This document shows, in pieces, positions 1-64,000 of a stretch of DNA of 64,000 nucleotides; positions within the stretch are counted from its first letter, which is position 1; every line of letters begins with the position of its first letter. The stretch spans positions 62,001-126,000 of the forward strand of contig JANLFK010000001.1 of the NCBI GenBank assembly GCA_024655945.1, given 5' to 3'. Under the pieces are notes generated by a model that saw only the letters and a list, made by a program, of their open reading frames with translations, was not told the origin of the DNA and ran no database searches. The position numbers were made by a program, and so were the translations under genes. The stretch comes from a candidate division KSB1 bacterium. Its GTDB lineage: Bacteria > Zhuqueibacterota > Zhuqueibacteria > JANLFK01 > Oleimicrobiaceae.

Positions 1-1227
1 GGGGTCAAGCCCGTGCTCGACCTCCCATTGGTCAGGCATGCCATCGTGATCGCTATCGGCCGGTGGCGTTCCGCCGCGCAGCTCCGGCCAGCCGCCGACT
101 TCAGCCTGCGAGTCGATGAGGCCCCGGCCTCCTCTGCCGAACCGCGCCTTCCCGCTTGCCACTTCTTCCACAATGCGGGCGTCCACGGCATCTCTGCGCG
201 GCAGCACAGCACCTGCCTGAGCAAGCACCAGCATGTAGGCTTGCTCAGCCGTATGCGTGACCACCGGGGCCCAAGGAAACGGCTTCTCCGCCCTCACCTT
301 CTGCCAGAACTTGCCTTGGACTCCTCCTGCCCAATTATCGGCCGTGACCTGGGGGAACCCGAATACAAAGTTGTCGGCCACATACCAGCTCCCTTCATCG
401 TCCCAGGGCTCCACGATGCGGCTCTTTGGCCCTGTGGCCGGGCCGAACTTGTAGTAGTTGGCGACCACGTTCTGGCGCCCTCGCTCACCACCATAAGCGC
501 TTTGGCCGCCCCAATTGTAGATAACGTTGTTGCGGAAGTCGACAAGCTCCCGCTCCGGTTGGCGGTGATAACGGCTGCCGTTGAAACGCGGATTGCGGCT
601 CGAATGGTGCGCGAGCAAATTGTGGTGGAAGGAAGCCCCTTTCCCTCCCCAGATGCCGCCGTAGCCATGGGGGCCCTTATGGTGGTAGGACCGACGTAGA
701 CTCTCGGCGATGATGCACCACTGCACCGTGCTGTTCTCGTTGTCCCGAACCGTGAGGACTTCGTCGGTCGCCCAGCTAAACGAGCAGTGGTCGATGATCA
801 GCTCCTTGCGGAACATGGCGCTCAGGGCATCGCCCTCGATGCGATTGTCGTCGCCCATGCGGCACCTGAGGAAGCGGATGACCACGTTGTCAGCCTCGAT
901 GAGCACCGGGTAGCCGCGCACACAAATCCCGTCGCCTGGTGCCGTTTGTCCGGCTATCGTCACGCTGTCATGAGAAACGACGAGCGGCGACTGCAGGGTG
1001 ATTGTCCCTCCGACGCGAAACACTACGGTGCGCGCGCCCGGCTGCTCTAGCGCTTCTCGGAGACTCCCCGGACCTGAGTCAGCTAAGGTGGTAACCTCGA
1101 TGACCCGCCCGCCCCGACCTCCTACCGTGAACCGCCCGAATCCTTCGGCCCCGGGGAAGGCCAGCGTTTGTGCGCACAGCGGTGCCACCCAAGCCACCCA
1201 ACTCAGCAGCCCATAGACGGTTCTCAT
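1..1227 (-). CDS. Secreted pectate lyase, PL1-like beta-helix (C terminus cut by window edge)
   Basis: Predicted to cleave polygalacturonate by beta-elimination outside the cell. Reading leftwards from ATG at 1227 (GGAAGGA ribosome site about 10 bases before), residues 1-20 form a signal peptide ending CAQ, followed by AFPGAEGFGRFTVGGRGG (23-40), the usual entry of this family. DHCSFSW lies at 146-152 and HHSSRNPRF at 207-215; the last Arg of RNPR is the expected catalytic base. DSDHDGMPDQWEVEHGL near the visible end resembles an aspartate-rich calcium-binding repeat, common between catalytic domain and C-terminal tail in such exported enzymes. The frame is open at base 1, so 409 codons are seen and the end is missing. 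It starts 16 bases after the GH28 gene, so both are probably one transcript for pectin breakdown. Family call firm; exact substrate inferred. Confidence 0.85.
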   Translation of the reverse strand, partial: MRTVYGLLSWVAWVAPLCAQTLAFPGAEGFGRFTVGGRGGRVIEVTTLADSGPGSLREALEQPGARTVVFRVGGTITLQSPLVVSHDSVTIAGQTAPGDGICVRGYPVLIEADNVVIRFLRCRMGDDNRIEGDALSAMFRKELIIDHCSFSWATDEVLTVRDNENSTVQWCIIAESLRRSYHHKGPHGYGGIWGGKGASFHHNLLAHHSSRNPRFNGSRYHRQPERELVDFRNNVIYNWGGQSAYGGERGRQNVVANYYKFGPATGPKSRIVEPWDDEGSWYVADNFVFGFPQVTADNWAGGVQGKFWQKVRAEKPFPWAPVVTHTAEQAYMLVLAQAGAVLPRRDAVDARIVEEVASGKARFGRGGRGLIDSQAEVGGWPELRGGTPPADSDHDGMPDQWEVEHGLDP

Positions 1228-1243
1228 CAGTGCTGCGTCCTTC

Positions 1244-2698
1244 CTACTCCGCCACAGCGGCGCGGTGAGAGTCCTCAGCGGCCATGCGCACACCATTCAG
1301 CGTCACGTCCTTCAGCACGAGTCCTTTCACATGCTCCAACACATTGCCCCTTTCTACACCATCGAAGCGGCAGGATTCGAGAAACAGACCCTTCACCGGG
1401 GAGCGCTCGTAGGCCTTGATGAACAGCGCGTACTGGCTTTTCTTGCTCGTTACATTCGAAAGGTGGATGTTCCTCGTCACCGGCGTGTGCGGGCCGACGT
1501 CGCCTTCCCCGTAATAGAAGAAAATGTGCACGACGGTCTCCCTCACTTCCCCGATCTGCACATTGCGCATGAAGACGTTCTCAATCACGCCACCGCGCAA
1601 GGAGTTCGTCTTGATGCGCAGCGCGCGATCGAGGTTCGGGCTGTCCATGGTGCAGTTTTCCACAAACACGTTGCGGCAGCCGCCACTGGTCTCGCTGCCA
1701 ATGACCACGCCCCCGTGGCCGTCTTTCATGGTGCAGTTCCGAACGATGATGTTTTCGCTCGGCGTCGCCACCCGCCTGCCGTCGGCATTTCGCCCGGACT
1801 TGATGGCGACGCAGTCGTCACCCGTGTCGAAGTAACAATCCGTAATCAAGACGTCCCGCGACGACTCCGGGTTGCAGCCGTCGTTATTGGGGCCGGGACT
1901 CACCACCTTCACCTTGCGGATCGTGACGCTCTCGCAGAGCACCGGGTGCATGACCCACATCGGCGATCGCTCGAGTGTCACCCCCTCAATCAGGACATTC
2001 TTGCACTTGTAGAACTGGATGAAATTGGGCCGCAGATAGTGTCCCTCGCCGAACAGACGCTTCTCGATCGGTACCCCTTCTTCGGCCATGCGGAAGAGCC
2101 GTTCGCGGTCTGCAGTGTGCTCCGGCTTGCCGGCCGACCATCCGTGTCGGGGATTGCCGGTCCAAGGCCACCACATGGAAGTGTCCGCCTGGCCGTCGAG
2201 CACACCTTCGCCCGTTACGGCGATGTTCTCCTGCTCGAATGCGTATACGAATGGAGAATAGTTCATGCACTCGACCCCCTCGAAGCGCGTGTACACCAGC
2301 GGCAGGTACTTCTTGGTATCCCGGCTGAACAGGATGCGCGCATCCTTGAGCAGATGCAGGTTCACGTTGCTCAGCAAATGGATGGCCCCGGTCAGATAGG
2401 TGCCCTGCGGGACAACGACTCTTCCACCGCCTGCCTGATGGCACTGTTCTATCGCCTTCCTGAAGGCCTCTGTGCAGTCAGTTTGTCCGTCGCCAACTGC
2501 CCCAAACTGCGTCACGTCAAAATCACGCGCGGGAAAGAGGGGCGGGACAACGCGCTGCAAAATCCTGTCCGCCTGCTCCCAACCAGAGTGCGCTCCCGAA
2601 CAAAAAAGAAACTTGCCAGCCAGGAGCACGGCGATGGGGAGAAAGAGCAGGATAAGATGCCTCCGCCCCGGTCCGCGACCAATTCGACCCTTGTCCAC
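1244..2698 (-). CDS. GH28 polygalacturonase, exported
   Basis: Glycoside hydrolase family 28 enzyme that hydrolyses alpha-1,4-galacturonan. 484 residues. After a basic N terminus there is a hydrophobic segment at 15-33 (signal peptide or anchor). FDVTQFGAVGDGQTD (60-74) is the typical entry to the beta-helix. All four GH28 signature elements are present: NND at 271-273, GDD at 293-295, GHG at 327-329 and RIK at 361-363, giving the three catalytic Asp, the His and the substrate-binding Arg/Lys. The start is GTG at 2698 with AAGG about 6 bases before; an ATG is not available nearby in frame. It lies just upstream of the pectate lyase gene, so the pair would depolymerise pectate by hydrolysis and elimination. 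An exo-acting or rhamnogalacturonan specificity cannot be excluded. Confidence 0.88.
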   Translation of the reverse strand: MDKGRIGRGPGRRHLILLFLPIAVLLAGKFLFCSGAHSGWEQADRILQRVVPPLFPARDFDVTQFGAVGDGQTDCTEAFRKAIEQCHQAGGGRVVVPQGTYLTGAIHLLSNVNLHLLKDARILFSRDTKKYLPLVYTRFEGVECMNYSPFVYAFEQENIAVTGEGVLDGQADTSMWWPWTGNPRHGWSAGKPEHTADRERLFRMAEEGVPIEKRLFGEGHYLRPNFIQFYKCKNVLIEGVTLERSPMWVMHPVLCESVTIRKVKVVSPGPNNDGCNPESSRDVLITDCYFDTGDDCVAIKSGRNADGRRVATPSENIIVRNCTMKDGHGGVVIGSETSGGCRNVFVENCTMDSPNLDRALRIKTNSLRGGVIENVFMRNVQIGEVRETVVHIFFYYGEGDVGPHTPVTRNIHLSNVTSKKSQYALFIKAYERSPVKGLFLESCRFDGVERGNVLEHVKGLVLKDVTLNGVRMAAEDSHRAAVAE

Positions 2699-3485
2699 GT
2701 TCTGCCTTGCCCTTTCCTCGTGGGTCAGCTTCCTACCGCCCCTTCATAGTGAAGCACTGGCATCGCATCGACCATTTCATCACGGCTTGCGCCCCGGGCC
2801 TCTGCGCGAAGAATCGCCGCGTTCTTGCCTCCTAGCCCCGGTCTTGCTCACGGTGTTCCTCCTTTGAGTGGGCCAAGCGCACCATTCCCGCCTCAAAGGC
2901 GCATGCCCCGCGACCCAGCCGAGCCCTGACGCAAAACGCCAGTGGCCGTAGGTAGTTCGCCAAGGCCCTATCGACTACGTTCTCCCGGCACAACGCCTGC
3001 CGACCAGGGCGCGGCCCGCTGTTTGCCGCCGCTTATGATTGCATCACAATAGCCCCTTCCTCTCGCTCATGATCTCCGGCGACAGAAACGCCTCACTGCC
3101 CGAGCCCCTCTGTAGCTCCTGAGGCCACCCCCAACAGGAGCCACCGGGCTTGTGGCGCCCCCTCGGCTCAGGTCAGGCATCCAGCTAGGGCCCGCGAATT
3201 CAGTCTTGCGGCAGCTCTGCCTGCTCCTGCGTGCGCCCTCGCTTGTCCGGCGCAGGCCCCTTCCCCCGCAGTACGATACGGCAATACTCGGACTCCGGGT
3301 ACCTCACGGGCCTACACGGCCGAGAGGGAACCGGCGGGAAGCGGCTATCGCAACTGTTAGGCGAAACGGATCCGCGCCCCATCCTTGTGATTCCCGCCGG
3401 TTCACCTCAGCGGCCGCGCGGCAGGGCTGCGTGCGAAAATGCCTCCCCGCTTGCGTCGCACCGGCCTCCCCGTAGCGTGCCGCAG
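2699..3485. other. 787-base gap between GH28 gene and beta-helix gene
   Basis: No convincing gene is seen: open frames here have poor composition and no ribosome sites. The only clear structure is the long inverted repeat at 3328-3403, listed separately. The promoter for the GH28/pectate lyase pair should lie in the part nearest 2699, but I found no well-spaced -35/-10 pair on the minus strand. Confidence 0.5.
3328..3403. repeat. 13-bp perfect inverted repeat with 50-base interior
   Basis: GAACCGGCGGGAA at 3328-3340 is matched exactly in reverse complement at 3391-3403. Inside, TCGC and GCGA (about 3348 and 3363) can form a second stem. The arms are too far apart for a simple intrinsic terminator and there is no T-run. 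It could be a folded RNA in the 3' untranslated part of the beta-helix transcript (that gene ends at 3486), or the ends of a very small mobile repeat. I see no second copy in this window. Confidence 0.5.
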
Positions 3486-5135
3486 CTATCGCATGAGCAC
3501 CATCTTCTTGACGGCCTGCTGCCGCCCTGCTTTCAAGAAGCACAAATAGACGCCGCTGGGCAGAGACCCTGCATCAAAGGTCACTTCGTGATCGCCGGCG
3601 GCAACGCGCGCCGCCAGCGGTACGGCCACTTCCCTTCCCAGCATGTCGCAGATTTGCAGCATGACAAACTCAGGACGACTCACGGTGAAGCGGATCTTGG
3701 TGCTCGGGTTGAAGGGATTCGGGTAGTTCTGGTAGAGAGCGAACTCCAAAGGAACGCTCTCTTTGCGCTCCACTGCCGTGAGCCAGGTTTCCCACTCAGC
3801 CTTCTTTGTGGGGAACCAGTTCAGGTCACCGGCAGGGAACCCACCAAGCGCACCGGTGTAGGCTGCGGTGGTCGTCGCGTAGCTGCAGTCCAAGGTGTCG
3901 GCGAAGTACTGCCACGCTCGACGGTCATAGTCGTCGGTTGCGCGGTTCCACTTGTCGCTCGGGGTATTCTTGGTCTTGTTGCCGCCGGCCGGGCTGCGAT
4001 ACCACTCGGCCATGTTCACCATCGGCCGCGGGCGGTTCGCCAGGACGATGTTTTCCTTGATGAATGCCAGGGCAGAGTCAGCACCCAAGCGCCTGCAAAT
4101 GTGGTGCGTCAAAGCAGGGCCCTCGCCCAACACGCCCTCGGCTGCGTGTCGCTCATAGAAGGCCTGCACCTCCGGGCTCACCGAGTAGTAATTCCCCTTG
4201 ACCACCCACTTCGTCGTGTCGTTGGGCACCGACAGGACCCAAGCCATGCGGCCCAGCCCGTTGCGAGGATCAAGTTCCCCGGGTTCTTCGAACTCGGCCT
4301 GGCGCGTGCGGTCCGTGTCAGCTCCAGCGATGAAATGGTCGACGAAAAGGTTGTTGGTGATCTTGCACTCGCTGCCCAGCCACCCGAGCACGAGCGTGCC
4401 GTGGAAGCCCAAGGAATTCACGATCGTATTGTGGTCGAAGATGAAGTGGTTGATTGCCGCGACGCTCGCTCGATGCCGGACAACGCGGTCATGGAAGTTG
4501 ACGAAAGTGTTGTTGATGAAGATCGCCGAGTCGCAGGAGGCGTTGCGGAAGTCGATGGGCTTGCCCGCGCCCAAGTTGGAGGTGCCAAGGTCGCCCATGT
4601 TGGCGAAGATGCAATTGGTGATCTTGACGATCCTCGTTGCTTGCTCCAGGCGGATGTGCTCGCCTCGCGACTGGGTGATGATGCATCCGTCGAGAATAAG
4701 GTCAAACCCGGCCGCGCGCGACCTGATCAAACGCGGCGGATTGTTCGCAATCTGCCCCTCCAATGACTCGATGAAACCGACGAGGACGATGTCCTTCAGG
4801 TACACGTCCTCTCCCATTTCGATAAAGTGCGAAGGGAACACGCCGGTGGTTGGGTCGGCTATGAGGTAGATGACCGGCTTGGTTCCCGGGCCATCCTCCG
4901 CCTTGATGCGCAGCACCCAACCACTGTTGGTCAACACGCTGTTGATAAGATAGAAGCCGTTCCGCTTGAGTACGTACACTCTGCCTGGCGGCCTGCTTGC
5001 GTCTGCCTCAATCTGCTGGTTCAGGAACGTGGTTCCGTCGCTTGAGGGTATCACCAGCTCGTCCTGTGCGATAAGCACCAGCGGCAAACCCAGGACCCCC
5101 ACCATACCCAGCGCTGTAGCCTTGAGCCACTTCAT
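3486..5135 (-). CDS. Secreted beta-helix protein with type IX secretion C-terminal sorting domain
   Basis: 549 residues. Residues 1-23 are a signal peptide (MKWLKATALGMVGVLGLPLV, cleaved near IAQ). The middle (about 60-300) is a run of short imperfect repeats such as ITNCIFANMG, FINNTFVNF, FDHNTIVNS and ITNNLFVDHF, the pattern of a right-handed parallel beta-helix like those of polysaccharide lyases. The end carries YQNYPNPFNPSTKIRF followed by a roughly 70-residue beta-sandwich ending KKMVLMR, which is the Por/T9SS type A sorting domain; the protein should be exported across the outer membrane and anchored or released. I could not match the helix to a particular lyase or esterase family. ATG at 5135 has GAGGAGGT 5 bases before. 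It lies 113 bases after the TonB receptor gene, so a role in pectin binding or cleavage is inferred. Confidence 0.82.
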   Translation of the reverse strand: MKWLKATALGMVGVLGLPLVLIAQDELVIPSSDGTTFLNQQIEADASRPPGRVYVLKRNGFYLINSVLTNSGWVLRIKAEDGPGTKPVIYLIADPTTGVFPSHFIEMGEDVYLKDIVLVGFIESLEGQIANNPPRLIRSRAAGFDLILDGCIITQSRGEHIRLEQATRIVKITNCIFANMGDLGTSNLGAGKPIDFRNASCDSAIFINNTFVNFHDRVVRHRASVAAINHFIFDHNTIVNSLGFHGTLVLGWLGSECKITNNLFVDHFIAGADTDRTRQAEFEEPGELDPRNGLGRMAWVLSVPNDTTKWVVKGNYYSVSPEVQAFYERHAAEGVLGEGPALTHHICRRLGADSALAFIKENIVLANRPRPMVNMAEWYRSPAGGNKTKNTPSDKWNRATDDYDRRAWQYFADTLDCSYATTTAAYTGALGGFPAGDLNWFPTKKAEWETWLTAVERKESVPLEFALYQNYPNPFNPSTKIRFTVSRPEFVMLQICDMLGREVAVPLAARVAAGDHEVTFDAGSLPSGVYLCFLKAGRQQAVKKMVLMR

Positions 5136-5248
5136 GACAACCTCCTCATGTTAGGTTGACACGAAAGAACCTTTGCGGTTACTGTGTCGGGTTCTCCGGG
5201 ACGCCCCCACCTCGCCAGAGAACCATAAGCAGCCACCGCACCCGCTAC

Positions 5249-8200
5249 TCAGAGGCTCATCCGCAAGCCGAGGTCTGCGGAGATGCCGTAGATCTCATCG
5301 GTGCTCAACAAGTCCCAGCCCTGGATCCGATTCAGAACCGAAATCCCCTCGTGGATGTTGGAAATATTGTTGACGTTGAACATCACTGCCAGATTGGGAG
5401 TAATCTGCTGCTTCACTGCCAGATCCCACCGGGTGTAGGCGTTTTGCACAACATCGCTGCGGCCATCCGTGGAAAACGTACGATTGTAACGTCCCTGGTG
5501 GAACACGGAAACCCTCGCTGAGAACCCGCCTATGTCGTAGCCGATGGCAAAGTTGCCAAAGAATTCCGGCTGCCCTTCCAGCTTCTGTTTGCGCTCCTCC
5601 AGCACATACCGCGTCTTCTTGATGGGAAACGGAAACGGCGGAACGACGACTTCGTAGGTTTCCACTCGCGTGGTAGGAATGTAGGTTTCCGAGCGCACCA
5701 CAGAGAAATTGTATGTAAGGACGATATTGCTCAGCACCCCTGGCAAGAACCGAAGGTTGGCCTGGTGTTCTACCTCCAGTCCCTTGACGATGGTCGGCTT
5801 CGTCGAGTTGTAGGGGTAGTAGAGCACGAACTCATTTGTGCCAAAGGGGTTCTTGATGCGAATGCCCAAACTATCGAGTGCGGCTTGCCCCACAAACGGT
5901 AGCCCGTTGATGGAGTGGAACATGTCCTTGACATCTTTATAAAACGCCGACACCGACAACAAGCCAATCCTGTTGCCGAACAAGGAAGTGTTCACCTCGA
6001 AATTCCAGGCTTGCGCTGCCTTGAGTGCGGGATTGCCCACGGTGAGATTATTCCCCGGAAAGAACGTGCTGCGCGCCTTTGTCACTACATTCGCCAGCCG
6101 GTAGTTAAAGTCCGGGCGAGCAAGCGCCTTGTAGGCAGCGAAGCGTACGTTGGCAAAGGAAAGAGGCTTCACCATCAAGTGAAAATTCGGAAGCCAAACC
6201 GTCTCGCGGTGGGTTGCAGTGGTGTCGCGAATCATGCCGGTCGGTACCGGGAAGCCGCTCAGTGTCCCCTTCGAGTAGCGGGAAAGGTAGTCATTGTCCT
6301 CGCTTTCCACACGTGCGCCAGCTATGAACGTGACCCTTTGTCCGACGCGGAGCGTGTTCATCACGTAGGCGGCCGAAATGAGTTCGGTGATGTCATAATA
6401 CAACGCGTCCGGCTCCAAGTTCCGTTCGTATTCGGGATTCCTTCCCTGCGGATCCTGGAACCCTCTGCGATTGAGGTCCCACCACAGGCGGACTGCATCG
6501 CGATTGAGCAACGGATAGAGCGCGTACTTGCCAAACAACTTCCGGTCCACCGGCACGGGATCGAGAAAGTTGGTCATGAGGATCATGTTACCCGTCTTTT
6601 CCAGATTCGAGAAGCGCGTGCCTGTGAAGTCTTTCCTCACGATGGCACCCCCTGATGCGACATACTCCGCGAATGCCTCGTTGTAGTAGGGCGAGAAGAC
6701 CTCAGATCGCTCCCTGTCCCGTGCTCGATCCCGATACTTGGCTCCTATCTTGATATCCCCAGTGAAGAGCCGGCCGAAACTGTAGCCACGCGAGATATTC
6801 AAGAAGGCCGTGCGCTCGACGTCGTTGTTTTTCTCGCCGCGATAGTAGGCGGTGTACAGGTAGGCCATCCTGAAGTTATTGAGCGCATATGGGATAATCA
6901 GTTCCGGTGGTCCATGCAGGATGTCGGTGGGCACAGGTCGCATGTGCGACAGCGGATTACCCTGAGGGTCTGTCGTGGATGGCTCGGTGAAATCAATCTC
7001 ATAGTCGAAAGGAAACTGCGACTTGGAATTGGCATAGGACAGACCCCAATTCGCAGTAAAGCCTAAGAAGTGATTGTCGCCGGTCACGGAACCAGTGTAG
7101 GTCCTAATCTCTTGCTCTCGGTCGCGTGCCTTGTAGAACAGCTCCTCGCCCGTGGTGGGATAGTTGCGCTGGTGCTCGAGGAACTTCCTCTCGGTGCGGT
7201 TCCAGATGTTATTGAAGCGGATCGAGCCACCGTCGGGGGTGTCCACGTCTACCAGCAGACTCAGGCCGCGGCGAGAGCGCGTTTCGTCGGTGTAGTTGAG
7301 CGTGAAATCAGTAATCTCATAATCGGTGCCGCTGGCAATTCCCCGGAGTTCATAGTCCAGGCTGACGTTCTCCTTGCTGCGGTCCCGCTTCTCCACGTTG
7401 GCCGACACCTGCACGCCCAACACTTCGCGGAAGAATCGCTGCCCAAAGCGGAGGATCCAGTCATATTGGTCCGAAGTGTTTTTGAGGCGATTGTGCGAGC
7501 CGCGTCCGTCCACGCGGAGAACCATGGGTGACGGCGCCCTGCGCGTCACAAAGTTGACACTACCTGCAATGGCGTCTGCGTCCTGCTCTGCAGTGATTGC
7601 CTTATAGAGCTCAATGCCTGCAAGTGAGCCCTGGGAGATCGTGCTCAGGTCGACCCCGCGCGCATCTGCGTCAGTAGGGGCAATTCTGACCCCATCGACG
7701 GTAAACGCGGAGAACTTGTCACTCAGCCCGCGCAGCACGATCTTGTTCGCTTCGCCGCCCGAACGCCGCATGGACACACCGGGAAGTCTTCCCACTGCCT
7801 CAGCAGCGTTCGCATCGGGGAGCTCTTGGATCTTCTCCTCGGAGACTACGTTGACGATAGTGTTGGCAGTGAGCTGCCTGTTGATGGCGGCGGCCTGGCC
7901 CACGGCTTGCGCTGTCACCACAATCGCCTGGCCTTCCAGCACATCGACCACCAGCGCGGCATCGATCCGATAGCTTTGCCCCGACTGAACCTGCACGGGG
8001 ATGTTCTTCGTCTTGTAGCCGATGTAGGAGACCCGCAAAGTGTATTGCCCAGGAGGTAGGCGGCTGATGCTGAAGTGCCCGTCCAAATTGGTCGAGCTGC
8101 CGAAGGCGGTACCAACAAGGAAGACATTGGCGCCAACCAGTGGCTTCGTGCTGGCGGAGTCCGTGACCACGCCGTACAGATGTCCCTGCGCCACTGCCGG

Positions 8201-8266
8201 CCGCGGGAGAAGAAAAGCCAGGGACATCAACAACGCGAGCATCGGAAAATGCTTCGTGGCACGCAT
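5249..8266 (-). CDS. TonB-dependent outer-membrane receptor (oligosaccharide uptake type)
   Basis: Outer-membrane transporter driven by TonB, here most likely for pectin-derived oligosaccharides. 1005 residues from ATG at 8266, chosen because AAAAGG stands 4 bases before it and the next residues MRATKHFPMLALLMSLAFLL form a signal peptide cut after AVAQ; an in-frame extension up to 8443 is unlike a signal sequence. Then follow a carboxypeptidase-regulatory-like fold (GVVTDSASTKPLVGANVFLV, about 30-110), a plug domain (VGRLPGVSMRRSGGEANKIV and IELYKAITAEQDADAIAG, about 135-240) and a 22-strand-type barrel to the C terminus. The architecture is that of receptors such as those annotated for complex carbohydrates; no SusD-like partner is seen. 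Promoter and a small gene lie upstream; the winged-helix regulator diverges. Confidence 0.9.
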   Translation of the reverse strand: MRATKHFPMLALLMSLAFLLPRPAVAQGHLYGVVTDSASTKPLVGANVFLVGTAFGSSTNLDGHFSISRLPPGQYTLRVSYIGYKTKNIPVQVQSGQSYRIDAALVVDVLEGQAIVVTAQAVGQAAAINRQLTANTIVNVVSEEKIQELPDANAAEAVGRLPGVSMRRSGGEANKIVLRGLSDKFSAFTVDGVRIAPTDADARGVDLSTISQGSLAGIELYKAITAEQDADAIAGSVNFVTRRAPSPMVLRVDGRGSHNRLKNTSDQYDWILRFGQRFFREVLGVQVSANVEKRDRSKENVSLDYELRGIASGTDYEITDFTLNYTDETRSRRGLSLLVDVDTPDGGSIRFNNIWNRTERKFLEHQRNYPTTGEELFYKARDREQEIRTYTGSVTGDNHFLGFTANWGLSYANSKSQFPFDYEIDFTEPSTTDPQGNPLSHMRPVPTDILHGPPELIIPYALNNFRMAYLYTAYYRGEKNNDVERTAFLNISRGYSFGRLFTGDIKIGAKYRDRARDRERSEVFSPYYNEAFAEYVASGGAIVRKDFTGTRFSNLEKTGNMILMTNFLDPVPVDRKLFGKYALYPLLNRDAVRLWWDLNRRGFQDPQGRNPEYERNLEPDALYYDITELISAAYVMNTLRVGQRVTFIAGARVESEDNDYLSRYSKGTLSGFPVPTGMIRDTTATHRETVWLPNFHLMVKPLSFANVRFAAYKALARPDFNYRLANVVTKARSTFFPGNNLTVGNPALKAAQAWNFEVNTSLFGNRIGLLSVSAFYKDVKDMFHSINGLPFVGQAALDSLGIRIKNPFGTNEFVLYYPYNSTKPTIVKGLEVEHQANLRFLPGVLSNIVLTYNFSVVRSETYIPTTRVETYEVVVPPFPFPIKKTRYVLEERKQKLEGQPEFFGNFAIGYDIGGFSARVSVFHQGRYNRTFSTDGRSDVVQNAYTRWDLAVKQQITPNLAVMFNVNNISNIHEGISVLNRIQGWDLLSTDEIYGISADLGLRMSL

Positions 8267-8282
8267 GGGCCTTTTCTCGCTG

Positions 8283-8540
8283 TTAGCCACATTCATGAAG
8301 GGCCACCCCCACGCCTTGCCGTGGGCTGGTTGCAATGTTCGCCGAGCGGGCGAGCTGAGAAGAAAACCTTTGCAATGGTGGGATTGCAGTCTCGGAAGGG
8401 CACGCCTGCAACACCATCCGCAGGTCCGCAATGGACCTTGCACTGTGCATCGCGGCGCGCAGATCTGGAATCAAATAGGCCGGCCTGGGCAACTCAGGGC
8501 CCTTGTGTGCGCTCACGCAGGCGGTAACCGCGCGCATCAT
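8283..8540 (-). CDS. Small hypothetical protein (85 aa) between promoter and TonB receptor
   Basis: Not recognised. ATG at 8540 (or 8537) has AAGGAG 5 bases before and lies about 38 bases after the start of transcription expected from the promoter at 8585-8613. The frame runs 85 codons to TAA, ending 16 bases before the receptor start, an operon-like spacing. The sequence (MMRAVTACVSAHKGPELPRP...) has no evident signal peptide, membrane segment or domain. A non-coding leader is the alternative: in GC-rich DNA an 85-codon frame can arise by chance, and the receptor frame is also open over part of the same stretch. The ribosome site and placement are the arguments for it. Confidence 0.4.
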   Translation of the reverse strand: MMRAVTACVSAHKGPELPRPAYLIPDLRAAMHSARSIADLRMVLQACPSETAIPPLQRFSSQLARSANIATSPRQGVGVALHECG

Positions 8541-8584
8541 AAGCGCTCCTTGCAATGAGGGACGGTCCTCGAATCGTGCGCTAC

Positions 8585-8613
8585 AATATAACCTCCCTCC
8601 GCCACAGAGTAAA
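8585..8613 (-). promoter_or_regulatory. Sigma70-type promoter for the TonB receptor operon
   Basis: On the minus strand TTTACT (8613-8608) and TATATT (8590-8585) are separated by exactly 17 bases. Transcription would start near 8578 and enter the 85-codon frame and then the receptor gene. Confidence 0.55.
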
Positions 8614-8645
8614 GTTTGAAACAGTAAACCACATTGTGCCCCCAT

Positions 8646-8661
8646 GTTGACACATGTCAAC
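8646..8661. promoter_or_regulatory. Palindromic operator candidate between receptor and regulator genes
   Basis: GTTGACA and TGTCAAC form perfect 7-base arms around the centre CA. It lies 33-48 bases upstream of the receptor -35 box, a position suited to an activator. The divergent winged-helix regulator at 8937 is the obvious candidate to bind it; this is inference from position. Confidence 0.45.
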
Positions 8662-8850
8662 GACAGGCGGGCGTTCACGAGACGGTATGCCGCGTTCTGG
8701 CGCTTCGCCTAACTGCAGCGTGCGGCAAACAGCCACGGAGACGACCTGCCAAACCCTGCGAGGGGTGCGCGTGCCCATGGCCCTTTCGATTTCAGACGAG
8801 GCGCGAACTGTTGCGCACGCGGAGGCCGGTTCGATGGAGCAACTTTCCTG

Positions 8851-8879
8851 TTGCATTTGGCTGGAAGTATGCGTAAATT
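8851..8879 (+). promoter_or_regulatory. Promoter for the winged-helix regulator
   Basis: TTGCAT (8851-8856) and TAAATT (8874-8879) with 17 bases between, about 57 bases before the ATG of the regulator. The same TTGCAT -35 form is seen before the tRNA cluster at 22559. Confidence 0.45.
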
Positions 8880-8936
8880 CCCTACGCCGAAGTTGGAAGT
8901 GGGCGTAATCGTAACCCGACGAGGAGTTGGCCAAGC

Positions 8937-10184
8937 ATGATCGATGAATCTCAGCAGAAGCGGCTCCTGGAAAAGATACTGGCTAGCGAAGAATTCGCAA
9001 GCTCAAAAGTCCATCAGCAGCTTCTCACCTATCTCGTCGAGGCCACGAATGCGGGGACGCATCTGAAGGAAACCACCATCGCCATCGACGTATTTGGCAA
9101 GGACGCTCATTTCAACCCGGCTGAGGATGCAATCGTCAGGTCCCACGTATACACACTCAGGAAAAAGCTCGAGAAGTACTACTTGACCGAGGGGAGGGAG
9201 GAAAAGGTTCGCTTGCAGATCCCCAAGGGGAGCTACGAGGCACACTTTGTTTCAGAAGCGAGCGAACACCCCAGACCCAGCCCTTTGCGACGGCTGACAA
9301 GGGCGGCCTTGGCCTTGCTGGGCCTTGTCCTTCTGGGTCTGACAATTGCCCTGTGGAGCGATAGCCGCGCGCTGCGCAGAGAGCTCAAGGCCTACCGCCC
9401 CATCTCCCCAGACGACCCCATCTGGTTTGAATACGCCCACTCCAATCTGCCCGTCTTAGTTGCCGTGGGCGATCACTTTTTCTACACCGAGTATCGACGG
9501 GAGTACGGCAGAACAATCTACGTGCGCGACATCAACATCAATTCCGAGGAAGACCTGAAGGCGCTGCAAGCCCGTTATCCCACGCTCGAAGTGACAGACT
9601 ACCGTGAGAAGTACTACCCCCACCACAGCATCTGGAGTCTGCCGCCGGTGCTGAACGTGCTCTCCTCGTTCCGGCAGCGGCCTCTGCTAAAGAGCTCTTC
9701 GGACCTGAAGCCGGCCAATCTCGAGGAGTACAACATCATCTTTGTGGGAAGCATCAAGACTTTGGGCATTCTGCGGCACACCATTCTGACGGCCTCACAC
9801 TTTGACTACGTCATAATGCCCCACCGCATCATCCATCGTTCTCCTGGCTCGGACTCGATGCGCGTGTTCGAGAGCCCATTGGCATCGGAAGGGCCGAATG
9901 AGGACCTGGCCCTGATCCTCAAACTGCCCGGTCCCAAGAAGAATGCCATCCTCGTGGTGGCCTCGTTCGGGTCCCTGGGTGCCCCGGAGGCAGTGAAACA
10001 CCTGACCGAGCCTTCGAAGCTGGCCTTGCTCGAGGAAGTGCTGCGCAAGAAATGCGGCAAGGTGCCGCAATACTTCGAGCTCCTCTTGCGCGTGTCCGGT
10101 ATCGACAAGGTGGCATTCAGCGCCGAGGTGCTGGTCATGGGGGAACTCGAGCGCGAGGAGCCACGCGTCCTGCCGTTGGAGTAG
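8937..10184 (+). CDS. Membrane-anchored winged-helix transcriptional regulator
   Basis: 415 residues. Residues 1-105 match the winged-helix type with the pattern DVFGKDAHFNPAEDAIVRSH (51-70), an Arg-Lys-rich helix (VYTLRKKLEKYY) and QIPKGSYEAHF (94-104), known from N-terminal domains of acidobacterial and related TPR or WD40 regulators. Residues about 121-140 are a single membrane span (ALALLGLVLLGLTIALW). The remaining 270 residues should lie in the periplasm and have no family I recognise. The layout is that of ToxR/CadC-type one-component sensors that bind DNA from the membrane. It diverges from the TonB receptor operon, so it is likely to sense the sugar or its transport and control that operon. 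It is one of the few plus-strand genes here. GAGGAG lies 11 bases before ATG. Confidence 0.75.
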   Translation: MIDESQQKRLLEKILASEEFASSKVHQQLLTYLVEATNAGTHLKETTIAIDVFGKDAHFNPAEDAIVRSHVYTLRKKLEKYYLTEGREEKVRLQIPKGSYEAHFVSEASEHPRPSPLRRLTRAALALLGLVLLGLTIALWSDSRALRRELKAYRPISPDDPIWFEYAHSNLPVLVAVGDHFFYTEYRREYGRTIYVRDININSEEDLKALQARYPTLEVTDYREKYYPHHSIWSLPPVLNVLSSFRQRPLLKSSSDLKPANLEEYNIIFVGSIKTLGILRHTILTASHFDYVIMPHRIIHRSPGSDSMRVFESPLASEGPNEDLALILKLPGPKKNAILVVASFGSLGAPEAVKHLTEPSKLALLEEVLRKKCGKVPQYFELLLRVSGIDKVAFSAEVLVMGELEREEPRVLPLE

Positions 10185-10641
10185 CGGTCGCCTTGCGCAG
10201 TGACTCTCCGAGCGCCGCCGAGAGACCTGGCTTGCGCGCCATCCCGCCTCTCTGCAGCCCAATTCCTCCTGCTTGCACCCGAAGCCCCCTTGCCATTGAG
10301 GCAATGCGCCTTGCGCCCATTGTTGCTACGCCGCGATCTCCTTCCGTTTTCCGGCATGCGCTTGGGAACTGGCAAAGCCGACTGCAGCCCCGCAGCAAAT
10401 CAGGCCAGCGGCACCCGTCTTTGCCTGGCAACGTGGGGACGGTAAGCCTGCGCACTGCGACGGCCCACGGGTGGCGAGGCTGTAGCGGGACAGCATCGGC
10501 GCGCCGGCCCTCAGTGAGCACGCTTTTCAGGCATGGCGAGGCCGATAGCTGAAGCGCGCTGGTTCAATTCAGATTGAGGCCGAGTCAACGGAAATGCGCG
10601 GGGAAGTGACGTGCGCCGGAAAAGATGGCCCCGCTTCACAC
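10185..10641. other. 457-base gap between convergent regulator and TPR genes
   Basis: Both flanking genes end here. No gene, tRNA or repeat is recognised. CTCTC and GAGAG arms near 10206-10227 could form a weak hairpin after the regulator, without a T-run. Confidence 0.5.
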
Positions 10642-12018
10642 TCAAGCAGGTGTTCTGCCCAAGTCTGCCAAAAGCCGTTCGGCGCGCTCCTTCAATGGAC
10701 TGGCCACGCGCACGCTGAGAATGTGCTGCAGATGCTCCTGAGCCTTGGCGGGCGAACCCATGTCCCTGTAGGCAGCGGCAGCAAAGTAGTGGGCGAGCAA
10801 GTTGTTGCGGTTGTGGCGCAAGGCCTGCTCGAGGACTTCCGCAGCTTCCCGGAACCGCCCCAAGAGCACAAGGCACTTGCCCATCAACCCGAGCGTGGTG
10901 CTCTCAGATCGTCCGAGCTTGGCTGCGTGGGAGAGCGACTCATGTGCCCCTGCGGGATCCCCAAGGAGATCGCGGACGATTCCTTGTTTCTTGTGGTGGG
11001 ACCCTTCGTTTGGCTCGAGCTTAATGGCCTGCCCGCACGCCTCGTCGGCTTTCGCCAAATCGCCAAGGCGCATGTAGGCTGTTGCCAACAGGGACCAGGC
11101 ACGTGCGTCCTTGCGCTTCTTCTCGAGATAGCTCTCCAGCAGGCGCCTGGCGTTGTCGTAATCTCCCTCCACTAGTGCTCGGTAGCCGGAGGAGAAGAGC
11201 TCGTCTGTGCCCAGTGTGATCGGGCCGGATTGCTGGGGCACCGGCCTGCCGACCACGATCGAGTGCCGAGCCAAAGGTGCGAGGACGCCACTCTTGTCCA
11301 ATTCGACGACTTTTCTGAAGCAGTCGTTCGCCTTTCCAACGTCCCCAAGCGCCGAGTAGATTTTGGCCAAGCCAAAGTAGGCACGGGGCTCGTTCGGCTT
11401 GAGGGCCACTGCTCGCTCGTAGGTTGCGATGGCGTTGTCGTGCTCTCCCAGGATGCTCTGCGTTGCGGCAAGGTTTATGAGACCGGCCAAGTTGTCGGGC
11501 TCGAACTTCAGCCCTTCAGCAAAACAGCGCCGCGCGTCGGCAAACCTGCGCAGTTTGATGAACGCTCGCCCCAGCAAGAAGTAGGCGCGATGGTACACCG
11601 GACAGATGGCGAGCACTCGTTCCAGGGAGGAAATGGCGTTTTTGAAATCTCCCTGCTCGAACTGCGCAATGGAGAGGTTGAACCAGTAGTGCGGGTCATC
11701 CGGGTTTGTCTCACAGGCGAGTTTCCATTGCTGTGCCGCTTGCGCGAAACTCCGCTGCCGGGCAAGTTCCAGCGCCTTGCGATGATAGCTCTCTGCGACT
11801 GCATCGAAAGCTGGTGGCGCCCAGCGCAGCACCGCCCGTTCGCCTTCAACCGTGATCTTCAGTTCCCCCACCGTAAAGCGATACTGCCGGACGAGCGCCT
11901 CTTGAAAGGCAAGACGCCACTCCGGAGAGTCGAGCTCCGTACCCTCGTCGTAGATCATCCCCGCGTTTTGGGCGGTGATGGTGACCTGCACGATCTTCTG
12001 GCTGGGTATGGCGCTCAT
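10642..12018 (-). CDS. Tetratricopeptide-repeat protein, function unknown
   Basis: 458 residues, no signal peptide or membrane span. The first 75 residues (AQNAGMIYDEGTELDSPEWR...) are an unplaced domain. From about 76 to the end there are some nine to ten TPR units, recognisable by patterns such as HYWFNLSIAQFEQGDFKNAI, AYFLLGRAFIKLRRFADA, AYFGLAKIYSALGDVGKA and AWSLLATAYMRLGDLAKA, with a break of about 45 residues (VLAPLARHSIVVGRPVPQQS) between two repeat blocks. Such proteins are scaffolds for complexes. It lies downstream of tRNA-Arg; no neighbour tells its role. ATG at 12018 has GAGAG close upstream. Confidence 0.75.
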   Translation of the reverse strand: MSAIPSQKIVQVTITAQNAGMIYDEGTELDSPEWRLAFQEALVRQYRFTVGELKITVEGERAVLRWAPPAFDAVAESYHRKALELARQRSFAQAAQQWKLACETNPDDPHYWFNLSIAQFEQGDFKNAISSLERVLAICPVYHRAYFLLGRAFIKLRRFADARRCFAEGLKFEPDNLAGLINLAATQSILGEHDNAIATYERAVALKPNEPRAYFGLAKIYSALGDVGKANDCFRKVVELDKSGVLAPLARHSIVVGRPVPQQSGPITLGTDELFSSGYRALVEGDYDNARRLLESYLEKKRKDARAWSLLATAYMRLGDLAKADEACGQAIKLEPNEGSHHKKQGIVRDLLGDPAGAHESLSHAAKLGRSESTTLGLMGKCLVLLGRFREAAEVLEQALRHNRNNLLAHYFAAAAYRDMGSPAKAQEHLQHILSVRVASPLKERAERLLADLGRTPA

Positions 12019-12054
12019 CTCTCTGCCTGCGTGAGGTAGAAAGCGGGTCTATCT

Positions 12055-12076
12055 ACCCATCACCCGAGCGATGGGT
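12055..12076. terminator. Hairpin between tRNA-Arg and TPR gene
   Basis: ACCCATC and GATGGGT pair over an 8-base loop just downstream of tRNA-Arg (minus strand). There is no T-run after it, so it may be a processing or pausing hairpin and not a terminator. Confidence 0.3.
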
Positions 12077-12090
12077 GGCAAAGCCGTTAG

Positions 12091-12164
12091 TACGCCAGCC
12101 GGGACTTGAACCCGGAACCTTTGGCTCCGGAGGCCAACGCTCTGTCCAATTGAGCTACTGGCGC
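12091..12164 (-). tRNA. tRNA-Arg (anticodon CCG)
   Basis: Cloverleaf on the minus strand: acceptor GCGCCAG/CTGGCGT (first pair G-U), anticodon stem TTGGC/GCCAA with loop CTCCGGA, T arm GGTTCAAGTCC, discriminator A. CCA is not encoded. Confidence 0.93.
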
Positions 12165-12173
12165 ATCGGGCGG

Positions 12174-13061
12174 TCAGTGGCCGGCAATTGAAGCCTTGGC
12201 CGCCTTGAGGGTATTCTTCATGAGCATGGCGATGGTCATCGGCCCTACGCCTCCTGGCACCGGGGTGATGGCCGCCGCGATCTGCGACACCGCGGCGAAA
12301 TCCACATCGCCCACCAGTCGATACCCCTTGGGGCTCGAGGGATCCTCCACCCTGTTCACCCCGACGTCTATGACCACCGTTCCGGCGCGCACCATCTCCG
12401 CACGAATGGCGGATGGAGAGCCGATTGCCGCCACCAGGATATCCGCGGTCGTGGTCAGCTCCGCCAGGTTCCTTGTCCGGCTATGGCAGATGGTCACAGT
12501 GGCATTGGCGCCGGCGCGCTTCTGGGCGAGGAGAATCGCCAGAGGCAACCCAACTATCTGACTGCGCCCGACGATGACCACGTGTCGACACTCAGGGTCA
12601 TAGCCGGAGCGCAACAGCAACTCCTGGATGCCTGCAGGCGTGCACGGAACGAATGTATCCTCGCCGGAAACCAACCTGCCCCGATTCACAGGGTGGAAGC
12701 CATCCACGTCCATCGACGGCGGGATGGCTTCTATGATCACCTTCTCGTCGATACGGGCGGGCAACGGCAATTGCACCAAGAGCCCGTGTGCCCACCCCGC
12801 CTTGCACAACTCCTCGATGGTGCTGAGCAACTGGCTCTGCGTGGTGTGTGCCGGAAGGTGGACGGTCTCCGAGCGCATGCCAAGCTCTTCGCACGCCTTC
12901 CGCTTGCCGCGCACGTAGCTTGCGGAGGCGGGGTCATCGCCCACCAAGACGACGGCCAAGCCTGGTACCACACCTCGCGCGCGTAGGTCCGCCACCTCTG
13001 TGGCTACCTCTTGCATCACTTGTGCCGCAATGGCTTTGCCGTCAATTATCCTGGCGCTCAT
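12174..13061 (-). CDS. folD: Bifunctional methylenetetrahydrofolate dehydrogenase/cyclohydrolase FolD
   Basis: Converts 5,10-methylene-tetrahydrofolate to 10-formyl-tetrahydrofolate with NADP+ in the cytosol. 295 residues, the usual length. Visible family marks are SYVRGKRKACEELG (48-61, with the catalytic Lys), the substrate-contact stretch LLVQLPLPARI, the region MDVDGFHPVNRGRL, the nucleotide-binding VIVGRSQIVGLPLA and the C-terminal TPVPGGVGPMTIAML. It follows RNase Y by 47 bases and may end the operon that begins with the cell-division genes. The tRNA-Arg gene lies 9 bases after its stop. Confidence 0.95.
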   Translation of the reverse strand: MSARIIDGKAIAAQVMQEVATEVADLRARGVVPGLAVVLVGDDPASASYVRGKRKACEELGMRSETVHLPAHTTQSQLLSTIEELCKAGWAHGLLVQLPLPARIDEKVIIEAIPPSMDVDGFHPVNRGRLVSGEDTFVPCTPAGIQELLLRSGYDPECRHVVIVGRSQIVGLPLAILLAQKRAGANATVTICHSRTRNLAELTTTADILVAAIGSPSAIRAEMVRAGTVVIDVGVNRVEDPSSPKGYRLVGDVDFAAVSQIAAAITPVPGGVGPMTIAMLMKNTLKAAKASIAGH

Positions 13062-13108
13062 GTGGTTCTACTGGTCAGTGCGCTTCTTGTTCCAATGAGC
13101 CGAATGGG

Positions 13109-14674
13109 TCACTTTGCATAGTCCACCGCCCGGTACTCGCGAATGACGGTGACCTTGATCTGCCCTGGGTACTCCATTTCCGCCTGTATCTTCTGCGCGA
13201 TGTCGGAGGAGAGTTGTTCAGCCATGGCATCGCTGACCTTGTCGGGCTCCACCATCACCCTGATCTCTCTTCCTGCCTGGATGGCGTAGGCCCTGCCCAC
13301 ACCGCTAAAGGACTTGGCTACCTCCTCCAACTTCTCCAGTCGCTTCACATAGCTTTCCAACGACTCGCGCCGCGCACCAGGACGGGAGCTGGAGATGGCA
13401 TCGGCCGCCTGCACAAGAATTGCAATCGGCGAGGTAACCTCCACATCCTCGTGGTGGGCGGCGATGGCGTTGACCACTGCAGGGTTCTCGCCATACTTCT
13501 TCGCCAGCTCGACGCCGATCTGGGTGTGGGTGCCCTCGGTGTAGCGATCGATGGCCTTGCCGATGTCGTGCAGCAGACCTGCCCGTTTGGCAAGGTTAGC
13601 GTCCAGGCCGAGCTGGGCCGCCATCAACCCTGCCAGGTAGGAGACCTCGATGGCGTGCTGCAGGGCATTTTGGCCGTAGCTGGTGCGGTAGTGGAGCTTG
13701 CCAAGGAGCTTGACCAGCTCTGGGTGAAGGCCGTGCACCCCTGTCTCAAGCATTGCCTTCTCGCCCACCTGGGAAAGGCCCTCTTCCACTTCCTGGGCGG
13801 TTTTCTGCACCACCTCCTCGATGCGCGCCGGATGGATGCGCCCATCAGCGATGAGCTTCTCCAGGGCCAGCCGGGCGATTTCGCGGCGGAGCGGGTCGAA
13901 GCCTGAAAGGATAACCGCCTCAGGTGTGTCGTCGACGATGATCTCGATGCCGGTGGCCATCTCGAAGGCGCGGATGTTGCGTCCCTCGCGGCCGATGATG
14001 CGCCCTTTCATCTCGTCGTTGGGCAAATTGACCACCGACACGGTTGTCTCCACCGAGTGGTCAGCCGCAGAACGCTGGATGGCCTGCAGAACAATCTCTC
14101 GCGCCTCCCGGTTGGCATTTTGCCGCGCCTGGTCCTTGATCTCCTTGATCATCTGGGCGGCCTCGTGCCTGGCCTTCTCGAGAAGGTTGTCCATGAGGAG
14201 CTTCTTGGCTTCCTCGTGGGAAAGACCGGAGATCTTCTCCAGGCGGGCGTTCTGCTCCTCGATGAGGCGGTCCAGTTCCTCCTGGCGCTTCTGTACTGCT
14301 GCCGATTCCTGCTTCAGTTGCTGGCTGAGCTGTTCCAGGTCGCGCTCTTTCTTGTTCAGCAGGTCAGCCCGTTTGTCGAGGTTGAGCTCCCGGTTGGCGA
14401 GCTGCCGCTCGAGGTTCTGGAGCTCCACCCGCCGCGACTTGGTTTCGCTCTCAAACTCCTGTTTCATCCGAAGCCATTCGTCCTTGGCCTCGAGCAACTT
14501 TTCTTTCTTCAGGGCCTCGGCAGTTTTCTCGGCTTCGGAGATGATTTTCTCGGCCAGCTTCTCGGCGCTGGCAATCTTCCCCTGCCCGATCTTCTTGCTT
14601 GCGAACCACCCCGCCACAAAGGCCACCGCCGCACAGGCGATGGCAACTATTAACGTCGTCACTGCCATATCCAT
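13109..14674 (-). CDS. rny: Ribonuclease Y
   Basis: Membrane-bound endoribonuclease that starts mRNA decay. 521 residues from ATG at 14674 (or 14668, two codons on); AGGAGGT lies just before, and the further upstream frame lacks support. Residues about 4-22 are the membrane anchor, about 25-200 a long charged coiled coil ([20 protein letters not shown]...), then a KH domain with [15 protein letters not shown], then an HD domain with [13 protein letters not shown] and [10 protein letters not shown] as metal-binding sites. It lies between zapA and folD, the order found in several FCB-group genomes. Confidence 0.96.
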
Positions 14675-14725
14675 TCCACCTCCTGTGGCCAACGAGCAGT
14701 CCGCTCCGTGCCACATCAGATTAGG

Positions 14726-14752
14726 CGCTCGCCCAACTGGTGAGGGCGAGTG
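14726..14752. terminator. Hairpin between zapA and rny
   Basis: CGCTCGCCC and GGGCGAGTG pair (nine pairs, one G-U) over the loop AACTGGTGA. No T-run follows on either strand, so it may be a stability or processing element in the zapA-rny transcript. Confidence 0.25.
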
Positions 14753-14797
14753 GCCCGCACTCGAACCATCTATGAGGGGGGCGTGACGACCAGTAGC

Positions 14798-15160
14798 CTA
14801 AGCGCCGCAATCGCCTGACGGCTCACGTGGACTGGTACTTGTGTGCTCTCCGGATGTAGCTACCGACTGTTCTCCCAACACTGCGGCCAGCTCTTCAGAA
14901 AGCCTCTGTACCCGTTCTTCGTAGTCTTGGATGGGACGCTCTTTGCTTTCGCGTTCACGGAAGAGTTCGTCAGCAATATTCAGGGCGGCCAGAATCGCCA
15001 CCTTGAGGACGGGCCGACCAGCGGCTGCCTCGTCCACCTCGCGCATCTTCCGGTCAACGTAGCGGGCCACGCGCAGGATGTACTCAGGATCTGTGGTCCC
15101 GCGAACTGGATAGTCGGTCCCGAAGATATTGACCTTAAGAACGGTATACTCGCCCGCCAT
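14798..15160 (-). CDS. zapA: Cell division protein ZapA
   Basis: Binds FtsZ and bundles protofilaments at the division site. 120 residues. The N-terminal domain has VLKVNIFGTDYPVRGTTDPE and YILRVARYVDRKMREV, followed by the family stretch VLKVAILAALNIADELFRE and a C-terminal coiled coil (about 70-100). The last 20 residues are Ser/Thr/Pro-rich. AAGG precedes the ATG. Together with the coiled-coil gene just upstream it makes a Zap pair, and RNase Y follows. Confidence 0.9.
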   Translation of the reverse strand: MAGEYTVLKVNIFGTDYPVRGTTDPEYILRVARYVDRKMREVDEAAAGRPVLKVAILAALNIADELFRERESKERPIQDYEERVQRLSEELAAVLGEQSVATSGEHTSTSPREPSGDCGA

Positions 15161-15226
15161 GGCGTGCGTTTGCCTTAGTTGCTACCAGCAGTCTCCCCCC
15201 AACCTTACCCCCGCATCCCCCGGCAA

Positions 15227-15499
15227 TCAGCCAGTTTGTTCTCTTTGAAGCCGCTGCAAAAGGTGGCGAATGCGCGCGCGCACCTCCTCCAGCACCTCCA
15301 TCCCCTCTGCGTGCCCATCGGCACTTGCATCCGGTCGCGGAGCGCGCAGCGCAGCATGCTCAGCTTGCACACGCTCCAGCTCCTCTAAGAGGCGGCTGTT
15401 CTGTGCGCGCAGCTGTCGGTTCTCTTCACGAAGGCGCCGAATGAGGTCCACTGCCGCACGTACACGCGATTCGAGCTTCTCAAGTTCCGTGAAATCCAT
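15227..15499 (-). CDS. ZapB-like coiled-coil division protein
   Basis: 90 residues, nearly all heptad-patterned: LEKLESRVRAAVDLIRRLRE, ENRQLRAQNSRLLEELERVQ and EEVRARIRHLLQRLQ, with a short Ala/Pro/Asp-rich break at about 53-66. This is the make-up of ZapB or of short septum-associated coiled coils. GGGGAG lies 2-3 bases before ATG at 15499. It sits between pheT (15 bases) and zapA (66 bases), which supports the division role; sequence alone would only say coiled coil. Confidence 0.65.
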   Translation of the reverse strand: MDFTELEKLESRVRAAVDLIRRLREENRQLRAQNSRLLEELERVQAEHAALRAPRPDASADGHAEGMEVLEEVRARIRHLLQRLQREQTG

Positions 15500-15514
15500 G
15501 GCTCCCCGTTGCCG

Positions 15515-17896
15515 TCAAGACCTCAGCACAGCGCCCGTCTGCGCGCGCAGCCCCTCGATGATCCTTCGCATCGCCTCGTCCACCTCGACGTCCCGTAGAG
15601 TTCTGGTCTCGTCCTGAAATACCAAGGAGAACGTGAGGCTCTTCTTCCCCTGCGGTATCTGCTTGCCCGCGTAGAGGTCGACAACCTGCACTCCCCGAAG
15701 GAACGTGCCGCCAGATTCGCGAATAGCCCTTACCAAGTCCTCGGCGGGCACATGCTGGTCAACCACTACCGAAAGGTCACGCGGCGCGTAAGGGAACTTT
15801 GGTACTGGCCGGTACACCACTGGAGTCAGTGCATGAGCGGCCACCGTGGGGAGATGCACTTCAGCAACGAACACTTCGCCTCGCTCGATGTCGAAGGCCC
15901 TCAACACCTCCTCACGAACTGCCCCAAATCGCGCCACGACCTCCTTGTTAATGCATACCTCCAGACCGCCCCTACTGCAGACTTGCCAGTTGCCAGGCGC
16001 AAACTCGGCCGTAGGGAGACGCCAGGTTTCGAAGAGCACCGATAGCTGGCCCTTCGCGTCAAAGAGGTTCGCCTCCCTGTGCTCCCCTGCCCAGGAGCGG
16101 GGGCGGACAAGGCCAACCAGAACCATGCCCAAAGCCTTCCATTCTCGGTAGCCATCGCCGGTTGCGCCGAAGCAGCGCCCAATCTCAAAGGCCCTGACGC
16201 TTGTGACGCCCCGGTTCAGGTTATGGGCAACCACTTGCAGAAGGCCGGGAATCATACTCGGCCGCAAGGCTGCATACTCTTCGTTGAGTGGATTCTTGAG
16301 CCGCACCAGCTGCTGCTCGTCAGCGAAGTGGAGCGCCTGCCGCGGACTCAGCAGGCTGATGGTGCACGCTTCGTAGTACCCCAGATCAATCAAGCACTCC
16401 CGCCCCTTCTCCACCACAGCATCGGCAATGACCTGCGGACGGGAACAGTCTACGGGCGCTGTCACTCGCGCCGGGATGCGGTCGTAGCTCCAGACCCTGG
16501 CGACCTCCTCAATGAGGTCGATCTCGCGCTCCAGGTCAGGCCGGAACGTGGGCACCTGCACATACAGCGACTGGCCTTTGGCCTCAACCTCGGCACCGAG
16601 ACCGGAGAGAATTGAGGCACACTCCTGAAGCGGTATCTCGGCGCCGAGCACCTGGCGCACGCGGGGAACGCGAAGTTGGAGTTTGCGAGGCTCTATCGGA
16701 GTCGGGTAAACGTCCACTGCACCTCGGGCCACGGTTGCGCCGCACAGCTCTGCCATCAACTGCGCCGCGCGATCGGAGGCGTAAAGAACGCCGTTGGGAT
16801 CGACTCCGCGTTCGAAGCGCTGGGAAGACTCCGTGGAGATACCCAATGCCTTGGAGGTGCGCCGAATACTCTGCGGGGTGAAGTAGGCGCTCTCCAAAAG
16901 CACGCGCGCAGTCCGGTCGCTCACCTCGGAGTTCAATCCGCCCATGACTCCCGCGATCGCCACCGGCTTGACCCCATCGCAGATGAGCAATGTGTCTTCG
17001 CGCAGCTGGTGCAGCCTGCCGTCGAGGGTGATGAACTCCTCCCCACTGCGGGCGCGGCGCACTTCGATCCGCTCCTTTTCCAACAGGTCGTAGTCGAAGG
17101 CGTGGAGTGGTTGGCCGGTCTCTACCATCACATAGTTGGTGATGTCGACGATGTTGTTTATGGAGCGCATGCCGACACTGTGCAGGCGGGCAGCAAGCCA
17201 CCACGGCGATGGACCTGGCTTCACATTGTCGATGAATCGCGCCGAGTAGCGAGGGCAATTCTCCAAGTCCCTGACGTCAATGGCTATTCTCTCCTCGGTG
17301 GCCTTTTCTCCCTCAGCGACGTGAACGGCCGGCACGGTGAGCGGCAGACGATACTTTGCCGCCAGCTCGCGTGCCACACCGATCGCCGAGAGGCAATCCG
17401 GCCGATTGGGAGTGACGTTGAGCTCAAAGACACAGTCTTCCGTTGGCACCACCTGTGCCAGGCCTTGCCCAACTCGCACATCGTCCCCCAAGGTCATGAT
17501 AAGGTCGCCCCGTTCGCTCAGGCCGAGCTCTTGTTCCGAGCAGATCATGCCTTGGGAGACAGTATCGCCGAACTCCCTCGCCGCAATGCGCGCGCCACCC
17601 GGCAGGGTCGCCCCGGGCAGTGCCACCGCCACCAGCAGGCCTGGCCTCACATTTGGTGCGCCGCACACCACGGTTACGCTCGTAGTGCCCACCGCGACTG
17701 CACACTTTTTCAGCGCAGGTGACCCGTTCAGCGGCTCAACCCTCTCCACCTTGCCCACCACGACGTGCGCAAGGTCGCGCCGCACCGGCAGCAGCGCTTC
17801 CACCTCGATACCTAACTGCGTTAAAGTCGCTGCTGCCTCCTCTGGAGAGACGGGCAGCGGCACATAGTCCTTAAGCCATGTGTAGGTAACTTTCAC
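15515..17896 (-). CDS. pheT: Phenylalanyl-tRNA synthetase beta subunit
   Basis: Beta subunit of the alpha2-beta2 enzyme that charges tRNA-Phe. 793 residues if it begins with GTG at 17896 (GTGAAAGTTACCTACACATGG, protein MKVTYTWLKDYV); this start lies 22 bases after the pheS stop and gives the usual length. A longer frame reaching 18142 overlaps pheS and is not used. Domains in order: N-terminal piece, OB/EMAP-like tRNA-binding domain (VVVGKVERVEPLNG to about 150), B3/4 editing region, B5 domain, the catalytic-like core and a C-terminal FDX-ACB domain (VPKFPYAPRDLSVVVDQHVP onward). No good ribosome site precedes the GTG, consistent with coupling to pheS. Confidence 0.95.
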   Translation of the reverse strand: MKVTYTWLKDYVPLPVSPEEAAATLTQLGIEVEALLPVRRDLAHVVVGKVERVEPLNGSPALKKCAVAVGTTSVTVVCGAPNVRPGLLVAVALPGATLPGGARIAAREFGDTVSQGMICSEQELGLSERGDLIMTLGDDVRVGQGLAQVVPTEDCVFELNVTPNRPDCLSAIGVARELAAKYRLPLTVPAVHVAEGEKATEERIAIDVRDLENCPRYSARFIDNVKPGPSPWWLAARLHSVGMRSINNIVDITNYVMVETGQPLHAFDYDLLEKERIEVRRARSGEEFITLDGRLHQLREDTLLICDGVKPVAIAGVMGGLNSEVSDRTARVLLESAYFTPQSIRRTSKALGISTESSQRFERGVDPNGVLYASDRAAQLMAELCGATVARGAVDVYPTPIEPRKLQLRVPRVRQVLGAEIPLQECASILSGLGAEVEAKGQSLYVQVPTFRPDLEREIDLIEEVARVWSYDRIPARVTAPVDCSRPQVIADAVVEKGRECLIDLGYYEACTISLLSPRQALHFADEQQLVRLKNPLNEEYAALRPSMIPGLLQVVAHNLNRGVTSVRAFEIGRCFGATGDGYREWKALGMVLVGLVRPRSWAGEHREANLFDAKGQLSVLFETWRLPTAEFAPGNWQVCSRGGLEVCINKEVVARFGAVREEVLRAFDIERGEVFVAEVHLPTVAAHALTPVVYRPVPKFPYAPRDLSVVVDQHVPAEDLVRAIRESGGTFLRGVQVVDLYAGKQIPQGKKSLTFSLVFQDETRTLRDVEVDEAMRRIIEGLRAQTGAVLRS

Positions 17897-17918
17897 GAGA
17901 GCACAGCCAGAGTCTGGT

Positions 17919-18947
17919 TCAGAACTGCTGAAGGAAGCGAAAGTCGTTGTCGTAGAACAGACGGATGTCGTCAACCTGGTACATGAGCATGGCAATACGC
18001 TCCACGCCCATGCCAAAAGCATACCCGGTGTAGCGCTCCGGGTCGTACCCCACGAAGCGGAACACCTCTGGGTCGACCATGCCGGCGCCGGAAATTTCCA
18101 GCCAGCCTGTGCCTTTGCACACGCGGCAGCCCTTTCCTCCACACATCATGCAAGAAAAGTCGTATTCCGCACTTGGCTCAGTGAACGGGAAAAAGCTCGG
18201 CCGAAAACGTATGCGCACTTCCGGACCGAATAGTCGCTTGGCAAATGTCTCGACCACCCCCTTCAAGTCGGCAAAGCTCACTCCCTCGTCCACGCACAGA
18301 CCTTCCACCTGATGGAACACCGGCGAATGGGTGGCATCCGGCGTATCCTTCCTGTAGCACCTGCCGGGCGCAATCATCCGGATGGGAGGCCGATAGCGCT
18401 CCATCGTCCGGATCTGCACCGGGGAGGTGTGCGTGCGGAGCAGGTATTGTCCCTCAAGGTACAGCGTGTCCTGCAGGTCCCGCGACGGGTGGTCAGGCGG
18501 AAAGTTCAAAGCCTCGAAGTTATGGTAGTCGTCCTCAATCTCGGGACCTTCCTCGACCGTAAAGCCCATGCCGTAGAAAATCTCCTTGATCCTATCCAGG
18601 ACCTGGAGCACGGGATGGCGCTTGCCAACGAAAGGCACGAGGCCGGGCAGCGTGTAGTCCACCTCTTCCTCACGCGCCTTCTGGGCAGTGAGTTCCTGGC
18701 GGCGCTTTTCAAGCGCCTCCGTGCACTGGGCGCGCAGTTCATTGAGAGCCTTGCCGAATACGCGCCGGTCTTCTGGAGCAGTGCTGGGAAGCAGGTCAAA
18801 ATACTGTGCGATAACCCCTTTCCTGCCCAGGAAGCGCACGCGCACCTCGTCAAGGCTCCTCTCGTCGCGGGCCTCGGCCAGGTTCTTCTCGAACAGCTGG
18901 CGCTGCTCCTCAAGGCGCGTCAGAAGTTGTGCGACGCTCTCCGCCAT
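17919..18947 (-). CDS. pheS: Phenylalanyl-tRNA synthetase alpha subunit
   Basis: Catalytic subunit of phenylalanyl-tRNA synthetase. 342 residues from ATG at 18947, four bases after the rplT stop codon; a start further up would lie inside rplT. An N-terminal coiled coil (to about 85) is followed by the class II core: HPVLQVLDRIKEIFYGMGF, FEALNFPPDHPSRDLQDT, motif 2 around RTHTSPVQIRTMER and motif 3 FGMGVERIAMLMY. CMMCGGKGCRVCKGTGW shows a four-cysteine zinc-like knuckle typical of many bacterial PheS. Gene order infC-rpmI-rplT-pheS-pheT is the standard one. Confidence 0.96.
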   Translation of the reverse strand: MAESVAQLLTRLEEQRQLFEKNLAEARDERSLDEVRVRFLGRKGVIAQYFDLLPSTAPEDRRVFGKALNELRAQCTEALEKRRQELTAQKAREEEVDYTLPGLVPFVGKRHPVLQVLDRIKEIFYGMGFTVEEGPEIEDDYHNFEALNFPPDHPSRDLQDTLYLEGQYLLRTHTSPVQIRTMERYRPPIRMIAPGRCYRKDTPDATHSPVFHQVEGLCVDEGVSFADLKGVVETFAKRLFGPEVRIRFRPSFFPFTEPSAEYDFSCMMCGGKGCRVCKGTGWLEISGAGMVDPEVFRFVGYDPERYTGYAFGMGVERIAMLMYQVDDIRLFYDNDFRFLQQF

Positions 18948-18951
18948 GCGC

Positions 18952-19299
18952 TCAATTCTTGACGCTTTCCACAACCTTCTGGAACGCGGCTGGATCGGTC
19001 ACCGCCAGATCGGCAAGTTGCTTGCGGTCCAGTTCGATGTGCTTCTCCTTGAGCAAACCGATGAACTTAGAGTAGCTCAGCCCGTGGAGTTGCACCGCAG
19101 CACCGATGCGCGCAATCCACAACCGGCGAAAATCCCGGCGCCGCTGCCGGCGGTCGCGATAGGCATATTGCCAAGCGCGCTCCACGCTCTCCTTGGCGCT
19201 GCGCAACAGGCGGTTCTTGCCGCCCCAATAGCCTTTGGCGTGTTTGAGGATCTTTTTTCGCTTGCGATGAGAGGGAACGCTATACGTCGCTCGTGGCAT
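18952..19299 (-). CDS. rplT: Ribosomal protein bL20
   Basis: 115 residues. Large-subunit assembly protein binding 23S rRNA. The sequence has [40 protein letters not shown] and [10 protein letters not shown], all standard for L20. GAGGAGGT lies 6 bases before ATG. In other bacteria L20 represses its own operon with rpmI; I did not find the RNA site by eye. Confidence 0.97.
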
Positions 19300-19334
19300 A
19301 CAATAACCTCCTCGGAAGAAAAGCTCAGAAGCAC

Positions 19335-19529
19335 TCAGTGTCCCAGTAGGCGAAGAGCACGCCGCTCATCACCCGGCGACACCAGAGTCGCCTTGCGGAG
19401 ATGGCGTTTCCGCTTTGCCGATTTCTTTGTCAACAAGTGACTGGCACAGGCGCGAAAACGCCGTACACGACCACCGCCAGTGATGTGGAATCGCTTGGCG
19501 GCGGCTCGGTTGGTTCTAATCTTGGGCAT
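19335..19529 (-). CDS. rpmI: Ribosomal protein bL35
   Basis: 64 residues. Small basic protein of the large subunit; [20 protein letters not shown] and [20 protein letters not shown] are typical. It lies 24 bases after infC and 35 bases before rplT. Confidence 0.96.
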
Positions 19530-19553
19530 GGTAACTGCACACTCCTTTCGCGC

Positions 19554-20063
19554 TCACTTTTTCACAAAGTAGGCTATGATTGTTCGGTTCTCAAGCTGAG
19601 GTTCGCGCTCAAGCTTGGCCACGTCGTCCAAGTCGGCGGCAAGGCGTTCGATGATCTTGTTGCCCGAGTCCTGGTACATCATCTCTCGGCCACGGAACAT
19701 GATGGTCACCTTCACCCGATCGCCCGCCTCGATGAACTTGCGGATGTGGTTGCGCTTGAACTCATAGTCGTGCGCCTCGATCTTCGGCCGCAGCCGGATC
19801 TCCTTGACATGGATGACATGCTGTTTCTTCTTGGTAAGCTTCTCTTTCTTGCTCACCTCGTAGAGGTACTTGCCAAAGTCCATGATCTTACACACGGGCG
19901 GCGTCGAGTTGGGCGCAACCTCGACGAGATCCAGGCCCGCCTGCGCGGCCATCTCCATGGCTCGGTGCACCGTCACGATGCCCACCTGAGCCCCGTCTGC
20001 ACCGATCAACCGCACCTCTGGTGCCGTGATCTGGTCGTTCACACGGACTGTTCGCTTCTTGAT
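19554..20063 (-). CDS. infC: Translation initiation factor IF-3, apparent ATC start codon
   Basis: Binds the 30S subunit, keeps 50S away and checks the start codon and initiator tRNA. 169 residues if begun at ATC at 20063 (MKKRTVRVNDQITAPEVRLI). The ideal site AGGAGGT (20075-20069) ends 5 bases before this ATC. The only standard start in frame is GTG at 20042, which has no ribosome site and would remove the KKRTVRV segment normally present. infC in E. coli starts at ATT and is repressed by IF-3 because of it, so an ATC here fits the same logic. N-domain (to about 80), lysine-rich linker KKEKLTKKKQHVIHVKE and C-domain are complete. Downstream of thrS by 33 bases. Confidence 0.92.
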   Translation of the reverse strand: MKKRTVRVNDQITAPEVRLIGADGAQVGIVTVHRAMEMAAQAGLDLVEVAPNSTPPVCKIMDFGKYLYEVSKKEKLTKKKQHVIHVKEIRLRPKIEAHDYEFKRNHIRKFIEAGDRVKVTIMFRGREMMYQDSGNKIIERLAADLDDVAKLEREPQLENRTIIAYFVKK

Positions 20064-20068
20064 GGCTG

Positions 20069-20075
20069 ACCTCCT
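20069..20075 (-). promoter_or_regulatory. Ribosome binding site that decides the infC start
   Basis: Full consensus AGGAGGT on the minus strand, five bases before the ATC codon at 20063 and 26 bases before the GTG at 20042. The spacing supports ATC. Confidence 0.8.
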
Positions 20076-20096
20076 GGAACTGGTTCCTGCCCCTCA

Positions 20097-22046
20097 CTAC
20101 TGCGGGGCCTTACTGAGGATTTCCTCCCCGATCATCTCCAAGAACTTGGGCAGCGGCATCTGACCAAGATCCCCTTTGCGCCGCCGGCGCACCGCCACCT
20201 GCCCGGTACTCACCTCCTTGCCCCCGACGATAAGCATGTACGGTATCTTGGCGAGCTCCGCCTCTCGGATCTTGTGCCCAATCTTCTCGCTGCGTTCATC
20301 CATGGCGGCGCGAATGCCTGCCTCGCGTAACTGCCTTTCCACCTCACGCGCGTAGTCGCGGTTGTCGTCGGAGACTGGCAGGACAATCGCTTGCACCGGC
20401 GCCAGCCAAATGGGGAACGCCCCGGCGTAGTGCTCGATGAGGATGCCAAAGAAGCGCTCCAACGACCCCAGCAGCGCGCGGTGGATCATGATGGGTCGGT
20501 GAGGCTTGTTGTCCTCGCCCACATAGCTCAAGTCAAAGCGCTCTGGCTCATTAAAGTCCACCTGCACCGTGGTGCACTGCCAGGAGCGTCCCAACACATC
20601 TTTGATCTTGATATCGATCTTGGGGCCGTAGAACACGCCTTCGCCTGGGTCTACCTTGTAGGCCATCCCTTTGCGCTCCAAAGCCTCGCGGAGGGCGGCC
20701 GTGGCCCGCTCCCAGTTTTCGAGCGTACCCACATAGCGTTCCGGCCTGGTGGACAAGAAGACCTCATAGTCGTGGAAGCCAAACGAACCCAGCATGTACA
20801 GGGTCAGGTCGAGCACGCCCGCGATCTCGGCGTCCAGCTGGTCTGGCCGCAGGAAGAGGTGCGCGTCGTCCTGCGTGAAACCGCGCACACGCAGCAGGCC
20901 ATGCAGGACCCCGGAGCGTTCATAGCGATACACGGTGCCCAGTTCTGCCCAGCGCAAAGGAAGCTCACGGTAGCTCCGGGTGCGGCTCTTGTACACCACC
21001 AAGTGAAATGGGCAGTTCATCGGCTTGATTTGATAGGGCACCTCCTCGACTTCGTTGGGAGTGAACATGTTCTCGCGGAAAAAGTCGAGGTGCCCGCTCC
21101 GTCCCCACAGGTCCAGGCGCGCAATGTGGGGGCTGTAGAGGAGCTCGTACCCATGCTTCAGGTGCTCACGCCGCCAAAACTCCTCGATAATGGCGCGGAC
21201 GAGCGCCCCTTTTGGGTGCCAGAGAACTAATCCCGGCCCCACCTCTTCCGAGATGCTGAAGAGGTCCAGCTCCTTGCCAAGTCGACGATGGTCCCGCTTG
21301 CGCGCTTCCTCCTGGCGCTCGAGGTACTCATCCAGCTGCTTCTTTTGTGGGAACGAAATGCCGTAGATGCGCTGGAGCATGGGATTGTGCTCGTCCCCGC
21401 GCCAGTACGCCCCTGCCACGCTCAGAAGCTTGAAATGCTTGATGTGCCCGGTTGACGGCACATGCGGCCCGCGGCACAGGTCGACGAAATCCCCTTCCTC
21501 GTAGATGACCGGCTGCTCGTCCATAGCTTCCAGCAGCTGGAGCTTGTAGGTTTCGCCCCGCTGCTGGAAAAGCTGCACCGCCTCCTCCTTCGCCACCTCC
21601 CTCCGGCGGAAGGGGTTGTCCTCCTGCACGATGGCCCGCATTTCGGCCTCGATCTTGGCCAGGTCTTCTGGAGCAAACGGCGCCCCGACATCGATGTCAT
21701 AGTAGAACCCGGCCTCAATAGCCGGGCCCACGCCAAAGCGGGCCTCAGGAAACAGGCGCTTGACGGCATGGGCCATCACGTGCGCGCTGCTATGCCAGTA
21801 GACTTCCCGCCCTTGCTCGTCCTCAAATGTGAGAATGCGCACCTCGGCGTCCGAGCTGATGGGCGTGTTCAGGTCAACTACCTGACCGTTGACCACTGCC
21901 GCCAGCGCATCGGCAGCAAGGGCTCGTCCCACTTTCTGCGCAATCTGCGCAGGGGTCACGCCCGGCGTGCACTCAAATGCGGAATTGTCAGGAAGACGTA
22001 TCTGGATCGTGTCCAAGGCTATCCGTCGGGCTAAGTTTGCGCACAT
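20097..22046 (-). CDS. thrS: Threonyl-tRNA synthetase
   Basis: Charges tRNA-Thr and removes wrongly attached serine. 649 residues from ATG at 22046. TTG at 22016 (MDTIQIRLPDNS) is an equally sensible start by homology; neither has a clear ribosome site. Domains: TGS (about 10-75), editing domain with HSSAHVMAHAV and DLCRGPHVPSTGH (His, Cys and His sites), class II core with GHLDFFRENMF, CPFHLVVYKS and VRGFTQDDAHLF, and C-terminal anticodon domain from about AFPIWLAPVQAIVLP. The frame is open up into the tRNA-Val gene, which is not coding. It follows the tRNA-Val gene by 38 bases, so it may share the tRNA transcript. Confidence 0.95.
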   Translation of the reverse strand: MCANLARRIALDTIQIRLPDNSAFECTPGVTPAQIAQKVGRALAADALAAVVNGQVVDLNTPISSDAEVRILTFEDEQGREVYWHSSAHVMAHAVKRLFPEARFGVGPAIEAGFYYDIDVGAPFAPEDLAKIEAEMRAIVQEDNPFRRREVAKEEAVQLFQQRGETYKLQLLEAMDEQPVIYEEGDFVDLCRGPHVPSTGHIKHFKLLSVAGAYWRGDEHNPMLQRIYGISFPQKKQLDEYLERQEEARKRDHRRLGKELDLFSISEEVGPGLVLWHPKGALVRAIIEEFWRREHLKHGYELLYSPHIARLDLWGRSGHLDFFRENMFTPNEVEEVPYQIKPMNCPFHLVVYKSRTRSYRELPLRWAELGTVYRYERSGVLHGLLRVRGFTQDDAHLFLRPDQLDAEIAGVLDLTLYMLGSFGFHDYEVFLSTRPERYVGTLENWERATAALREALERKGMAYKVDPGEGVFYGPKIDIKIKDVLGRSWQCTTVQVDFNEPERFDLSYVGEDNKPHRPIMIHRALLGSLERFFGILIEHYAGAFPIWLAPVQAIVLPVSDDNRDYAREVERQLREAGIRAAMDERSEKIGHKIREAELAKIPYMLIVGGKEVSTGQVAVRRRRKGDLGQMPLPKFLEMIGEEILSKAPQ

Positions 22047-22084
22047 ACAAAAAAATTGCGGGAGCCGCAATTGGGGGACATTAG

Positions 22085-22158
22085 TGGGCGGTACTGGATT
22101 TGAACCAGTGACCCCTTGCATGTCAAGCAAGTACTCTGACCAACTGAGCTAACCGCCC
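22085..22158 (-). tRNA. tRNA-Val (anticodon GAC)
   Basis: Acceptor GGGCGGT/ACCGCCC, anticodon stem CTTGC/GCAAG with loop TTGACAT, T arm CTGGTTCAAATCCAG, discriminator A. Last tRNA of the cluster, just before thrS. Confidence 0.94.
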
Positions 22159-22262
22159 AAAGCCATCATGGAAGAAAAAAAGCGTGCCATCTACAAACAG
22201 TGGTCACGCTTTCTGTCTATGTATATGGCACTGGTGGTCTATGTCCATCTGTCCCAATGTCG

Positions 22263-22348
22263 TGCCGAGGGCCGGAGTCGAACCGGCACGGACCCGGAAG
22301 TCCAAGGGATTTTAAGTCCCTAGCGTCTACCAGTTCCGCCACCCCGGC
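22263..22348 (-). tRNA. tRNA-Leu (anticodon TAA)
   Basis: Class II tRNA with long variable arm. Acceptor GCCGGGG/CCTCGGC, D arm GGCGGAACTGGTAGACGC, anticodon loop CTTAAAA, T arm GCCGGTTCGACTCCGGC, discriminator A. Confidence 0.94.
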
Positions 22349-22372
22349 GCAATGCGGCTCCGATGACAGCTG

Positions 22373-22445
22373 AGGCGGCGATCGGAGTCGAACCGATGAA
22401 TAGAGGTTTTGCAGACCTCCGCCTTAGCCACTTGGCTACGCCGCC
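22373..22445 (-). tRNA. tRNA-Cys (anticodon GCA)
   Basis: Acceptor GGCGGCG/CGCCGCC, anticodon loop CTGCAAA, T arm ATCGGTTCGACTCCGAT, discriminator T (U73), the usual identity base for Cys. Confidence 0.94.
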
Positions 22446-22454
22446 CATGCGTAG

Positions 22455-22526
22455 AGCGGGAGACGGGGGTTGAACCCGCGACCCCCACCTTGGCAAGGTG
22501 GTGTTCTACCACTGAACTACTCCCGC
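22455..22526 (-). tRNA. tRNA-Gly (anticodon GCC)
   Basis: Acceptor GCGGGAG/CTCCCGC, anticodon stem CACCT/AGGTG with loop TGCCA in its centre, T arm CGGGTTCAACCCCCG, discriminator T. First of the four-tRNA cluster Gly-Cys-Leu-Val. Confidence 0.94.
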
Positions 22527-22535
22527 GGTATCGCA

Positions 22536-22564
22536 AATATAAGCAAAAGTTGCTTGGCATGCAA
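22536..22564 (-). promoter_or_regulatory. Promoter of the Gly-Cys-Leu-Val tRNA cluster
   Basis: Minus strand TTGCAT (22564-22559), 17 bases, TATATT (22541-22536), ten bases before tRNA-Gly. The -35 box lies inside the hairpin at 22551-22567. Confidence 0.5.
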
Positions 22565-22574
22565 GCATTTTTTT
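22551..22574. terminator. Hairpin after the polyferredoxin gene, overlapping the tRNA promoter
   Basis: TGCTTG and CAAGCA pair over GCATG. On the plus strand seven T follow, a textbook terminator shape, but no plus-strand gene reaches it. On the minus strand an A-run precedes and ACTTTT follows, so it may end the polyferredoxin transcript 30-50 bases after its stop. Confidence 0.45.
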
Positions 22575-22603
22575 CGTTCATGCCCCCTGCTCCCTGTGGC
22601 GCG

Positions 22604-24148
22604 CTATTGCGATAAGGACTCGGAACCTGGCCAGCGCTGCTCGTTGGCACTCGTCAAGAAAATGCCCCCTTGTCCGACTACAGGGCACTTGGTGACGCAG
22701 ATGCCGCACCCGATGCATAGTTCCTCGACCACATAAGGAAGCTTGACCAGGGCTTCTGATCCGTCCGGGCGCCGGACAGTGTGCTCGTCGAAACGAATGG
22801 CTTTGTCCGGCACAGGGCAATGTTCCTCGCAGACAAGGCAGTCCTCGCCACGGTACCAGGGAATGCAGCGACTCTTGTCGAAGAAGGCCAATCCTATCTT
22901 CGTCAGCTGCTTGACCTCTAAGGGCAGCCGGTGGATGGCGCCCGTGGGGCACACCTGCCCACACAAGTTGCAGTTGTACTCACAATATCCCTCTCGCGGC
23001 CTTGCGACGGGGGTCCACAGCCCGACCAGGCCGCTTTCCCAAAGGGAGGGCTGCAAACAACCGCCCGTGCTGGAGCACACTTTCACGCACTCCTGGCAAC
23101 GGATGCACCGGTCGAGAAAATCGGCCTCCGGCAGCGCACCTGGCGGCCGGATCACACTTGCCCGCCTCCCCCGGTCGACAAAGCCGACACCCAGCAGGCC
23201 CACGGTAGCAACGCCGGCAACCGTCGCCCCTATGAAACGGCGCCGATCCAGGTCGACCGTCCCTGACCTCACGGGCTTCCGCAGCGCGTAATGGGTGGCT
23301 CTCGGCGCGCAGACAGACACGCACTCCCCGCAGGCGATGCATTCCACCGCCGAAGTGGTCACATAGTCGTCTTCCACGGCGTTCATTCGACAACGCGCCT
23401 TGCACAGCCCACAGGCGGAGCAGTTCTCATCGACCTCTCTGTGCAGGACGCGGAACTGCGAGAAGAACCCCAGCAGTGCGCCGAGTGGACAGAGGTTCCT
23501 GCACCAAAACCGCCTGCTTGCCTTTTCCAACGCGAGAATAAGCACAAGAAGCACGAAGAATAGCTCAACCAGGTGGAAGGGCGGTTGCTTGAGGGGGAAC
23601 CAAGCTGAATACAAGAGCGCGTAGCCGCGGTACGCAGCGCCCTCCAGAAAAGGAACGCGTGCTACCAAACCGAGGAGACCCGACACCGCGGCAGTGAAGA
23701 GAGGGTAGAGTGCAACGCTCGCTGTCCGCGTGAGGAGCACGACGGGGTCAAATGGCCAGAGCAGCTGGGTACCAAGGACAGCGCTCACCAGTATCCCAAC
23801 CAGAATCGCGAACTTTCCCCACCGCCAGCGAGTCGACGGGGTTTTCCTGGGCGCCTTCCTCTTGCTTGACGAAACCTTGCGGACCACCTCCAGCGTGGTA
23901 CCGAGAGGACAGACCCACCCGCAAAACGCGCGGCCCAGAGGGACGGTCAACGCCAGGACCAGGAGGCCCAGCAAGACCTGGGGCACCAACGAGCGACTCG
24001 TCAGAATCGTCGTCACTGCCACAAGTGCACTGGCGCGCAGGAAGAGGTCTGCGGGAATGAGGCTGTCGTAGGGGTAAGTCGTGCGCCAGACCAGCCAGAG
24101 AAAAGACAGCAGGAAAAAGACTTGGGAAATTCGACGGGCGGTGCGCAT
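22604..24148 (-). CDS. Membrane polyferredoxin, NapH/MauN-like, with multiple 4Fe-4S motifs
   Basis: About 514 residues from ATG at 24148 (start uncertain; no clear ribosome site). The first half has five or six membrane spans and the NapH-type pair CGWVCPLG and CRNLCPLGALLG. Then come at least five cluster motifs: CSACGLCKARC, CIACGECVSVC, CIRCQECVKVC, a CNLCGQVC group, CLVCEEHC and a final CIGCGICVTKC. Between the second and third is RRRFIGATVAGVATVG, a Tat-like or anchoring segment, so the protein looks like a fusion of a NapH-like membrane part with an exported NapG/polyferredoxin part. It should carry electrons between the quinone pool and a periplasmic partner. It follows the DUF362 gene by 78 bases; that pairing is common. 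The partner enzyme is not in view. Confidence 0.8.
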   Translation of the reverse strand: MRTARRISQVFFLLSFLWLVWRTTYPYDSLIPADLFLRASALVAVTTILTSRSLVPQVLLGLLVLALTVPLGRAFCGWVCPLGTTLEVVRKVSSSKRKAPRKTPSTRWRWGKFAILVGILVSAVLGTQLLWPFDPVVLLTRTASVALYPLFTAAVSGLLGLVARVPFLEGAAYRGYALLYSAWFPLKQPPFHLVELFFVLLVLILALEKASRRFWCRNLCPLGALLGFFSQFRVLHREVDENCSACGLCKARCRMNAVEDDYVTTSAVECIACGECVSVCAPRATHYALRKPVRSGTVDLDRRRFIGATVAGVATVGLLGVGFVDRGRRASVIRPPGALPEADFLDRCIRCQECVKVCSSTGGCLQPSLWESGLVGLWTPVARPREGYCEYNCNLCGQVCPTGAIHRLPLEVKQLTKIGLAFFDKSRCIPWYRGEDCLVCEEHCPVPDKAIRFDEHTVRRPDGSEALVKLPYVVEELCIGCGICVTKCPVVGQGGIFLTSANEQRWPGSESLSQ

Positions 24149-24226
24149 TATTGAGAGTCCGGTGTGTGCGAGGTGCAATGCCAACCGTTTGCTCGAAGAG
24201 GGCCTGCCTTCGACTCCCCCATCGCC

Positions 24227-25147
24227 CTACGCGGAGAGGGTCACTTTTTCAACGCGGAGCCGTTTCACGTCCAGCGTGCCAAGCCCACGCCGCTGCGCCT
24301 CCACGAGAAAGCCCAACTGAGCCGGGTCACGCCCAAAGAGGAGTGCGCCGTAGGCATCGACGGCGACGCGGTCAACACCAGCCACGACCGTGTCCATTTG
24401 CTGCACGTCGCGCAAGTTACCCCCCTGCGGCCCATTGCGGAGCAGGACCCGTGTTGCATCCAGGAGCGTCAATTGTGGTCGGACAACGGTGTTGATGTCC
24501 ACGATCTTCTTGTCAAAGCGATGGTGAAGCTGCCCCCGGTCGCCGCCCAATATCCCCATGAGGTTCTTAAGGCCGATTGTCAGGCCTGAGACCGAATGAC
24601 TCTTCAAGACCGGGACATTGATCAGAACGTCGGCTTCCATTGCATCGCGATAGAACAACCAGGACTTGAGCTCCTCGCCCTCCGGGATGGACATTTTGAC
24701 GAATCGCTGTTCCAGCACGAAGGGCACCTCTGCCCCTTCCTTTTCCGCTGCCTTTTGGATGCCACTGCGCAGGTAGCATCTTCGCGCCTCGTTGCAGGTC
24801 CGGTCGAGGACTTTGACCTTGCGCGCACCGGCTTCCATGCACAGGCGGACGATCTCCGCGACAACCTCCGGATCAGTGTTAGCCGCGTGCTCGGGTAATC
24901 GGTCCCAGGCCATGTTCGGCTTCACGAGCACGACGTCGCCACGTCGCACAAACGCCGACATACCTCCCAACAGTGAAATGGCTTTACGCACGTTGGCGCG
25001 CGGCGAGGGGCCTTGGACCACAGCAAGGTCTACGGCAGGTTGCGCCGCCGGCTTCGCCGCAAGGCGGGCCCATGGTAGGGCACAGGCGCCCGCAGCAAGG
25101 CAGGCAGCAGACTTGGCCAAAAATTCTCTGCGGCTGATATCCGACAT
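24227..25147 (-). CDS. DUF362 protein with Tat signal
   Basis: 306 residues from ATG at 25147. MSDISRREFLAKSAACLAAG is a twin-arginine signal (SRREFL), so it should be exported folded, probably with a bound cofactor. The mature part shows the DUF362 marks VLVKPNMAW (about 75-83), LINVPVLKSHSVSGLTIGLK and MGILGGDRGQLHH. The family is uncharacterised; members often carry or accompany 4Fe-4S clusters, and here the polyferredoxin follows directly. An upstream in-frame extension to 25285 runs through the neighbouring terminator and is rejected. Confidence 0.82.
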   Translation of the reverse strand: MSDISRREFLAKSAACLAAGACALPWARLAAKPAAQPAVDLAVVQGPSPRANVRKAISLLGGMSAFVRRGDVVLVKPNMAWDRLPEHAANTDPEVVAEIVRLCMEAGARKVKVLDRTCNEARRCYLRSGIQKAAEKEGAEVPFVLEQRFVKMSIPEGEELKSWLFYRDAMEADVLINVPVLKSHSVSGLTIGLKNLMGILGGDRGQLHHRFDKKIVDINTVVRPQLTLLDATRVLLRNGPQGGNLRDVQQMDTVVAGVDRVAVDAYGALLFGRDPAQLGFLVEAQRRGLGTLDVKRLRVEKVTLSA

Positions 25148-25179
25148 CGGCAAATGCCCGGCATGTACTCGCGTTTTCG

Positions 25180-25214
25180 GCAAGAAAAAGAAGACCCGTC
25201 CTGGAGACGGGTCT
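25180..25214 (-). terminator. Intrinsic terminator of the secreted TPR gene
   Basis: Minus strand AGACCCGTC, loop TCCAG, GACGGGTCT (nine pairs), followed by TCTTTTTCTT. It lies 22 bases after the TPR stop and separates that gene from the DUF362 gene. Confidence 0.8.
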
Positions 25215-25236
25215 CGGGATCCCACCCTTTGGGCGG

Positions 25237-26271
25237 CTACTTCTTCTTCAGCTCCTCGATGTGATACTGTGCCGCCGGCGCCCAACGCCTGTCCTTCGCA
25301 GCAAGCTCATAGTAGGCCAAGGCTTTTGCCTTGTCCCCCAACGCCTCGGCGGCGCGCGCAGCCTCAAATTGCGCCGGTGCATAGCCTTCCTTGTACTTGA
25401 GGCATTGTTCTGCCGCCTCGAGGGCATCTTGGTACCTGCCCACGTTGTTGTAGAGCTCCGCCAGGCAATAGTGGCTGTAGAAGTAGTTCTCCTTGATCGC
25501 TAAAGCAGCCTCGTGCGCAAGAATCGCTTCTTGGAGCTTGCCCTGATCGGAGAGCGCCACTCCAAGACTGCTGAAGGCCTGGTAGTAGTTCGGATCAAGC
25601 TGCGCAGCTTTCCTGAAGGCTTCTGCTGCCTTGGCTGGATCTTTCAGGTAATTCCGGTAAACGGTGCCAAGGTTGTAGTAAGCCTTCGGGTTCCGGGGAT
25701 TGTAAGTGATCGCCTTGTTGTAGACGTCCACCGCCTCCTGGTATTTCCCCATTTTCTGGAAAAGGTTACCCAATGCCGTATAGGCCTCATCATACATGGG
25801 GTCCAGGGCGATAGCACGTTGATAGGCTGCCAACGCCTCGTCGTAGCGGCGCAGATTAGACAGAGCTAGGCCGCGTCCATAGAAGGCCTTGGCAAAGCTG
25901 CTGTCCTGCGCAATCGCCTGGTCGTACGCCTTGAGGGCTTCCTCGTAGCGACTGGTCTTGGCGAACGTATTGCCCTCGTTGTAGGCCCGCTTGGCTGCCG
26001 CCTGCCGCTCCTGGAGCGCTTTGTCCTGGAGCAACTCCTTGCCAAGGGCCTCAATTTCGGAGGAGAGCTTATCGTACTTGGCTTTCATCTCCTTGTACTG
26101 CTCCGGAGTGACGCCGGGCGCTTGCATCTGGGCAGTGAGTTCTTTGAGTTCAAGGACCTTCTGGTCGTACAACGCCTTCTTGTCCTGGTCGTCCGCCCAC
26201 GCCAGACACGCACCCAACACCGCCGCACCCACCGCAATAACGAAAATTGTGGTCCGGTGTGTTGCTTTCAT
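25237..26271 (-). CDS. Exported tetratricopeptide-repeat protein
   Basis: 344 residues. A signal peptide (MKATHRTTIFVIAVGAAVLG, then ACLAWAD; the Cys at about 22 could be a lipobox but the preceding LG is not ideal) is followed by a coiled coil (30-95, LYDQKVLELKELTAQMQ...) and about seven TPR units (100-340) with highly regular motifs such as AKAFYGRGLALSNLRRYDEA and PKAYYNLGTVYRNYLKDPAK. Periplasmic scaffold, role unknown. AGGAG precedes ATG. It follows tRNA-Leu and has its own terminator. Confidence 0.8.
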   Translation of the reverse strand: MKATHRTTIFVIAVGAAVLGACLAWADDQDKKALYDQKVLELKELTAQMQAPGVTPEQYKEMKAKYDKLSSEIEALGKELLQDKALQERQAAAKRAYNEGNTFAKTSRYEEALKAYDQAIAQDSSFAKAFYGRGLALSNLRRYDEALAAYQRAIALDPMYDEAYTALGNLFQKMGKYQEAVDVYNKAITYNPRNPKAYYNLGTVYRNYLKDPAKAAEAFRKAAQLDPNYYQAFSSLGVALSDQGKLQEAILAHEAALAIKENYFYSHYCLAELYNNVGRYQDALEAAEQCLKYKEGYAPAQFEAARAAEALGDKAKALAYYELAAKDRRWAPAAQYHIEELKKK

Positions 26272-26315
26272 CGTTATTGCTCCTCGTTAGTCCAATTTGC
26301 CATCCCAAGAATCTG

Positions 26316-26399
26316 TGCCGAAGGCGGGATTCGAACCCGCACACCCGGTGGGTACTGCCCCCTCAAGACAGCGTGTCTACCAAATTCCACCACTTCGGC
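26316..26399 (-). tRNA. tRNA-Leu (anticodon GAG)
   Basis: Class II tRNA. Acceptor GCCGAAG/CTTCGGC, D arm GGTGGAATTTGGTAGACAC, anticodon loop TTGAGGG, long variable arm, T arm GCGGGTTCGAATCCCGC, discriminator A. It lies between secG and the TPR gene. Confidence 0.93.
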
Positions 26400-26450
26400 A
26401 TCGTGCTCCTTCCGCGGTAGGTGGAGGGAGCTTTATCCCCCGGCCATGCG

Positions 26451-26822
26451 CTATGGCTGCGGCTGCGGGCTTTCTGGGACTGCCTCTCCGCCTGTTTGCT
26501 CCGAGGGCACCACCGGCAGCACTGAGGCAGGCGTCGACTCTCGCCTGGCGCGTTCTTCTTCGACCACGCTCTTCTCGCGAGGCATGACGCCGCGCGTCAT
26601 CAGGCCAAGAGTCATTGACAAGACCATGAATGCAGCACCTAAGCCGATGGTGATTTTGCTGAGAAGCGGGGCTGCACCGCGGCCACCAAACATGGCACCG
26701 ACCGTGCCGCCGCCTCCGAAGGCGCCAGCCAATCCGCCGCCCTTGCTGGACTGCAGCAGGATCGCAATCGTCATGAAAACACAGACCAACACATGGATGA
26801 ACAAGAGAAAAGTGTAGAGCAC
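26451..26822 (-). CDS. secG: Protein translocase subunit SecG
   Basis: Small subunit of the SecYEG channel. 123 residues, GTG start with GGAGGG 3-4 bases before. Two membrane spans (about 4-24 and 55-76) around the conserved cytosolic stretch LLQSSKGGGLAGAFGGGG. The tail after 80 is charged then Pro/Glu-rich and longer than in E. coli. Directly after tpiA (30 bases), a common linkage. Confidence 0.93.
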   Translation of the reverse strand: MLYTFLLFIHVLVCVFMTIAILLQSSKGGGLAGAFGGGGTVGAMFGGRGAAPLLSKITIGLGAAFMVLSMTLGLMTRGVMPREKSVVEEERARRESTPASVLPVVPSEQTGGEAVPESPQPQP

Positions 26823-26852
26823 ATTCCCTCCTGTGGACTGTGGCGCCTGAGG

Positions 26853-27629
26853 CTACCTCAGTTCCTGGAGCTCGGCTGCCGCCTTGACAATCGCCGCGAA
26901 AGAGTCCGCCTCCAGGCTTGCGCCCCCCACCAAGGCTCCATCGACATCCGGGAGCGAAAGCAGAGCGCGCGCGTTGTCAGGCTTTACGCTGCCGCCGTAC
27001 TGGATGCGCATTGCCTCCGCACAGCCATCGCCTGCCAGCTGCGCAATAAGCTGCCGCACGAACTGGTGCGCCTCTTGCGCTTGTTCGGGGGTCGCATTCA
27101 CCCCGGTGCCAATGGCCCAGACCGGCTCGTAGGCAATCACCACGCCGCGCAGCTGCTCAGCACTGAAGCCCTGCAGCGCACCGCGAAGCTGACTCTCCAA
27201 GACCTGCAGGGTCTGGCTGGCCTGCCGCTGCCCGAGCGTCTCGCCTATGCAGACAATTGGCGTCAAACCCGCCTGCAGCGCCGCCTTCAGCCGCCGGTTG
27301 ACCGTCTCATCGGTTTCCCCGAAGTATTGTCGCCGTTCGGAATGGCCGATGATCACATAGGAAGCGCCCGTCGACTTGATCATCTCACCGGAAACCTCGC
27401 CGGTAAAGGCACCCTTTGCTTCCCAGTGCAGATTCTGCGCCCCCCAGGAGATGCCGCTCTCGCGCAAGATTTCGGCAACGGCCAAGAGGTCGGTGAACGG
27501 CGGGATGACCACCACGTCGAGCTTCTTCACCTCGTTCACCAAACGGACCTTGAGCGCTTTGGCCAACTCCTTGGCCTCGCTCACGGTCTTGTACATCTTC
27601 CAGTTGCCTGCTATGATCTTGCGGCGCAT
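26853..27629 (-). CDS. tpiA: Triosephosphate isomerase
   Basis: Interconverts dihydroxyacetone phosphate and glyceraldehyde 3-phosphate. 258 residues from ATG at 27629 (GGAGAGG just before; the longer frame to 27773 overlaps gap). GNWKMYK (8-14) holds the catalytic Lys, [13 protein letters not shown] the catalytic His, and [11 protein letters not shown] the catalytic Glu with loop 6; QYGGSV closes the phosphate site. Part of the fba-gap-tpiA-secG series. Confidence 0.97.
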
Positions 27630-27709
27630 CCTCTCCTGGGACCCTTCCCGATTGGTGAACACCGACCAGTTCCGACTATGCAAACAGCCCCAGCGTGCGA
27701 AAAGTTCCT

Positions 27710-29682
<1,973 letters not shown>

Positions 29683-29714
29683 CGTCGTCCCTGTTCTTTA
29701 TTTCGGTCAGTTTC

Positions 29715-29741
29715 AAAAAAGCAGCACGTCGCGCGTGCTGC
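29715..29741 (-). terminator. Intrinsic terminator inside the fba leader
   Basis: Minus strand GCAGCACG, loop CGCGA, CGTGCTGC (eight perfect pairs) followed by six T. It ends 33 bases before the fba ATG and lies downstream of the fba promoter, so it would end a transcript of about 62 nt unless antitermination occurs. Confidence 0.8.
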
Positions 29742-29776
29742 TCTGCCATTGCTTTCGCCTGCACGGTTTTGCAGGC
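29715..29776 (-). ncRNA. Predicted 62-nt leader RNA or attenuator of the glycolytic operon
   Basis: From the expected start of transcription (about 29776) the RNA opens with GCCTGCA-AAACCG-TGCAGGC, a seven-pair hairpin at 29776-29757, then the linker GAAAGCAATGGCAGA, then the terminator hairpin and six U. It could be a small RNA in its own right or the off-state of an attenuator or riboswitch. I do not recognise a known riboswitch class. A short frame starting ATGGCAGAGCAG in the linker runs through the terminator and could couple it to translation. Confidence 0.5.
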
Positions 29777-29780
29777 ACTA

Positions 29781-29809
29781 ATTATATGAAAAAATCCCCA
29801 AAATGTCAA
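29781..29809 (-). promoter_or_regulatory. Consensus sigma70 promoter of the fba-gap-tpiA operon
   Basis: Minus strand TTGACA (29809-29804), exactly 17 bases, TATAAT (29786-29781): a perfect match to both consensus boxes. The strength fits high expression of glycolytic genes. Confidence 0.88.
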
Positions 29810-30087
29810 GAAGTTATTCCTTGCGGGGAAGGCAATGTGTTATTTTCCTCTGGGAGGTGCGCTGCGCCGGGTGCGGGACAGGTGGGCGTTGGTTGCCACA
29901 TCCGCCTTGCACTGACCCGGTGCTGCTGTGCCCCTTGGCGCCGGCAGGCTCGCCTCGTGGCATGGCGGTCAGCGCAAGGATAGCTGGCGCAGGCGAAGAG
30001 AGCCACAGTGCGGGCATTTCCTCGAAAGGTTGTGCAGGCCGCTTTCGCCTCGCTTGCTCTTCCGCGCCGCCCAGCACCTGCAGGGTG

Positions 30088-30798
30088 CTATGCCCTTGCC
30101 ATGGTGGCTAGGCTGACCTCCCGCGCCCCCGCCTGCAACAGCACGCGGGCGCACTCATTGGCCGTGGCGCCGGTCGTGAACACATCATCGACGAGGATGA
30201 TCCCCCTTCCCTGTACGTGCGCGGGAGCGCTCACCGCGAACGCACCTGCGACGTTTCTTGTGCGCTCGGCAGCACCCAGCTTGGCCTGGGGCGTAGTGTA
30301 CCGCGTGCGGCGCAGCAGTTCCGTTTCCACCCGGATGCCACAGATCTTGCTCGCGGTGCGAGCCAAGAGCTCGCTCTGATTGTAGCCACGTTCACGCTTC
30401 CGAGCTGGGTGCAAAGGAACCGGCACCAGCAAATCAGAGGTCGCAAGGGCACCCACCGCCTGCAGTGCGCCCCCCAGCGCAAGGCCCAGCGGGTGGGCCA
30501 GGCACTGATACCCGCGGTACTTGAAGAGGTGGATGACCTCCTGAACCTCGGGCGAGTATCGCCACACGGAAAACGAAGTTGACAAGTAGGGGTGCTGGCT
30601 CCCCTTGCCTCTCTGCCCGCCAAAGGCAATCACCGGCTGCGGACACGTGGGAAGGCCGAGCCAGCAATTCGTGCAAAGCACGAACTCATGGATTTCGAGG
30701 TGGGCTTGGCAGAGCACACAATAAGGCGGCAGGACAAAATCAAGGAGTGGCGCAAAAGCCACCATCAATTTCTCTTGCCATGTGACCGCCTGCCCCAT
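30088..30798 (-). CDS. comF: ComF family phosphoribosyltransferase-like protein
   Basis: 236 residues. An N-terminal zinc ribbon (PPYCVLCQAHL and LCTNCWLGL, 24-50) precedes a phosphoribosyltransferase fold with LVPVPLHPARKRERGYNQSE and the PRPP-loop ILVDDVFTTGATANEC. ComF proteins act in uptake of single-stranded DNA during competence in some bacteria, and in many others their role is unclear; no competence gene is nearby. GGGGGAGG lies 5 bases before ATG. Confidence 0.88.
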   Translation of the reverse strand: MGQAVTWQEKLMVAFAPLLDFVLPPYCVLCQAHLEIHEFVLCTNCWLGLPTCPQPVIAFGGQRGKGSQHPYLSTSFSVWRYSPEVQEVIHLFKYRGYQCLAHPLGLALGGALQAVGALATSDLLVPVPLHPARKRERGYNQSELLARTASKICGIRVETELLRRTRYTTPQAKLGAAERTRNVAGAFAVSAPAHVQGRGIILVDDVFTTGATANECARVLLQAGAREVSLATMARA

Positions 30799-30975
30799 GG
30801 AGCCTCCCCCGTTGTCGCGAGGTTACTGCTCATGCGACCCGTGCTCTTGCACCTGGGCGTCAGAGGTCAATCCCCAACCCAAGACACACGATGCGAGGTA
30901 ATACTTCAATTGCCTCGCACCGCCCGGACCAGGCGCCGGCCATCTCGACAGCGCCACGAAGACGATTGGCAGAAC

Positions 30976-32289
30976 CTACTTCATAAAGTTCCAGACAAAG
31001 GAGATGCTGGGCTGCACTCTCTCCTGAGGCTTGTAGACCTTGTTCTTGCTGTCCCACTCCAAGGTCCAGATGTAGTCGCAGAAGAGAATCAGGTAGGGTT
31101 TGATCTTGTAGCCCACCCCTACCTTGGCCATCGAGTGCTTGTCCAGCGTGAACACGTCGCGCAGCGTCTCCACGCCGATCTTGTCGTAGGAGGCGCGCGC
31201 AGCAATCATGGGCACGTTGGGCACCTCGGCGCCAGCGTGAAGGATGCCGCTCTGCTTCTCGCCATCCAGCCGTTGGAATATGCCGACCAGGCGCACCGTC
31301 TTCAGGATTTCGCCGTAGAGCTCGCCAAAATAGCCCTTCGTCTCCGCAGTGATGAATCGGAGAGAGTCCACCTTGGTCACAATCTGCGGATTGTTGGTGT
31401 ACCCGCTCATCATGTGGCGCTCAACCTCGTAGAACGGCCCAAAGTAGGTAGGCAAGAAGTTCTCGCCCAGCCAGCGCCGTTCAAACTTGGCGTGCACGTC
31501 GATGAGCCCGAGGAGGTTGCCCAGGTCGGCGCCGATGCCCGCGGCGTAGCCCGAACCGTGGTCGATGATTTTGGCATAGTCGGCGTACAGGGTGCTACGG
31601 AAGATCGATGTCTGCACCAGAGGCAGCTCAGCATCCAAACCGAACTCCGCCACGCCGTCGTCGGTGCCTCGGTAGCCATCAGGGTCGACGTCGGTGACGT
31701 AGGAGGCACCGACAGCAAAGTTCTTGATGATCGGCAGGTTGGTCACCGTGCGCAAGGGGCGGACGTATGCGCGGCCGCCCAAGATTTCCGCCCGCCCTAA
31801 GTTGCTCGTGAAAGACTCAAAACCGCCCAGACCAAGGTCAAGGTCAAAGACCAATCCGATCTTGCGCTCGTCGTAGTTGACGTCGTTGCAGTAGTAGTTC
31901 ACGATGAAGCCGTGGCCGAGGCGCGTGCCGTCCAGACCTCCCACTCGGGCGTAGACGGGATCGTACTTCCGCCCGTAGCGCAAGTAACGGATGATGCGGA
32001 AGTAGTCATAGCCGGTGTCCCAGTCCTTGGAGCGGATCTTGCCATTCTCCAAGCTGTAGAGGAGATTGAGATTCAACCCCACGCCAATCTTGCCGAAGCT
32101 CAACTCCGGACGCACATTGAAGGCGAGGTAGTTATCACCATCAATGCTGGCGAACCCCAGTCCCCCGATAAAGATGCCCCCTTGGCCCTGGTAGCCAACG
32201 CCGCCGTCATACAATTGAGCCGAACCCGAGGCGACGCCCAGGCCCACCAAAGCAACCGCCAGGAACAAGACGAGCCGACCTCTGCACAT
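30976..32289 (-). CDS. Predicted outer-membrane beta-barrel protein
   Basis: 437 residues from ATG at 32289, chosen since GGAGG stands 8 bases before it; two earlier in-frame ATG are too close to that site. MCRGRLVLFLAVALVGLGVA is a signal peptide cut near SAQ. The rest alternates short amphipathic strands rich in Gly and aromatic residues (GGIFIGGLGFASIDGDNYLA, LGHGFIVNYYCNDVNYDER, GVGYKIKPYLILFCDYIW) and ends SFVWNFMK, consistent with an integral barrel although the last residue is Lys. No family is recognised. It stands alone with its own promoter. Confidence 0.7.
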   Translation of the reverse strand: MCRGRLVLFLAVALVGLGVASGSAQLYDGGVGYQGQGGIFIGGLGFASIDGDNYLAFNVRPELSFGKIGVGLNLNLLYSLENGKIRSKDWDTGYDYFRIIRYLRYGRKYDPVYARVGGLDGTRLGHGFIVNYYCNDVNYDERKIGLVFDLDLGLGGFESFTSNLGRAEILGGRAYVRPLRTVTNLPIIKNFAVGASYVTDVDPDGYRGTDDGVAEFGLDAELPLVQTSIFRSTLYADYAKIIDHGSGYAAGIGADLGNLLGLIDVHAKFERRWLGENFLPTYFGPFYEVERHMMSGYTNNPQIVTKVDSLRFITAETKGYFGELYGEILKTVRLVGIFQRLDGEKQSGILHAGAEVPNVPMIAARASYDKIGVETLRDVFTLDKHSMAKVGVGYKIKPYLILFCDYIWTLEWDSKNKVYKPQERVQPSISFVWNFMK

Positions 32290-32338
32290 GGCCATTCCCT
32301 CCATTGGTTCGACGGCAACTGCGCCAAAACTCGCTTAC

Positions 32339-32367
32339 AATCTACCCAAGAACAGGGACAAAGTCAA
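32339..32367 (-). promoter_or_regulatory. Promoter of the outer-membrane barrel gene
   Basis: Minus strand TTGACT (32367-32362), 17 bases, TAGATT (32344-32339), about 50 bases before the chosen ATG. Confidence 0.65.
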
Positions 32368-32421
32368 GCTCTTTTTTGTCGGTCTGGATCTCCACGGCGC
32401 TTACGGACCCCAAGAAAGCGC

Positions 32422-32450
32422 TTGACTTTGCCACCGCCTCTTCGTAGTTT
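32422..32450 (+). promoter_or_regulatory. Promoter of the cyclase-family gene
   Basis: Plus strand TTGACT (32422-32427), 17 bases, TAGTTT (32445-32450), about 60 bases before ATG. It diverges from the barrel promoter. Confidence 0.55.
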
Positions 32451-32510
32451 CTCCCAGACGTACGCCGAAGGCTCCGGGGTGAAAGAACCGTTTACCAACG
32501 GGAGATGGAA

Positions 32511-33143
32511 ATGCGGGTATACGATTGCTCAGTGTCTTTGCACGAAGGGATGGTCACCTACCCCGGCGATCCGCCGTTCAGGCGCCAGCTTCTGCCCGAT
32601 GCCTCCCAGGGCGAGACGCCGGTCGTGCATCAGTTGTCGCTGGGCACCCACACCGGGACACACATGGATGCCCCCGCCCATCTGTTTCCGCAGGCAGCCA
32701 CAATCGACCAGTTGCCAATGGAGACCTGGCTGGGGCAGGTACGCGTGGTTGCGCTCACGGCGCAGATCTGCGTCACCGCAGCCGAGTTACGCGCCCCCGA
32801 CCTGAACGGATGCACGCGGCTGTTCATACGGACGGCAAACTCGCTGCTTTGGGCAAGCCATAAGCACTGTTTTGTCAGGGACTACATGTACATCGACGCC
32901 GAAGCAGCCGACTATCTTGCCGAGCAGCGCCTTCTCCTCGTGGGGTTCGACTACCTTTCGGTGGACCAATACGGAGACCCCAGGCTGCCGGCACATCGCC
33001 GTCTCTTGCGGGGCGGCACACCCATTGTCGAAAGCCTGGACCTCTCGCAGGTGCGCCCCGGCGACTACCAGCTGGTCTGTGCACCGCTCCCCCTTGCCGC
33101 CGGCGAAGCCGCACCAGCCAGGGTCTTTCTTCTCGAGGAGTGA
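32511..33143 (+). CDS. Cyclase / kynurenine formamidase-like metal hydrolase
   Basis: 210 residues from ATG at 32511 (GGAG six bases before; the ATG two codons earlier overlaps that site). HTGTHMDAPAHLF (47-59) is the metal-binding signature of the cyclase family that includes KynB and isatin hydrolase; FDYLSVDQYGDP and HRRLLRGGTPIVESLDL (near 150-175) complete the fold. The reaction could be hydrolysis of N-formylkynurenine or another amide or lactam; no tryptophan catabolism gene is nearby, so the substrate is open. Cytosolic. Confidence 0.78.
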   Translation: MRVYDCSVSLHEGMVTYPGDPPFRRQLLPDASQGETPVVHQLSLGTHTGTHMDAPAHLFPQAATIDQLPMETWLGQVRVVALTAQICVTAAELRAPDLNGCTRLFIRTANSLLWASHKHCFVRDYMYIDAEAADYLAEQRLLLVGFDYLSVDQYGDPRLPAHRRLLRGGTPIVESLDLSQVRPGDYQLVCAPLPLAAGEAAPARVFLLEE

Positions 33144-33198
33144 AAGGCACCGAGCTCCACGGGATCCAATGGCGGCCGCCCTGCCGCCCCGCTGCACA

Positions 33199-34107
33199 TC
33201 ACAGGTACCAGTACTTGCGCCCTCTCCCGCGCAGGAAGCGGCCCGTCAACTCAGTGGTCAGAAAGTCAAAGGCCTCGTCCACGGTGGAGGCGAAGCTAAA
33301 GAGCTTCAAGTCCTCTACCGCGATCGTCCCCCACTCGATGAGCTTGCCGAAGTCGATGACTTCTTCCCAATACTCCTTCCCGTAGGCGAGAACCGGCACC
33401 TCCTTGCGCATTTTGCCGGTCTGCAGCAGGGTCAGTACCTCAAACCACTCGTCTAAAGTACCAAACCCGCCGGGGAAGACTGCCAACGCCTTGGCGAGGT
33501 ACACGAACCAGAATTTGCGCATGAAGAAGTAGTGGAACTCAAAACCCAGGCCAGCAGAAATCCACGGATTCGGTTCCTGTTCGTGGGGCAGGCTGATGTT
33601 CATGCCGATGGTCGGGCCCCCTGCTTCGGCGGCCCCCCGGTTGGCCGCCTCCATGATCCCCGGACCTCCACCAGAGCATATCACGAAACGTTGATTCTCA
33701 TTGAGGCTCATGGACCACTCAGTCAGGCGGCGTGCCAGCTCACGCGCATCCTCGTAGTATTGCGCAAGGCGCAGTTGGCGCTCGGCTGCTTTCACCGCCT
33801 CGGCAAGCTTGCGTTCGTCCTCTCTGCCCATGGCGAGGGCTGCCCGTGCTGCTGCTAATTGTCGCTCTGCCTCCTCCTTAGGCAATGCCCTTGCCGAGCC
33901 GAAGAAGACAATGGTGTCCTTCACCCCCTTCTTGCGCAGCCGTTGGAATGGCTCCAGGTACTCCGCCAGCATCCGCAACACTCGCGCGTCCGAGCTGTTG
34001 AGGAAGCGGACATTGCGGTATGCCTTCTGCGGGTGCCTGTTGCGCTTTGTGTGCAAAGCGTGGTCATTTTCTGCCGCAAGAGCAGCTTGTCTGGAAATCG
34101 TCTCCAC
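33199..34107 (-). CDS. LOG-family (TIGR00730-type) nucleotide phosphoribohydrolase-like protein
   Basis: 302 residues, GTG start with AGGAGGT 3 bases before. A Rossmann-like fold with CSGGGPGIMEAANRGA (about 144-159) and PGGFGTLDEWFEVLT (about 214-228), the two signature motifs of LOG proteins. Plant and bacterial members remove ribose 5-phosphate from nucleotides; many were wrongly called lysine decarboxylases. The N-terminal 60 residues and the Ala/Glu/Arg-rich insertion (EEAERQLAAARAALAMGRED) make it longer than the common 190-residue form. It ends the operon that starts with the IorA-like gene. Confidence 0.82.
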   Translation of the reverse strand: METISRQAALAAENDHALHTKRNRHPQKAYRNVRFLNSSDARVLRMLAEYLEPFQRLRKKGVKDTIVFFGSARALPKEEAERQLAAARAALAMGREDERKLAEAVKAAERQLRLAQYYEDARELARRLTEWSMSLNENQRFVICSGGGPGIMEAANRGAAEAGGPTIGMNISLPHEQEPNPWISAGLGFEFHYFFMRKFWFVYLAKALAVFPGGFGTLDEWFEVLTLLQTGKMRKEVPVLAYGKEYWEEVIDFGKLIEWGTIAVEDLKLFSFASTVDEAFDFLTTELTGRFLRGRGRKYWYL

Positions 34108-34129
34108 GTGACCTCCTCCCTCCTTCCCT

Positions 34130-34879
34130 TCACCGCAGATTGCGCCGCAGCCACCGCACCGTAGTCGTGATTAACCTGCGGCGGTAGCGCACCGTTTCGA
34201 ACATATGTCCGGCCCCAGGGATCATGTAGAAATCGGCCGGCGGTGTTGCCTTGACCTGCATCGACCTGAAACCCTCCACAAACAGCGGGTCATCTTTGTC
34301 CCCTTGCACCAAGAGCTTGGGCATGGTCAGCTTGCGAAAGGCGAGGCCGAGGTCGTACTTCAAAGCATCTTCCCAGAACTGGCGTTTCAGGTACCAGCCG
34401 TCGAACTCATAGCCTTGCAGTGTTTCGTCGGAGCGCACGCGCTCCGGAGCACGCTGCTGGAAAAGTTTGCGCAGGTCTGGCACCACGGACCAGCCGACGA
34501 AAGCCTCGGCGGGACGACCGCTGAGGGTCAGGATCGCAGCAGCCCCGCCTAAGCTCACGCCCAACACGGCCAAGCGGGTGCAGTCCTGTTGTCTCATGTA
34601 CTGCATGGCGTCCACGAGGTTTGCGGCATTGTGCGTGAGCGTCGTATCGGCAAAGTCGCCTTCGCTATCGCCGGACCCATAGAAATCGAAGCGTAGCACC
34701 GCCGTGCCCGCCTCAGCAAAAGCGCGCGCCGCTTCCACGAACAAGCGTCGGCTCTCTACCTTGTTGCCGGTGAACCCGTGGCACATGACTACCCCCCGCC
34801 CGACGTGCTTCGCCGGCATGTGGAGAATGCCGACCAATTGATGTCCCTCGCTCTGGAATGCGACAGGATACTCGCGCAT
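34130..34879 (-). CDS. Alpha/beta hydrolase (serine esterase-like)
   Basis: 249 residues from ATG at 34879 (AGGGGA 5 bases before). VVMCHGFTGNKVESRRLF holds the oxyanion region, LRFDFYGSGDSEGDF the following strand, LGVSLGGAAAI (G-x-S-x-G) the nucleophile Ser, LVQGDKDDPLF the Asp and IPGAGHMFE the His. The make-up is that of BAAT/DUF-type esterases acting on acyl or feruloyl esters. It starts 10 bases after glcF and so belongs to the same transcript; the substrate is unknown. Confidence 0.82.
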   Translation of the reverse strand: MREYPVAFQSEGHQLVGILHMPAKHVGRGVVMCHGFTGNKVESRRLFVEAARAFAEAGTAVLRFDFYGSGDSEGDFADTTLTHNAANLVDAMQYMRQQDCTRLAVLGVSLGGAAAILTLSGRPAEAFVGWSVVPDLRKLFQQRAPERVRSDETLQGYEFDGWYLKRQFWEDALKYDLGLAFRKLTMPKLLVQGDKDDPLFVEGFRSMQVKATPPADFYMIPGAGHMFETVRYRRRLITTTVRWLRRNLR

Positions 34880-34889
34880 CTGCGTCCCC

Positions 34890-36167
34890 TCAGGCCTGTT
34901 CAGGCAGCGAGATTCTCTCGGCCACCAGCTCCACCACATGTTTGACGTACACGTTCAGCTTGTGGCGCCGCACGCCATAGGCAAGCTGCATCAAACACGA
35001 CGGACAAGCGGTGGCGAGCACTTGAGCGCCGGTCTTTCGCACATTCGCCATCTTCCTGTCCAGAATCTGCTCGGACGTGTCCGGATGGGTGAGGTTGTAC
35101 GATCCAGCACCTCCGCAACACCAATCGGCCTCTGGCAGTTCCACGAACTCAACTCCTGGCAGCGAGGTAAGCACCTGGCGCGGTGCGCTCCGTTCTTTGA
35201 GGTAGTGACTCAGGTGACAGGGGGCGTGGTACGTTACGCGGAGCCTCCCGGTGCCCTGAAAAGGGAGCTCCATCGTCGCCAGAAACTGCGTTGCGTCTTT
35301 CACGCGGCGCGCCACGCCCTCAGCGCGCGCCCGCGCGTCGGGGTCCTCAGCGAACAGGTGGGGATATTCCCTCAAGAACGAGGTGCAGCTTGCGCATTCG
35401 GTGAGCACGACGTCCGCTTCGATTTCGGCGATCGCATCCAGGTTACGGCGGGCAAGCGCTCGTGCGCTTTCCAGGTCGCCGTACGCATAGGGCGGCAGGC
35501 CACAGCAAACATTGTCCAACATAGTGACTGCACAGCCTGCGCTCCGCAGCAGTTTCAAGGTGGCAAGCCCCACCTGTGGCATGGCGAAGTTGATGGCGCA
35601 CCCCACGAAGTAGGCCACCCGGAGGCCGTCTCCTCCGGGGGCGAGCTCTGCCTGCGTTTCCGGCATTTCACGCAAGAAGTGGCGCGGAATGCGCGGCAGC
35701 AGCGCTTCGGCCGTGGCCAGGCTCCTCCCGTACCAGCCGAGGATGCGCAACACCCGCACCAGACTGGAGAGTCTTGTGTTCTTCCCAAGCCTGGCCAGCC
35801 CGAGCAGTCGCCCCAAGACACCCGGGTCGGGCAAGAGGCGCTCGAAGATGACCTGCTGGATGGCCGGCCGCCCGAACTGCGCATAGTAAGCAGCGCGGGC
35901 AGCCGCGATGATTTGATCGGTGCGCACTTCGGGGTGGCAGTTGGTCACGCACGCATCGCACATCAAGCAACCGAATATGGCCGACTTGACCGCGCGATCC
36001 ATGGGATGCCTGTTTTCGCACACGGCCCGCACCAGGTTGTTGCGGCCGCGGGCGACGTCGCGTTCAAGGTAAGTCAGGCTGTAGGTCGGGCAGGTCGGCT
36101 GACAGTACCCGCAGCGATTGCACCGCGAGGCCTCGTCATAGACTTTGAGCAAGGGGTCAAGGGACAT
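34890..36167 (-). CDS. glcF: Glycolate oxidase iron-sulfur subunit GlcF-like
   Basis: 425 residues. Two ferredoxin-like motifs (CNRCGYCQPTCPTY at 16-29 and CLMCDACVTNCHPEV at 67-81) pass electrons from the flavin subunits, and two cysteine-rich CCG domains follow (DNVCCGLPPYAYGDLE and DWCCGGAGSYNLTHPDT). The set glcD-glcE-glcF oxidises glycolate or D-lactate and feeds the quinone pool. GGAGG lies 7 bases before ATG; the stop of glcE is 3 bases upstream. Confidence 0.88.
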   Translation of the reverse strand: MSLDPLLKVYDEASRCNRCGYCQPTCPTYSLTYLERDVARGRNNLVRAVCENRHPMDRAVKSAIFGCLMCDACVTNCHPEVRTDQIIAAARAAYYAQFGRPAIQQVIFERLLPDPGVLGRLLGLARLGKNTRLSSLVRVLRILGWYGRSLATAEALLPRIPRHFLREMPETQAELAPGGDGLRVAYFVGCAINFAMPQVGLATLKLLRSAGCAVTMLDNVCCGLPPYAYGDLESARALARRNLDAIAEIEADVVLTECASCTSFLREYPHLFAEDPDARARAEGVARRVKDATQFLATMELPFQGTGRLRVTYHAPCHLSHYLKERSAPRQVLTSLPGVEFVELPEADWCCGGAGSYNLTHPDTSEQILDRKMANVRKTGAQVLATACPSCLMQLAYGVRRHKLNVYVKHVVELVAERISLPEQA

Positions 36168-36170
36168 TTA

Positions 36171-37508
36171 CTAGCCTCCCACAAATCGGCCACCGGCAAA
36201 CACGCCTCGCGAATCGAACTCCTGCTTCAGGCGTTGCATCAAGTCGAACGTCTCCGGGCGTGCGCCCCAGACGTCCAGCTGGTCCTTGGTGTCCTTCTTG
36301 GCACGCGTGAAAACTACGGAGCCTCCCTGGGCGGCGATGCCCGTGCGCAGCATCGCCAGTTCACGAGCAACCTCAAGCTCGGTGCCCTGGTCAGCGTCTA
36401 TGTTTGCCGTAATGACGCCAAGCCCGTAGTGGCTCACCAGCTCTGCCCTGCAGTCGCGATTCCGCGCCACCTGTTCGATGCGCGCCAAGACTGCCTCCAC
36501 CTCACTCATCGGCACGTTCACGCGAACCTGGAGTCGACCCGCAGCGCCTTGCAGCAGCTCGCCGATAGCTCTCCAGAAATGACCCCCTGGCCCTGCGGCC
36601 AGCACCCGTACCTCGGCTGCAGTGGAGCGCAGTTCGGCCTCTGCGGCACGGGTCGCGGCAGCTACCACCTGCCGCTTCCCTTCGAAGAGGAGGGCAAGCA
36701 GGTGGGCATTGGCGTGGCCTTGCAGCTCACCTACGGTAACGCCACTGAGTACCCCGGGCGAGATGACCTCCACCGCCGCCGGAGAGAGCGGCGACCGAAC
36801 CATCGCCCCAGCGGCCTTGCAACAGTCTTCGCGCTCGGGGAACGCTGCGAGCACCGTCCGCGCACTTTCGGGCAGGGGCGACAGGCGCAGCGTGAGGCCG
36901 CTCAGCAGACCTATGGAACCCAGCGATCCCACAAAGAGCTTGCTGAGGTCGTAGCCGGCCACGTTCTTCACCGTCTTGCCCCCCGTCTTGACCACCGTGC
37001 CGTCGGCCAGGACGACCCTGCACCCCAACAGGAGGTCACGGACCCCTCCGTATTGCTGACGCCTGGGCCCAAAAGCATTGGCGGCAACAATTCCGCCCAC
37101 CGTTGCCCTTTGCGAAACCGGGGGATCCAGCGGCAGCCAGAGACTCCTTGCTCGCACAAGAGCCTGCAACTGTTGCAATGCCATGCCCGCTTCCACCGAA
37201 ACCGTGAGGTTCTCGGGGTCAAAGTCCAGCACCCTTCTCAGGCGCGTCGTGCAGATGGCCAGGTCGAAGGGCTCAGGCCTGCCGCCTATGTGCATCAGTT
37301 CCCCTGCACCCCAGACCAGGACCTTTGCTTGCTGCCGGTGGGCTTCGCGGAGCCACTGACTGAGCTCCTCCTCGCTTTGCGGCCGCACCACTGCCGAAGG
37401 GAGCACCCCGTCAACCGCGAAGCGCTGCAGAGTGCCGCTGTCAAAGCGGACTTCTGCCTTGTCGGTGAGAATCGCTCCCGACCATCGGGCTGTGCGTGCG
37501 CGGCTCAT
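36171..37508 (-). CDS. glcE: FAD-binding subunit GlcE-like
   Basis: 445 residues. FAD-linked oxidase of the PCMH type, with VLVWGAGELMHIGG (63-76), MALQQLQALVRARSLWLPLD, ATVGGIVAANAFGPRRQQYG and KTVKNVAGYDLSKLFVGSLG. It is shorter in the catalytic part than GlcD and probably serves as the second FAD subunit. Its ATG overlaps the glcD stop (ATGA), a sign of coupled translation. Confidence 0.85.
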   Translation of the reverse strand: MSRARTARWSGAILTDKAEVRFDSGTLQRFAVDGVLPSAVVRPQSEEELSQWLREAHRQQAKVLVWGAGELMHIGGRPEPFDLAICTTRLRRVLDFDPENLTVSVEAGMALQQLQALVRARSLWLPLDPPVSQRATVGGIVAANAFGPRRQQYGGVRDLLLGCRVVLADGTVVKTGGKTVKNVAGYDLSKLFVGSLGSIGLLSGLTLRLSPLPESARTVLAAFPEREDCCKAAGAMVRSPLSPAAVEVISPGVLSGVTVGELQGHANAHLLALLFEGKRQVVAAATRAAEAELRSTAAEVRVLAAGPGGHFWRAIGELLQGAAGRLQVRVNVPMSEVEAVLARIEQVARNRDCRAELVSHYGLGVITANIDADQGTELEVARELAMLRTGIAAQGGSVVFTRAKKDTKDQLDVWGARPETFDLMQRLKQEFDSRGVFAGGRFVGG

Positions 37509-38911
37509 GCTGCTGCTCCTTCAGCGAGGTAGAAGCGCTCGGGGAAGACCTTCCCAGGGTTCAGCACGAAATCGGGGTCGAAGACTCGCTTGAGGCCGAA
37601 CATCGCCCGCATGTCATCGTCAGAAAAGACCAATGGCATGGCGGCGATCTTCTCCAGGCCTATGCCGTGCTCGCCGCTGATGGTGCCGCCCACGGCAACG
37701 CAGACTTCCAGTATTTCGTGGCTGGCCTTGATGACCCGCTGCCGCTCGTCAGGGTCCCGAGCATCGAACATCAGGTTGGGGTGGAGGTTGCCGTCGCCAG
37801 CATGCAGGAGATTGGCATGTTGCAGGCGGTATTTGCGGGCAATGCGTCCCACCTCGCGGAGCACCAGCGGCAACTTGGCCCGTGGCACCGTGCCATCGGC
37901 AACCATGATCGACGGTCGCACGCGGGTCATTGCGCCGAAGGCACCACGTCGTCCGCTCCACAGGGCTTGACGCTCCTGTTCGTTGCGCGCAGTGCGCACC
38001 TCGCGGGCGCCGTGTTGCACGCAGATGGCCTCGATTTCGCGCGCTTGGGCGGCCAGTCCCGCACCGGGTCCATCCACCTCGATGACCAGCACCGCCTCCG
38101 CGTCGGTCGGATAACCCACCGCCAGCGATGCCTCCACCGCCTGGATGGTCAGCTTGTCCATCATCTCCAGCGTCGCGGGCACGATCCTGCGGCCGATGAT
38201 GTCCGACACGGCGTCGGCAGCAGCCTCAAGCGAATCGAATATGGCCAGGAGCGTCTTGACATCCTGCGGCATGGGCATGATGCGCACAATAACCTTGGTC
38301 ACCACGCACAGGGTGCCTTCTGAGCCTGCCAGGGCGCCCACCAGGTCGTAGCCGGGTACATCCAGAGCCTTCCCCCCTAATTGACACACGCGACCGTCAG
38401 CAAGAACAACCTCTAAGCCAAGCACGTGATTGGTAGTCACGCCGTACTTCAAGCAGTGCGGCCCTCCGGCGTTTTCCGCCACGTTGCCACCGATCGTAGA
38501 GACCTTCTGGCTGGCCGGGTCAGGCGCATAGAAATAGCCCAGCGGCGCCAATGCGTTCTGCAGGTCCAAGTTGTACACCCCGGGCTCGACCACGGCTCGT
38601 TGATTGGCCACATCGATCTCCAGAATTTTATTCATGCGCGTCAGTTCCAGGACAATGCCGCCCTTGGCAGGCACCGAGCCACCGCTCAGATTCGTGCCTG
38701 ACCCCCGGGGCACACAGGGAATGCGCTCCTGGTGCGCCAGTGCCAGCACGCCGCACACCTCCGCCGTGGAGTGGCCAAAAACCACAGCCTCCGGGCGCAT
38801 AGCGTCCATGCTGCCGTCGTACTCGTACAGGAGAAGGTCCACGGGATGCGTCAAAACGTTTTTCTTGCCCACTATCTTACGCAACTGCTTGAGGATGTGC
38901 ATCGGTAGCAT
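37505..38911 (-). CDS. glcD: Glycolate/D-lactate oxidase catalytic FAD subunit GlcD-like
   Basis: 468 residues from ATG at 38911 (GGAGA 6 bases before). Catalytic flavoprotein of 2-hydroxy acid oxidation. CVPRGSGTNLSGGSVPAKGG (about 70-89) is the FAD pyrophosphate loop; VSTIGGNVAENAGGPHCLKY and GSEGTLCVVTKV continue the domain; HANLLHAGDGNLHPNLMFD and GTISGEHGIGLEKI are the C-terminal active-site regions with the metal-binding His. A longer reading frame up to 39070 overlaps the upstream IorA-like gene and lacks support. Whether the substrate is glycolate or D-lactate cannot be told. Confidence 0.9.
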   Translation of the reverse strand: MLPMHILKQLRKIVGKKNVLTHPVDLLLYEYDGSMDAMRPEAVVFGHSTAEVCGVLALAHQERIPCVPRGSGTNLSGGSVPAKGGIVLELTRMNKILEIDVANQRAVVEPGVYNLDLQNALAPLGYFYAPDPASQKVSTIGGNVAENAGGPHCLKYGVTTNHVLGLEVVLADGRVCQLGGKALDVPGYDLVGALAGSEGTLCVVTKVIVRIMPMPQDVKTLLAIFDSLEAAADAVSDIIGRRIVPATLEMMDKLTIQAVEASLAVGYPTDAEAVLVIEVDGPGAGLAAQAREIEAICVQHGAREVRTARNEQERQALWSGRRGAFGAMTRVRPSIMVADGTVPRAKLPLVLREVGRIARKYRLQHANLLHAGDGNLHPNLMFDARDPDERQRVIKASHEILEVCVAVGGTISGEHGIGLEKIAAMPLVFSDDDMRAMFGLKRVFDPDFVLNPGKVFPERFYLAEGAAA

Positions 38912-38939
38912 GGCAGTCTCCGGCGGCTGAAAACGAGGT

Positions 38940-40598
38940 TCAAGGGATGAGGGGGCACGGGGAACGGAGCACGATGACGCGCAAGCCATCCACGGTGAGG
39001 GCCTCCGAGAAGACCTGGCGCGTGCGGGTTTCGTTTTCGGGGTCAACCACCCGCAAGAGATCGACGCCACACGCGCTCACCAGCTCTTCCAGCGCCACTC
39101 GTTTGAAGCGCTCGCCCTGGACCACGTAGGTGCTTCCTGGATTGGGCTGAAAACCAGTGGTGGCCGAAGTCTGATTGTCGAAGATGACCACAATCATTTG
39201 CGCGCGCTCCCGTGCCGCTTCAACAAGGCCGTTGATGCCCCAGGCGAAGAAGGCGGTATCCCCCAGCACGGCGATGACAGGCAGAGTGCTCACTTGCGCA
39301 GCCAATCCTTTGGCGATGCTCACCGCTGAGCCAAGGTTGTAGGAGACATCGATGAGCGTCAGCGGTGCAAGTGCCGCCCGCATCGTGCACCCTGGATCGC
39401 CCACAATGATCGGCGGTGCATCGCCATAGACGGCGCGCAGCACCTGTTTGAGAACGCGGAAGGCGTTCACATGCGGACAACCGGCACAAAAGCCCTTTTC
39501 CGGCGGGCGCTGGCTTGCCTCCTCATAGGGAAAGAAGGGGCGCGCTGGAGCAAATCGCGGCTCGAACTGTGAAAGAATCTCCTCCAGCTGCCAGCGGAAA
39601 AGCTCGCTGCGCGGCGGCACAAGGCCGGTGAGGCGCCCCTTCACCTCGACATTCAACCGGCGCATGTGCACCAGCTCCAGCAAGGCCCGCTCCACCAACG
39701 GCGCGCTCTCCTCCAGCACTGCCACCTCCTCGCACGACTGGAGGATGCCCAGAAGCCACCCGCTGGGCAGCGGCGCCGGGGTCCCCAACTTGCAGAGCGT
39801 GAAGTGGCCGCGTGCCAAATCGCCCACGATGTCTTCCACCTCGGCGGCCACGTGCCCAACCGCGACCACCGCTCGCCGTGCACTGCCGTGTACTTCATTG
39901 AAGAGCGAATGCGCGAAACTCTCGGCAATGCGCTCCCACTTCCAGCGTAGACGTGCGCTGCGCTCCGCAGCGGCAGCTGGAGTGGCAACCCACCGCCCTT
40001 GTTCGCGCGCAAAACGTGCCGCTGGCGGAGGATGCCGGACAAGCCTGTCCACCACGACCTCGCCTCGCATCTGCGCGTAGGCCAGCACGATGCGCACCAT
40101 CACTGGAACTTGGTACTCCTCAGAGAGGCGAAAGGCCTCCTCCATCATCTCTGCGCCTTGCGCGGGTGTGGCAGGCTCCAGCACCGGCACGTGGGCAAGG
40201 GCAGCGACGGTCCGCGCGTCGATTTCGGCATTTGCCTCCACCGTGCCCGGATCGTCGCCAGCAAGGACAACGAGCCCGGCTCGGATCCCAGTCGCCGCCG
40301 CGACAACAAAAGGGTCAACCGCGGCCGCCAGGCCGCCCCCGGGCAGACAGACCAGCGAGCGGCAACCCAAAAGAGAGCTGCCCACCGCCTCCTCGAGTGC
40401 TGCCACGGGACTGATATTCCACTTGGCGCGCACGCCACGCGTCTGCCCGGCTGCACCCAGCAGGTGAAGCGTGCGCGCACCCGGGCGCCCAGGGAACCCA
40501 CCCACCAATTCCACCCCTGCACGGAATGCCCCTAAGGCGAGGGCCTCCTCACCCGAAACCTCCCTCCGTACGGCGGTAACACGACCCGTGGTTTGCAT
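38940..40598 (-). CDS. IorA-like thiamine-pyrophosphate 2-oxoacid oxidoreductase subunit lacking the ferredoxin domain
   Basis: 552 residues. The C-terminal half follows indolepyruvate:ferredoxin oxidoreductase alpha (IorA): FCAGCPHVNAFRVLKQV, IVGDPGCTMRAALAPL, VLGDTAFFAWGINGLVEA and the TPP/metal stretch VIFDNQTSATTGFQPNPG. The N-terminal PFOR-like domain is present (EALALGAFRAGVELVGGFPG). The usual pair of C-terminal 4Fe-4S motifs of IorA is absent; the protein ends soon after the TPP domain (VLRSPCPLIP). No iorB lies next to it. It begins an operon with glcD/E/F-like genes, so electrons could pass to those Fe-S subunits, or it acts as a decarboxylase. The exact 2-oxoacid is unknown. Confidence 0.75.
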   Translation of the reverse strand: MQTTGRVTAVRREVSGEEALALGAFRAGVELVGGFPGRPGARTLHLLGAAGQTRGVRAKWNISPVAALEEAVGSSLLGCRSLVCLPGGGLAAAVDPFVVAAATGIRAGLVVLAGDDPGTVEANAEIDARTVAALAHVPVLEPATPAQGAEMMEEAFRLSEEYQVPVMVRIVLAYAQMRGEVVVDRLVRHPPPAARFAREQGRWVATPAAAAERSARLRWKWERIAESFAHSLFNEVHGSARRAVVAVGHVAAEVEDIVGDLARGHFTLCKLGTPAPLPSGWLLGILQSCEEVAVLEESAPLVERALLELVHMRRLNVEVKGRLTGLVPPRSELFRWQLEEILSQFEPRFAPARPFFPYEEASQRPPEKGFCAGCPHVNAFRVLKQVLRAVYGDAPPIIVGDPGCTMRAALAPLTLIDVSYNLGSAVSIAKGLAAQVSTLPVIAVLGDTAFFAWGINGLVEAARERAQMIVVIFDNQTSATTGFQPNPGSTYVVQGERFKRVALEELVSACGVDLLRVVDPENETRTRQVFSEALTVDGLRVIVLRSPCPLIP

Positions 40599-40636
40599 GG
40601 CTGCGTCTGTTCCCCCCGGAGCAGCAGAGAGTCACA

Positions 40637-42052
40637 TCACTTCTGGCTCTGGCGACGCCTCTCCAGTTGGCTGACCGCCTCAGCAAGCGTCCGCTGATTC
40701 CACTTGACCTTGTGGCGGCTGCGGAGCTGTTGGAGCACCTCCGCCTGCAGGGCCCAGGTCCGAGTTCCCACCAGCCAGTTGTAAGCACGGGCTCGCGCCT
40801 GGGCGTAGGTCAACCCTTTGTACTTTCCCTCTTTCTGCTCCTGGTACTCCTTCAGGACTTCCTCTTCGCTTACCTGCACCTTGCTGGTGACAAGCCTGCG
40901 GCGACACTCCTGCATGACAATGCGATCGGTGATCTCGCGCGTCTTCTCCTCAAACTCCCGGCTTGAAGCGAGCCCCAGTCCCTTTGCTTCTTCGTACAGC
41001 AGTTCCGCGAAGAGCGCTCGCTTGGCAAAAGCCACAAGGTCCTCCGTGCAGTTGAGGGGCACCCTTTCGCTGAGGTCAAGCTCGTTGTAGTGCCGGAGCA
41101 AGTCGATGACTCGCCACCGCCCGGTCGCCCATGTGATTGCTTCTGTCTGCAAGCTAATGCCAGGAGCGCGCGCCGGATCCAGATGGCTCGGCACCGGCCC
41201 CTCGCCGGGAACGTACATGTTGACGAAGTAGCGTCCAAGGGTGTCGTTCACTGTCACGCGCCACCGCTTGAACAGGTCTTCTACCCATCCGTCCATGAAC
41301 TGGCTCGTCTTGGCCACCCGCAGTTGCATCTCCAGCTCACGGCGTACCTGAGCATACGGGCGAGGCTTGAAACCCCGTTTGTCAATCAGTTTCACGATGT
41401 GGTAGCCGATGGCCGTCTTCACCGGGCGAGAGATCTCGTCGATGCCCAGCGAAAAGGCTACCTCCTCCAGCGGCGGGGCCAAATAGCCGCGCGTGTAGTA
41501 GCGGGTCATTTCCCCGCCATTCAATGCGCTGGGAATATCGGCTGAAAACCGCCTGGCAATGGCGGCAAAGTCTGCGCCCCTTCGAAGCGCCTCGTACAGG
41601 GAGTCCGCCATGCGCTCCGACTTGAGCACTATTTGCCCGATGAGCACTTCCTCGTTGAGCTGCGCGTACAGCCTGTGGAGTTCCGGTTCTGTGATCTCTA
41701 TCTTCTTGGGCGCCACCGCACGGTACAGCGGTCCGTTGGGCATGGTCAAAAAATCACGCTTTTCTGACTCGATGCGGCGCACCACAGCACTGTCGCGCTG
41801 CAATCCCATGCGGTAGCCCTCAGCCCGAAAGAGGAGTTCCCACAGCATGGTGTTGTCCACGAACTCCTTGAGGGCTTCTGGCGTGATCGGTTTCCCCACT
41901 TGGAAGTCGCGCGTCCACCTGTAGCGGTCTGCTACGCTGCGCACGTCCAGCGAGTGCCGACCGACCCTTGCCACCACCTCAGGCCCGCGCGATTCGCATG
42001 CCAGCAAGAGAAGAGACACGACAAGTGCCACAGCAACCGCAATTCGCCTCAC
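40637..42052 (-). CDS. Parvulin-type peptidylprolyl isomerase lipoprotein (SurA/PrsA-like)
   Basis: 471 residues from GTG at 42052, preferred since GGAGGAGGT lies 8 bases before it; an ATG further up (42091) has no such site. MRRIAVAVALVVSLLLLACE is a lipoprotein signal with lipobox LLAC. A SurA-like N domain (about 22-130) precedes one parvulin domain (about 130-230: VLIGQIVLKSERMADSLYEA, FSADIPSALNGGEM, TAIGYHIVKLIDKRGF), then a long helical C part. It should fold outer-membrane or exported proteins in the periplasm, which suits a cell with large TonB receptors. Confidence 0.85.
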   Translation of the reverse strand: MRRIAVAVALVVSLLLLACESRGPEVVARVGRHSLDVRSVADRYRWTRDFQVGKPITPEALKEFVDNTMLWELLFRAEGYRMGLQRDSAVVRRIESEKRDFLTMPNGPLYRAVAPKKIEITEPELHRLYAQLNEEVLIGQIVLKSERMADSLYEALRRGADFAAIARRFSADIPSALNGGEMTRYYTRGYLAPPLEEVAFSLGIDEISRPVKTAIGYHIVKLIDKRGFKPRPYAQVRRELEMQLRVAKTSQFMDGWVEDLFKRWRVTVNDTLGRYFVNMYVPGEGPVPSHLDPARAPGISLQTEAITWATGRWRVIDLLRHYNELDLSERVPLNCTEDLVAFAKRALFAELLYEEAKGLGLASSREFEEKTREITDRIVMQECRRRLVTSKVQVSEEEVLKEYQEQKEGKYKGLTYAQARARAYNWLVGTRTWALQAEVLQQLRSRHKVKWNQRTLAEAVSQLERRRQSQK

Positions 42053-42095
42053 CGACAAGCACCTCCTCCGTCGCTCCGTGTTTGTGCACAAAGAC

Positions 42096-42128
42096 CAAAA
42101 AAGGCCATCTCCAGGCTGGATCTGGCCT
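42096..42128 (-). terminator. Intrinsic terminator of the tRNA-CAU gene
   Basis: Minus strand AGGCCA-GA-TCCA-GCC-TGGA-GA-TGGCCT followed by six T. The stem is broken by a symmetric GA/GA internal loop, which can form tandem sheared G-A pairs. Confidence 0.7.
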
Positions 42129-42151
42129 CGGCCATGGTCGATTTACAGGCG

Positions 42152-42224
42152 TGGGCCCTGCAGGGCTCGAACCTGCGACCTACGGATTATGAGTCCGCTG
42201 CTCTACCGGCTGAGCTAAGGGCCC
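42152..42224 (-). tRNA. tRNA with anticodon CAT (elongator Met or Ile2)
   Basis: Acceptor GGGCCCT/AGGGCCC, anticodon stem CGGAC/.. ATCCG region with loop CTCATAA, T arm GCAGGTTCGAGCCCTGC, discriminator A. The acceptor does not show the initiator C1-A72 mismatch. The loop CTCATAA and the CTTAGCTCAG start resemble tRNA-Ile2, whose C34 becomes lysidine, but elongator Met is also possible. Confidence 0.88.
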
Positions 42225-42301
42225 AGGTGTCGTCGCACGCGTTGTTATTATAGCAATAATCGTCGAGAATTTCAACAGCTTTTTTGCACCGGTGTACTAT
42301 G

Positions 42302-42814
42302 TCAGCGTCCGGAACGGGTCACTTCGAAGCGTGCCTCACCAAGGAGGCGGCCCGCACCATCCCGCACTTCCACCTTCCACGTTCCCACCTGGTCAGGCCT
42401 GATGGCTTTCTTGCTCCACGTCCGCCACCGCTGGTCCTCGACGCTCAGTGGCACCGAAATCTGCGTACGCCCCTCGTATTGCCAGTCATGGTAGACCACC
42501 TGGGGCCCGGTGGCCCCTTCTATCAGGGTGAAGCAGAAAAGCGAGCCAACCTGCGGCGAAAAGCGCGTGTCCACACCCACCGGGCGCAATTCCTTTATGT
42601 CGCGGCAAATTGCGATCTCGGCAACCCGCAGTCGTGAGCGCGAAACACCTCTGGACGAAGACGGTTCGCTCCTCTCCCGCTCTGTGCGCGACTCTGTCCT
42701 CACTTCCTGCCGTGCGCGGCGCACGCCTGCCGTTTTGTTCTTCGGAAGGATTATTTGGCACAGAACAAAGAGCGCCACCAGTGCCACGAACAGATAGCTC
42801 AGCTTGTTCAGCAT
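42302..42814 (-). CDS. Membrane-anchored DUF2914 protein
   Basis: 170 residues. One N-terminal span (SYLFVALVALFVLCQIIL, about 6-23), a charged Arg/Glu/Ser-rich linker (30-62), then a DUF2914 domain: SLFCFTLIEGATGPQVVYHD (near 92-111), WRTWSKKAI and VGTWKVEVRDGAGRLLGEA. The domain is a beta-sandwich of unknown role, often at the C terminus of membrane proteins. GGAAGGG precedes the ATG. It lies downstream of the STAS/ATPase gene by 97 bases. Confidence 0.72.
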   Translation of the reverse strand: MLNKLSYLFVALVALFVLCQIILPKNKTAGVRRARQEVRTESRTERERSEPSSSRGVSRSRLRVAEIAICRDIKELRPVGVDTRFSPQVGSLFCFTLIEGATGPQVVYHDWQYEGRTQISVPLSVEDQRWRTWSKKAIRPDQVGTWKVEVRDGAGRLLGEARFEVTRSGR

Positions 42815-42911
42815 GCTCGTGCCCTTCCTCCGAAAGCGGCTTCTCTCTGTCGAGGCGAAAACCCCCGCGGCCTGCTCGCGGTGCCGCTCTCTCTGCAGCC
42901 AGGGGTGCCCC

Positions 42912-43799
42912 TCATCCTCTCTTCTTGCCGGTGAGGTATTTCACCATCACCAGCTTGTTGCCGAGAACCGGGTCGGCCTGATAGCGAAGCTCATCCACCG
43001 AGCGGCGAATGATGTGCAGCCCAAAACCGCCGGTTTTCCGATGGTCTGCCGCCTCGTACACGTCGTAGGATTCGCTGACCTCCTCCTTGAAGCTCTCCCC
43101 TTCGTCATGGACAACAACGGTCAGCTTCTCGTCGTTGTAGCCCACCGCCACAGAAATCCACTGCGTTGGATCGCCATGGTAGGCGTGTTCGATAACGTTC
43201 AAACACGCCTCGTACACGGCAATCTTCAACTTGGCGATTTCTCGCTCCGGCATGCCCGCTTGCGTCGCGAGTTCCGTGACGAAGTTGCAGACCTTGTACA
43301 ACGCTTCAGGCTGACTTTGAATGCGAATGTGTTTCTTGCCTTGACTCTCGTCGCGCTCCGGTGCTGCAGGGGGCGATGTAGCCAAGTTGGCCGTCTCGCG
43401 CTCCAACGCCGCAGCCGGTTTTTCGGCCACGGGTGCGCGCAAGGCACGCAGCTCGCGAAATGCCTCGCGCTCGTCGCTATCGATGGACAGGTAGGTCAAT
43501 GGGCTGAAGGTCAGGATATTGTTTTTCGCGGTCTGAGTGAGGTTGACCAGGCGGACATCGCCACCTGCTCGCCGGGCGCGCGCCGTGGCCTCAAACAGCG
43601 TGACGATGAAGCTGGAGGACGGAAAGCGCACGCGCGACATGTCCACGACGATCTTGTACTGTCCCCGCTCGAAACAGCGCTCAAACGACTTATGCACCTC
43701 TGCCACCGCCGAGGGGTGGCCTGCCTCCGCCGCCGGGCGGAGCCGCACCACCTCCGCACGCTCACCGATCTTCTCGACCAAGCTGTCGTCTTCAGCCAT
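42912..43799 (-). CDS. Fused anti-sigma-factor antagonist (STAS) and serine kinase (HATPase) protein
   Basis: 295 residues from ATG at 43799. Residues 1-115 are a STAS domain: IVVDMSRVRFPSSSF (50-64) includes the Ser that such antagonists have phosphorylated. Residues about 122-150 are an Ala/Pro/Glu linker. Residues 150-295 are an RsbW/SpoIIAB-type ATP-binding domain with N box YEACLNVIEHAYHG (196-209), G1 box VVHDEGESF (230-238) and G2 box GGFGLHIIRR (257-266). Normally these two are separate, opposing partners of a switch; fused, they could regulate within one chain. No sigma factor, phosphatase or receptor gene is adjacent. Confidence 0.82.
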   Translation of the reverse strand: MAEDDSLVEKIGERAEVVRLRPAAEAGHPSAVAEVHKSFERCFERGQYKIVVDMSRVRFPSSSFIVTLFEATARARRAGGDVRLVNLTQTAKNNILTFSPLTYLSIDSDEREAFRELRALRAPVAEKPAAALERETANLATSPPAAPERDESQGKKHIRIQSQPEALYKVCNFVTELATQAGMPEREIAKLKIAVYEACLNVIEHAYHGDPTQWISVAVGYNDEKLTVVVHDEGESFKEEVSESYDVYEAADHRKTGGFGLHIIRRSVDELRYQADPVLGNKLVMVKYLTGKKRG

Positions 43800-43830
43800 C
43801 TCCCTCACTCCACCACGTCTCCATGGCCCG

Positions 43831-44763
43831 CTACAGGATGCGCATCAAGGCATAGCCGGCCGATAGCAATACCCCGACGGCCGCGTGAATCATGATCGTG
43901 GCCCCGTTGGCTGGCGTCAAGGCTTGTGGTACGCTGTGGTAGGCCCTGGCCACCTTGATCGCCCTGGCTGCCAAGGGCACGGTCACCAGCACCAGCAGCA
44001 CAGGCCACGGCAACAGCCCAGCAACGACGCCACCCACCACAGCTACATACGAGAAGACAAGCATCATTGCGTACACATGCGCTGCACGTTCCCGCCCCAA
44101 ACGCACCACCCAATGCCGCTTGCCGACCGTGGCATCTGCGTCTGCGTCCTGAAACTGATTGATGAAGACCACCGCCGCGATCAACACTGCGAGCGGCAGC
44201 GAGGCCACCACAGGCTCCCAGGCCGTATGCCTGGTCTGCACGTAGTAGGCGCCCAGCGTCATCAGCGTGCCGAAGTTCAGTCCTATGGCCAGCTCACCAA
44301 GGCCGCAGCTGACCAGCGCCAGCGGCGGGAACGTGTAAAAGAAGCCGCTCAGCAGTCCGATCCCGCCAAGGACCAGCACCCCATAGCCGACACGGAACAG
44401 AAGGTAGAGCCCGATCAGACAAGCCAGCGCGTACAGAACTATCGCCTCGCCGAGCACCTCCTTTGGTGTGAGTCGGCCGCTCTGGATGAGACGGCTCCCG
44501 CCTGTGAACGGGCGCACGAAGTCGCAGTTCCTCTCGTCCGCCCCGGTGAGGTGGTCGAAATAGTCGTTGATCACATTTGTACCAGCGTGCAGCAACACAC
44601 CCCCGAGCAAGGCGAGGCCGAAGAGAAGGCGGTCGCATACCTCTTCCCTCACCCAGGCAATTGTAGTTCCCAGCACCACTGGCAGGATGCTCGCTGTGAA
44701 AAACGGCGCGCGCAGCTCTGCCAGAAACGCGCCAAACTTTCCTCTCATCAATCCCTGCCTCAT
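43831..44763 (-). CDS. menA: 1,4-dihydroxy-2-naphthoate polyprenyltransferase (UbiA family)
   Basis: 310 residues. Membrane enzyme that adds the isoprenoid tail in menaquinone synthesis. Eight or nine spans. NVINDYFDHLTGAD (about 65-78) is the first Asp-rich motif (NDxxD) and NQFQDADADATVGKRHWVVR (about 202-221) the second. Its ATG overlaps the stop codon of the acyl-CoA ligase (ATGA), so the two are translated together. Other UbiA substrates are possible, but the Asp motifs and length fit MenA. Confidence 0.82.
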   Translation of the reverse strand: MRQGLMRGKFGAFLAELRAPFFTASILPVVLGTTIAWVREEVCDRLLFGLALLGGVLLHAGTNVINDYFDHLTGADERNCDFVRPFTGGSRLIQSGRLTPKEVLGEAIVLYALACLIGLYLLFRVGYGVLVLGGIGLLSGFFYTFPPLALVSCGLGELAIGLNFGTLMTLGAYYVQTRHTAWEPVVASLPLAVLIAAVVFINQFQDADADATVGKRHWVVRLGRERAAHVYAMMLVFSYVAVVGGVVAGLLPWPVLLVLVTVPLAARAIKVARAYHSVPQALTPANGATIMIHAAVGVLLSAGYALMRIL

Positions 44764-46469
44764 TCCTTCTCCTTGCCATGATCTCCGCCGACACTCGACC
44801 GCTGCGAGAGCTGGGCCAAATGCTCCGCGAGCAGCTCCCGGCGCAGCACCTTGCCAATCAGCGATTTAGGCAAAGCATCCCGAAACTCGATCTCCTTGGG
44901 CAGCTTGAACTTGGCCAGTCTCCACTGGCAGAACCGAAGAATCTCGTCGGCGGAAAGGTGTGCCCCTGCCTTTGGCACAATGTAGACTTTGACGCGTTCG
45001 CCGTAGTATTCGTCCGGAACGCCTATTGCAGCCGCCTCATGCACGCATGGGTGCTCGTAGAGAACCTCCTCTACCTCCCGCGGGTAGACGTTCAAGCCGC
45101 CGGTGACTATCATGTCCTTCTTGCGGTCGACGATGTAGAAGAAGCCTTCCTCGTCCATGCGGGCAATGTCACCGGTGGCCAGCCAGCCGTTCTGCAACAC
45201 TTGCGCCGTCTCCTCAGGATTGCGCCAATAGCCCTTCATCACCTGCGGGCCACGAATCAAGAGTTCACCAACCTGGCCAGTGGGCACGGGCCTCCGCGTT
45301 TCCAGATCGACGACGCGCGCATCGGTCCCAGGCCACGGAAGGCCAATGGAGCCGGCCTTGCGTTTGCCATGGATAGGATTGCAATGAGTAACTGGAGAGC
45401 ACTCCGAAAGACCGTAACCTTCGACGAGCCTGCCGCCTGTGAGTTGTTCGAATTTCGTCTGCACCTCCACTGGCAAGGGCGCTCCGCCGCTGATGCAGAC
45501 CCGCACCGATGCCAAGTCGAACTTGTTGGCCTTGGGATGGTGGTTGATAGCCACATACATGGTCGGCACGCCAGGGAAAATGGTGACTCGGTACCTGTGA
45601 ATTGCCTTTATCACTTGCATCGGCTCGAAACGCGGCAAGAGCACCATCGCCGATTTGCACTGGATAGCCAAGTGATGGCAGGCGGTCATGGCGTAACTGT
45701 GAAACAGGGGGAGAACCGTCAGAATCACCTCCTGCCCATCCTTAATGTCCCAGACCCAACGACGCGCTTGAAGAGCGTTCGCCACGAGATTGACATGGGT
45801 CAACTCCGCTCCTTTGGCAAGTCCTGTCGTTCCCCCGGTGTACAGCAAGATGGCCGTGTCTTCTGGACGAAGGTCCACCTGGGGCACCAGCCCGTCGCCC
45901 CACGAAAGCACTTCCCGAAAGTGATACAGACCGTCCCGCGAAGAGAGCCGGAGGCGCTTCCTATCCTTGAGCCGCTTCATTGAGTACAGCAGCCTCAGCA
46001 CCGGTGGCAGGAAATCGCTAATCGAGGCTACGATGACGCTTTTGATCGGAAGATGTTGGCGGATTCGCTGCAGACGCGGCAGGAGAAGGTCAAGGATTAC
46101 CACCGTCTCAGCGCCGCTGTCGTGCAGCTGGTGGGCAAGTTCTCGCTCGGTGTACAAGGGATTGGTGGGGACCACCAGCGCTCCCAGTTGCAGGGTTGCC
46201 CAATGCGCGACGACGTATTGCGGAATGTTGGGCAGCACGATGGCCACGCGCTCCCCCCTGCGCACCCCTAGCCGGTGCAGGGCGCTCGCTAAGCGGTCAA
46301 CCAGGCTACCGAGTTCGCGATAGGTGATCGCCCGGCCCAAAAAGTGGATCGCTGTGCCCCCAGGCCGTTCGGTAACAGCAGAGGACAGCAGATGGGTAAT
46401 CGGTATGCCGGGGACATCAAGCGTCCGACTGACTGCCTGGTCGTAGGAGGTGAGCCACGGTCGTTCCAT
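44760..46469 (-). CDS. Long-chain fatty acyl-CoA ligase (FadD-like)
   Basis: 569 residues from ATG at 46469 (GGAGA 6 bases before; the longer frame to 46535 is not needed). Adenylates a carboxylic acid and transfers it to CoA. LLYTGGTTGLAKGAELTH is the AMP-binding motif, EGYGLSECSPVTHCNP the adenylate loop, WLATGDIARMDEEGFFYIVD the ATP/ribose contact and SLIGKVLRREL holds the catalytic Lys near the C terminus. Overlap with menA raises o-succinylbenzoate-CoA ligase (MenE) as an alternative, but length and motifs look like FadD. Single-gene start of a two-gene operon. Confidence 0.85.
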   Translation of the reverse strand: MERPWLTSYDQAVSRTLDVPGIPITHLLSSAVTERPGGTAIHFLGRAITYRELGSLVDRLASALHRLGVRRGERVAIVLPNIPQYVVAHWATLQLGALVVPTNPLYTERELAHQLHDSGAETVVILDLLLPRLQRIRQHLPIKSVIVASISDFLPPVLRLLYSMKRLKDRKRLRLSSRDGLYHFREVLSWGDGLVPQVDLRPEDTAILLYTGGTTGLAKGAELTHVNLVANALQARRWVWDIKDGQEVILTVLPLFHSYAMTACHHLAIQCKSAMVLLPRFEPMQVIKAIHRYRVTIFPGVPTMYVAINHHPKANKFDLASVRVCISGGAPLPVEVQTKFEQLTGGRLVEGYGLSECSPVTHCNPIHGKRKAGSIGLPWPGTDARVVDLETRRPVPTGQVGELLIRGPQVMKGYWRNPEETAQVLQNGWLATGDIARMDEEGFFYIVDRKKDMIVTGGLNVYPREVEEVLYEHPCVHEAAAIGVPDEYYGERVKVYIVPKAGAHLSADEILRFCQWRLAKFKLPKEIEFRDALPKSLIGKVLRRELLAEHLAQLSQRSSVGGDHGKEKE

Positions 46470-46612
46470 GCTGCTCTCCGGATGCACCAGCCGCCACCAC
46501 TTGCTCAGAAGGGGTTGCTTTGTTACGCGTATCAAATGTAGTAAATCGTCCTGGACGGCGCAAGCAAAAAACGGTCTTGTCCCTCACGTCTAGGGCCGCC
46601 TCCAGCCGCCAC

Positions 46613-46753
46613 TCAGCCCGGTCCCTGCCGCTGTCGCCAGCGTGAGAGGTGACGGGAACGGAGACTCCGCACCTGCTCCTGGCTCTTTTTAGCGCGCTTC
46701 GTCAACCAGGCGACCAGGGCACACAAGAGGAGAATCACGACAAGCTTCAGCAC
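46613..46753 (-). CDS. Small membrane protein (46 aa)
   Basis: GTG at 46753 has GGAGG 7 bases before. The product begins MLKLVVILLLCALVAWLTKR, one membrane span, followed by a basic tail (RAKKSQEQVRSLRSRHLSRW...). Such short single-span proteins with basic tails are common and poorly understood. It diverges from the zinc-ribbon gene across a palindrome at 46788-46807. Confidence 0.5.
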   Translation of the reverse strand: MLKLVVILLLCALVAWLTKRAKKSQEQVRSLRSRHLSRWRQRQGPG

Positions 46754-46787
46754 GGCAGCGCCTCCAAGGTGTATTGCCCGTGAGGCA

Positions 46788-46807
46788 TTGTCTCGGCATT
46801 GAGACAA
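46788..46807. promoter_or_regulatory. Perfect inverted repeat between two divergent small genes
   Basis: TTGTCTC, six bases GGCATT, GAGACAA. It lies 34 bases upstream of the small membrane protein and about 120 bases upstream of the zinc-ribbon gene; an operator for both is a reasonable guess. Confidence 0.4.
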
Positions 46808-46930
46808 ACGAACGGTACTTCGCCGCTTCCACGGACGATGGCAACGTCACTTACACGCCCGCGACGCTGGCACCCACCTTGCACCCTAGCGCGGGCCAGT
46901 CCAGCAGCGGAAAAACACGTGGAGAGACCA

Positions 46931-47161
46931 ATGACCGACATCGAAGTCAAGCAGTTGATCATCACCTGTGAAGCATGCGGGTACGTCAGGCATTTCACCG
47001 TTTCCGGCTCGGAGGACTGTCAGCAAATCTTCAACGAGTTTCAATGTCCTAACAATTGCGGGCGAAACCTGTACAGCTACATCACCGTAGGCACATTTCG
47101 CCGCCAGACGGTGGCCGCGAGTCAGGAGCCGGCGGGAGCGTGGACGATGCGGGAGTTATGA
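46931..47161 (+). CDS. Small zinc-ribbon protein (76 aa)
   Basis: ATG at 46931 with GGAGAG 4 bases before. CEACGYVRHF (about 13-22) and CPNNCGRNLY (about 38-47) form a CxxC/CxxxC metal knuckle; IITC just before gives a further possible ligand. No known family. It is followed by a strong bidirectional terminator. Confidence 0.6.
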   Translation: MTDIEVKQLIITCEACGYVRHFTVSGSEDCQQIFNEFQCPNNCGRNLYSYITVGTFRRQTVAASQEPAGAWTMREL

Positions 47162-47189
47162 TGTGGGAACTCTCCACTCGCGGTGAACA

Positions 47190-47217
47190 AAAAAGGGCCT
47201 TCGTCAAGGCCCTTTTT
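47190..47217. terminator. Bidirectional intrinsic terminator
   Basis: AAAAAGGGCCTT, loop CGTC, AAGGCCCTTTTT: twelve pairs with A-run and T-run, so it works on both strands. It ends the zinc-ribbon gene (plus) and the tRNA-Ala transcript (minus). Confidence 0.9.
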
Positions 47218-47229
47218 GCTTGCTTACAG

Positions 47230-47302
47230 TGGAGCTGAACGGATTTGAACCGTCGACCTCTTGTCTGCCAGACAAGCGCTCTCCCAGCTGAGCTACAGCC
47301 CC
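47230..47302 (-). tRNA. tRNA-Ala (anticodon GGC)
   Basis: Acceptor GGGGCTG/CAGCTCC; the G3-T70 pair is the G3-U70 identity element of tRNA-Ala. Anticodon loop CTGGCAG, T arm ACGGTTCAAATCCGT, discriminator A. Confidence 0.95.
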
Positions 47303-47392
47303 TCAACGCGGCGAAAAAATAAGCATTCCCGCCGAGAAAATCAAGTGGAATTTTTGCCGCGCAGTGATCACATCGGTCACCACGCTCATCTG

Positions 47393-48607
47393 CTAACTCC
47401 CAGAGGAACGGGCCTCCTTCCCAGCCAAATGTTCCACGGCCGAACGGAGCCAGGCCACCGTGGCGGGCAAATGCTCTCGCTGCCCTCCTGCCACCTCCAC
47501 AAAGTGGGGGCGTCCGCCTCCTTTGGCGCCGAGACGAGTGCAGAGTTCCGGGACGAGCGCCCGTAGGTCAGCACCGGAAAGCCTGGTACCCACCGCCAGG
47601 TGCACGGCCGGGGCCGACTGCGCCAAGATGACTGTTGGGATGCCGCCATCGAGGAGTTGGAATGCCAGTTTGCGCACGAGCGCCCAGTCGAGGCCCTCCA
47701 GTTCTTCCACCACTTGGAGTATCGAATCCGGTTGAGTCGAGAGAAGGCTTTCCCGCAGGGCAATCAGAAGGCGCTCCTGACTTGCGCGAAGTTGCCTGGT
47801 GGTGTTTTGCAGCTCCTCACGCAACTTGCGCACTGAGGACAGTACCTCCCCTTCGCCAGTCGTCAGCTCGCCAGCCAACGCCTCCAACGTCGCGGCCTTC
47901 TGCCCATAGTCGCGCACGGCGCGCTTTCCCGCCACAAAGCGAAACCGCAGATGTCCCCGGAGCTTCTCTCTCCCCACAATCTTCACCAGGCCGACTTCCC
48001 CAGTTGCGGCCACGTGCGTTCCACTGCAAGGGTCAAGGTCAAAATCGGCAATCTCGATCAGGCGAATGCGGCCGTTGACTGCGGGCCTCTTGCGCAGGGG
48101 AAGCTGCGCGGCTTCATCCGCCTCCACAAAGTAGCTGCGCACGGGGCGATTTGCCCAGAGCACGCGATTAGCAAGCTCCTCCGCGGCGGCGAGGGTTTCC
48201 TGGTCGATCTCGCCAAGCGCAAGCTCCAGGGTAGAAACCTCCTCGCCCAGATGGGAGGAAAGAGTCTGCGCACCGGTCACGCGCAAGAATGCCTGGGCCA
48301 GGACGTGGAAAGCAGTGTGCTGTTGCATAAAGTCAAAGCGGCGCTCCCAGTCCAGGCTGCAGCGCACGTTTGCCCCCTCGGCCACATGTCCGCGTACCTT
48401 GTGGATGACCACCCCATCCTCTTCAACCACATCTTCGACTGGGAATCCGGCCAATTGCCCGGTGTCATGCATCTGTCCGCCTGACGTGGGGTAAAAGGCA
48501 GTTCTGTCCAGTATGACGGCACAACCGTGGTCGACAGGCCTCACCTCGACGACTTGCGCCTCAAATTCTCGCAAGTAGGCATCAAGCCAGTAAAGTCGCT
48601 CCGTCAT
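47393..48607 (-). CDS. Free-standing alanyl-tRNA editing protein (AlaX-like with DHHA1-type C part)
   Basis: 404 residues. Hydrolyses wrongly charged Ser- or Gly-tRNA-Ala. An N-terminal second-additional-domain-like part (YPTSGGQMHDTG, 40-50) is followed by the editing core with the zinc ligands HTAFH (97-101) and CSGTH (194-198), a coiled coil (about 240-280) and a C-terminal DHHA1-like domain that includes LGAKGGGRPHFVEVAGG. This is the long AlaX form. It starts 51 bases after the selenoprotein candidate and is followed 90 bases later by tRNA-Ala(GGC), its likely substrate. Confidence 0.9.
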   Translation of the reverse strand: MTERLYWLDAYLREFEAQVVEVRPVDHGCAVILDRTAFYPTSGGQMHDTGQLAGFPVEDVVEEDGVVIHKVRGHVAEGANVRCSLDWERRFDFMQQHTAFHVLAQAFLRVTGAQTLSSHLGEEVSTLELALGEIDQETLAAAEELANRVLWANRPVRSYFVEADEAAQLPLRKRPAVNGRIRLIEIADFDLDPCSGTHVAATGEVGLVKIVGREKLRGHLRFRFVAGKRAVRDYGQKAATLEALAGELTTGEGEVLSSVRKLREELQNTTRQLRASQERLLIALRESLLSTQPDSILQVVEELEGLDWALVRKLAFQLLDGGIPTVILAQSAPAVHLAVGTRLSGADLRALVPELCTRLGAKGGGRPHFVEVAGGQREHLPATVAWLRSAVEHLAGKEARSSGS

Positions 48608-48658
48608 CTCGCTTTGTCACCCGCGCCGCAGTATCGCAGCACCCACTTTCGTGTCGCT

Positions 48659-49654
48659 TCACTTGGGACGTGCACCTGGATTCTGCATCAGAGAGGCGCG
48701 CCACTCTTCCAGCCGCTTCTTGTGCTCTTTCAACACTGCCACCATCTCAGGATCGTCAGGAAAAGAGTCATCTAAGGGCTTGTCTTTCGCGCTAAACGAT
48801 GTCACTCCTTGTTCATCGATCTGCGCGTTGGCCACGCGCGCCAGCTTGCCCTGTCGTCCCCCGGGCAGGAACAGCACACCATTCTCCAGCGATGCCTCCT
48901 GGTTCTGGTAGCCTGAGTTGCCCACCACCACGACGTGAATGCCCTCCACCTTCTCGACGAGCTCATGGGCTTCACCCCAGGTCATGAAGGTGAGAAGAAC
49001 AATAGCATCGCACTGTTTGCGAAGGGCAGAAACTGCGTTTTGCACCTCAGGCACTGGGTCCGCAAAGCGGGCCTTTTCCGTCCCAGGAGGCGGTTGCCAG
49101 CTGAGCTCGTAAGATGGGCTAACCCCGATGACGCCGATCGAAAGCTCCCGCTTGCTCCCTGCAGAAGGAACGCGCACAATGCGGTACGCAGGAAGCAGCC
49201 TGTTGCCCTTCTCGCCATAGGCATTGGCTGAGATCAAAGGCACGCCGTCTTTCTTGCTCTGTTCGACCAAGGGGAGCGCGCCATGCGCAAAGTCCCGCTG
49301 GGCGGCGTTGATGGCGTGATACCCCATCTTGGTGAGCCCCTTGAGGATGTATTCCGCCTTGAACTTATTGAGCGTACCGGCCCCGGCGTTGAATCCCCCG
49401 GCATCGACAAGGAGCCACTGGGTACCTTTCATCTGTTGCTTGATGTAACTGGCTCGCCGAGCCAGCCCGCCGGCGCGGCCTTCACCTCAGCCGCACGGCT
49501 CCAGGTAGCCGCAGATGTCGGCCGAGTAGAAGATGGTCAGCTCGACCTTTTCGCCCGGTTTGACCTCAGGCGCGCTCGCCCCGAAGAGCACACACGCCAC
49601 CGCCGCAAACAGCTGAAGCATGCTTTTCCTGTAAGACATCATGAACCTCGCCAT
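48659..49654 (-). CDS. Candidate selenoprotein: exported metallophosphoesterase-like protein with in-frame TGA (LEPCG-Sec)
   Basis: 331 residues if TGA at 49487-49489 is read as selenocysteine (residue 56). Before it: ATG at 49654 with GGAGGAG, a signal peptide (MLQLFAAVACVLFGASA, 12-28) and ADICGYLEPCG. After it in the same frame: GEGRAGGLARRASYIKQ, then LVDAGGFNAGAGTL, GYHAINAAQRDFAHG and VVVGNSGYQNQ. Exported relatives of 5'-nucleotidases carry a motif of the form LEPCGC...GGLARR, so the TGA replaces the second Cys. The usual DxH and NHE metal motifs are altered, so phosphoesterase activity is doubtful. A hairpin follows the TGA. A nonsense mutation is the alternative, but both halves look intact. 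Own promoter; followed by the alanyl-tRNA editing gene. Selenocysteine machinery is not in the window. Confidence 0.72.
49449..49465 (-). promoter_or_regulatory. SECIS-like hairpin downstream of the in-frame TGA
   Basis: Minus strand CTGGCT, loop CGGCG, AGCCAG. The loop starts about 28 bases after TGA and has G at its second position (or forms a seven-pair stem with loop GGC). Bacterial SECIS elements usually have the apical loop 16-37 bases after UGA with an early G. Since the DNA also codes for GGLARRAS, the pairing could be partly accidental. Confidence 0.45.
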
Positions 49655-49678
49655 ACTCCTCCGCTTCCTGACGCGGGA

Positions 49679-49718
49679 AATATAGAAAACTTCACACAAA
49701 ATGCAAACCCTTTTGTGT
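49679..49718 (-). promoter_or_regulatory. Promoter and overlapping inverted repeat for the selenoprotein candidate
   Basis: Minus strand TTTGCA (49707-49702), 17 bases, TATATT (49684-49679), giving a leader of about 18 bases. ACACAAAA (49694-49701) and TTTTGTGT (49711-49718) are perfect eight-base arms around the -35 box, a position suited to a repressor. Confidence 0.55.
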
Positions 49719-49920
49719 CCCGTTCAGGGGCCTTCTGGAGCTCGCAAGGGTCGCGGCAGCCGGGGCATGCGTCGGCGTAGCCACTTGGTGGACAGGGCCA
49801 GCACACAGGCAATGGACGGCTGGGGGACGCGTTCGCGTGCTACCGATGGTCTGGGTTCCGGCGAGGCAACTCTTCCCTCCGGGCTTGTCTCTCCGCAGTC
49901 CAATAAATCCCATCATTGAC

Positions 49921-49951
49921 AAAACGCCTGCCTCTGCTCAGGGCAAAGGCG
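49921..49951 (-). terminator. Probable terminator of the DUF4384 gene
   Basis: Minus strand GCCT-TT-GCC, nine-base loop, GGC-AGGC followed by GTTTTG. The stem has a two-base bulge, so efficiency is uncertain; it lies about 70 bases after the stop. Confidence 0.45.
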
Positions 49952-50021
49952 GGCGCATGTGGTTCTGGCTCAAGAAGGTCGGTCGCTGCGAAGGCGCGGG
50001 ACACTTTGGCCCCAGTCCAGC

Positions 50022-51356
50022 CTAAGAGCGCGGAGAGCGGCCTCGCGGGAGAAATCGAGACGCGCCATCGCTCCCTTTGCTCGGGCCGAGTGGTTTGCGC
50101 TCGGAGTGATTTGGAGCCTTGTACGCCCCACTCGTTTGTGTCTCGTTCCCCGGCGCTGGGCGTGCCTCTTGACTCTGGGCGCGAACAGGCACCGGCGCAG
50201 CGCTACGCACGCGAGCCTGGCCTTCAGTTCTCGGCTCACGTTGCCGCTCCTGATTCCTTGGCGCAAAGACCTGGCGTTCCACAGGCGGCTGCTGGCCCCG
50301 AGGACTCCGGTTCCGCAACCCCTGGCCTTCCTGGTCGTGCGGCACACGATGGTGAGACCGAGCCGCCTCAGCGCTACCCGGTGTGGCCTGAGGACCGGTG
50401 CGTTCCCAGACACGGGGATACCCCGGCTGTGCTGACTGTCCTTCTGGCCGGGATTCTCTCTCGGAGGAGACTTCACGCGCTATCCTCTGCCGCGAGTCGT
50501 CCGGCCGACCAAGTCTTACAGGGTCGTTGTCATGACTCCGCCAGGATTCCACAGCCTTCACCCAAGCGGGAGGTTCTGGCGCCGGTGAGGCGCGGAACTG
50601 CCGCGGACGTTCAAACGGCCGCCGCTCGGGAGGTTGACGCTCCGGCTGCCGTGGCACATAGCGGTCCTCCCCCCTGCGCGGAGGAAGCCGGTAGAAGCCA
50701 TCGTGCCGAGCCCACAGACGGTCGTAGAGTGGGCGCGTCACCAGGCGCACTTCCCAATAGCGCGGATGCCAAATCGGGTAGACCGGCACGTAGCGCCGCT
50801 CCACGTAGAACCAACAGTAGCCCACCCCGAACCGCAGGCCCCATCCCCACCCTTCTGCGATCTTGGCGTTGATGTTGAAGATTGCCACGTATGGCTCTAC
50901 GACCACCGGAGGGTAGTACCAGCGCTGGTACACGGTTACCCAGCCGCGCAGGGCAGGATGCGGGCGCAGCCAAGTCGGCACGCGGAACGGCACGGGGCTT
51001 GCCAACACGCCGATATAGCCAACTCCCGAAGGTCCGAACACGGCCAAATCGGCCTCTTCGACCAAGTCGTTGACGCAATAGACCAGGCCGCCCCTGGCAA
51101 AGAAAGCTCTGCCGTAAGGTGCAGGGAATAGAAGGTAAACGTTGCCCTCGGTGTCTATCTCGTAGCTCACCAGGTAACAATCTTCTGGTGCCCTGAAGTA
51201 AACTCGAAAGGGATCCCCCGGCAGGTAGAAGAAATCCTCGCCGCGGTCGGTCCAGACTTCCACCGCCATCGAATAGTCGATGGATGAGCGGGCTGGCACT
51301 GCCAGCATCGCCACCGCCGCAACGGCGGCAAGCATCACCAATGTGCGCTGGTTCAT
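50022..51356 (-). CDS. Exported DUF4384 protein with long Pro/Arg/Gln-rich tail
   Basis: 444 residues from ATG at 51356 (AGGAGGG 7 bases before). Signal peptide MNQRTLVMLAAVAAVAMLAV with cleavage near ARS. Residues about 27-125 match DUF4384: FYLPGDPFRVYFRAPEDCYL, EIDTEGNVYLLFP and VLASPVPFRVP. Then an aromatic stretch (YQRWYYPPVVVEPYVAIFN, GLRFGVGYCWFYVERRYVPV) and from about 230 to the end a disordered, basic Pro/Arg/Gln/Glu tail. DUF4384 proteins are found in envelope and signalling contexts with unknown role. It stands between phosphate butyryltransferase and the selenoprotein candidate. Confidence 0.75.
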   Translation of the reverse strand: MNQRTLVMLAAVAAVAMLAVPARSSIDYSMAVEVWTDRGEDFFYLPGDPFRVYFRAPEDCYLVSYEIDTEGNVYLLFPAPYGRAFFARGGLVYCVNDLVEEADLAVFGPSGVGYIGVLASPVPFRVPTWLRPHPALRGWVTVYQRWYYPPVVVEPYVAIFNINAKIAEGWGWGLRFGVGYCWFYVERRYVPVYPIWHPRYWEVRLVTRPLYDRLWARHDGFYRLPPRRGEDRYVPRQPERQPPERRPFERPRQFRASPAPEPPAWVKAVESWRSHDNDPVRLGRPDDSRQRIAREVSSERESRPEGQSAQPGYPRVWERTGPQATPGSAEAARSHHRVPHDQEGQGLRNRSPRGQQPPVERQVFAPRNQERQREPRTEGQARVRSAAPVPVRAQSQEARPAPGNETQTSGAYKAPNHSERKPLGPSKGSDGASRFLPRGRSPRS

Positions 51357-51617
51357 CTGCCTACCCTCCTCTGCTTGTGGGTGGACTGCCCGGGAGTTCT
51401 GACCAGTCTCTCCCGGCTGCCACTCGCCTTGGGTGCAAATGCCTTGCCAGCTCGACAGAGGAGGCTCTTGGCGCCTCAAGGCCTTGGTTTCCCACTCGTT
51501 GCAGGCGGGCAATTTAGGCTCTTGATTTCGGACGGGGCACGACGGACGATGCGAGAGGAAAAAAATCGCACCACCTTGCTCATCTTGTTATCAAGGCAAC
51601 AGGACTGCCCGGCTCGT

Positions 51618-52517
51618 TCAGCTGACCTTGATGGCCAGGGCAATGGAGAGGAATTTCGTGTCGTCGCTATCTGCCCGCGAGGAGAGCACCACAGGTGCCT
51701 TCGCACCGACAACGATGCCGGCACAGCGGGCTCCAGCGAGCACCGTGAGAGTCTTGTAGAAGCAGTTACCCACTTCGATGGTCGGCATGATAAGTATGTC
51801 CGCGTCGCCACCCACAGGACTTGCGATCCCTTTGACCTCGCAGGACTTGGCGCTCAGGGCATTGTCCACCGCCAGCGGGCCGTCAACAAACGCCCCCTGG
51901 ATTTGGCCACGCTCGGCCATTTTGGCGATAACAGCTGCGTCGGCAGTGCAGGGCATGCCTTCGTGGTTCACCTTCTCCACTGCAGCGATGAGGGCCACTT
52001 TTGGCTTGGTTATGCCCAGCCGATGCGCCACTGCAATCGCATTCTGCACAATCGCCACTTTCGCCTGTAGGTCGGGATAGACATTCATTGCCGCATCGGA
52101 CATCAGGATCAGCTTGGGGTAAGAGGGCACTTCAAAGGCGGCAAGGTGCGAGAGGATCCCGGAGCCGCGCAAGCCTTTCTCTTTGTCGAGAATACCCTTG
52201 AGGAAGGTAGCGGTTGAGCAGCGACCTTTCATGAGCACGTCTGCGGCGCCAGTGCGGACGAGCTCCACTGCCCTGGCCACTGCTTCAGCTTCGCCCTGGG
52301 CATGCTCAATGAGCAACCCTGCCCCATCGACCCCTGCCTCTTCGGCTGCCCGCAGTATGGCCTCTCTTTCGCCCACCAGCACCGGCTCGGCAACGCCCTG
52401 CACGCGGGCGTGCGCTACCGCACGAATGGCATCCTCCTCATCGGCCATTGCCACCGCAATCTTCTTGCGGCCGACTTTCTGCACCTCTGCCACCAACTGG
52501 TCAAAGTGCCTGATCAT
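51618..52517 (-). CDS. ptb: Phosphate butyryltransferase / phosphotransacetylase family protein (copy 1)
   Basis: 299 residues from ATG at 52517 (GGAGGGAAGG just before). Transfers an acyl group between CoA and phosphate. VLMKGRCSTATFLKGILDKE, HLAAFEVPSYPKLILMSDAA, VALIAAVEKVNHEGMPCTAD, GAFVDGPLAVDNALS and ADILIMPTIEVGN are the conserved blocks. Whether butyryl-, acetyl- or branched acyl-CoA is used is unknown. No butyrate or acetate kinase is adjacent. It is the last gene downstream of uvrC; a paralogue lies at 62983. Confidence 0.85.
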   Translation of the reverse strand: MIRHFDQLVAEVQKVGRKKIAVAMADEEDAIRAVAHARVQGVAEPVLVGEREAILRAAEEAGVDGAGLLIEHAQGEAEAVARAVELVRTGAADVLMKGRCSTATFLKGILDKEKGLRGSGILSHLAAFEVPSYPKLILMSDAAMNVYPDLQAKVAIVQNAIAVAHRLGITKPKVALIAAVEKVNHEGMPCTADAAVIAKMAERGQIQGAFVDGPLAVDNALSAKSCEVKGIASPVGGDADILIMPTIEVGNCFYKTLTVLAGARCAGIVVGAKAPVVLSSRADSDDTKFLSIALAIKVS

Positions 52518-52593
52518 CCTTCCCTCCACTGCGAGTCCGTCCATGCCGTGCCATTCCAGTGCCTGCTCAAAGAGGTCCAACTGCCATCAAGCT

Positions 52594-54489
52594 TCATAGC
52601 GATTCATCACGCTCATCGTCGACACCTTCGTTGAGCGCTTTCCAGATGCGCTCAGCGAGTGGGCGGGGAATGCCGCGCACGCCAGCGATCTGTTCGATAC
52701 TGGCCTGCCGCAGAGCATCCACAGAGCCGAAGACAGCAAGTAGAGCCTGCCGCCGCGCACTGCCGACGCCCGGGATGAGGTCCAGCGCTGACTCGAGCGT
52801 GCGCTTGTTCCGCAGCAGGCGGTGGTAGGCAACGGCAAAGCGATGCGATTCATCCCGGATGCGCTGCAGGAGCTTGAGCCCCGACGAGTAGCGCGGGATG
52901 TTCTGCGGCTCCGAGCTGCCCGGCACAAAGACCTCGTCGAGCCGTTTGGCCAGAGCCACCACAGGCAGCTGCAAGCCGAGAGAGGCAAGCACCTCCTGCG
53001 CCACGGCCAGTTGCCCCTTGCCACCATCAACCAGCACCAAGTCGGGAAGTTCCTGACCCTCGTTTCGTAGGCGCGTGTAGCGCCGGGTCATGGCCTCGCG
53101 CATCATCGCATAGTCATTTGGGGTCTCAGGGCCCCGTATTTTGAAGCGACGATACTGGCTTTTCACCGGTTTGCCGTTTCGGAAGTAGACCATGGAGGCG
53201 ACCGCCTCGCTCCCACTGATGTTGGAAACGTCAAACGCCTCGATCACCCGAGGAGCTTTGGGCAGACGAAGGTCCTGCTGCAGTGCTGCCACCGCCCGCG
53301 AGACGTGCTCATGCTGACTGGCCTTCTGCAGTTTGAGCTCGCCCAACAGCAGCTCTGCGTTGCGCAGACACATCTTCACCAGTTTCAAGTCCTCCCCCTG
53401 GTCCGGAAGCTTGAGGGTCACCGGGCCCTTGCGCTTCGCCGAAAGCCAGCGCACCACTTGCTCCTGTTCCAGGATCTCGCATGGCACAAAGACCTCGCCC
53501 GGGATGTACTCGCTCTTGACGTAGTACTGCTTGAGGAAAGAGGTGGTGACCGAGGGCAGCGATTCCCCGGTAGCGCCCGACATGTAGAAGTGTTGACGAC
53601 CTACCAATCGCCCTTCGCGCACTCTGAACACCACTCCGCACGCGTCATCGCCGGCGATAGCGGTGGCCAGGATGTCGCGGTCCAGCGCCAAGTTGCTGAC
53701 CACCTTCTGTTTCTGGCGGAATTCATCTAAGGAGGCCAAGATGTCGCGGAGCCTTGCAGCCTCTTCGAAACGAAGCTGGGCGGCAAGTTCGTGCATGCGT
53801 GCCCGCAGGGCTTCAGCGACCGCGTCGCTTCGGCCATCGATGAACTGCACGACATAGTCCACCACTCGGCCGTACTCGGCCTGTCCCACGTGGCCCTCGC
53901 ATGGACCCAAGCACCGCTTGATGTGGTAGTCGAGGCACACCTTGAACTTTCCCTGGGCGATCGACTCTTCAGTGAGCTCATAGGAACAGCTCCGCAAGGG
54001 GAAAATGCGGCGGATGGTCTTCAGCAGGTCTCGCAGGCCGTTCACGTCGGTATAAGGGCCAAAATAGCGAGAGCCGTCCTGCACAACGCGGCGTGTAGGA
54101 AAGACGCGGGGGAATGGTTCGTTGGTGACCCTCAGGTAGGGGTAGCTCTTGTCATCCTTGAGGTTGATATTGTACCGCGGCCGATACTCCTTGACGAGAT
54201 TCGCCTCCAGGATGAGAGCCTCGACCTCGGAGTCGGTGACCACCGTCTCCAGGTCCCGGATCTGGCGCACCATGGCCTGCACCTTCGGCGACTCGGAAGC
54301 TGGCCGGCTGCCGAAATAGGACCTCACCCGTGAGCGCAGGTTCTTGGCCTTGCCGACATAGATGACCTTGCCCAGCCTGTTGCGGAACAGGTAAACACCG
54401 GGCCTCTCTGGAAGATGAGCAAGCTTGACCTCCAGAGGCACCAACCTGTGGTCATCGGCCATGCCGGCCTTTGTGGAATCGTCTGACAT
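52594..54489 (-). CDS. uvrC: Excinuclease ABC subunit C
   Basis: 631 residues from ATG at 54489 (an ATG at 54462 is also possible). Makes the two incisions in nucleotide excision repair. GIY-YIG nuclease at the N terminus (PGVYLFRNRLGKVIYVGKAK), a Cys-containing linker (CLDYHIKRCLGPCEGHV), UVR domain around ARLRDILASLDEF, RNase H-like 5' nuclease (VIEAFDVSNISGSEAVASMV and DLVLVDGGKGQL) and a C-terminal helix-hairpin-helix pair (LDLIPGVGSARRQALLAVFG, IAGVRGIPRPLAERIW). 43 bases after the ClpX-like gene. Confidence 0.96.
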   Translation of the reverse strand: MSDDSTKAGMADDHRLVPLEVKLAHLPERPGVYLFRNRLGKVIYVGKAKNLRSRVRSYFGSRPASESPKVQAMVRQIRDLETVVTDSEVEALILEANLVKEYRPRYNINLKDDKSYPYLRVTNEPFPRVFPTRRVVQDGSRYFGPYTDVNGLRDLLKTIRRIFPLRSCSYELTEESIAQGKFKVCLDYHIKRCLGPCEGHVGQAEYGRVVDYVVQFIDGRSDAVAEALRARMHELAAQLRFEEAARLRDILASLDEFRQKQKVVSNLALDRDILATAIAGDDACGVVFRVREGRLVGRQHFYMSGATGESLPSVTTSFLKQYYVKSEYIPGEVFVPCEILEQEQVVRWLSAKRKGPVTLKLPDQGEDLKLVKMCLRNAELLLGELKLQKASQHEHVSRAVAALQQDLRLPKAPRVIEAFDVSNISGSEAVASMVYFRNGKPVKSQYRRFKIRGPETPNDYAMMREAMTRRYTRLRNEGQELPDLVLVDGGKGQLAVAQEVLASLGLQLPVVALAKRLDEVFVPGSSEPQNIPRYSSGLKLLQRIRDESHRFAVAYHRLLRNKRTLESALDLIPGVGSARRQALLAVFGSVDALRQASIEQIAGVRGIPRPLAERIWKALNEGVDDERDESL

Positions 54490-54532
54490 GCTGAGAAGTA
54501 GACGAACCCGCCCTGGGGGGACCCACGTCACC

Positions 54533-56068
54533 TCACTTCTGCTGACTCCGGCGGTGATAAGCCTCCCTGATGAGCTCTTCGAGCCGGCCTTTCGGATCGG
54601 CCACCACCTTCTCGTCTACCTTGAACTCCGCGCGGTTCAGGAGCTTGACTCCATACTCATAGTCCTTGAGGAGCTCATTGCACACCGCTTCGAAGGGGTG
54701 ACCTTGCTCCTTGGCCATCTGGCTGATCATTTCGATGGCCTTGTCCGTGAAGGTCACCACCACCCCGGTTGAGGCCAGGAGCCTCTTCTGAACCGCCTTG
54801 ATGGCATGCTGTCTGAGGAGCTTTTCCAGCTCCTCGCCAGGATTGTCGACCATGGCAGCGGTGACTGTCAGCTTCTTGATGTCCGTTGACGGGAGTTTCT
54901 TCTCGAACTTGATCAGGACTCTCTCCATGGCGCTGACCAGACCACGCGCCCCTGTGCGCTCGGCGTAGGCTCGCTCGGCGATCCTGCGCAACGCCTCGTC
55001 CTCAAACTCCAGCTCGATGCCATAGGCCACAAAGTCGCGCTTCTTCGCCTGGACGACCACGCTGTTGGGGTTCTTGACAATCCGGTAGAGGTCCTCCACA
55101 CTGAGGTCATTGAGGCAAACGACCACTGGCAAACGGCCGACAAACTCCGACTCGAAGCCGTACTTGATGAGGTCCTCGGAGCGCACCACCTTGAGAAGCG
55201 CTTGCCGGTCGAGGTTCGCCAGGGGTTCGCTCTTTTCGCTCTTGAAGCCGATGGGTTGCTGCTTCAGCCGCTTGCGGATGATGTCTTCCAGCTCGGGAAA
55301 CGCGCCACTGACCACGAACAAGATGTTCTTGGTGTTGACTTTCTTGCGCGTCACCTTGCCCGTGCGCTGCGCCTCCATAGCGGCCTCCATCTGCGCAGCC
55401 AGATCATGCGGTGTCTTGAGGTCTACTTCTGATTCTTCCATCAGCTTGAGCAGGTTGCGCTGCACGCCGGTCCTGGAGACATCCGGGCCGTAGACCGTGC
55501 CGCTGGAGGCAATCTTGTCGATTTCGTCCAGATAGATGATCCCGCATTCGGCAAGCCGGATATTGCCATCGGCCTCCCTGACCAAATCGCGCACCAGGTC
55601 CTCGACGTCGCCGCCGACGTAACCGGTCTCGCTGAACTTGGTCGCATCGCCCTTCACAAAGGGAACGCCTATCTTCTTGGCAATGAGCTTGACGATGAAC
55701 GTCTTGCCTACGCCGGTCGGGCCAATCATCAGGACATTGTTCTTGATGTTGCCCACCAACTCACCTGGGCCACCTGGGGACATTTCCAGGCGCATGCGGT
55801 TGAAATGCGTGCAAATCTTGGTGGCCAGGACCTCGATGGCCTCGTCCTGATTGACCACATATTGCTTGAGGTATGCCTCGAGTTCCTCAGGTTTGAGGTC
55901 AAAGTCGATATTGAGGGGCGGCTCCTCGCGCTGCGTGCGGTCTCCGCCGCTGTCGCCCACCAAGTCCGGTTGCGGCGGAATGATGACCCGGTCGCCGTAC
56001 TTTCGCTTCAGATAGTCGCTGATGTCCTTCTGAATCTCCCAAGGACTGGGTATCTTCTCATCTGCCAT
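54533..56068 (-). CDS. ClpX-like AAA+ unfoldase without N-terminal zinc domain
   Basis: 511 residues. AAA+ ATPase with Walker A GPTGVGKT (116-123), Walker B IIYLDEID (177-184), sensor 2 GARGL and the small domain to about 430. The N terminus (DEKIPSPWEIQKDISDYLKR) has no cysteines, so the ClpX zinc-binding domain is absent. QQPIGFKSEK (271-280) contains IGF, the loop by which ClpX docks on ClpP, so it may feed ClpP with its own substrates. The C-terminal part is extended to about 80 residues beyond ClpX (EFKVDEKVVADPKGRLEELI). A standard clpX is presumably elsewhere. Confidence 0.85.
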   Translation of the reverse strand: MADEKIPSPWEIQKDISDYLKRKYGDRVIIPPQPDLVGDSGGDRTQREEPPLNIDFDLKPEELEAYLKQYVVNQDEAIEVLATKICTHFNRMRLEMSPGGPGELVGNIKNNVLMIGPTGVGKTFIVKLIAKKIGVPFVKGDATKFSETGYVGGDVEDLVRDLVREADGNIRLAECGIIYLDEIDKIASSGTVYGPDVSRTGVQRNLLKLMEESEVDLKTPHDLAAQMEAAMEAQRTGKVTRKKVNTKNILFVVSGAFPELEDIIRKRLKQQPIGFKSEKSEPLANLDRQALLKVVRSEDLIKYGFESEFVGRLPVVVCLNDLSVEDLYRIVKNPNSVVVQAKKRDFVAYGIELEFEDEALRRIAERAYAERTGARGLVSAMERVLIKFEKKLPSTDIKKLTVTAAMVDNPGEELEKLLRQHAIKAVQKRLLASTGVVVTFTDKAIEMISQMAKEQGHPFEAVCNELLKDYEYGVKLLNRAEFKVDEKVVADPKGRLEELIREAYHRRSQQK

Positions 56069-56289
56069 CTCTGCTCAACTCCTTTCCCCCTGTCACACCA
56101 AGTGCCATTTCGGCGCAAATGGCCTCATCTGCGTGCCACATTGGCAGCGCGCCGACTGTTCAATTACCCTCTTGCAAAATGTGTTCCACTGTCTCCGGGA
56201 CTGAAGAATCCTTTACCGTGTGCAGCAGTCGGCATGCTCTGGACTCTGCTCGTCTGCGCGCAAGGCAGGCTTCAGACGAAACCGGCCCC

Positions 56290-56769
56290 TCAACGCGAGG
56301 GCGGCTGTTGGTCAGGGGAGCTTCCTCCTCTGGCCAGCTCAACAAGCATCCAATAGGCTCTTGCGGGGTCCAACTCTTGGGCAAGGAGTTCCTCAGTCTT
56401 GCACAGGATCCTGTCCACAAGAGTGGCAAACCGATAGGAGACTCTGTAGTGTTCCAGGACTTCCTGCCCCCGCTTGCTCAGAAGGTCTGCTACGACTCGC
56501 GACACGCCCAAGTGGACCAGGAGCAGTGCCGCTGCCCGCCCCACGATTTTGTCGTGAACGACAAGCTCTTCCACTGGGATGGTGTGCTTGTGGAGGAAGC
56601 GCTCTAACTCAAACAGCGGATGCAGCCACTTGCGGTCGCTGACGAAGACGAGCCGACCCTCATGAAGAACCTCGAGGCTGTGACGCGAGGGCAGGTCTGC
56701 GTGCTTGTCACCGGGCTGCGAGTCAATTCTCTCCTGAGATGCCAAAGTGGCCTTCCTGTGCCGAATCAA
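56290..56769 (-). CDS. DUF1893 protein (deaminase-like fold), start uncertain
   Basis: The core RLVFVSDRKWLHPLFELERF, VVHDKIVGRAAALLLVHLGV and SRVVADLLSKRGQEVLEHYR matches DUF1893, a small family with a cytidine deaminase-like fold (as in Thermotoga TM1506) and no known activity. The given start is TTG at 56769, which overlaps the nadC end by 47 bases and has no ribosome site; a later unusual start near 56720 behind AGGAGAG is possible and would remove the first 15 or so residues. The C-terminal 40 residues (RFATLVDRILCKTEELLAQE...) go beyond the family core. Confidence 0.65.
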   Translation of the reverse strand: MIRHRKATLASQERIDSQPGDKHADLPSRHSLEVLHEGRLVFVSDRKWLHPLFELERFLHKHTIPVEELVVHDKIVGRAAALLLVHLGVSRVVADLLSKRGQEVLEHYRVSYRFATLVDRILCKTEELLAQELDPARAYWMLVELARGGSSPDQQPPSR

Positions 56770-57622
56770 GGTTGCGAAGCTGAAGCGAAAGATCCAGTAC
56801 GGGCGCGGAATGAGTGAGGGCCCCCACGGAGATGTAGTCCACTCCTGTGCGCGCTATCGCAGCGACGTTGTCCAGCGAAACGTTGCCGGAGACCTCCAGC
56901 TCCACTCTCCCTCCCACCAGCTGCACGCACTCGGCGATCATCTCAAGGGACATGTTGTCCAACATAATGCGATCCACGCCGGCAGCCACTGCTTCGACGA
57001 CTTCGTCGGGCGTCGTCGCCTCGACTTCAATCTTGATTGACTGGTCTTTGCGGGTCTGCCGGCACCGCCGAACCCCCTCGCTCAACGAGCCACAGGCACG
57101 GATGTGGTTCTCCTTGACGAGGAACATGTCGAAAAGGCCGAACCGGTGATTGTGGCCACCCCCGCAGCGGACGGCGTACTTCTCCAGGGCGCGCAGGCCG
57201 GGAGTGGTCTTGCGCGTGTCGAGGATGCGTGCTTTGCTCCCCGCCACCTGCTGCACAAAGCGGGCCGTGAGCGTGGCGATGCCCGAAAGGCGCCCAAGGA
57301 AGTTGAGTGCCGTGCGCTCGCCCACCAAGATGCTGGCCACCGGTCCTTCGATGAGTGCGACGGTTGTGCCCTTTGTCACCGGGGAACCGTCGGCGACCAG
57401 GCCGCGGTACCTGACCTGTACGTCGACATGTGCGAAGGTCATCTCGGCGACGAACTGCCCGGCAATCACGCCCTCCGCCTTTGCGACTATTGCCGCCTCC
57501 CCGAGAAGTTCGCAGGGCACAGTGCTGATGGTGGTGATATCACCATCTCCCACGTCCTCTGCCAAGGCAAGTTCGATGAGTCGCTCTGCCTGGGCGCGCA
57601 AGATAGCATCAGCGTCAATCAT
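56723..57622 (-). CDS. nadC: Quinolinate phosphoribosyltransferase (NadC)
   Basis: 299 residues from ATG at 57622. Makes nicotinate mononucleotide from quinolinate and PRPP in NAD synthesis. Family marks: LAEDVGDGDITT (near 16-27), GERTALNFLGRLSGIATLT, ILDTRKTTPGLRALEKYAVR, GGGHNHRFGLFDM, KIEVEATTPDE and DYISVGALTHS. It overlaps the NTPase gene by 8 bases. nadA and nadB are not in the window. Confidence 0.95.
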   Translation of the reverse strand: MIDADAILRAQAERLIELALAEDVGDGDITTISTVPCELLGEAAIVAKAEGVIAGQFVAEMTFAHVDVQVRYRGLVADGSPVTKGTTVALIEGPVASILVGERTALNFLGRLSGIATLTARFVQQVAGSKARILDTRKTTPGLRALEKYAVRCGGGHNHRFGLFDMFLVKENHIRACGSLSEGVRRCRQTRKDQSIKIEVEATTPDEVVEAVAAGVDRIMLDNMSLEMIAECVQLVGGRVELEVSGNVSLDNVAAIARTGVDYISVGALTHSAPVLDLSLQLRNLDSAQEGHFGISGEN

Positions 57623-58187
57623 CTGTCGGCACTCCCCACTGCTTGAGCCTGGTGAAGACCTGGGCACGGATCCTCTCCTCCTCCCCGGCGGGGACACGCA
57701 GCAGGTGACTCTTGAAACTTGCCATGAGCTTCTGCACAAACGGGCATTCCCCCATTTGCACCACCGCGATGGTTGGCACGCCAGAGGTCAGGCATGTCCA
57801 TATTGCTTCCTGGAAAAGGAGGGAATCCCTTTCCATGCAACCTATCTCATCCATCACCACCAGGTCGGCATGACGCTGGGCCCTTTCGACAATCTGGGTG
57901 CCGAAGAAGTCGAACACCCCGCTGTCCACAGTGAAAGGGCCACCTCGTGGGGCACGCGACCCGGGCACCCTGCGGGCAAAAAGCATCCTTTCGCCCGTCT
58001 GCACGTCGACGATCTCGTATCCCAGCCGATGCCCTGAGGCGCAAACGGCCTTCGTGAAAAAGCCACCCACCGCACAGCGCACATGCGCGAGCACAGAACG
58101 TACCAGCGACGTCTTACCCGCCCCCTTTTCCCCGGTCAGCACAATGACCCGAGGGGACGGCCTGTCATGCCGGAATCGTATCGGCAA
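57615..58187 (-). CDS. THEP1-like nucleoside triphosphatase
   Basis: 190 residues from TTG at 58187, behind AGGGA and starting 17 bases after the hypE stop; a longer frame runs inside hypE. P-loop GEKGAGKT (19-26), Walker B DLVVMDEIGCMERDS, and the family C-terminal region RVPAGEEERIRAQVFTRLKQ identify the THEP1/NTPase family, known to hydrolyse NTPs and possibly act on RNA or DNA. It is embedded between hypE and nadC with overlaps, so it is translated with them. No GTPase HypB is visible. Confidence 0.8.
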   Translation of the reverse strand: MPIRFRHDRPSPRVIVLTGEKGAGKTSLVRSVLAHVRCAVGGFFTKAVCASGHRLGYEIVDVQTGERMLFARRVPGSRAPRGGPFTVDSGVFDFFGTQIVERAQRHADLVVMDEIGCMERDSLLFQEAIWTCLTSGVPTIAVVQMGECPFVQKLMASFKSHLLRVPAGEEERIRAQVFTRLKQWGVPTDD

Positions 58188-58203
58188 TCTCGGGTCCCTA
58201 GAA

Positions 58204-59211
58204 TCAGCAGATGCGGGGGAGTTGCTCGCCCACCAGCATGTCAAGAATGCGGTGCCCGCCGATGGCGGTGCGCAGGAGCACCCTGCCCTGGCTCTCTTTG
58301 ACGACCTCGCCGATGATAGCGGCTTTGCGCCCAAGCGGGTGAGAATGGAAATATGAGATTGCCTGTTCGGCGTGCGCTGCGGGTACGAAAACTATCATCT
58401 TCCCTTCGTTGGCCACGTAGAGGGGGTCAAAGCCCAGCAACTCGCATGCTCCCTTCACCTCATCGGCAACAGGAATGCGCTCTTCCTCGATGACGATCTC
58501 CACGCCTGAGGCCTGGGCGATTTCGTTGAGAGTGGTTGCTACTCCGCCCCTGGTCGGGTCGCGCATGGCATGCACCTCCACGCCGCACGCGAACAACCCT
58601 TCGACCAAGTGGTTGAGCGGCGCCACATCCGAGTGCAGCGCGCCCTGCAGGCTCAGGCCGGCGCGCGCGGCCATGACTGCCATGCCGTGGTCGCCAATTG
58701 TGCCGGTGACGATGACCGCATCGCCGGCTCGGGCGCCGCTGCCGGTAGGTGGCTCTTCCACCAGCAATGTGCCAACGCCGGCTGTGGTGATGAACAGCTT
58801 GTCGGCTGCCCCCGCGGCGACCACCTTGGTATCGCCTGCAACAACCGCCACGCCGGCTTCATTGGCTGCCGCCGCCATGGAGGCGAGCACCCGCTGCAGT
58901 TCGTCAACGCGCAGGCCCTCCTCGATGATGAAGGCGGCGCTGATGGCCACAGGCCGCGCCCCTTGCGCGCTGAGGTCGTTCACCGTGCCAGAAATGGCCA
59001 GCCGCCCGATATCCCCGCCAGGGAAGAAAATGGGCTGCACCACGTAAGAGTCGGTCGTAAGCGCTGCACGAGAGCCAGAAAGTTGGAGCAGGGCGCTGTC
59101 GTTCAGTGCCGCCAGAGCCGGGTTGTGAAAGTGCGGCAGAAAGACCTCGCGGATGAGCGCATGGGTGAGCTGTCCGCCGCTGCCATGAGCCAGCCTGATC
59201 ACCTCATCCAT
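58204..59211 (-). CDS. hypE: Hydrogenase maturation protein HypE
   Basis: 335 residues from ATG at 59211, overlapping hypD by 8 bases. Dehydrates the carbamoyl group on its C-terminal Cys to cyanide for the NiFe centre. The last residues are LPRIC, with the essential terminal Cys; LAHGSGGQLTHALIREVF is the ATP-binding N terminus, and GDTKVVAAGAADKLFITTAG and MRDPTRGGVATTLNEIA are PurM-like blocks. Confidence 0.95.
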   Translation of the reverse strand: MDEVIRLAHGSGGQLTHALIREVFLPHFHNPALAALNDSALLQLSGSRAALTTDSYVVQPIFFPGGDIGRLAISGTVNDLSAQGARPVAISAAFIIEEGLRVDELQRVLASMAAAANEAGVAVVAGDTKVVAAGAADKLFITTAGVGTLLVEEPPTGSGARAGDAVIVTGTIGDHGMAVMAARAGLSLQGALHSDVAPLNHLVEGLFACGVEVHAMRDPTRGGVATTLNEIAQASGVEIVIEEERIPVADEVKGACELLGFDPLYVANEGKMIVFVPAAHAEQAISYFHSHPLGRKAAIIGEVVKESQGRVLLRTAIGGHRILDMLVGEQLPRIC

Positions 59212-60328
59212 GATTGTGCCCCTCCTCGAGGCGCGCCCCGTATTTGTAGCAGGCGGCGCACGTGCCCTCCGTCGACACCATGCAGGCGCCCACCGGCGTC
59301 TCCGGCGTGCAGACCGTCCCAAAGAGGGGGCATTCTCTGGGGTGTATCAACCCGCGCAGCACCTCGCCGCATTGGCAGAGGGGATGCGTGACCGTCTGCT
59401 CCGGCTCTACAGCAATGTTGGCCTCAGCATGGTGCGCGGCGTATTCGGCACGAACTGCCAGGCCGCTGCCTAGGATAATGCCGAGCCCCCGCCACTCGGC
59501 GTCGCACGGCTGGAACACGCGTTCGAGCAGGGCCAGGGCTCGCGGGTTACCCTCCTCGCGCACCACCCGCGTGTATTGCACCTCGATCGCCGCTCTTCCC
59601 TCTGCCACTTGTTCCACCAGCATGAGGATGCCTTGCAGGATGTCCAATGGTTCAAAACCCGCGATCACCCCGGCCATGCCGTGTTTGACCGCCAGAAACT
59701 GGTACGGAACTACCCCGATGATGGCGCTCACGTGCGCCGGGAGGATGAAGCCCTTCAGGCCCAGTCGCGCGTCAGCAGTGAGGGCGGCAAGTGCAGGAGG
59801 CATGACCTTGTGTGCGGAACTGACGAAGAAGTTAGCTACTCCCTTGGCAGCAGCGAGCTCGATGGCTGCAGCAACAGTGGGGGCAGTGGTCTCGAATCCG
59901 ACCCCGAGGAAGACGACCTTTCGGCCAGGGTTCTGCATCCCCACATCCACGGCATCCAAGGGCGAGTAGACCACGCGCACGTCAGCCCGCTTGCTCTTCT
60001 CTAACTCGAGGCTCGAACTGGAGCCCGGCACCCGCACCATGTCGCCGAATGTGCACAACGTGACGTCCGGCCTGCGCGCCAGGGCGATGGCGCGGTCGAT
60101 GTAGTCGTTGGGCGTGACGCAGACAGGGCATCCCGGGCCGGATATGAGCACGATGTTCTCCGGCAGGAGCTGCCGTATGCTATTGCGATAGATGGCCATG
60201 GTGTGCGTGCCGCACACTTCCATGAGGCGCACCTCCGGGAGGCCACGGGCCACGTCGGCGATACGCCTGGCCAGTCCACGGGCAATGGCGCCATCACGGA
60301 ACTCTTCTACGAACTTGACACCGCTCAC
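59204..60328 (-). CDS. hypD: Hydrogenase maturation protein HypD
   Basis: 374 residues, GTG start overlapping the hypC stop (GTGA). Fe-S protein that with HypC assembles Fe(CN)2CO. MEVCGTHTMAIYRN, SGPGCPVCVTPNDYIDRA and VGFETTAPT are conserved; the C-terminal cysteines (HPLCQCGEVLRG, HPRECPLFGTVCTPE, GTCAACYKYG) hold the 4Fe-4S cluster. Confidence 0.96.
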   Translation of the reverse strand: MSGVKFVEEFRDGAIARGLARRIADVARGLPEVRLMEVCGTHTMAIYRNSIRQLLPENIVLISGPGCPVCVTPNDYIDRAIALARRPDVTLCTFGDMVRVPGSSSSLELEKSKRADVRVVYSPLDAVDVGMQNPGRKVVFLGVGFETTAPTVAAAIELAAAKGVANFFVSSAHKVMPPALAALTADARLGLKGFILPAHVSAIIGVVPYQFLAVKHGMAGVIAGFEPLDILQGILMLVEQVAEGRAAIEVQYTRVVREEGNPRALALLERVFQPCDAEWRGLGIILGSGLAVRAEYAAHHAEANIAVEPEQTVTHPLCQCGEVLRGLIHPRECPLFGTVCTPETPVGACMVSTEGTCAACYKYGARLEEGHNHG

Positions 60329-60546
60329 CCGCTTTGCACCCCGAATTCTTGCAGCAGACGAATGGTCTCTTCCGCCTCAGCTTCGTCCAGGACCTGAATG
60401 GCGAAACCAGCGTGGACGATGACATAGTCACCCACCTTCACATCCTCGACCAGCTGTAGGCTAATGGACCGTCGGACGCCTGTGATTTCGGCCACAGCCA
60501 TGTCGCCATCTATCTCTACTACCTTCATCGGCACACCCAAGCACAT
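60325..60546 (-). CDS. hypC: Hydrogenase maturation chaperone HypC
   Basis: 73 residues. Carries the Fe(CN)2CO unit from HypD to the large subunit. Begins MCLGVPMKVVEIDG; Cys2 is essential once Met is removed. VGDYVIVHAGFAIQVLDEAE is typical of the C-terminal half. GAGG precedes ATG; overlaps hypD by 4 bases. Confidence 0.95.
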   Translation of the reverse strand: MCLGVPMKVVEIDGDMAVAEITGVRRSISLQLVEDVKVGDYVIVHAGFAIQVLDEAEAEETIRLLQEFGVQSG

Positions 60547-60602
60547 TGCACGCGCCTCATCTTTCAGTTTCGCATCAGCATCATTTCAACGATCGCCAGC
60601 GG

Positions 60603-62912
60603 CTAACCCCTGCTCTGTCTGGCAGCCACGACGGCCTGTCCCAAGGCGATGCAGCCATCGTTGGCCGGCAAAAGACGGTGCGTCAAGACCTCGAATCCGC
60701 GTGCGGCGAGTAACCGTGGCAAGACCGTGGACAGGTAAGCGTTCTGGAAGCAACCGCCACTCAAGGCCACAGTGCGCACGCCCGTCCGCTGGCGCAAGAG
60801 ATCACAGACCTGTGCCAGCGCGACGCACAACCCGGCATGGAAACGACGGGAGATTACGGCCGCCTTCTCCCCCGTCAACACGTCCTCCACCGCGGCTCGC
60901 ACCAGCGGGCGGTAGTCGAGCTCGAGCCCGTCTGCGGTGTCGACCACCGCGAGCGCGTAGTGGTCAGCGGGTACGCTCGCCCTCCCCGCGCTCATCTCTT
61001 CGGGCCAGGTGTCCTGATACATCGCCATCTCCCACTCCATCGCCGCCTGACCCTCGAAGGAGACTACCCTCCTGCCGCCTGCGATGGCCGCCACACCGTC
61101 GAACAAGCGGCCGCAGCTGGTGGTCACTGGCGCATTCACTCCCGCCTTCATCGCCTCGAGCAGAGTGCGGCAAGCAGACTGGGGGACTTCCCGCAGCACA
61201 GGGAGCTCGAGCCTTTGCGCTTCCTCGCCAAAAGCATCGTGAAGGTAGGCCAAGGCCATGCGCCACGGCTCGCGAATGGCTCTCTCGCTTCCCGGCATGC
61301 GGATTGGCCGCGTATGACCCAGGCGAGCAAAGCGCCCGAGGTCTGCCAGCAAAAACTCGCCGCCCCAGACCGTGCCATCGGTTCCGTAGCCAGTGCCGTC
61401 AAGGGCAAGGCCGATTACCGGCCCGGCACAGCGGTTCTCCGCCATGCACGCAGCAATGTGCGCGTGATGATGTTGAACGCCGACCAGCTTCACATTGGGC
61501 TGCTCAAGGGCCCAGCGCGTGGACAGGTACCGCGGGTGAAGGTCGTAGCCGATGATTGCCGGCTTCAGCTGGAGAATGCCCTCCAGATGGGCGATGGCCT
61601 CTTGGAAAAACTGCATCGTCTCGGCGTTCTCGAGGTCGCCAATGTGTTGGCTGAGAAAAGCGTGGCGCCCGCGCACCAGGCAAACGGTGTTCTTGAGCTC
61701 GGCGCCGCACCCAAGCACCGGAGGGCACTCATGATCGAGAATCACCGGCAGGGGCACAAAGCCGCGCGAACGCCGCACGTGCACGGCCCGGCCATCGAGG
61801 ATGCGGAGCACCGAATCGTCGCTGCGCACCACAATGTCGCGGTCGTGCACCAGGAAGTAGTCGGCAATGCCACGGAGACGGCGCACTGCCTCATCATTCT
61901 CCTTGGCGATGGGCTCCTCCGAGAGATTGCCGCTGGTCATGACCAAGGCCAGAAAGTGGCCACGCAACAACAGATGGTGCAGGGGCGTGTAGGGCAGCAG
62001 CACGCCGACGAAGGCGTTGCCGGGCGCCACTGCCTCGGCGACGGGACAAGGTTCTCTTTTCCGGAGCAGCACGATGGGCCTTTCCCGCGACTCGAGCAGC
62101 TCCTGTTCGGCGCGGCTAACACAGGCGAATTGCTGCACCGCCGCCAGGTCGGGCGACATCACGGCCAGCGGCTTTTCCTCGCGGTGCTTGCGGGCACGCA
62201 GCCTGGCCACCGCCTCGTGGTTGGTGGCATCCACCGCTAAGTGAAAGCCTCCCAGTCCCTTGACGGCCACCACGAAGCCGGCCCGCAGCAGTTCCACCGC
62301 CGCGCCGAGCACGTCAGAAGCCTCGACCTTGCGACCCTCTGCGTCAAGCAGCCAGAGGCGCGGGCCGCACACGGGACAGGCATTCGGCTGCGCATGAAAG
62401 CGCCGGTCCAGCGGGTCGTCGTACTCCCTCTGGCAGTCCGGGCACATGGTGAATGGCGCCATGCTGGTGTTCGGACGGTCATACGGAACATCGCCGGTGA
62501 TGGTGAAGCGCGGGCCACAGTTGGTGCAGTTGATGAAGGGGTAGCGGTAGCGACGGTCAGCCTGGTCGAAGAGCTCGCGCAGGCAGTCGTCACACGTGGC
62601 CACGTCCGGGGAGATGAGCACCGAGCGCTCGATATCCGCTTCGCTGGCTACTATTGCAAAGCGCTCAAAGCTGGTCGGTGGCAGCGGCTGCACGGTCATT
62701 TCCGTGATCTTAGCCAACGGGGGCGGCGACTGCCTTATCTGCTCCACGAACGCAGCAAGGTTGCCGTTATCGCCTTGAGCATCGACAAGCACGCCGTGCG
62801 CGTCGTTCCGCGCCGTGCCTAAGATATGGTGTTCGCTAGCGAGGCGATAGAGAAAAGGGCGAAACCCTACGCCTTGCACTACGCCCGCAATTCTTATGCG
62901 CGCCCGTTGCAC
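60603..62912 (-). CDS. hypF: Carbamoyltransferase HypF
   Basis: 769 residues from GTG at 62912, behind AGAAGG with six bases between; the frame continues to 63023 but lacks a site there. Makes the cyanide precursor from carbamoyl phosphate. Acylphosphatase-like domain (IAGVVQGVGFRPFLYRLA, 8-25), two zinc fingers (CDDCLRELFD with CTNCGPRFT, CPDCQREYDD with CPVCGPRLW), YrdC-like domain (VAVKGLGGFHLAVDATNHEA) and Kae1-like domain (HHHAHIAACMAENR, LALDGTGYGTDGTVWGGEF, LSGGCFQNAYLS). 70 bases after ptb copy 2 and 56 bases before hypC. hypA, hypB and hydrogenase subunits are outside. Confidence 0.95.
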   Translation of the reverse strand: MQRARIRIAGVVQGVGFRPFLYRLASEHHILGTARNDAHGVLVDAQGDNGNLAAFVEQIRQSPPPLAKITEMTVQPLPPTSFERFAIVASEADIERSVLISPDVATCDDCLRELFDQADRRYRYPFINCTNCGPRFTITGDVPYDRPNTSMAPFTMCPDCQREYDDPLDRRFHAQPNACPVCGPRLWLLDAEGRKVEASDVLGAAVELLRAGFVVAVKGLGGFHLAVDATNHEAVARLRARKHREEKPLAVMSPDLAAVQQFACVSRAEQELLESRERPIVLLRKREPCPVAEAVAPGNAFVGVLLPYTPLHHLLLRGHFLALVMTSGNLSEEPIAKENDEAVRRLRGIADYFLVHDRDIVVRSDDSVLRILDGRAVHVRRSRGFVPLPVILDHECPPVLGCGAELKNTVCLVRGRHAFLSQHIGDLENAETMQFFQEAIAHLEGILQLKPAIIGYDLHPRYLSTRWALEQPNVKLVGVQHHHAHIAACMAENRCAGPVIGLALDGTGYGTDGTVWGGEFLLADLGRFARLGHTRPIRMPGSERAIREPWRMALAYLHDAFGEEAQRLELPVLREVPQSACRTLLEAMKAGVNAPVTTSCGRLFDGVAAIAGGRRVVSFEGQAAMEWEMAMYQDTWPEEMSAGRASVPADHYALAVVDTADGLELDYRPLVRAAVEDVLTGEKAAVISRRFHAGLCVALAQVCDLLRQRTGVRTVALSGGCFQNAYLSTVLPRLLAARGFEVLTHRLLPANDGCIALGQAVVAARQSRG

Positions 62913-62982
62913 TTGTGCCTTCTGACCATCCACCCGTTTGTGCAGAGCTCTGTGCCGCACTCCGTTTCCTGGTACCTTGCGA

Positions 62983-63915
62983 CTATGACCGCCTGCCCTT
63001 GCAGACAAGGGCCCCCAGCGCAACCGACATCAGTTTCGCATCGGCAGTATCCGAGCGCGAAGGGATGAGCACCGGAGCCTTCGCGCCCACGATCACATGC
63101 GCCAGCCGAAAGCCGGCAAAGTAAGTGGTGCTCTTGGCCAGCATATTGGCCGCCTCGATGCCCGGGCACACCAGAATATCCGCCTTTCCTGCCACCTCCG
63201 AGGAGATGCCCTTGATGCGGGCAGCTTCCTCGCTTACGGCATTATCCAGGGCCAACGGGCCATCGACAATGCACCCGTTGATCTGGCCCCTTTCCCACAT
63301 TTTCGTGATGATCGCCGCATCGACAGTGGACGGCAGCCCTGGAACCACGGTCTCAACCGCCGAGAGGAGCGCCACACGCGGCCTGCTCATGCCGAGCGCA
63401 TGGGCCACCTCCACGGCGTTCTGAATGATTTCCACTTTCTGATTGATGTCCGGGGCCAGCGTTACGCCACCGTCGGTAATCATGAGCAGCTTGTTGCCCT
63501 TGCGACGGGGATCTTCGCATAGAAAGACGTCGCTCAGCAGACGACCGGTGCGCAGCCCTGAGGCGGCGTCCAACACTGCTTTCAGCAAAGTGGCCGTCTT
63601 TGTCTTTCCCTTGAGAAGGATGTCGGCTTCCCCTTGGCGAACTGCTGCCACCGCCGCACGCACCGCCTCTCCCTCATCGGCGCAGGGGCGAAGCGCCATG
63701 CTCTGGGGAAGGGGCCCGCCGATTTCGTCCCACACTTTGCGGATCTCGGCTTCCGGCCCGTAGAGCAGTGCTTCGGCCAGTCCCACGCGGTCTGCTTCGT
63801 ACAGCGCCGAGAGCGCCGCCTCGTCCTGCGCTGCAGCGACCGCTACTCTCACCTTACCGGCCGCCTTTGCGGCCTCGAGTAGTTCGTCCAGGGACCTAAT
63901 TTCTCGTTCCGGCAT
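62983..63915 (-). CDS. ptb: Phosphate butyryltransferase / phosphotransacetylase family protein (copy 2)
   Basis: 310 residues. Same family as the gene at 51618: ILLKGKTKTATLLKAVLDAA, LSDVFLCEDPRRKGNKLLMI, VALLSAVETVVPGLPSTVDA, GCIVDGPLALDNAVS and ADILVCPGIEAANML. The two differ through most of their length, so this is an old duplication or separate gain. ATG at 63915, GAGGG 10 bases before. Upstream of hypF. Acyl group unknown. Confidence 0.85.
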   Translation of the reverse strand: MPEREIRSLDELLEAAKAAGKVRVAVAAAQDEAALSALYEADRVGLAEALLYGPEAEIRKVWDEIGGPLPQSMALRPCADEGEAVRAAVAAVRQGEADILLKGKTKTATLLKAVLDAASGLRTGRLLSDVFLCEDPRRKGNKLLMITDGGVTLAPDINQKVEIIQNAVEVAHALGMSRPRVALLSAVETVVPGLPSTVDAAIITKMWERGQINGCIVDGPLALDNAVSEEAARIKGISSEVAGKADILVCPGIEAANMLAKSTTYFAGFRLAHVIVGAKAPVLIPSRSDTADAKLMSVALGALVCKGRRS

Positions 63916-63930
63916 GCAGCATTTCCCTCT

Positions 63931-64000
63931 CTAGGTGGTTTCCACAGCCACGCCTCGGTGGATTCTGATCACGGCAACTGCCAACAAGAGACAGTAGCCT
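63931..64000 (-). CDS. Possible C-terminal end of an upstream gene
   Basis: From the window edge one minus-strand frame reads GYCLLLAVAVIRIHRGVAVE then TT and TAG at 63933-63931, 15 bases before the ptb start. The hydrophobic stretch would fit the end of a membrane protein. Only 22 codons are visible; another frame is open too, so this is a weak call. Confidence 0.25.
   Translation of the reverse strand, partial: GYCLLLAVAVIRIHRGVAVETT

Follow-up and report, generated by a model that had tools for sequence, protein, structure and literature searches.

A candidate selenoprotein gene of the UshA-like PCGU family, in a short haem-less form, from a candidate-phylum bacterium (KSB1 group)

The gene and its surroundings

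The window analysed here, a stretch of 64,000 nucleotides from a candidate-phylum bacterium (KSB1 / Calditrichota group), carries on its minus strand the gene of a putative UshA-like selenoprotein (48659..49654), a short haem-less form of the UshA_like_PCGU family. The frame comprises 331 codons from an ATG at 49654 and ends at a final stop TGA (48659-48661, minus strand). It is interrupted by a single internal TGA (49487-49489, minus strand), which is kept in the same-genus relatives and across phyla and which, when read as selenocysteine (U56, in a P-C-G-U motif), gives the translation ...ADICGYLEPCG-U-GEGRAGGLARRASYIKQ.... Downstream of this codon, 275 intact codons run to the terminal TGA, a stop-free stretch with a chance probability of about 5e-5 at the local base composition, and the G+C content differs between codon positions in this frame, as it does in coding DNA. 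The first-pass annotation of this DNA had placed the TGA between YLEPCG and GEGRAGGLARRASYIKQ, followed by a downstream half of 275 codons, and the translation agrees with it on each of these points.

The start that aligns in the relatives is the Met at residue 6 (ATG 49639). Since the same-genus relatives have no Met at the position of ATG 49654, the alignment favours the downstream start, and the protein probably has 326 rather than 331 residues. The motifs GGAGGAG and GCGAGG can be read in the sequence upstream of the candidate ATGs. With regard to the promoter claimed earlier, a sigma-70-like site at 49707..49679 (9/12 matches, against a chance expectation of 0.3) would fit it, but such a site proves little. 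The proposal that the protein is exported is in line with a predicted N-terminal signal peptide (49570..49639, minus strand), a hydrophobic helix ending near ASA|PE, which appears in the sequence and which the AlphaFold model of the 326-aa form shows as a helix spanning residues 2-20; some homologues have a lipobox in place of such a signal peptide.

The neighbours of the gene encode an alanyl-tRNA editing-type protein, a DUF4384 protein and a phosphotransacetylase. The first of these lies directly downstream of the selenoprotein gene (47393-48607, minus strand) and is a stand-alone form with a tRNA-synt_2c tail and a tRNA_SAD domain, adjoined by a tRNA-Ala(ggc) gene at 47229-47302.

Decoding of the in-frame TGA

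The genome that contains the window encodes a tRNA-Sec with the anticodon TCA (75.2 bits; G000:C1:593177-593271, L001), with selB (350 bits) only 0.9 kb away, as well as selA (568 bits) and selD (402.5 bits), the last accompanied by a second selD. The search for sel genes proposed together with the initial claim has therefore recovered selA, selB and selD along with tRNA-Sec, and not a genome devoid of them. The second selD (G000:C19:45713-46648, L159) has an in-frame TGA of its own, which makes it a candidate Sec-containing SelD, beside a 748-aa frame that carries the other selD. A survey of KSB1 has reported selC as absent (PMC9012183). Clear tRNA-Sec genes, scoring 69-75 bits, were also seen in the genomes G003, G016, G036 and G042, which belong to the same class; the class clusters with KSB1 records.

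Both same-genus relatives, G001 (86% identity) and G002 (68% identity), have the same TGA, and neither shows the TGT or TGC that had been named in advance as evidence against selenocysteine. The decay of the downstream half, named alongside it, is not seen either: in comparison with G001, dN/dS is 0.113 downstream of the TGA (dS 0.46), and purifying selection is apparent on both sides of the codon. In comparison with G002, synonymous sites are near saturation and the TGA is still unchanged. Across many phyla, a TGA occupies the family position in about 85 non-redundant homologues. The 80 loci from named genomes comprise 69 with CxU and 2 with CxxU, and among their sources are KSB1, Calditrichota, Eisenbacteria, Krumholzibacteria, Gemmatimonadota, Chloroflexota, Myxococcota and Planctomycetota. 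Within the class of the window genome, the family profile is matched in 61 of 63 genomes, most with one TGA inside, some of these matches being canonical 5'-nucleotidase paralogues.

The first-pass annotation had described Cys forms with a Cys at the place of the TGA, and such forms do exist, reading CGC...GGL(A/S)RR. In G012 (L160) the position is TGC (motif CGC), and neither selB nor selA has a match above its cut-off; this member is nested among Sec members with 100 SH-aLRT support in a quick-search tree of 95 homologues. In G190 (L165), searched for selA with no match at all, the position is TGT, and the planctomycete homologue L122 likewise has Cys aligned with U. The occurrence of TGC and TGT forms in genomes without over-cut-off sel genes is what selenocysteine biology predicts. 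One genome, G008 (L163), combines the TGA form and a selA with no selB above the cut-off and just a borderline tRNA-Sec match (47 bits); it is listed as 100% complete, and our guess is that an assembly gap is the simplest account of its sel set. A 2014-aa ORF of a Phycisphaeraceae member (L116) contains an N-terminal related domain with C-R-T-C, a CxxC motif, in place of C-G-U.

Folding, a bSECIS model and a codon test all point to a bSECIS hairpin at 49447..49467 (minus strand), with a stem of 8-9 bp and the apical loop GGC at 49458-49456. The hairpin spans 21 nt and begins some 20 nt downstream of the TGA; its loop lies 28 nt after the UGA, and its folding energy is -12.7 kcal/mol. These values lie within the limits of the published bSECIS model, which allows a loop of 3-9 nt with G in the first two loop positions, a stem of 4-16 bp, a spacing of 16-37 nt and an MFE of at most -7.5 (PMC13188914). 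In G002, one stem pair has changed on both sides, from U-A to C-G. A search of the SECIS region against Rfam gave no matching family. For the window alone, nothing stands out in the plain z-score for folding of the full SECIS region, and across the family the mean MFE z-score is weak (-0.74 vs -0.31 in control windows, p=5e-4), so a codon-constrained pairing test was used in its place; a permutation test is confounded by GC content and was not relied on.

The pairing test covered 83 non-redundant genes, with expectations drawn from the codon usage of each gene and 2000 simulations. CGG serves as the first Arg codon in 70 of the 83 genes (18.0 expected), the third bases of the Ala and Arg codons are paired in 75 (32.3 expected) and those of the Leu and Ala codons in 69 (35.8 expected). 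All three conditions hold together in 57 of the 83 genes, vs 3.2 expected and a simulation maximum of 10, although the genes are related and the simulation overstates their independence. Among non-Sec homologues that share the protein motif, only 1 of 9 satisfies all three. The hairpin is thus maintained via synonymous codon choice.

Could the TGA be an ordinary stop, or a nonsense mutation, followed by a decaying remnant or by a separate protein? An ATG-started ORF of 257 aa (ATG 49432) does exist downstream, and the first half by itself is a plain short ORF under table 11. Nevertheless, this account appears extremely improbable, because the codon that dozens of homologues from different phyla have kept is TGA and no other stop, with purifying selection on both of its sides and with Cys as its replacement in genomes without over-cut-off sel genes. 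Moreover, initiation at the internal ATG would lose the conserved GGLARR, which is located between the TGA and that ATG. The sel genes, the conserved TGA, the Cys homologues and the SECIS element all favour the original reading of the codon, and it is almost certain, on comparative evidence rather than protein chemistry, that selenocysteine is incorporated at this TGA. Judging from these comparisons, the window gene very probably does encode a true selenoprotein, and it is a short, under-annotated member of an already listed family.

Family membership and the remodelled metal site

The best NCBIfam match of the protein is NF041198 (UshA_like_PCGU, 'UshA-like (seleno)protein'), with an E-value of 4.7e-40, and the comparison of the joined protein with databases that had been suggested at the outset thus leads to this family, in which some homologues have Cys aligned with U. 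The score of 137.6 bits is below the curated cut-off of 275, and strictly the protein is not called by this equivalog model. The shortfall is attributable to the absence of the haem half, a C-terminal c554-type tetrahaem domain; a relative with the fused domain (L024) reaches 308.1 bits. From the length of the model and its two-stretch match, we infer that NF041198 covers the C-terminal multihaem region. NF041198 matches all 68 of the aligned members, and the window protein shares with it the N-terminal exported metallophosphoesterase-like domain, the P-C-G-U motif followed by GGLARR, the SECIS-type hairpin and a C-x-U motif with an in-frame TGA at the family position. It differs in having about 330 aa, in matching only profile positions 4-260 of 519 and in lacking the tetrahaem domain. 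The related NF049981 (UshA-like (seleno)protein family 2, CxxU) has a similar fold with a Sec-TGA near the same place, as in L064 and L094 (C-P-T-U), whereas the window protein has CxU and scores 47.6 bits against it (cut-off 140). Membership in the UshA-like CxU/PCGU family can therefore be assigned with high confidence. In annotation, short members such as this one, whose scores are below the curated cut-off, would come out as two ORFs, a truncated one of 70 aa and another of 257 aa.

The suggestion that the protein is absent from the usual selenoprotein lists does not hold. The COG0737 UshA-like CxU family was listed in 2008 by Zhang and Gladyshev, with 76 Sec and 92 Cys forms (PMC2398784), it is also found in reviews of 2022 (PMC9312934) and 2026 (PMC13188914), and it corresponds to NCBIfam NF041198. 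None of these three lists states a function for it.

The region 48700..49540 (minus strand) is predicted to adopt a 5'-nucleotidase/UshA-type metallophosphoesterase fold in which most of the metal ligands are replaced, as indicated by the structural model (pLDDT 93.3), by Foldseek, whose best matches are 5'-nucleotidases (2z1a at E 1.6e-21), and by alignment. A Pfam search of the protein gave no match, Metallophos included. With UshA and the 5'-nucleotidases (2z1a, CD73, 1ush) and with SoxB (TIGR04486), the protein has in common the fold of the N-terminal domain, the GG.ARR helix and the equivalents of two metal ligands, D46 and D84, which are the only ones left relative to canonical homologues. 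Unlike these enzymes, it is devoid of most metal ligands, the catalytic His and the C-terminal nucleotide-binding domain, and has gained the CGU loop. The replacements are His43 by C48, Asn116/His117 by Q119/R120, His217 by F223 and the HxH motif by N246/G248; at the position equivalent to His43, His is not the common residue among members. The earlier remark that the metal motifs of this fold are altered is thereby confirmed, and with most of the two-metal and catalytic ligands lost, a phosphohydrolase of the usual kind is unlikely. A canonical 5'-nucleotidase paralogue is encoded by a separate gene of the same genome. The most conserved elements of the whole family are PCGU, GGxARR and D84, and the alignment places C54-G-U56 at the edge of what was the metal site, in the loop that joins beta-strand 1 to helix 1.

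Many of the relatives have an additional domain. Four CxxCH motifs, in a Cytochrome_C554-type domain, follow the PCGU domain in 39 of the 95 homologues of the tree set, and Cytochrome_C554 (PF13435) is matched by all 32 aligned fused members; L024, L035 and L032 are examples of relatives with the fusion. This tetrahaem domain, fused to the PCGU domain in relatives, is absent from the window protein, whose translated sequence has no CxxCH motif. In the tree of 95, the window genus falls in a branch of 22 rows, all of them short, while some of the 'short' labels outside this branch may reflect contig ends. As for a detached partner in the same genome, the only C554-type match is an unrelated pentahaem cytochrome.

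Possible role of the Cys-x-Sec site

Taken as a whole, the locus is very likely explained by an exported UshA-like selenoprotein in which SelB and tRNA-Sec, guided by the hairpin loop 28 nt after the UGA, would insert selenocysteine at U56, with a probable Cys/Sec redox centre. C54-G-U56 would form this centre, as a selenenylsulfide, and a redox role of the Cys-x-Sec pair seems likely, in agreement with the first-pass annotation: C-G-U is invariant beside a dismantled metal site, and relatives have a haem fusion. Because the metal site is dismantled and the invariant C54-G-U56 sits in the adjoining loop, Cys/Sec redox chemistry is a likelier role than hydrolysis, and the haem domain fused in relatives suggests electron exchange. 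In the fused relatives, the c554-like tetrahaem cytochrome may pass electrons to the C-G-U site or take them from it, and the odds are about even that such cytochrome-coupled electron transfer is the ancestral mechanism. As the haem domain is missing in the lineage of the window protein, a separate periplasmic redox partner would be needed there. Somewhat tentatively, the PCGU family might represent a redox-repurposed 5'-nucleotidase fold, that is, a periplasmic Cys/Sec oxidoreductase with an attached tetrahaem domain and an unrecognised type of selenoenzyme, of which the window lineage would be a haem-less form with a separate partner.

Two other roles can be weighed against a redox centre. 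The protein could be a metal-dependent hydrolase of the 5'-nucleotidase or SoxB kind, in which C54 and U56 replace His as metal ligands and the selenocysteine is not a redox residue. The kinship in fold and sequence with 5'-nucleotidase and SoxB is consistent with this, as are the retention of D46 and of the nearly invariant D84 and the position of the C-G-U loop, which comes after the lost His43; yet the window protein retains none of the residues equivalent to Asn116, His117, His217 and His252/His254, and the tetrahaem cytochrome fusion of many relatives indicates electron transfer, which renders the hydrolase unlikely. A loss of catalytic ligands with no conserved partner genes at about 75 loci would also suit a module that binds or senses without catalysis and whose Sec site forms a structural bond only. 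However, conservation across the family is highest at PCGU, GGxARR and D84, and selenocysteine is costly and usually catalytic in selenoproteins, so that such a module appears quite improbable. Three features offer concrete handles on the function of the family: the fusion to a tetrahaem cytochrome, the loss of the metal site, and an exchange of Sec for Cys that occurs naturally in a genome where neither selA nor selB has a match above its cut-off.

Gene-neighbour clustering over the same 75 or so loci found no conserved redox partner and only lineage-specific neighbours, namely an outer-membrane PorV/OmpA-like protein, an NHL-repeat-like protein, a helicase and sometimes a second UshA-like copy, all named from reading the sequences and not from profile hits. 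A second UshA-like-looking ORF lies near the Sec gene in L064, L086, L088, L106, L107 and L109 according to the clustering (of these, the L109 copy alone was read), and tandem copies may thus occur.
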